Origin: a virus
DNA length: 21,886 bases
IMG/VR virus record: IMGVR_UViG_3300049156_000011
Location: 1-21,886 of that record
Direction: 5' to 3' (one strand)
In this document: positions 1 to 21,886 of the stretch, one piece after another
Layout of the letters: every line of letters starts with the position of its first letter
Numbering within the stretch: position 1 is the stretch's first letter
The notes under the pieces: generated by a model
Seen by the model: the letters and a program-made list of their open reading frames with translations, nothing else
The model's database searches: none
Told to the model about the DNA's origin: nothing
Program-made: the position numbers and the translations under genes

Positions 1-18
1 TTTCAGATTGCAGTATAG
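1..18. repeat. terminal direct repeat, left copy (circular closure)
   Basis: The 18 bases TTTCAGATTGCAGTATAG are identical to the last 18 bases of the window. The reading frame that enters at the right end (start 21427) continues in phase through this copy and stops at 107. The repeat is therefore best read as the overlap of a circular assembly. Whether the virion DNA is circularly permuted or has defined ends cannot be told from this. Confidence 0.9.
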
Positions 19-107
19 CTATTGACGAAATAACTGAAATAAATCATGGACAAATTATAGTAGAACTAGGGAGATACGATTATGCCAAATATACTGCATG
101 TGTGTAG
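1..107 (+). CDS. C-terminal end of the junction-spanning early protein (partial)
   Basis: This is the 3' part of the gene that starts at 21427. After the 18-base overlap is removed, the frame continues with GCT at 18-20 and ends at the TAG at 105-107. The last residues read AIDEITEINHGQIIVELG and then a short tail. The stop lies 26 bases inside the glycosyltransferase-like gene that starts at 82, so the two genes overlap and are probably cotranscribed. The function is unknown; see the entry at 21427 for the rest of the protein. Confidence 0.7.
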   Translation, partial: SDCSIAIDEITEINHGQIIVELGRYDYAKYTACV

Positions 108-1020
108 AAGCCTCACATCTAAGGTTCTTAACCAAGTTATATGCGAACAAGATAAAGGATTCCATGTACGAGTTCACTATTCTGAGACAGGTTCCCCTAA
201 GACATCAAACAAATATATAGATAATCTTTACATGTGCGGGACAATGGGAGGGCTGAGAGAATTAATAGAACAGTCAGACATAATTATAGTACATACAACT
301 ATCAACTCGTTATACCTCATTAAAATCGATTATGGAGATAAGCCTATAATCTGGAATATTCATGATTGGGTCCCAGAATGCAAACAGTTCCTTGATAGAG
401 TGGCCGCTGTGATCATGCCATCAAAAGGGTATGCTAACAAATTCCTAGATGGATTCAATAAACCATGGGCAGTTATATACCCAAAAGTACCCAAGCAGTT
501 CTGGACTCACAACCTTTCAAATAAAAGAATAGACTATACATGTTTAGTATCATTAATAGATCATGATATAGTATATAGGGATTACTCTGAAGTTAGAGAC
601 ATGCTAGATGGATGTTTACACGTCTATTCAGCTAAAGCTCCATCAGGGTACTCTAATGACTATGATATATTTGAAATGAAAGAACATGATCAGTTATTCA
701 ATAGTTTAAGAAGATATCAATATGGCTGGGCTGGAGCTGCGAATAGTAGACATGATATAGATATCTGTGTCCCACAAAAATATTTTCTATATCTTTCTGC
801 AGGTGTGATCCCTATTACTTGGCGCTCAGATGAATTAACTAGATTCGGAAATAAATATCAGGTATCTTTTGAATGGGGCAATTTATCTAACCTTAAGTCA
901 TATAGCGACTTAAAGATGAATATAAGTAGCTATCAAGATGAACTCACGATGGAAAGTGAGATGTCTAAATTAGTTAAATTATTTTCTGTCGTGTTAGAAA
1001 AAGAACTAAATATCAAATAG
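82..1020 (+). CDS. GT-B-fold glycosyltransferase-like protein
   Basis: This 312-aa protein resembles a small GT4-type (GT-B fold) glycosyltransferase, which moves a sugar from a nucleotide-sugar donor to an acceptor. The N-terminal half alternates short strands and helices like a Rossmann domain, with IIIVHTT near 67-73, IIWNIHDW at 89-96 and AAVIMPSKGYANKFL at 108-122. The C-terminal half carries VPQKYFLYLSAGVIPI at 230-245. That matches the donor-site pattern of GT4 enzymes, in which a P-x-K-x-x-E-Y-L-A-A-G-x-P-V-type segment contacts the sugar nucleotide. The start follows an AGGGAGA ribosome site at 68-74. The gene overlaps the end of the upstream early gene by 26 bases and sits directly before the terminase pair. 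Its acceptor is unknown: virion protein, host surface glycan or DNA are all possible, but no base-hydroxylating enzyme is visible here. Confidence 0.72.
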   Translation: MPNILHVCRSLTSKVLNQVICEQDKGFHVRVHYSETGSPKTSNKYIDNLYMCGTMGGLRELIEQSDIIIVHTTINSLYLIKIDYGDKPIIWNIHDWVPECKQFLDRVAAVIMPSKGYANKFLDGFNKPWAVIYPKVPKQFWTHNLSNKRIDYTCLVSLIDHDIVYRDYSEVRDMLDGCLHVYSAKAPSGYSNDYDIFEMKEHDQLFNSLRRYQYGWAGAANSRHDIDICVPQKYFLYLSAGVIPITWRSDELTRFGNKYQVSFEWGNLSNLKSYSDLKMNISSYQDELTMESEMSKLVKLFSVVLEKELNIK

Positions 1021-1031
1021 AGGTATCGGAG

Positions 1032-1520
1032 ATGGCCAAGAAAAGAACCACTAAGAAGCAGATTAAGAAAGCTAAACAACAAGTTATCAAGGCTCACGCT
1101 GAGATAGATTTGTCCGATGACTACAAAACTGCAGATGATCTCACAGCTAAAAGTATACCTATAATTCAAATAGCTATTAGAGAAGTACTTAATGGAACTC
1201 AGGGCTATGCTATGCGTGACATATTTCGTAAACGGGGTCATGATGTAGGAATTGAAAGAACTTATCAACTGATCAAGGTAGCCAAGCTTGAAATAGTCAC
1301 TAGAGCCAGAAGGGACTTAGATGAAAACTTTGCTTGGATTCAAGAGAACTTAGTAGAAATGTTTAGTGATACTAAAAAAACTAAAGATGCTAGACTAGGT
1401 TTACTCGTGTTGAAAGAACTTAAAGATCTATGGGGTCTCAACAATCTTCCACCTAAAGCAGATGACAAAGAGATCACACCAGAAATGATTCAGCAGTTCA
1501 CACAGGTTTTCCTTAGATAA
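1032..1520 (+). CDS. putative terminase small subunit
   Basis: This 162-aa protein lies directly before the large terminase, and its stop overlaps the large-subunit start (TAATG). It has a very Lys-rich N-terminus (KKRTTKKQIKKAKQQ) and a helical stretch with a helix-turn-helix feel around 50-95 (AIREVLNGTQGYAMRD, then IERTYQLIKVAKLEIVTRA). A further helical segment occupies the C-terminal half. Small terminases recognise phage DNA and stimulate the large subunit during packaging. The call rests on gene order, size and the basic helical make-up rather than on a diagnostic motif. Confidence 0.62.
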   Translation: MAKKRTTKKQIKKAKQQVIKAHAEIDLSDDYKTADDLTAKSIPIIQIAIREVLNGTQGYAMRDIFRKRGHDVGIERTYQLIKVAKLEIVTRARRDLDENFAWIQENLVEMFSDTKKTKDARLGLLVLKELKDLWGLNNLPPKADDKEITPEMIQQFTQVFLR

Positions 1521-2956
1521 TGAATCAATTCACATTTCTTAAATTCCAGAAAGATTGGATTTATGATAATTCCCGTCTAAAGATACTGGAAAAGTCTAGA
1601 CGGATTGGTGGTACCTTCTCAACATCATTTAAAGTGTTTCTAGATCTTATGTATAAAAAAGGACATGATATAGTTGTTATATCAAGAGATGAAGAAACTG
1701 CAGTAGAGTTTGTAGAGAATGTATCAGCTTGGTTTAAGATGTGGAATGCTATGAACCCTAATGATCAAATCCCTGAAAAGAACTTTAAAAGGCTTAAACT
1801 TGAAGTTCCACATAAATCAGGTAGATCTAGACTAATTGCTGTATCATCTAATCCGGATGCATCTGCAGGTAAAGGTGGATCCCTAATTATTGACGAGATG
1901 GCACTCCATAGAGATCCAGAATTACTTATGAGGGTAGCTCAGCCGATCATTTCAATGTCTGGTGGTAATCTTGCAGTTCTTTCCACACACAGATCTAGAA
2001 ATAGTAAATTCAATGAATTAGTTACAGATGCCAAGAAAGAAGGCTCACCTTGGACCCATCATAGAACTACGATTTATGATGCAGTTGATCAAGGTTTAGT
2101 AGAGATCATAGTTAATCCCAACATGATTAAGAATGGGCATGAACCCTATTCTAGTGGGCAAGCATTTATAGATTGGCTTAAATCCACTTATGATGAACAT
2201 ACATTTCTACAAGAGTTCTGCTGTGTCCCTTCTGATGAAGCCTGCTCACTATTAAGTTCGATCGAGATGGATCAAGCTAAAGCCAGGTATAAATCTGAAA
2301 AGAGCCTAGATAAAGGCCAAACATATCTCGGATATGACTGTGCAGTATCTATAGATGGGGATTATGCAGCTCTATGTGTGATCAAAGCATTCAAACAAGA
2401 TGTAGAACTATTAGAACCCTACTACTTCCCTAAAGGAACTCCAATTGAGAAGCAGATAAATACAGTAGTATCTTATGCAAAACAATATAAAGTTCATAAA
2501 GTAGTATCAGATAATAATGGTATCGGCAATCACCCTACTACAATTATACAAAACAAGCTAGGTGAATCCCGAGTAATAGCCTTTGATCCGACTATGCAAT
2601 CTAAAAATGCTATGTGTACAAAGGTTAAAAGATACTTCCAGAACAAAAATGTGAGGATGATAGAGAATAAGATGGTAGAAGATGACTTTCTTTCAATAGA
2701 TCGTGTAGTAACTCCATCTAATAATGTGATATACCAAGCAGTCAGGCGAAATGGTTCACATGGAGATATGTTTTCAGCATTCGCAATGGCCATGACAGAA
2801 GTTCCAGAAAATCAGTCAGCAGAAATCAAAGGGGTTTCAAATCCGATTGATCCATATGATGAAATAGTTACTCCAGAACAAGTACTGACAAGCAAGCAAA
2901 GAATTGAATTAAATCGTCAGCTAGATGAAGATAGAGCATCTAGTTTTACTTATTAA
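1520..2956 (+). CDS. terminase large subunit, FluMu gp28-like (ATPase-nuclease)
   Basis: This 478-aa packaging motor should pump DNA into the prohead using ATP and cut the concatemer. A Walker A variant is seen at 25-32 (KSRRIGGT), and a Walker B at 122-126 (LIIDE) followed by MALHRDPELL. A coupling motif follows at 154-158 (LSTHR). The C-terminal RNase H-like nuclease shows acidic positions at D273 (GYDCA), D331 (SDNNGIG) and D416 (HGDMFSAFAMA). The spacing and the SRRIGGT pattern are like the Mu-like FluMu gp28 group. The start overlaps the small-subunit stop, which suggests coupled translation. The length is normal for the family and no key residue appears to be missing. Confidence 0.9.
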   Translation: MNQFTFLKFQKDWIYDNSRLKILEKSRRIGGTFSTSFKVFLDLMYKKGHDIVVISRDEETAVEFVENVSAWFKMWNAMNPNDQIPEKNFKRLKLEVPHKSGRSRLIAVSSNPDASAGKGGSLIIDEMALHRDPELLMRVAQPIISMSGGNLAVLSTHRSRNSKFNELVTDAKKEGSPWTHHRTTIYDAVDQGLVEIIVNPNMIKNGHEPYSSGQAFIDWLKSTYDEHTFLQEFCCVPSDEACSLLSSIEMDQAKARYKSEKSLDKGQTYLGYDCAVSIDGDYAALCVIKAFKQDVELLEPYYFPKGTPIEKQINTVVSYAKQYKVHKVVSDNNGIGNHPTTIIQNKLGESRVIAFDPTMQSKNAMCTKVKRYFQNKNVRMIENKMVEDDFLSIDRVVTPSNNVIYQAVRRNGSHGDMFSAFAMAMTEVPENQSAEIKGVSNPIDPYDEIVTPEQVLTSKQRIELNRQLDEDRASSFTY

Positions 2957-2975
2957 GATTAAACAGAGGTTCAAG

Positions 2976-4136
2976 ATGCCTAGAATTACAGATGATAGAA
3001 TCGAATTCCTTCCAGAAGATAGATATGCAATTGTAGAACAGAGTAATGGCATAACTCCAGCTAAGTATACTGCTTTATTCAAAGCTGCAATCCGAGATGG
3101 AAACACTACTAAGTACTTTAAGTTCCTAGAAGAAATAGCTGAAAAAGATCCAGATATATTACAGAGTATCGAAACAAGAACTTCATATGTCACTAGCAAA
3201 GACTGGTTCATTGAAGGTAAAGATGCTAATCAAGCTGGAAAGATAGAAGAGATGCTAAGAGATATTGATGGAGACCCTACTCAAGGACTATCTTCAACAG
3301 ATGAAATGATCACATCCCTGCTCGGATCCAGCTATCTAACCGGCTTAAGTTTCAGTGAAGTTGTTACTGATGGCAAAAAGATACTTGGATTCAATCATAT
3401 TCCATCTCACTTTCTAACTTTTCAGGGTTCAGTACATTATCCCAAGTTGTGGACCCAGCAAAGCCCAACTGGTGAAAACTTAAACCAAGCTAAGATGATC
3501 AGCCACTATTTAACTCAGGGCATAGATCCAGCTAGAGGTTGGCTTGGTAATTCAGTAAGCTGGCTCTATGTGTTTAAAAGAACTGCAATGGACGCTCGGA
3601 TGAAGTTCCAGCAGAAATATGGAAAAGGGTTCGTTCTGGTCACTATGCCAGGAGAGAAAGATTCATATCTAGAAGCTTGGACAACTGCTGAAAGATTAAT
3701 AAAGAACTATTCAACTGTAGATGGAGCTGTCTTCCCTAAAGATGTTCTAGTTGAATTCAAAGAGTCTGCCAGCTTAAATGGAGATTATTTCTTCACAGCC
3801 GAAGATAACTTCAAGAATAGTATAGTAAAAGTCATTCTGGGTCAGGAATCAACAAGTTCTAGTCAAGATTCAAATAGATCTACAGCTAGTGTCCATCTTG
3901 AAGTTCTAGAACAGAGAGTAATAGATGACATTACTGCCATTGAATCAACTCTAACTAATCAACTGCTAAGTAAAATCAAGCCTTTAGTGGGAATCAAAAC
4001 TGAAGATGTCTATGAATTCAAGTTTAAACAAACAGAAATCGAAGAAACTCTAGATGATGAACAAGAGACACCAGATGTAGACACTAAACAAGAAACTAAT
4101 CAAACTACTAACTCAGAACCAACAGGAGAAGAATAA
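2976..4136 (+). CDS. portal protein, DUF935 / Mu gp29-like
   Basis: This 386-aa protein should form the dodecameric portal through which DNA enters and leaves the head. Family-like features are ILQSIETRTSYVTSKDWFI near the N-terminus, a central ARMKFQQKYGKGFVLVTMP, and ILGQESTSSSQDSNRSTAS followed by VHLEVLEQRV, which matches the LGQ...T...GS.A...VH region of DUF935 portals. The C-terminus is an acidic, Thr/Glu-rich tail. I chose the ATG at 2976 because AGAGG lies at 2965-2969. An in-frame ATG at 2925 would add 17 residues, lies inside the terminase gene and lacks a good ribosome site. The stop overlaps the next start (TAATG). Confidence 0.86.
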   Translation: MPRITDDRIEFLPEDRYAIVEQSNGITPAKYTALFKAAIRDGNTTKYFKFLEEIAEKDPDILQSIETRTSYVTSKDWFIEGKDANQAGKIEEMLRDIDGDPTQGLSSTDEMITSLLGSSYLTGLSFSEVVTDGKKILGFNHIPSHFLTFQGSVHYPKLWTQQSPTGENLNQAKMISHYLTQGIDPARGWLGNSVSWLYVFKRTAMDARMKFQQKYGKGFVLVTMPGEKDSYLEAWTTAERLIKNYSTVDGAVFPKDVLVEFKESASLNGDYFFTAEDNFKNSIVKVILGQESTSSSQDSNRSTASVHLEVLEQRVIDDITAIESTLTNQLLSKIKPLVGIKTEDVYEFKFKQTEIEETLDDEQETPDVDTKQETNQTTNSEPTGEE

Positions 4137-4582
4137 TGTCTTTATCAGGATCATTCAGTATCGAAGCAGCTCTAAATAACTCGAAAGATGATGTGGATCT
4201 TTCAACCCCAAATGAAAGAGTTAATCAAAAATTAAGTAAGAGTATATCAGCCGGGAAACTATATCATGTCAAGCTGACACTCACTTCGGCTGAAACAAGA
4301 GTCATTGATCTTGGAGATGGATCTTTAGAGGATGTATATGGTCAAACAATAACTCTAGCAGAACTAACTGGGATGTATATATCCACTGCAGCAACCAACA
4401 CAACAACCATCACACTTTCAGATGGAACTAATTCAATCTTTAATGACCAACCACCACTATCAGCAAGTCAAGGTCAAGCATTCTTAACGGATATTGATTT
4501 GACTACTGACTCCAAGCTATACTTTGTTAATGGAGCTGTGGAAGATCAAATAATTAACCTAATTGTAACTGGAACAGAGTAA
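4136..4582 (+). CDS. beta-rich virion structural protein
   Basis: This 148-aa protein lies between the portal and the scaffold and starts on the portal's stop (TAATG). It is rich in Thr, Ser and Asp and looks like a chain of beta strands, for example YHVKLTLTSAETRVIDLGDG, ELTGMYISTAATNTTTITL and DSKLYFVNG. Hydrophobic and polar residues alternate, there is no membrane segment, and there are no cysteines. In Mu-type heads this slot holds a minor head protein and the protease, and this protein resembles neither. A capsid-associated or adaptor role is inferred from position only. Confidence 0.55.
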   Translation: MSLSGSFSIEAALNNSKDDVDLSTPNERVNQKLSKSISAGKLYHVKLTLTSAETRVIDLGDGSLEDVYGQTITLAELTGMYISTAATNTTTITLSDGTNSIFNDQPPLSASQGQAFLTDIDLTTDSKLYFVNGAVEDQIINLIVTGTE

Positions 4583-4593
4583 GGAGCAATAAT

Positions 4594-5214
4594 ATGTCCA
4601 TTCAAGCACCAAGTACCCCTTCACCAAGCCCAGCTGAATCTCCAGTAGATACTAAAGTAGATGTCCAAGTTGAACCTGCTAAAGTTCCAGCTGAATCTAA
4701 AGTAGAGACCCCATTAGTGCCCGTCCCTGCAGAACCCAAATTAGTTGAAACTGAAGTTCTTTCTGAAAAGATAGAACAAAATGAAAAGGACCCAGCAGAC
4801 GAAGTTAAAAATGATCTCTATAATGATGCTTTCAAACTTAACACAACTCTTAAACAGCAACTAGAAGATTACAAGAAATCAAACACAAATGTCTTTGAAG
4901 AAAATGAAATCTTAAAAACCGAGTTAGCTGAGCAAGAGAAGTTAGTCGAGATGGCTAAACAGAATACTGAGATGAAAACCCAGCTTGATTCAATCAAACG
5001 GAATGCTATCGTAGAATCATTAATAGCTACTGGAGGCTTAACAAACGATCTAAAGGGATGGGCAGAAGAACTCAGATTAGATCAACTAGAAACTTTCAGT
5101 AAGCATGCTCCGAAGGTCAAAACGATTCTGCAGGAAACTAATGCGGGTTCAACTAGCAAAACAGTAGAGGACTTAAAGAAGCAGCAGAATCAATCAAGAA
5201 TTGTAACTAGATAA
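4594..5214 (+). CDS. putative head scaffolding protein
   Basis: This 206-aa protein lies two genes before the major capsid protein, where scaffolds usually sit. Residues 5-50 are a low-complexity Pro/Ala/Glu/Lys/Val stretch with repeats of the PAES and PAEP type. Residues about 77-138 form a strongly heptad-like, charged coiled coil (for example LKQQLEDYKKS, ENEILKTELAEQEKL, EMKTQLDSIKRNA). The C-terminus is short and basic (KKQQNQSRIVTR), which in known scaffolds is often the capsid-binding end. No serine protease domain is fused to it, unlike the protease/scaffold gene of Mu. The ribosome site AAGGAG lies at 4581-4586. Confidence 0.68.
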   Translation: MSIQAPSTPSPSPAESPVDTKVDVQVEPAKVPAESKVETPLVPVPAEPKLVETEVLSEKIEQNEKDPADEVKNDLYNDAFKLNTTLKQQLEDYKKSNTNVFEENEILKTELAEQEKLVEMAKQNTEMKTQLDSIKRNAIVESLIATGGLTNDLKGWAEELRLDQLETFSKHAPKVKTILQETNAGSTSKTVEDLKKQQNQSRIVTR

Positions 5215-5265
5215 GATTATATAGATTTTTAACATAAAATAATCAGTTTAAACAGGAGAAACCCT

Positions 5266-5682
5266 ATGGCTGGTGTAAACAGAAAAGCAACTAGAACTGG
5301 AAATTCATTATTTCCTTATGTTGATTCTCGTACTATCTTGGACACAGCTAAGATATATGTAGGCGAGATGGTTCAGCAAGATGCAAACTTTGAAGTGGCT
5401 CCGGCTACTGACGTTGCATCAGTCATCGTTCTTGGTGTATCAATTAGAGAAGTTGATAATACTGATGATGGTGAAACCTTGGAAGATATCGAATCTTCTG
5501 TTCTATTAATGGACAATAGTGAGTCTGATGCAGTGACTAAGGCGCATATTGGCGGACCTTGTTATGTAGAAGATGCTGCTACTGTATCAAGCTCAACCAC
5601 TAATTCAAACACAGCTGGTATCGTTACTGAAGTTACATCTAATGGTGTATTCGTCGACTTCGATCCCGCTAAGAAAGCATAA
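5266..5682 (+). CDS. capsid cement/decoration protein
   Basis: This 138-aa protein is encoded 11 bases before the major capsid gene. The pattern KIYVGEMVQQDANFEVAPA, then VASVIVLGVSIREVDNTD, and later GGPCYVEDAATVSS and AGIVTEVTSNGVFVDF looks like the small beta-barrel cement proteins (DUF2190-type and relatives) that sit before the coat gene in many phages. Such proteins bind the outside of the shell and stabilise it after expansion. It has a good AGGAG site at 5252-5256. Like the capsid gene, it favours T-ending codons (GCT, ACT, TCT), as expected for a highly expressed virion protein. Confidence 0.66.
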   Translation: MAGVNRKATRTGNSLFPYVDSRTILDTAKIYVGEMVQQDANFEVAPATDVASVIVLGVSIREVDNTDDGETLEDIESSVLLMDNSESDAVTKAHIGGPCYVEDAATVSSSTTNSNTAGIVTEVTSNGVFVDFDPAKKA

Positions 5683-5693
5683 GGGATAACATT

Positions 5694-6599
5694 ATGGCTG
5701 ATATTAATGAAGTAACACTTCAAGCTTTGCAGGACAATGTTGCTGCTATCTGGACTAAAGCATTTGTTGCTCCTCCACAGATGCAGTTACTAGCTCTTGC
5801 TACTGAGTATGTATCTACTAAACGTTCTAACTTCTATGCATTTCTGGAAGCCCTTGGTGGTTTTTCAGAATGGAATGGAGCTAGACAGTACAAGGATTTA
5901 GCTAGTCATGTAGCTGAACTCGTCAACAAAGATTTCGAATCATCTATCAAGATGCCTAGAAATTCCTTTGAAGATGATGATAGTGGGATGTATCTTGATA
6001 TTATTCCAGGAATGGCTACAAGCTGGTTCAAGAAGCAGATGGGCTTGATCATGAAAGTTCTTATTACTAACCCTAAAGCTTATGATGGTACTGCTTTGTT
6101 TAGTACTTCTCGTAAGTATGGTGATTCAACAATTGCCAACTTGGTTACTACTGCACTTTCAGCAACCACATTTGATGCTGCTTATGTAGCTATGATGTCT
6201 TATACTGATCATGAAGGTGAGCCTCTAGCTGTCCACCCTGATGTCCTTGTAGTTGGGCCTAAGTTGGCTAAGACTGCTGCTGATATTCTTGGAAACAAGT
6301 TTATTGGTGATGGTGAAACCTCGGCTGTTCAGATTCAGAACTATTACTCTACACTTGGTGTAAGACTTGTAGTAAGTCCTTATCTGATTGGTACATATGA
6401 AAACTATTGGTATCTTTCTGATACTACTGACATTGTGAAGGGTGTTGTTCTGCAGATCCGCAAAGTACCAGTCCCTGAAATGTCAAATCAGATTGAGATC
6501 TCTCGTACTAAGACCATTGATTTCTTGATGGATGGTCGTATGAATGCAGGTCCAGGTGCTCCACATAAGATCTATGCTGGATTGAAAACATCAGGCTAA
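5694..6599 (+). CDS. major capsid protein, Mu gpT-like
   Basis: This 301-aa protein is close to the usual length of Mu gpT (about 305 aa). It shows the family landmarks in order: GFSEWNGARQYKDLASHVAE, NKDFESSIKMPRNSFEDDD, GMATSWFKKQMG, NPKAYDGTALFSTSR, EGEPLAVHPDVLVVGPKLA and the C-terminal DGRMNAGPGAPHKIYAGL. These match the gpT pattern of a W.G.R...L..H.Y...NKDFE segment and a G.PL.V.P..LVV segment. The family has the HK97 fold and forms the icosahedral shell. Codon choice differs from its neighbours, with CGT/CGC appearing for Arg and CTT/GCT/ACT being frequent, which fits high expression. A stem-loop follows at 6610-6642. Confidence 0.88.
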   Translation: MADINEVTLQALQDNVAAIWTKAFVAPPQMQLLALATEYVSTKRSNFYAFLEALGGFSEWNGARQYKDLASHVAELVNKDFESSIKMPRNSFEDDDSGMYLDIIPGMATSWFKKQMGLIMKVLITNPKAYDGTALFSTSRKYGDSTIANLVTTALSATTFDAAYVAMMSYTDHEGEPLAVHPDVLVVGPKLAKTAADILGNKFIGDGETSAVQIQNYYSTLGVRLVVSPYLIGTYENYWYLSDTTDIVKGVVLQIRKVPVPEMSNQIEISRTKTIDFLMDGRMNAGPGAPHKIYAGLKTSG

Positions 6600-6609
6600 A
6601 TTGAATTAT

Positions 6610-6642
6610 GGGAGGAGTTGCTGTCAAAAGTTAGCTCCTCCC
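6610..6642 (+). terminator. GC-rich stem-loop after the capsid gene (attenuator or weak terminator)
   Basis: GGGAGGAG at 6610-6617 pairs perfectly with CTCCTCCC at 6635-6642, and the stem can extend by a T-G and a T-A pair around a loop of about 13 bases. The downstream sequence TACTTAATTCT has only scattered T residues. It is therefore a poor intrinsic terminator and more likely a partial terminator or an RNA-end stabiliser that sets the capsid protein apart from the tail genes. Confidence 0.55.
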
Positions 6643-6667
6643 TACTTAATTCTAACTGGAGATCAAG

Positions 6668-7075
6668 ATGTATATAACTCTAGATGAAACTAAAACACTT
6701 ATTGAACGTATTCTATCCGTATATGAAGTTTCAGGAACTGTAGAAGATGATCACCTTCAACTTATCATGGACTCTTCTGAAGGGATTGTTAATGCGGCTA
6801 TTGCATCTAGATATGATATTCCAGTAACAGGAACAGTAGCAATAGATTATCTTAGGGGTCTAGTAGTTCCCATCATAAGATTCAAATCATGGACTCAATT
6901 TGGCGATCAAGAAGATGTTCCAGATGCAATCAAGCTGGAATATAAGTCAACTATGAAATCTTTAGAAATGTTAGCGACTAGAGTCACATCTTTACCTAAC
7001 ACAGATGACAAAACTACTGGAAGAGCATCACACATCACACTTTCAACTTCTGAAAGCCCTATTGCAGGTTATTAA
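6668..7075 (+). CDS. head-tail connector, DUF1320 / Mu gp36-like
   Basis: This 135-aa protein matches the DUF1320 pattern: an N-terminal YITLDETKTLI, then IMDSSEGIVNAAIASRYDIPV, a helix DYLRGLVVPIIRFKSW, and EYKSTMKSLEMLATRVTSL near the C-terminus. Members of this family attach to the portal after DNA packaging and form part of the neck in Mu-like phages. The gene comes right after the capsid gene, as in Mu-type head modules, and is followed by another virion gene after two bases. There is no unusual feature in its length. Confidence 0.8.
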   Translation: MYITLDETKTLIERILSVYEVSGTVEDDHLQLIMDSSEGIVNAAIASRYDIPVTGTVAIDYLRGLVVPIIRFKSWTQFGDQEDVPDAIKLEYKSTMKSLEMLATRVTSLPNTDDKTTGRASHITLSTSESPIAGY

Positions 7076-7077
7076 TC

Positions 7078-7896
7078 ATGTCACTTGGAACTCGAGTATG
7101 GGGTCAAAGCACTCAGAATGATGTAAATAATGATTTAGTAGTCGAACCAGATGGATCCATAAATGTTAATGTACAAGATCAAACTAGTCCCCCACTTGAT
7201 CTCTACTTCCAGCAAGCTATAGGTGCTCCAACTCAGCTTACTAACTCTGTCGCAATAGATGACAATACAATGACAGTTGACTCAGTAGCTAACATTTCAG
7301 TTGGGAACTATGTTGGAGTATTCTGTCGTATATGTGGCCGGTTCTATTTTGGGACAGTATTAGCAGTTAATGGGCTCGTAGTAACTTTAGATACACCTTT
7401 TGATTATGCTTTCATGGCTGGAGAAAATGTAATTTCAACTACCATTGACTTAGCTGTTGATGGAACTCTAGCAGATCCCTCAATATTTATTATAGCTGGT
7501 CCAAGAGGGGAAACTGAATTCAGTATTGATATCACTAGAATCAACATCTCAATTGTATCTAGCGATCCTCCAGATGATGGTAAATTTGGTGGTATAGATG
7601 CCCTTACAAATGGAATAGTTCTAAGACGGAAAGATGGTGATATCAGAAATATCTGGAACTGCAAAGATAATGCAACTTTAGGCATTCTTTCTGGTATTGA
7701 TACTGTTTATAGTCAAAGAACAGTTCCGCAGGGTTCATATGGTACTAAATCTCGTATTTCATATGCTGGACAGGAAAAGCATGGTGTTGCTATCCGATTG
7801 TATCCAGGTGACTTCCTTCAACTTCTAGTTCAAGATCCACTTAGCGCTTTAACATCATTCAAAATTATGGCACAAGGTCACATAGTAGTGCCCTAA
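7078..7896 (+). CDS. virion structural protein (neck/tail region), unknown family
   Basis: This 272-aa protein is dominated by predicted beta strands and turns. It contains a two-cysteine segment VFCRICGRFYFGTVLAV near 87-103 and a C-terminus with GTKSRISYAGQEKHGVAIRL followed by DFLQLLVQDPL and FKIMAQGHIVV. The C-terminal pattern is one I associate with structural proteins of other small siphoviruses, but I cannot name the family. It lies between a connector and an HK97 gp10-like gene, so a role in the neck or on the head surface is inferred from position. It has no signal peptide or membrane segment. Confidence 0.55.
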   Translation: MSLGTRVWGQSTQNDVNNDLVVEPDGSINVNVQDQTSPPLDLYFQQAIGAPTQLTNSVAIDDNTMTVDSVANISVGNYVGVFCRICGRFYFGTVLAVNGLVVTLDTPFDYAFMAGENVISTTIDLAVDGTLADPSIFIIAGPRGETEFSIDITRINISIVSSDPPDDGKFGGIDALTNGIVLRRKDGDIRNIWNCKDNATLGILSGIDTVYSQRTVPQGSYGTKSRISYAGQEKHGVAIRLYPGDFLQLLVQDPLSALTSFKIMAQGHIVVP

Positions 7897-7908
7897 GGAG
7901 AGATCTAG

Positions 7909-8283
7909 ATGCGTTTATCTTGGGGCAATTCAGTAAGAAACTTTCAAAGACATATCAACAATACGACTAAACTTACTAATAAGCAAACTAAGAAGATTGT
8001 TGATCAGACAGCAGCAGATGTTTTAAGATTTGCTAAAACTGGAACTCCAAGACGAACAGGGAAGCTAGTTAGTGGCTGGCGGATTATCAAAAGGGGTTCA
8101 GGTGAAAAGCGGAAAGTATTCATTGAAAATCTAGTTAAATATGCTATATATGTTGAACATGGAACATCTAAACAAGCTCCAAGAAGAATGATGCTAAAAG
8201 CACTTATCAGGGGTCAAAGACGGATGAAAAGACGACTCGAAATATTAAAGAGAAAGATGTCACAGACATTCAATAGAGGTTAA
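7909..8283 (+). CDS. HK97 gp10-like neck/tail completion protein
   Basis: This 124-aa, strongly basic protein shows the classic gp10 pattern: TPRRTGKLVSGWRI at about 46-59, then KYAIYVEHGTSKQAPRRMM at about 82-100, followed by a long basic helix to the end. Proteins of this family act at the head-tail junction during tail attachment. It has an AAGGAGAG ribosome site at 7895-7902 and is spaced by 12 bases from the gene before it. The next gene, a tail terminator candidate, is the usual partner. Confidence 0.82.
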   Translation: MRLSWGNSVRNFQRHINNTTKLTNKQTKKIVDQTAADVLRFAKTGTPRRTGKLVSGWRIIKRGSGEKRKVFIENLVKYAIYVEHGTSKQAPRRMMLKALIRGQRRMKRRLEILKRKMSQTFNRG

Positions 8284-8287
8284 CATA

Positions 8288-8725
8288 ATGGCTAGATCAC
8301 TCGATATAGAAACTCTGATAGAGAATGCTTTCCTTTCTGAACTTCCAAGTTATTTAGATGACGATGTTTCAGTTATAGTCTGGGATGATATTAAAAATAA
8401 AACTTTAACCCCACTAGTACGAATCAAGGCATCTATCAGCGAGGAACAGCAGGGTACAATGAATCTATACTGTGCTAGTAATGTTATAGTTGACTTTGGC
8501 GTGTTCACTAGTAAAACTGAAGATGAGAACGGGAGGAAGGGAAATGGAATCCGAGGTGGAATCCGAGATCTTATCAATCAGAGCAATATTGTGGACCTTT
8601 TAAACGCGACTTCTGGGCTCGCGGTATATAGTAACGGGGTGATACCAGTTTCGTCCACAGACGTCCCAGATGCTAAGCTACGGCAGAAAAATCTTACTAT
8701 CTTGGTAGTTGCTACAACTACTTAA
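8288..8725 (+). CDS. putative tail terminator protein
   Basis: This 145-aa protein follows the gp10-like gene and precedes the tail tube candidate, which is the standard slot of the tail terminator that caps the growing tube and joins it to the head. It looks like an alpha/beta fold: an N-terminal helix (IETLIENAFLSELPSYL), central strands (LVRIKASISEEQQ, SNVIVDFGVFTS), a helix after the GIRGGIRDLINQS segment, and a final strand (NLTILVVAT). No signature motif was recognised, so the call relies on order and size. Confidence 0.6.
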   Translation: MARSLDIETLIENAFLSELPSYLDDDVSVIVWDDIKNKTLTPLVRIKASISEEQQGTMNLYCASNVIVDFGVFTSKTEDENGRKGNGIRGGIRDLINQSNIVDLLNATSGLAVYSNGVIPVSSTDVPDAKLRQKNLTILVVATTT

Positions 8726-8755
8726 CAAAACTAAACCCTTTAGGAGGGAAATATA

Positions 8756-9121
8756 ATGGCAGGACTACAAGCAGGTTCAATACTACAGTTTTCAGTTCAA
8801 ACTACAACTGGTAAAGGTGCAGAAACATATGGCTTAGTTCAAACTTATGATGTAACGGATGGCGGAGATAGAGCAGAAGCTTTAGGCCCTGACGGTGATA
8901 CATATTCAATTCAAGAACACAATGATAAAAAAGAGTTAAGTTTATCTTATCTCACTCTGGCAACTCCAGTTGGGGCTCCAGCTAGAGGTACTGTACTAGA
9001 TGATCTTGGCGATTCTATTACTTGGTATGTGAATAATGTGAAGACAACTGAGGTTATCGGCGGATTTACATCTGTTGATGTGTCAGCTACTAACTATCCG
9101 AATCTCCCAGCTGCACCTTAA
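8756..9121 (+). CDS. putative major tail tube protein
   Basis: This 121-aa protein sits directly before the tail chaperone pair and has a good AGGAGG site at 8742-8747. It is beta-rich, with the run TYGLVQTYDVTDGGDRAEAL, then YSIQEHNDKKELSLSYL and ITWYVNNVKTTEVIGGF. Tube proteins polymerise around the tape measure. It is short for a siphovirus tube protein, in keeping with the very compact genome. It could instead be a minor tail component, but no other gene in the window fits the tube role better. Confidence 0.6.
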   Translation: MAGLQAGSILQFSVQTTTGKGAETYGLVQTYDVTDGGDRAEALGPDGDTYSIQEHNDKKELSLSYLTLATPVGAPARGTVLDDLGDSITWYVNNVKTTEVIGGFTSVDVSATNYPNLPAAP

Positions 9122-9149
9122 ACTGAACTAAACTAAGGATTATATAGAA

Positions 9150-9824
9150 ATGTCCACTAGTGATAATGTAGAGTTTGATACAGATTTAGTAATTTCTGCT
9201 ATGCGGAATGGCTTAGATCTCAATGATTGTAGTCCCGAAGATATAGAAGCACTAAAGCTGGATAAAGATGATGATCAACATGAATCTCTTCAAGAGAAAG
9301 TAGATAAACGCATTGAAGAGATTCATGATGAACAGGAAATTGTAGATGCAACTCACGATCTAGCTTGCCTTGGAGCTAAACGTAAGATTGGAGAGTTAGA
9401 TTTTCAATGCACACTTGGTAATATAGTACTTCTGAATGTTATTGAAAGCCCACTAGTGTCGGGTAAATTGAAGGGAACAGTATCTTTTGAAGATATTGCT
9501 AAATCTCTTTATGTACTATTCAGGGGTAAAGAAGCATTAGCTCCAATCATGAACATAAAAGAACGTCTACAAGATTTACACTTATTAAATCCGATGTGTA
9601 AAGATAATCCAGAAATGTGTGATCGAGTAATGGCTAAGTTTGAAGAAGCCCAGAATTGCAGAAAGGTTTTTGCTGAGGAAGCTATTGAATTTTATAATCA
9701 TAACTTTACTGGCGAAGCACTCCAAGAGGTCTTTGATAAAATGTTTTCAATGATCAATGATGTAGTCAAAAGTTCAAAAGAACTATCTTCTAGTGCTGCT
9801 GATTCTAAAAAAAAAGCCGAATAA
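9150..9824 (+). CDS. tail assembly chaperone, zero-frame (G-type) product
   Basis: This 224-aa protein is acidic, largely helical, and has no membrane segment. It lies between the tube candidate and the tape measure, which is the slot of the lambda G / GT chaperones that bind the tape measure during tail assembly. The strongest support is at its 3' end: codons 220-222 are AAA AAA AAA, and a second frame opens exactly there and runs on into the 9851-10045 segment. Several Cys residues occur (for example LACLGAK and DFQCTLG), with no obvious metal motif. The start has AAGGATT upstream at 9135-9141. Confidence 0.7.
   Translation: MSTSDNVEFDTDLVISAMRNGLDLNDCSPEDIEALKLDKDDDQHESLQEKVDKRIEEIHDEQEIVDATHDLACLGAKRKIGELDFQCTLGNIVLLNVIESPLVSGKLKGTVSFEDIAKSLYVLFRGKEALAPIMNIKERLQDLHLLNPMCKDNPEMCDRVMAKFEEAQNCRKVFAEEAIEFYNHNFTGEALQEVFDKMFSMINDVVKSSKELSSSAADSKKKAE
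9807..9815 (+). promoter_or_regulatory. A9 slippery run for -1 ribosomal frameshifting
   Basis: Nine consecutive A residues are read in zero frame as AAA AAA AAA. The zero frame stops at 9822-9824. The -1 frame has a TAA at 9806-9808 and is open immediately after it. A shift between frames must therefore happen inside 9809-9824, which is where the run lies. Shifting there gives a fused product of about 298 aa. This is the arrangement known from lambda G/GT and most siphovirus tail chaperones. I do not see an obvious strong downstream pseudoknot. Confidence 0.8.
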
Positions 9825-9850
9825 ATGCTAACTGGGCTTTTAGCTTTGCT

Positions 9851-10045
9851 ATGCCGATATGTAATGAATTCGGATGTGATTTAGATCATGTGCTATGGAG
9901 AATGCCAATTCAACAAGTTTTTAAGAAACTCTTTTACTTAAAGCGTCTAAATTCCAATAAGCCAGTACAAACTAAATCTGTAGAAGATGCTCAGAAACAA
10001 CTATTACGAGAATTACAGCTAAAAAATAGGGATCAAGATGCCTAA
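9851..10045 (+). CDS. tail assembly chaperone, T-type C-terminal extension (-1 frame)
   Basis: Read alone from the ATG at 9851 this is a 64-aa protein, but the frame is open back to 9809 and reads SRINANWAFSFAMPICNEFG after the slippery run. The ANWAFSF-to-MPI stretch and the following helical part (WRMPIQQVFKKLFYLKRL) are typical of the T domain of G-T chaperone fusions. There is no good ribosome site before 9851, so it is most likely made only as the tail of the frameshift fusion. Its stop overlaps the tape measure start at 10038. Confidence 0.75.
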   Translation: MPICNEFGCDLDHVLWRMPIQQVFKKLFYLKRLNSNKPVQTKSVEDAQKQLLRELQLKNRDQDA

Positions 10046-11294
10046 TAATGAATTAAAAGCAGTAGTTACAGCTGATACTAAAGACTTTAACTCCAATATG
10101 TCTAAAATTGGAGTCACAGCAAATGTAGCTGCAAAGTCAGTGACCTTAGCTATAGGAGCAGCCACTACGGCTCTATTCAGTTTCGCATTTGCTAGTAAGG
10201 AAGCAGCTAAACAAGCAGAATCTCAGCGAGTTCAACTGATAGGTTTATTCAGAGATGTTGCTAAAGGAACTAAAGAATTTGATAAGCTCCAGAAAGTGGC
10301 TGATGAATCCGCGTTAGTAACAAATGATCTTATTGAATCTTATTTGGCTTTAGGTAGAGAAGTCGGAGCTGATACTGCTGCTAAAGATTTTGCTGACATC
10401 ATGGAAGATATCGGTTTTGCATCTAAGCAGGGATCTGGTTCAATGACAGATGCCGCAACAGCTATAGGCCGTCTTATCGGTAGATTTGAACTATTCGGTA
10501 AGATTGATCAAGATACTTTAGATACTCTGAAAAGAACTTCTGGTGTTAGTAATGAATTTATTAAGTCCCTTCAGAAGATGGACAAAGCAACACTGACTAC
10601 TAATAAATTGATTGCTATGACTAAAAAAGAGTTGCAGGCATCAGCTAAAGTTATGAAGCAAGAGTATGCTAATAGTGTTGAAGGTTTAGAAGCCCTTCTG
10701 GGTGGTAAATTAAGTCAAGCTTTCCGTACAGCTGGTGAAGACTCGGATTCATATAAAAATCTACTTATAGCTTTAACAGAACTTATGGACAAAGTGATAT
10801 CAAGTGGAGTTTTAGAAGAGCTTGGTAAGGAGCTTGGTAAACTTTTTGATGAACTAGCTACATTGGCTAAAGATGAAGGTACATTACAATATGTTAAAGA
10901 TTTAGCTGACGCTTTCATTCTTTTATCAAAAGGCATAAAGTTATCTTTAAAACCGTTAGAATCATTTACAGCTGCTAGAAGTGGAATCAGTGCAGGAAAC
11001 ACAGCGGCCAGACAAATTCAACTAGCAGAACTCCTTACTAATCTCAGACAGCAAGGTATTAGAGATCCGAATTTGTTGATAGCACTTAGAGAACAGTATG
11101 GCGGAGCTGCTGGGAAAGATCTTGGTTCAATTGAAAAGGTACAAGAGTTCAAATCACTTCTACAAGCTTCTCGTACTAGTAGCATGCAACTAGGCCAACA
11201 AGGTACAGCAGTATGGATTGTTGATCCCAAAACTGGCAATACGTGGGATGTAGATCGTTCTAATAAATCAAATAAAGTAATTACTGGCGAATAA
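10038..11294 (+). CDS. tail tape measure protein (short)
   Basis: This 418-aa protein follows the chaperone pair. Its N-terminus, NELKAVVTADTKDFNSNMSKIG, is typical of tape measure proteins. A hydrophobic stretch at about 28-52 could insert in or pass through a membrane on ejection. The rest is mainly helical (for example EAAKQAESQRVQLIGL and ELQASAKVMKQEYANS), with a Gly-containing C-terminal part. Tape measure length sets tail length at roughly 0.15 nm per residue in known phages, which would give a tail of about 60 nm if the full length is used. No peptidase or lysozyme domain is visible in it. Confidence 0.78.
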   Translation: MPNNELKAVVTADTKDFNSNMSKIGVTANVAAKSVTLAIGAATTALFSFAFASKEAAKQAESQRVQLIGLFRDVAKGTKEFDKLQKVADESALVTNDLIESYLALGREVGADTAAKDFADIMEDIGFASKQGSGSMTDAATAIGRLIGRFELFGKIDQDTLDTLKRTSGVSNEFIKSLQKMDKATLTTNKLIAMTKKELQASAKVMKQEYANSVEGLEALLGGKLSQAFRTAGEDSDSYKNLLIALTELMDKVISSGVLEELGKELGKLFDELATLAKDEGTLQYVKDLADAFILLSKGIKLSLKPLESFTAARSGISAGNTAARQIQLAELLTNLRQQGIRDPNLLIALREQYGGAAGKDLGSIEKVQEFKSLLQASRTSSMQLGQQGTAVWIVDPKTGNTWDVDRSNKSNKVITGE

Positions 11295-11309
11295 TAAGGA
11301 TTATATATT

Positions 11310-11894
11310 ATGTCATTTCCCAATTTAGTTATAAGTGGTAGCCTTCAAACACTCACAATTTCAGATATTACCTTACAGTATGATGGTAGTTCTAATGGTC
11401 CTAAAACTCTTATCAGAGATCAATATCGTGTCACTAGACAATATCGAAATGATGGAGTTAGTATAGGAACAGGAATAAGACACCCAGATGTGCCTTATGA
11501 TAGAGTTAGAATGATTCACACTTGGATAGGGCACTGTGATGTTTCAACAATGTCAGTGGCTGGGCCTGAAGCTAAAGATAATCTTGATTTAATAAAGAAA
11601 GCTGTACTATACACTAGATCAGAAGGGATAAAGTATTGTTATAAGTTCTTTTCAAATAGTGATTTGGGACCAGGTAATCCATCAAATGGAGAATCTATAG
11701 CAGAATCAAGTGAAGCAGGAGTCTTGTGGGTATACAAAATAGATGGAGAAGAACAATCGACAACACTCTACTGGGTCATTAAAGATATCAAAGTTACAGA
11801 TAATCAAAATAACACCAGCAGAGTTCAGTTCCATTTTGAAATCGCAGGCGAATGGCAAGATCTTTATGATATCATAGAGAATGCTAACACCTAA
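11310..11894 (+). CDS. tail protein after the tape measure (distal tail candidate)
   Basis: This 194-aa protein lies between the tape measure and the large tail protein, where distal tail or baseplate proteins are encoded. The N-terminal third is beta-rich (NLVISGSLQTLTISDITL). It continues with VRMIHTWIGHCDVSTMSVAG, a helical DLIKKAVLYTRSEGIKYCYKF, and strands such as TLYWVIKDIKVTD and VQFHFEIAGEW near the C-terminus. No named domain was recognised. Its ribosome site is AAGGATT followed by an AT-rich spacer, as in several neighbouring tail genes. Confidence 0.55.
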   Translation: MSFPNLVISGSLQTLTISDITLQYDGSSNGPKTLIRDQYRVTRQYRNDGVSIGTGIRHPDVPYDRVRMIHTWIGHCDVSTMSVAGPEAKDNLDLIKKAVLYTRSEGIKYCYKFFSNSDLGPGNPSNGESIAESSEAGVLWVYKIDGEEQSTTLYWVIKDIKVTDNQNNTSRVQFHFEIAGEWQDLYDIIENANT

Positions 11895-11905
11895 GGATTA
11901 TTACA

Positions 11906-14900
11906 ATGAAAGATATATTCGGCAATCAAGAATTCAAACCAGGCGCTAAGATTCCCACTAATAATGAATGGAATGAACTAAATAATTCCTTAACTGGGAT
12001 GCAAATTGGTGACAATCTATTTGATGATCCACTTGCTACGGCTTCTGGGATTAAAATCCCTTCTGATACTTTCCATAATCCACATGTAGCATATGTATAC
12101 GATGGAAACTACACTGACGCGATAATTGGTCCCGACAGAGAGAAAGACTGGTATCCATTTGTAGATAGTCTTTCAGTTCCATATCAGGAATTGGCATACA
12201 CATTTCAACGAGAACATGGTTCCACATACTATAGGTTCGATGATCTTGATAATAAATTATCTTATAAATCTGTGAGATTCCCAGAAAAAAACACAATTCA
12301 GCCCGAGAAGCCCACTGATAATAATCAAGGAGCTATAGTCGGATATCAGTGGGATATTGTCCCAGAAATAAAAGAAGTTCGTTTCAGCGAAGATGCTAAC
12401 TTTGAATATTTGCAGGTGTTTGTAGATTTTGAACCGAATGATGTGTTTGATGTGAATGATATTCAAACATCTATATATAGTAAAGATTCTAGTACTGATG
12501 CAGAAATATGGGCTCCATCTACAGATACAGGCACTGAAAGGATATTACAAACTCTTCTAGATGATTATTTAAGCCCAGAAGAAGTAGATATTAGTGATAA
12601 TATAAAATTATTCGATAGCATTATGATAGTTCCAGTTGCAAGGTATGACTGGGATAAAGATCAAGCTCAGCTGAATCGAGTAATTCAATTATTATTCGGT
12701 ACGGCAGTTCCCGGCGGAGCACAATACTTAACCCCATCGCCCGAAACTGCTTCTGTAGATCATCCCTTCAAAGCTCGAGTTAAAGTAGACGAAGAAGGAG
12801 TTCCTACTAGTGTTATAGAAGTGGGATACTTAAGACCCAGCTGGAAAGATAGCTTTACTATAGATGATGACCCTGAAACTGATAAAGAAACTGCTATAGA
12901 GTATGATACAGTAGAAGAAATAACTTTAGATACAGAAGCTCCACATAAATCTTACTATGTATACTATAGGTTATATAAATTCGATCCGAAGTGGCTATCT
13001 TATCTTGAAAAGTCTGAAGTGTGGCCTCCAGTTGGCGATCCAGTCAATGTGGGCAACATCATAGTTCAAGTGGGTTATGCAGCATGGAATTCAGAATCAG
13101 AAAGATATAACTGGTATCAGCATCTTCGTAGTTGCCCTACTTTAACTCCAGCTAGTATCCGTGGAGAGTTTGAAGCTTGGTATGAGGAAGATGGAAATGT
13201 AACTATATCTAAAGGCGCTGTAAGCACTTTCAACAATGATACAGCAGAAGTAGCAGAGGCAACATATCCGCTAAATGCTTCCATTCACATATGGGTTGAA
13301 ATACTATCTGCTCCTTCAGCAGGGACTCCAGATGTTACAATACAAACAACTCTAGTAACTGGAGCATCGTTTCCAGGAAAGTTCCAAAATACTGATCCTA
13401 AAAAGTTCAATTTTAAGATTGGAGAAATATCAGATGGGATTTATACACCACATCATACTGGTCGTTTAGATATTGATAACACACTCTTGATGCCCCTTAT
13501 AGAAGACGAATACACGGCGGCAGAAAACCAACCAAGAATGCTTGAGGTCCACGATGATCAAGAGACAGAAGTTGGAGATGATTCAAATGATAAACTGCTA
13601 GATCTTAAAAGACTTAATGTAGAGATCCGTGGTGGTGGTGTCCGTAAGATGTACGAAGACACCAAGATAGAGTTCTATGGCCAGACTAAAGATGAATCAG
13701 AAGTTGAACTAGTTGAAACTACTGGAGTTGACGGAGATGACTTCGAAGAAGGTTCAATAACATTCACCCCTAAGAACTATACATATAAATATGATCATGG
13801 TTTACAGCAAGATGTATTACTAGAAGATATTAGCCCTTCTACGATCGAAGCTGGCGATAAGATCAGAATTGAATTTGCTGGAAAAACTGCCACGATCAAT
13901 GCTCCAATATATGAAGGTTTGCAATGGTTAGACATTCAAAATGATACACAGATTGTCCATCTAGAAAGTCCAGTAACTTCTGAATCCGATTCTAATCATT
14001 GGACTAAGTGTAAGTGGGATCTTACTGCGGGCACTATTTCAATTGATGACGGAGCGCCTCAAACTGAAGTTACATTATACTGGGATAAAGCTAATCATAT
14101 GTGGAAGATAGACTCTGATACTTCTGGTGGCCCTTCGGGTAATTGGCTGTACAGACATTGCAGTGGAGATTATGCTACATATCCCGATCTTATTTTAGCA
14201 GCCATGGCAGGGAATGCTGTAATTCTTGTTGATGATGAATGTTATGCATTTAGAGAGCAAACTCAGGTAGACCCAACAAACCCAGCTCCCACTGTTACAA
14301 ACACCTATGCAAATTGTGAAGCGTGTGAAGCAACCTTAGTAAATGAACAGTGGAAAGTTTGTGGGTTAGGAACAAATGCTGCCGTTCTAAGTGCTGCTCA
14401 CACCCTAGTAGATTTTGCTTGGCTTTGTATAGGAGCAGAATGGGTTAAATGTTTCTTTGATGCAATGACTGCAGTAGTTGAAACTGATCCAACTGTATTG
14501 GAGCAATGTGGATTAGCAGGCGCTCCAGCTCAATGTTCTGATTTAGTTGGCTGGCCTTGTTCTGATAGCTTTAGCGGTACGGCATGTGATAGCGGAGCAG
14601 TTGACGACACGAATTGGGATATGAGATGGACACAGAGTGTGAGTGGTAGTTTGGCAGTTGGGGGTGGGAAGTGTACACTTAATGCCTCTGGTGGCCCTGA
14701 GCATATCACTAGAATAACCAATCTAATCGGTTCTCTCGCCCATACGGGGGATTTTACATTTGAAATTGATGTGGATCTAGATCAAATTGACGATACCGAC
14801 CCTGATGCAGTATCTAGGGCTGAATTCTATTATACATCACCATCAGTAAACTTTTTAGGTGCTGGCTGGGAGGGTAACAACAGTTCATACAGTATAAGGT

Positions 14901-15190
14901 ATCGGGTGGCAGGCGGTAGTTCAACATCTATATTGACAAGTTCGTTCACCTCTGTAAAGCTAAAAATGGTTCGTGTCAGTGGCAATGTATCATTGTATTA
15001 TGATATAGGCGCTGGATATGTTCAGGCAGGGTCTACTCAATCAGATAGTGGCGCTATTGGAAATGTTTTAATACAATCTCAATCATATAAGACAACAAAT
15101 GCAACCATAGTATCTGTGAAAGACGCGAGCTTTGTAGATGGTTCAAGCGGTGAATTTTATATCGACCCAACAGGAGAGGCATGCGTATGA
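11906..15190 (+). CDS. large tail protein / receptor-binding candidate with Cys-rich segment and lectin-like C-terminus
   Basis: This 1094-aa protein is the largest in the genome and the last big tail gene. Residues 1 to about 770 are beta-rich, acidic and Trp/Tyr-rich, without a recognised hub domain. A Cys-rich segment spans about 778-905, with Cys 804 and Cys 807 in YANCEACEATL and many more up to CSDSFSGTACDSG. From about 885 to 1085 the sequence resembles a concanavalin-A-like jelly roll: GDFTFEIDVDLDQID, then RAEFYYTSPSVNF, then SVKLKMVRVSGNVSLYYDIG. Such folds bind glycans. It should form the tail tip or side fibre that contacts the host. The last codons overlap the start of the next small gene, and its stop is TGA, rare in this genome. 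Confidence 0.7.
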   Translation: MKDIFGNQEFKPGAKIPTNNEWNELNNSLTGMQIGDNLFDDPLATASGIKIPSDTFHNPHVAYVYDGNYTDAIIGPDREKDWYPFVDSLSVPYQELAYTFQREHGSTYYRFDDLDNKLSYKSVRFPEKNTIQPEKPTDNNQGAIVGYQWDIVPEIKEVRFSEDANFEYLQVFVDFEPNDVFDVNDIQTSIYSKDSSTDAEIWAPSTDTGTERILQTLLDDYLSPEEVDISDNIKLFDSIMIVPVARYDWDKDQAQLNRVIQLLFGTAVPGGAQYLTPSPETASVDHPFKARVKVDEEGVPTSVIEVGYLRPSWKDSFTIDDDPETDKETAIEYDTVEEITLDTEAPHKSYYVYYRLYKFDPKWLSYLEKSEVWPPVGDPVNVGNIIVQVGYAAWNSESERYNWYQHLRSCPTLTPASIRGEFEAWYEEDGNVTISKGAVSTFNNDTAEVAEATYPLNASIHIWVEILSAPSAGTPDVTIQTTLVTGASFPGKFQNTDPKKFNFKIGEISDGIYTPHHTGRLDIDNTLLMPLIEDEYTAAENQPRMLEVHDDQETEVGDDSNDKLLDLKRLNVEIRGGGVRKMYEDTKIEFYGQTKDESEVELVETTGVDGDDFEEGSITFTPKNYTYKYDHGLQQDVLLEDISPSTIEAGDKIRIEFAGKTATINAPIYEGLQWLDIQNDTQIVHLESPVTSESDSNHWTKCKWDLTAGTISIDDGAPQTEVTLYWDKANHMWKIDSDTSGGPSGNWLYRHCSGDYATYPDLILAAMAGNAVILVDDECYAFREQTQVDPTNPAPTVTNTYANCEACEATLVNEQWKVCGLGTNAAVLSAAHTLVDFAWLCIGAEWVKCFFDAMTAVVETDPTVLEQCGLAGAPAQCSDLVGWPCSDSFSGTACDSGAVDDTNWDMRWTQSVSGSLAVGGGKCTLNASGGPEHITRITNLIGSLAHTGDFTFEIDVDLDQIDDTDPDAVSRAEFYYTSPSVNFLGAGWEGNNSSYSIRYRVAGGSSTSILTSSFTSVKLKMVRVSGNVSLYYDIGAGYVQAGSTQSDSGAIGNVLIQSQSYKTTNATIVSVKDASFVDGSSGEFYIDPTGEACV

Positions 15191-15399
15191 AGATGTTTAA
15201 ATTAAGTGTATATCAATATACTAAGAAGCTAGAATCTCAGTTTGGCTTTGCTGATCCCGAGATGGTAAAAAGATATGCTGTAGCCAGAATGGAGTTTAAG
15301 AAAGGGCTACTGAAAGGTGATGGTAAAGATTTCAATCCGTATACTGATGATCCCAACTGTAAGTCATGTGGGAAGAAATCTAAAAAGAGTTCTATATAA
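15181..15399 (+). CDS. small Lys-rich protein with C-terminal CxxC
   Basis: This 72-aa basic protein starts inside the last codons of the large tail gene, with AGGAGA at 15172-15177 as its ribosome site. An in-frame ATG at 15187 would remove two residues and is equally plausible. It has a helical body (YQYTKKLESQFGFA, VKRYAVARMEFKKGLL) and ends with DPNCKSCGKKSKKSS, where one CxxC pair could bind a metal only as a dimer. It is the last gene before a strong terminator, so it belongs to the tail operon. Its function is unknown; it could be a virion component or a small assembly factor. Confidence 0.62.
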   Translation: MRMKMFKLSVYQYTKKLESQFGFADPEMVKRYAVARMEFKKGLLKGDGKDFNPYTDDPNCKSCGKKSKKSSI

Positions 15400-15403
15400 T
15401 CCG

Positions 15404-15445
15404 GGCGACTGCTTAGATTGCGGTAATTTAAGTAGTCGCCTTTTT
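15404..15445 (+). terminator. intrinsic terminator ending the tail operon
   Basis: GGCGACTGCTTA at 15404-15415 pairs with TAAGTAGTCGCC at 15429-15440, giving 12 base pairs with one G-T wobble, followed directly by TTTTT at 15441-15445. It has the form of a strong Rho-independent terminator and separates the tail genes from the membrane/lysis genes. Confidence 0.88.
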
Positions 15446-15465
15446 AACTTTCAAAGGAGAACATA

Positions 15466-15897
15466 ATGAAATATTTGATACTATTCACTATAATGATCTT
15501 ATGTTCATCTGGAACCGAGCAGTTATACAGAAGCATAGTACCAGGATGTCCAGTTGGGGGCGGAAAAGTTCTAGGTGGAGTTTATCAAGAGTCTAATGCA
15601 TCAGTTGAACAGCACTTAGAATCCGAAGGGAAACTGAAAGTATCACAGGGGTTAGCCATAGTAGCAATTTCAATAGTTGTTTCTGTGTGCTTTGCGAACC
15701 CTATGACTGGAAAGATATGTAATTATTCCTTAATCGGAGGAGCAACTTGGTTCCTTAATGGAATTTTAGATATGTTTGTAGCTAAGCATATAGTTTTGAT
15801 ATCATGGATTGCTGTTCTTGGAGTCATATTTATTATACTTTACAAGTGCAAAGATCATTCAATCTTCAAAAGTATTAAAGCTGAGATTGAAAACTAA
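15466..15897 (+). CDS. multi-pass membrane protein, lysis-region (holin candidate)
   Basis: This 143-aa protein has a hydrophobic N-terminus at 3-15 and further membrane-like segments at about 61-79, 86-105 and 108-126, then a short charged end (YKCKDHSIFKSIKAEIEN). The segment between the first and second hydrophobic parts (16-60) is polar and Gly-containing and could face the periplasm. The first hydrophobic run is followed by CSSG but is not a proper lipobox, because Leu precedes the Cys. It has a good AAAGGAG site at 15453-15459 and lies between two terminators together with one other membrane protein. Position and topology suggest a holin or another lysis membrane protein; no family was recognised. 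Confidence 0.6.
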   Translation: MKYLILFTIMILCSSGTEQLYRSIVPGCPVGGGKVLGGVYQESNASVEQHLESEGKLKVSQGLAIVAISIVVSVCFANPMTGKICNYSLIGGATWFLNGILDMFVAKHIVLISWIAVLGVIFIILYKCKDHSIFKSIKAEIEN

Positions 15898-15937
15898 CTG
15901 GGCGTTTGGAACAAATACTAAAATGAGGGTTATATAG

Positions 15938-16348
15938 ATGTCCGATAGAGAACTAATAGAGTTGTTCCGAGGGGACATTCAGTTCATCCGAAAAGAGCTT
16001 AGTAAATGCCCTTCAAAAGAAGATCTAAGTTTCATTAGAGAAGATGTTCAGTATATAAGGGAACAGAATGGTAGTTTAGCAAATGAACTGTCTATAGTAA
16101 AAGCCCAACTGGGTACCCAGAAAGAACTTAATAAACAGAGGACATCAACCATGTCAAACTACATCTCGACTGCAGCAGTGATAGTTTCAGCAATATTTAG
16201 TTCAGCAGCATTATTAGTTAGCTGCAAAAAGACTGAAGAGATTCCAGTTCAACCCAAGTATGAATCTAGGTCTAGGGAGATGATTGAGCCAGTGGGCAGA
16301 CCTTATCCCTGGACCAAGTCTATCAAGAGATCAACTAAGGATAAGTAA
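15938..16348 (+). CDS. coiled-coil protein with one membrane segment (holin/spanin-like)
   Basis: This 136-aa protein has a charged helical N-terminal part (about 5-67) with three copies of a D-[ILV]-[QS]-[FY]-I-R unit at 13-20, 29-36 and 36-43. One membrane segment lies at about 76-95, followed by a Pro-containing basic tail. The layout resembles small XhlA-type lysis helpers or an inner-membrane spanin. An internal ATG at 16151, preceded by AGAGG at 16136-16140, would make a 65-aa product starting MSNYISTAAV. Its hydrophobic stretch ends in ALLVSC, a good lipobox, so a second, lipoprotein form is possible. A terminator follows at 16442. Confidence 0.58.
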   Translation: MSDRELIELFRGDIQFIRKELSKCPSKEDLSFIREDVQYIREQNGSLANELSIVKAQLGTQKELNKQRTSTMSNYISTAAVIVSAIFSSAALLVSCKKTEEIPVQPKYESRSREMIEPVGRPYPWTKSIKRSTKDK

Positions 16349-16441
16349 CTCTTGGTATATATAGTCATCAATCAATTTAAATCCCTCAAAACGTCTTAAA
16401 ATAATATTTCTTTCTCCTCATTACGGTGTATGTCATGGTAT

Positions 16442-16487
16442 GGCCATTCAGAAGGTTTTTAGTATTTTCCTTCTGGGTGGCCTTTTT
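16442..16487 (+). terminator. intrinsic terminator ending the late/lysis operon
   Basis: GGCCATTCAGAAGG at 16442-16455 pairs over 14 positions with CCTTCTGGGTGGCC at 16469-16482, including two adjacent G-T wobbles, and TTTTT follows at 16483-16487. It lies 93 bases after the last lysis gene and isolates late transcription from the control region. Confidence 0.88.
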
Positions 16488-16496
16488 ACACGTCTA

Positions 16497-16508
16497 GGGA
16501 GTACTCCC
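16497..16508. repeat. 12-bp perfect palindrome GGGAGTACTCCC
   Basis: The sequence is its own reverse complement over 12 bases. It overlaps a GC-rich CTCCCC-GATCTT-GGG inverted repeat that is echoed at 16623-16638 on the other side of the three direct repeats. A protein-binding site or operator is possible; no function is shown. Confidence 0.6.
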
Positions 16509-16537
16509 CGATCTTGGGAAAACTTAATTACTCGCCA

Positions 16538-16599
16538 TTTGGCGGATAATTATCCCTCCTCATTTTGGCGGACGGTTCTTTGCTCAGCTATTTGGCGGA
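16538..16599 (+). repeat. three iteron-like direct repeats TTTGGCGGA
   Basis: Identical nonamers lie at 16538-16546, 16564-16572 and 16591-16599, giving spacings of 26 and 27 bases (about 2.5 helical turns). The first two are preceded by further T/A bases and the last two are followed by C. Short similar inverted repeats (CTCCCC...ATCT...GGG) flank the group at 16503-16516 and 16623-16638. Evenly spaced direct repeats in an intergenic region are typical of initiator-binding iterons or of multi-site operators. Confidence 0.65.
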
Positions 16600-16649
16600 C
16601 CAAAATGATAGATGAATCTTTGCTCCCCAAATCTGGGGACCGATAGGAT

Positions 16650-16913
16650 ATGTCAAAAAAATTAAATGTAAACCCTTATAATGACAAAGGGTTATCATTG
16701 ATTCTTAGAAATATTAAAGGGAGCCAGATGGATAGTATAGAGTATAGTATGGTAGTTAGAGTTATTGATTAAGAAAATTTGTCCAACTGAGATGTTCTTA
16801 AGTGACCTTTCCAGGATTCTCTATATAATATTACTATACCCTCCCTTTAATATTTCTAAGAATATATAGTAAAGGATTTATATATAACCCTTTATGCCTT
16901 ATTTTTTTGGCAT
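16650..16913. repeat. nested imperfect palindrome with 23-bp perfect arms
   Basis: The inner arms are a perfect 23-bp inverted repeat: 16701-16723 (begins ATTCTTAGAAATATT) and 16841-16863. A middle pair, AAAGGGTTAT at 16686-16695 and ATAACCCTTT at 16884-16893, is perfect over 10 bp. An outer pair, 16650-16664 (ATGTCAAAAAAATTA) and 16899-16913 (TTATTTTTTTGGCAT), matches at 13 of 15 positions. The spacers between arms differ in length on the two sides. The centre of about 117 bases has further partial pairing around GTATAGTA. It could form a cruciform in DNA or a long hairpin in RNA. Confidence 0.8.
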
Positions 16914-16931
16914 TTAGTATCTTTTATAAGA

Positions 16932-16943
16932 CCATTCAGAAGG
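16932..16943 (+). repeat. second copy of CCATTCAGAAGG
   Basis: The 12 bases CCATTCAGAAGG also occur at 16444-16455 as the left arm of the terminator. Here the matching right arm is absent, so this copy cannot form the same hairpin. The two copies bracket the repeat-rich part of the control region. Confidence 0.5.
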
Positions 16944-17066
16944 ATGAACACTTTAGGGTTCCGCTCGCGCGTAGCAGTACAAGGACAAACCTAAGGGCAT
17001 TAGCCCGACTAAGGACAATCAATTATATAGGAGCTTAAACATAGTTTTTAATTAGTTTAGAAAAGC

Positions 17067-17095
17067 TTGCTTTCAAAAAGGAATAAATTTAAAAT
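17067..17095 (+). promoter_or_regulatory. candidate sigma70-type promoter for the early genes
   Basis: TTGCTT at 17067-17072 is followed after exactly 17 bases by TAAAAT at 17090-17095. The -10 matches the consensus in five of six positions and the -35 in three. It would start transcription near 17102 and give a leader of about 90 bases that holds two hairpins before the polymerase start. In AT-rich DNA such matches can occur by chance. Confidence 0.4.
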
Positions 17096-17102
17096 AGGGA
17101 CC

Positions 17103-17173
17103 TAAGTTGTTCTACCTATAGTTCAACTTAGAGTCTTCTATTTAATAAATTACAGATGTTTGTATCTGTGATT
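17103..17173 (+). promoter_or_regulatory. two hairpins in the leader of the polymerase gene
   Basis: TAAGTTG at 17103-17109 pairs with CAACTTA at 17124-17130. A second stem at 17148-17157 pairs with 17164-17173 over 10 positions with one T-G wobble, around the loop GTTTGT. The second hairpin ends 20 bases before the ATG at 17194, leaving the weak ribosome site AGG free. They may tune translation of the polymerase. Confidence 0.5.
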
Positions 17174-17193
17174 AACAATATATAGGTATCATT

Positions 17194-18546
17194 ATGAAGA
17201 TCAGTAAGTACACGAACTTTCCATATCAAGAAGTATATGCTAAGTTAAACATCATGGGCAATTTCATAAAGAAAGTCCGACTAGAATGGTTCATTGATGA
17301 ATTAGTCAGGAAGCAAGATTATTTTTGCATGGTAGATGATGATAAACCAAGATTTATAGAAAGCAATCATTATTATATACCAAGCAGTGAGTTCCAACAT
17401 ATATTAGGAGCACACGAGTTTAAACAGGAAGTAATAAAAGTCTTAACTGAAATGACAGTACTAAGTGTTATAGAGTTACCCACATCATATTTTCAATACA
17501 ATAGCCCACTTGGTTATAAACTAAAGATCAATCCGGGTTATCCGAAGTCCAAGAAGATACATAATAAAAAGATTGAGGGATCATTCAAAAAGTTATGGTC
17601 GGATAGAACTGACCCTATTAAGAAAAGTGGTTTAAGTGGTATCTGTAGAAGACTATGTAAACTAGATTTCAATATAACAGAAGAACAGTTCAGATTAATA
17701 TGTAACAAGAGATACCCAGATTACATTATGGAAAAGATGGAGCTAGGTCTCGACTTCAAATCTAAGATCGATTATGTTGAAAGTCAGATGTCACAGTATA
17801 GACGAATATTAAGATGGAATTCCTCTAATCAGAAAGAAAGAATGGCTTACTACTTTAAAGTTTGTGAGTTCGGACATAGACTACATTCAATCTTTTCTAC
17901 ATCTATGAAAGATCTACGTGCATATGTTACTTTCGAAGAAAATTATATAGATTGTGTAGAAGCTGACATGGATTGCTCACAATTCAACATATTCGCCAAC
18001 TTACTGGCCGCTCAGGGAATAAAGGACGAGTATGTGGATATTATATCAACTGACAACTTTCACTCAGCAGTGGCTCGTAAAATGAGAATAGAGAGATGGC
18101 AGGCTAAATTGATGAATTACAAGCTAATGTTCTGTAAGATCAATAATAAAGCACATAAAGATTTCGTGAGTATGTTTCCAGTAGCAGGAGAAGAATTAAC
18201 TAAACTTAAATCTACTATATATAAAGGACTCCCAGTCAAGTGCCACACCAAAACTATTAAAGATTCAAAAACAGGCCAAGCTAAGTTAGACAAGAATGGC
18301 AATAAGATAAAAGTAAACACGTATCATAAGTCAGCTTCATGTAAACTTCAACAGGAGGAATCAAAAATCATGAAGGAAGTATGGCTGGAACTCCAACGCA
18401 GAAAGATTAAGTTCCTTCCAGTCCATGATGCAGTATATATTGAAAAGGCTAGATCAGAAGAAGGGATAGCAGTTTTCAATTTTATATTAAGTCAGCACCT
18501 AGAGTTTTTTAATGTATCTACAACAAATACTAAGAGGGAGTTCTAA
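17194..18546 (+). CDS. divergent compact family A-type DNA polymerase
   Basis: This 450-aa protein carries the polymerase motifs of family A in the right order. A primer/template segment GHRLHSIFSTSMKDLRAYV (227-245) resembles the TGR...LR.fi region. Motif A, ADMDCSQFNIFANLL, has catalytic-type D260. DNFHSAVA (287-294) stands where DIH..tA is usual. Motif B, RWQAKLMNYKLMF (301-313), has Arg301, Lys305 and an N-Y pair in place of N-F, with F313 for the usual Tyr. A KLQQEES (384-390) segment matches the conserved Gln helix, and motif C is LPVHDAV with H411 and D412. The first 220 residues show no exonuclease DxE pattern and no primase or helicase motif. It opens the early block after the control region and would copy the phage genome. 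Because it is far from textbook polymerases, RNA polymerase or primer-making activity cannot be excluded. Confidence 0.75.
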   Translation: MKISKYTNFPYQEVYAKLNIMGNFIKKVRLEWFIDELVRKQDYFCMVDDDKPRFIESNHYYIPSSEFQHILGAHEFKQEVIKVLTEMTVLSVIELPTSYFQYNSPLGYKLKINPGYPKSKKIHNKKIEGSFKKLWSDRTDPIKKSGLSGICRRLCKLDFNITEEQFRLICNKRYPDYIMEKMELGLDFKSKIDYVESQMSQYRRILRWNSSNQKERMAYYFKVCEFGHRLHSIFSTSMKDLRAYVTFEENYIDCVEADMDCSQFNIFANLLAAQGIKDEYVDIISTDNFHSAVARKMRIERWQAKLMNYKLMFCKINNKAHKDFVSMFPVAGEELTKLKSTIYKGLPVKCHTKTIKDSKTGQAKLDKNGNKIKVNTYHKSASCKLQQEESKIMKEVWLELQRRKIKFLPVHDAVYIEKARSEEGIAVFNFILSQHLEFFNVSTTNTKREF

Positions 18547-18548
18547 TT

Positions 18549-19037
18549 ATGAACTATTCAAAAATCTATTCAGATCTAATATCAAGTCGCAAAGCAATGT
18601 TCAATGAACGAATGAAGTTAAAGAAAAGTGGTGTTTACTTCGAGTATCATCATATTAAGACAGTTAAGAGGGGTGGGAGCAATGACAGGAGCAACTTAGT
18701 ACTATTGACGGGTCGAGAACATTACTTCGCACATCATCTATTATACATGTCTACAATTCAACAAGAAAGTAATTGGAAAGATAATATTAGCACATTCAAT
18801 AAAATGAGGACAAGATCAAAAAGGTCATCTCGAGAATTTGAAAGAATTCGGATTGAAGCAGCTGCAAAGAATAGTGAGTCTAAAACTGGCCAAACACATT
18901 CAGAATATACTAAGAAAAAGATTGCTGAAGGCCAAATTGGTAGAAAACATGAATTAACTGAATGTCCTCATTGTGGAACAGTGTGTTCAGTACCTATGGC
19001 GGCAAGATGGCACTTTGATAACTGTCCGGAGAAATAA
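18549..19037 (+). CDS. HNH homing endonuclease with NUMOD3-like repeat and zinc-finger-like end
   Basis: This 162-aa protein has the phage HNH pattern EYHHIKTVKRGGSNDRSNL (32-50) followed by LLTGREHYFAHHLL (52-65), with His34, His35, Asn49 and His58/His62 as likely metal and catalytic residues. A NUMOD3-like DNA-binding segment TGQTHSEYTKKKIAEGQIG lies at 113-131. The C-terminus has C139-x2-C142, H155 and C159, which could bind zinc. Such enzymes cut a target site and spread by copying themselves into it. It starts two bases after the polymerase stop, with GAGGGAG at 18534-18540 inside the polymerase gene, so it is cotranscribed. It is free-standing: the polymerase gene is not interrupted. 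Confidence 0.88.
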   Translation: MNYSKIYSDLISSRKAMFNERMKLKKSGVYFEYHHIKTVKRGGSNDRSNLVLLTGREHYFAHHLLYMSTIQQESNWKDNISTFNKMRTRSKRSSREFERIRIEAAAKNSESKTGQTHSEYTKKKIAEGQIGRKHELTECPHCGTVCSVPMAARWHFDNCPEK

Positions 19038-19041
19038 CATA

Positions 19042-19317
19042 ATGACTACTATACCCATCATAAGTAACATCACGATCGTCAACAATCAACTTAACTTTCA
19101 AACAGATAAATATCAAGTTGAACCCTGGACAGATCCACAGATGTTTAAGATAGAGATCCCTGTGATAGGCAACTTTTCAAAAGAGTTCAATGATCCAAGC
19201 TGGACTGAAAAGTATCAATCATGGGACAATCCAGTACATGTTATTATAGGCTTAGAGATTAAACAAGATGGACTTTACATGAAGACTCAGATGATAGTTA
19301 AGCCAATTAAAGTATAA
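19042..19317 (+). CDS. small early protein of unknown function (91 aa)
   Basis: The protein looks like a small beta-rich domain: IPIISNITIVNNQLNFQT, then MFKIEIPVIGNF, VHVIIGLEIKQDGLYM and QMIVKPIKV. There are no Cys residues and no membrane segment. The ATG at 19042 was chosen because GGAG lies about 10 bases before it. A longer reading from 18973 would lie within the endonuclease gene in another frame and has no ribosome site. The VNNQL segment near its N-terminus recurs in the protein encoded at 20852, a weak hint of relatedness. Function unknown. Confidence 0.65.
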   Translation: MTTIPIISNITIVNNQLNFQTDKYQVEPWTDPQMFKIEIPVIGNFSKEFNDPSWTEKYQSWDNPVHVIIGLEIKQDGLYMKTQMIVKPIKV

Positions 19318-19387
19318 TTCAATTTTACTCGCTCAGCGTTCCGAACAAATTTAAATACTAAACAAAATACTACCAAGGAGTACTACC

Positions 19388-19624
19388 ATGTACAATCAAA
19401 GATTCACCAGAAAGAAAAGACAATTCAACTCAGCTAGATATGAAAGACCAGCTAAATTTGTTGAGGAACTTGATATGTATGAAACAGACATCGATAGTGC
19501 ATTGAATGATGGAGACACTAGTCCTAAGCAGTGCACAATTCCAGAGCAAGTAATTACATGGTCACCAAGAACAGCCAAGACTATTAAATATGGTATAGAA
19601 GAATGTTCAGCAATAGCAATATAG
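19388..19624 (+). CDS. small early protein of unknown function (78 aa)
   Basis: A good AAGGAG site at 19375-19380 supports the start at 19388. The first 20 residues are very basic (MYNQRFTRKKRQFNSARYER), then comes an acidic stretch (EELDMYETDIDSALNDGD), and the end is neutral with two Cys. The pattern would suit a small protein that binds nucleic acid or a host protein, but there is no recognisable motif. It stops at TAG and is followed closely by another ribosome site. Confidence 0.6.
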   Translation: MYNQRFTRKKRQFNSARYERPAKFVEELDMYETDIDSALNDGDTSPKQCTIPEQVITWSPRTAKTIKYGIEECSAIAI

Positions 19625-19638
19625 ATAAGGAGAAAACA

Positions 19639-19776
19639 ATCGAAATAAGATTCAAAACACCAAGAATGACTAAAGCAAATGCCTGCAGAATAGATGACAT
19701 ATCGTACTATATATTAAACAAACACTTTAATAATGGTATAGAAACAAGAACCCTAAGAGAGATCGGAGTATCATGA
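19639..19776 (+). CDS. short early frame with possible ATC start (45 aa)
   Basis: A textbook AAGGAG at 19627-19632 stands 6 bases before an ATC that opens this frame, and no ATG or GTG lies at that spacing. Reading from ATC gives IEIRFKTPRMTKANACRID and ends with GIETRTLREIGVS. The first standard start is the ATG at 19666, which lacks a ribosome site and would give 36 aa. The last part resembles the second helix of a helix-turn-helix. The stop TGA overlaps the next gene (ATGA at 19773). Real but unusual initiation, or a point change in the start codon, would both explain it. Confidence 0.4.
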   Translation: MEIRFKTPRMTKANACRIDDISYYILNKHFNNGIETRTLREIGVS

Positions 19777-19892
19777 TACAATACATTTTCATGAAAGTTT
19801 CAATAAAAGTACTACCAGCCGTCCAAGTTATTACTTTAGCATGGGCATACACACACCTCAGAGAATTAATGAACACCATACTTGGAGTATAG
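19773..19892 (+). CDS. small membrane protein (39 aa)
   Basis: This 39-aa frame starts at an ATG that overlaps the previous stop (ATGA) and ends five bases before the next gene. It reads MIQYIFMKVSIKVLPAVQV and continues ITLAWAYTHLRELMNTILGV. The middle is hydrophobic enough for one membrane pass. Tight packing between neighbours on both sides supports translation. Its role is unknown; it could act with the membrane protein encoded next. Confidence 0.45.
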   Translation: MIQYIFMKVSIKVLPAVQVITLAWAYTHLRELMNTILGV

Positions 19893-19896
19893 AACA

Positions 19897-20418
19897 ATGA
19901 CAACACAAGAAACAATAGAATTAATATTAAAAGTCATCATGGTGTTATGGTCATGCATTATATTAGCTGCTGTTATGGACATTAAAGATATTACACGGAT
20001 TCAATATTTGAATTATATGTGGCTTAATATGGCGACGGCATTTGCATTCTTCACAACTCCACTCCCACTGGTGGTTCATGTGGTGTTATGGTGCATAGTA
20101 CTCAACATCGGACCTAAACCGAAAGATAAAGAGATCGAGGAAGAACCAGAAAGTGAAGAAGAACTACCGGATGATAGAAAACTTCTAATGGAAAGATTAC
20201 AAAATATTAATGATGCTTGTTTCAAATTACTCGGAAGAAAACCCATTCCCGATCATGATCCAGTCATATTCACAAATAGTGTCGGAACTCTCCATGTATG
20301 TGTAGAAAGATGTATAAAAGAGTTTGATACACTCCCAACACTAGTAATTCAGTTATCGATAGATTTATATGAAAATAGCATAAAAGATCTTAAGAGAAAA
20401 CTAAAAGAAAATCAATAA
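19897..20418 (+). CDS. early membrane protein with cytoplasmic helical domain (173 aa)
   Basis: The ATG at 19897 has GGAG at 19884-19887 and gives 173 aa; a TTG at 19882 would add five residues and is less likely. Hydrophobic segments lie at about 7-27 and 43-72, the second long enough for a re-entrant or second pass. After them comes an acidic linker (KDKEIEEEPESEEELPDD) and a helical, Cys-containing domain with a basic end (IKDLKRKLKENQ). This could anchor a complex at the inner membrane, for instance replication, or act in superinfection exclusion. No family was recognised. A terminator follows. Confidence 0.62.
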   Translation: MTTQETIELILKVIMVLWSCIILAAVMDIKDITRIQYLNYMWLNMATAFAFFTTPLPLVVHVVLWCIVLNIGPKPKDKEIEEEPESEEELPDDRKLLMERLQNINDACFKLLGRKPIPDHDPVIFTNSVGTLHVCVERCIKEFDTLPTLVIQLSIDLYENSIKDLKRKLKENQ

Positions 20419-20430
20419 CACTAAGATAAA

Positions 20431-20475
20431 CCCATCTTCAGATCATTGTATGCCTCGATTTGGAGATGGGCTTTT
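20431..20475 (+). terminator. intrinsic terminator within the early region
   Basis: CCCATCTTCAGATC at 20431-20444 pairs with GATTTGGAGATGGG at 20457-20470 over 14 positions, two of them G-T wobbles. The stem is followed by C and TTTT at 20472-20475. It splits the early block in two; the following genes may depend on read-through or on a promoter I cannot identify. Confidence 0.75.
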
Positions 20476-20493
20476 AACAATAGGAGAAGCAAC

Positions 20494-20823
20494 ATGGACT
20501 CACTACCAGACTTATCTGACAATTCAACTGGGTATAAAGATATGGATAAAAAGAAAAGAACCAGAAAGCCTCATACAGAAGAAACTAAACAAAGAATGTC
20601 TATATTAAAGAAAAAGCTATATGCCTCAACTAAACACCCTTCTGAAAAGAGACAATACATATATGCTACTGACTATATGGAAAGTGAAATCTTAACAAGT
20701 ACAGAGATCAAAGCTAAATATGGTATAACCCCATCATCATATCTACCTAAGGGCATCAGAGCCTTTACATGGAGACAGGGCAAGCGAAAGAATCATAAGC
20801 TATTCCGAGTAAAAGCAATATAA
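20494..20823 (+). CDS. DNA-binding protein with NUMOD-like modules, no nuclease domain
   Basis: This 109-aa basic protein starts at the ATG at 20494 after AGGAGA (20482-20487); a longer frame from 20446 would run through the terminator and is rejected. Residues 27-36 (HTEETKQRMS) with flanking Lys/Arg match the NUMOD3 pattern of homing endonucleases. Residues about 67-92 (LTSTEIKAKYGITPSSYLPK) look like a helix-turn-helix of the kind that follows it in such enzymes. No HNH or GIY-YIG catalytic motif is present. It may be a domesticated or decayed homing endonuclease remnant acting as a DNA-binding regulator. Confidence 0.65.
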   Translation: MDSLPDLSDNSTGYKDMDKKKRTRKPHTEETKQRMSILKKKLYASTKHPSEKRQYIYATDYMESEILTSTEIKAKYGITPSSYLPKGIRAFTWRQGKRKNHKLFRVKAI

Positions 20824-20851
20824 TAACAAACAAGAATAAGGAAAAAGTAAA

Positions 20852-21421
20852 ATGAGTTTAACAATTGACAATTTAAGTGGGTCCCTTCTTTCAGTAAACA
20901 ATCAACTACATGAAGTTCAAGATGTAAGAATTCAATTTCAAACTGAGTATAGATATAAGTATCACATAACAAAATTAACAGTAGCCACTATAAAGTGTAT
21001 AATGGCCAGCAGAACAGGGCAATACACCAGTCATATCGTAGAACCCCAATGTGTCGGATTACAATATGGATTAGGGGGCTATGAAAACTTCCAGCTAGTT
21101 CTCAGTGATAGTTTAATAATAACAGCTCCACTCACATCACTAAAAGCACAATCAGTCCCTTCATATATGATAGCTGACAAACTAGAACTATTCATTGGAG
21201 TTGAACAGGCTGGACTAGCATCAATAAAAGATGTTCTAGATGATGAAAACTGTAGAGGCTTCGATCAGCTACATAAATATTACCCAGATGATTTCAAATT
21301 ATGGTGGCCTAAAATGGAGTATAGATCCCTGAGCCGTGTAACAGTGCAACTACTAGAAGAACATTATTCTGAACATTATGAATTATGGCTTCCATATAAA
21401 ACATGGCACGAGAAGGACTAA
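20852..21421 (+). CDS. early protein of unknown function (189 aa)
   Basis: The start follows AAGGAAAAAG at 20837-20846. The first half is beta-rich (SLTIDNLSGSLLSVNNQL, VRIQFQTEYRYKYHITKL, FQLVLSDSLIITAPL), and the second half is helical and rich in Trp, Tyr and acidic residues (YPDDFKLWWPKMEYRS, LLEEHYSEHYELWLPY). There is no membrane segment and no catalytic motif I recognise. A VNNQL segment near the N-terminus is shared with the small protein at 19042. It lies in the second early unit after the internal terminator. Confidence 0.62.
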   Translation: MSLTIDNLSGSLLSVNNQLHEVQDVRIQFQTEYRYKYHITKLTVATIKCIMASRTGQYTSHIVEPQCVGLQYGLGGYENFQLVLSDSLIITAPLTSLKAQSVPSYMIADKLELFIGVEQAGLASIKDVLDDENCRGFDQLHKYYPDDFKLWWPKMEYRSLSRVTVQLLEEHYSEHYELWLPYKTWHEKD

Positions 21422-21426
21422 TAAAA

Positions 21427-21886
21427 ATGGAATCAGCAAAAAAATACTTTGATAACTACTGGAAAACTTGTAAACACACACCACAAGAATGGCAAAGACA
21501 GTACTTAAATACATTCCAAGAGGGCTGTGATAGCTTTCAAACTGCACTAAAGCATATGAAAAAAGCAGCTCTTAATGCCCGCCGTACAGGTAAGTCATTC
21601 AGTAAAAAGTTTCAAACTTACATTCAACATATTGATATGAACTTCAATGAACTACTACACTCCAACATAAAACTCAACTTAACTCAAGATAGATACTATA
21701 AGGTAGTAGACATATACTTTAATAAATCCCCATCTAAACATAAAGGAAGAGAGGGCTTAGATATCTTAATGGAGCCAGTTGAACTTGATAATGCAGACAT
21801 ATTGATGGACAAGATAGCACCAGAGATAAATCATATAGTAAATCTAACAGGTACATACAAGATAGAACTTTCAGATTGCAGTATAG
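21427..21886 (+). CDS. early protein spanning the circle junction (182 aa in total)
   Basis: The frame starts at an ATG five bases after the previous stop and is still open at the window end. Joined through the 18-base overlap to the start of the window, it stops at 107 and gives 182 aa. The first 80 residues are helical and basic (MESAKKYFDNYWKTC, LKHMKKAALNARRTGKSFSK). The rest is mixed, with YYKVVDIYFNKSPS, KHKGREGLDILMEPVELD and a short beta-like C-terminus. No family was recognised. The unbroken frame is the best internal proof that the molecule is circular as assembled. Confidence 0.68.
   Translation, partial: MESAKKYFDNYWKTCKHTPQEWQRQYLNTFQEGCDSFQTALKHMKKAALNARRTGKSFSKKFQTYIQHIDMNFNELLHSNIKLNLTQDRYYKVVDIYFNKSPSKHKGREGLDILMEPVELDNADILMDKIAPEINHIVNLTGTYKIELSDCSI
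21869..21886. repeat. terminal direct repeat, right copy
   Basis: These are the same 18 bases as 1-18 (TTTCAGATTGCAGTATAG). The base before the repeat here (C at 21868) has no counterpart in the window, so the overlap is exactly 18. Removing one copy gives a circular length of 21,868 bp. Confidence 0.9.

Follow-up and report, generated by a model that had tools for sequence, protein, structure and literature searches.

How a phage of about 21.9 kb copies its DNA, when a compact and divergent polymerase is the only replication protein that can be recognised in it, is the question raised by this locus. The window, that is, the whole 21,886-nt IMG/VR record analysed here, carries an ORF whose 450-aa product, named P0001, contains every motif quoted in a preliminary description as the mark of a family A DNA polymerase (Table 1). 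We propose, with a probability of roughly one half, that P0001 is an active DNA polymerase of family A fold without an exonuclease, and that it serves as the phage's own replicative or initiation polymerase.

The record is listed as 'linear' in IMG/VR, and the preliminary description treated it as a whole genome; the latter reading is upheld. The 18 bp shared exactly by its two ends are the one 18-mer that occurs twice in the record, which makes it likely that the genome is a complete circle of about 21,868 bp; ORF 21403-21885 stays open in frame when the ends are joined. The reading as a linear fragment is largely rejected on the grounds of the exact overlap and the joined ORF. A sister contig of 21,890 bp (L004), whose terminase is 66% identical, has both of its ends in the terminase gene: it starts at about residue 71 and stops at about residue 69, two bases away from an in-frame closure. 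The end structure of both contigs indicates that window and sister are probably complete circles of about 21.87-21.89 kb. Both carry Mu/B3-like head genes, and terminase searches for further sisters returned this one and two distant Verrucomicrobiota matches (25-26%). PHROG_6493 identifies a DnaD-like helicase loader in the sister (E 4e-47), which gave no polymerase match. Between its small and large terminase genes the sister also has a sigma-70 region 2 protein (L004 11210-11704, Sigma70_r2 E 5e-12); beside the terminase genes of the window lies a glycosyltransferase-like ORF (82-1020, weak match to Pfam Glyco_transf_4). In agreement with the preliminary description, searches with Pfam and PHROGs found no helicase, primase or SSB among the replication-side ORFs of the window; a regular DNA polymerase was not found in the probably circular record either. 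The claim that P0001 is the sole replication protein holds in the form that it is the sole recognised one, which host factors must help; the unqualified 'sole' is not upheld.

Single-protein searches yielded no confident relative of P0001. No Pfam family was assigned, the cut-off of PF00476, one of the profiles that the preliminary description had proposed for comparison, not being reached; PHROG_15971 'DNA polymerase I' was matched instead (residues 239-400, E 4e-4). By sequence there was no match in the PDB, and tblastn against phages gave a single, weak one. An exonuclease domain is absent from P0001, as had been noted. The predicted structure, an AlphaFold2 model based on 42 aligned sequences, confirms the family A palm and fingers fold that had been expected from the motifs: most ten-residue blocks from residue 251 on have a pLDDT of 77-96, with weaker blocks at 341-350, at 371-380 and at the C-terminus. 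All 50 Foldseek matches listed from the PDB are family A DNA polymerases (E 6e-6, probability 1.00). VIA-align matched the Plasmodium apicoplast polymerase (Z 12.8, 210 residues at 3.5 Å), and the 50 VIA-align matches listed are DNA polymerases except for the yeast mitochondrial RNAP 6ymv_A, at rank 50 (Z 11.4). The N-terminal 220 residues of P0001 are poorly modelled. In large-phage relatives, the N-terminal region is well modelled (pLDDT 84) and contains a winged helix, whose best PDB matches include replication initiators, at Z scores that do not exceed 7.4 and that many other winged helices equal. Because these scores are tied, and because the N-terminus of P0001 gave no match to that winged helix in a profile comparison, origin binding is not claimed. 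As a separate observation, three different phages have an HNH or homing endonuclease gene directly or closely 3' of their polymerase gene (window 18549-19037; L013 3808-4695; L072 5864-6361), and a second ORF of the window (20446-20823) is weakly similar to homing endonuclease C-termini (PHROG_314, E 0.011).

Since single-protein searches gave no confident relative, motif patterns were used. A back-translated pattern (LQxxES, 20 residues, HD[AS][IV]) scanned against IMG/VR found four relatives (L007, L008, L009 and L010); the two matches of an earlier pattern with a wrong gap, antisense to reverse-transcriptase-like ORFs, were rejected as chance. The nearest relative of P0001, L007, also matches the exonuclease/DNA polymerase model NF011538 (E 1.8e-7). 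Both L008 (E 7e-31) and L007 (E 4e-13) match PHROG_4756 'unknown function', to which P0001 itself has no match up to E 1. With P0001 and L007 as a joint query, viral contigs gave L007 alone and genomes gave nothing. Members of PHROG_4756 in phage records include ICP1 ORF100 and proteins of many Vibrio phages, annotated as hypothetical. This PHROG corresponds to divPolA2, a published polymerase group (Virol J 2024; PMC11348598), as indicated by the match of its representative AUR84708 (E 2e-91). A second scan added 55 further relatives, mostly in large-phage contigs, which constitute an unannotated Gln-type branch; unannotated phage records of 595-735 kb belong to the same branch. A profile of this branch also detects P0001, at E 3.6e-6 in a search of a 16-sequence set. 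In a tree of 28 core sequences P0001 lies beside the PolA outgroup; support for this placement is moderate, and the branches are long. P0001 is a deep branch of divPolA-type phage polymerases, not an orphan. Some members have features of their own. In the published AUR84708 (L019 25469-26761), motif C has Phe in the place of the His, and its Asp is followed by Glu; the divPolA2-type ICP1 ORF100 (L011 7032-8699) and several Vibrio relatives are overlapped at their start by a short ORF lying upstream; and a divPolA2-type protein of 765 aa (L072 3245-5539) has a long Ser/Asn/Tyr-rich repeat tail.

The earlier suggestion of a poorly described subgroup on small replicons is retained for its first half; small replicons proved too narrow, most of the relatives found lying in large-phage contigs. 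At least one other circular phage of about 21 kb, unrelated to the window, does carry a member. In this phage (G003, ~21.4 kb) no replication gene other than the family member is recognised, and its circularity is seen in the last 151 bp, which are identical to bases 36-186 at its start and lie in 48-bp tandem repeats. These repeats at its ends (L010 8207-8357, L076 1-186) are a possible iteron array. Another small relative (G004, 20.7 kb, possibly a partial genome) encodes both a member and an exonuclease subunit of a polymerase (PHROG_192, E 7e-40).

An alignment of 69 members, P0001 and 68 others gathered by motif scans and from database matches, was used for the active site. The motifs follow the same order in all 68, which, together with the predicted palm and fingers in the C-terminal half, shows that those of P0001 did not arise by chance. 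Within motif B, Lys at position 305 and Arg or Lys at position 301 are each found in 68 of the 69 sequences, and F313 in 61. The motif A metal ligand has to be reassigned: D260, which had been proposed as catalytic, is Lys, Ser, Gln, Asn, Pro or Gly in most relatives, and the catalytic residue is the invariant D258. The Phe of motif B and the Ala after the HD of motif C, presented earlier as oddities, fall within the family norm, the latter position being Ser in 63 members, Ala in five and Glu in one. Five residues after the motif A Asp, 60 of the 69 members have Gln (Q263 in P0001) and seven have His, at a position occupied by Gly in T7 RNAP (DGSCSGIQ) and by Glu in T7 DNA polymerase. We take this to be the usual steric-gate position, and F313 to occupy the position of T7 RNAP Tyr639, on the strength of work on Klenow and T7 RNAP; P0001 has Phe there and not Tyr. 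Gln at the steric gate and Phe at the Tyr639 position would favour DNA over RNA synthesis, and from these known residues we favour the view that P0001 makes DNA. The Glu residues of family A are absent both from the steric gate and from motif C, where P0001 has A413; Ser or Ala after HD is a family feature that instead resembles RNAP.

Table 1. Features of the window (positions in the 21,886-nt record).
Feature	Position	Strand	Basis
Terminal overlap TTTCAGATTGCAGTATAG, left copy	1..18	+	exact 18-bp end match
Three exact TTTGGCGGA direct repeats, iteron-like (starts 16538, 16564, 16591)	16538..16599	+	26-27 bp apart
Long inverted repeat, candidate origin element	16692..16872	.	32-nt arms 88% complementary, 117-nt loop
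Divergent family-A-type polymerase without exonuclease domain, 450 aa	17194..18546	+	motifs, PHROG_15971, fold, alignment
Possible winged-helix segment, residues 59-110 (uncertain)	17368..17523	+	AF2 secondary structure, pLDDT about 50-56
R229, Arg before motif A	17878..17880	+	69/69, invariant
D258, metal-binding Asp of motif A	17965..17967	+	69/69
Motif B: R301, K305, Y309, F313	18094..18132	+	alignment of 69
Q386 and E389, conserved Gln helix	18349..18360	+	Q 66/69; E or D 68/69
H411-D412, motif C	18424..18429	+	H 68/69; D 69/69
HNH homing endonuclease, directly 3' of the polymerase gene	18549..19037	+	PHROG_655 E 2.5e-27, Pfam HNH
Terminal overlap TTTCAGATTGCAGTATAG, right copy	21869..21886	+	exact 18-bp end match

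The gap before the polymerase gene contains both the iteron-like repeats and the inverted repeat. The repeat TTTGGCGGA has no further exact copy in the window, none of 200 shuffles folds as well as the inverted-repeat strand (z -4.4), and Rfam gave no match. As a pattern-based candidate, these elements may constitute the phage origin. The preliminary description had suggested that the polymerase may prime its own synthesis or depend on a special origin; what the window shows in this respect is an origin-like region. It can be hypothesised that P0001 would be recruited to an origin in this 16.5-16.9 kb gap, that it would make DNA there with the helicase, primase, SSB and clamp of the host, and that it would do by another route the work of the DnaD-like helicase loader in the sister.

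DNA polymerase activity with a role in phage replication is the likeliest function of P0001, the replicative or initiation role being the part that we infer. This reading draws on the palm and fingers model, on PolA enzymes as leading PDB matches and on the invariance of R229, D258 and D412; on the family links, the circular genome and a sister with a loader but without a polymerase; and on the two small relatives, one in which no replication gene besides the member is recognised and the other with an exonuclease subunit. Several observations stand against this reading: no recognisable initiator is encoded, the origin is a pattern, the model is poor over its N-terminal half and motif C is without the Glu typical of DNA PolA. 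The window phage could rely entirely on the host replisome. In the published phages, moreover, a regular polymerase is present alongside divPolA2, for which the authors propose repair as a possible function and keep RNA synthesis open as well (PMC11348598). This weighs against the replicative reading and towards P0001 as an accessory enzyme, a DNA polymerase that would repair DNA, fill gaps or act in recombination while the host replisome, recruited by an unrecognised phage protein, copies the genome. Several ORFs at 18973-21885 without known function would be compatible with this, and we consider it a tentative second option. Against it, 1.35 kb would be an unusual outlay for an accessory repair enzyme in a genome of 21.9 kb, the unrelated circular phage of ~21.4 kb has kept a relative and shows no other recognised replication gene, and the sister has a helicase loader instead.

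It is doubtful that P0001 is a single-subunit RNA polymerase, for transcription or primer making. The HDS/HDA form of motif C resembles the HDS of T7 RNAP, the yeast mitochondrial enzyme is among the structural matches, and RNA synthesis is kept possible by the divPolA2 authors (PMC11348598); however, Gln replaces the motif A Gly of T7 RNAP, Phe stands at the Tyr639 position, every other PDB match listed by either method is a DNA polymerase, and the small G004 genome pairs its member with a DNA polymerase proofreading subunit. One-protein replication, in which P0001 would use an N-terminal winged helix to bind the phage origin and would start DNA synthesis there without a phage helicase, primase or initiator, appears unlikely. 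Least probable is a catalytically dead family A relic with a structural or regulatory role: P0001 is highly divergent and the published AUR84708 has lost the motif C His, but all catalytic residues are present in P0001 and D258 and D412 are invariant in the family. For the preferred reading, P0001 as the phage's own DNA polymerase, proofreading is not encoded in the window; the genome of one relative has a separate DnaQ-type exonuclease.

The family is partly known already, as divPolA2 (PMC11348598), and a biochemical characterisation was found for none of its members. Relative to the literature found, the new element is a deep divPolA-type branch in small circular phages, where it supplies the one replication gene that is recognised. 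Published divPolA-type polymerases come from larger phages and have been seen only alongside a regular polymerase. In small circular genomes that have a member and no other recognised replication gene, the function of these enzymes can be tested directly in a minimal setting, with the close sister and its helicase loader as a natural comparison. In addition, ICP1 ORF100 and many unannotated large-phage proteins can now be named, and the catalytic residue is corrected.

With family A enzymes (Klenow, Bst, Taq, T7 gp5; PF00476), P0001 shares the palm and fingers fold, the motif order and the residues D258, R301/K305 and H411-D412; it differs in having no exonuclease and no Pfam match, Gln for the steric-gate Glu, Phe for the motif B Tyr and no Glu after HD. 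Single-subunit RNAPs (T7, mitochondrial) have in common with it the palm fold and an HDS-like motif C, whereas their Gly at +5 of motif A and their motif B Tyr (R...K.......Y in T7 RNAP) are Q263 and F313 in P0001. TVpol of transpovirons and virophages is likewise a divergent polymerase on a small replicon, and the Zamilon replication protein is among the BFVD structural matches of P0001; TVpol sits with primase-helicase domains, whereas no helicase was found in the genome of P0001. The divPolA2 proteins (PHROG_4756), found in barbaviruses (PMC11348598), Vibrio phages and ICP1 as ORF100, have like P0001 a family A palm without exonuclease, an N-terminal domain of their own, a length of about 400-560 aa and the order R...D...R...K...Q...HD. 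Their motif A mostly ends in His-Pro, where P0001 has Ser-Gln, and they mostly have Asn at the F313 position; the published members occur in phages of about 80 kb or more with a regular polymerase, which was not found in the record of P0001. The Gln-type large-phage branch has a well-predicted N-terminal winged helix, uncertain in P0001, and at only about 20% identity it shares with P0001 the Ser-Gln of motif A, the Phe at the end of motif B, the Gln-Glu helix and the absence of an exonuclease.
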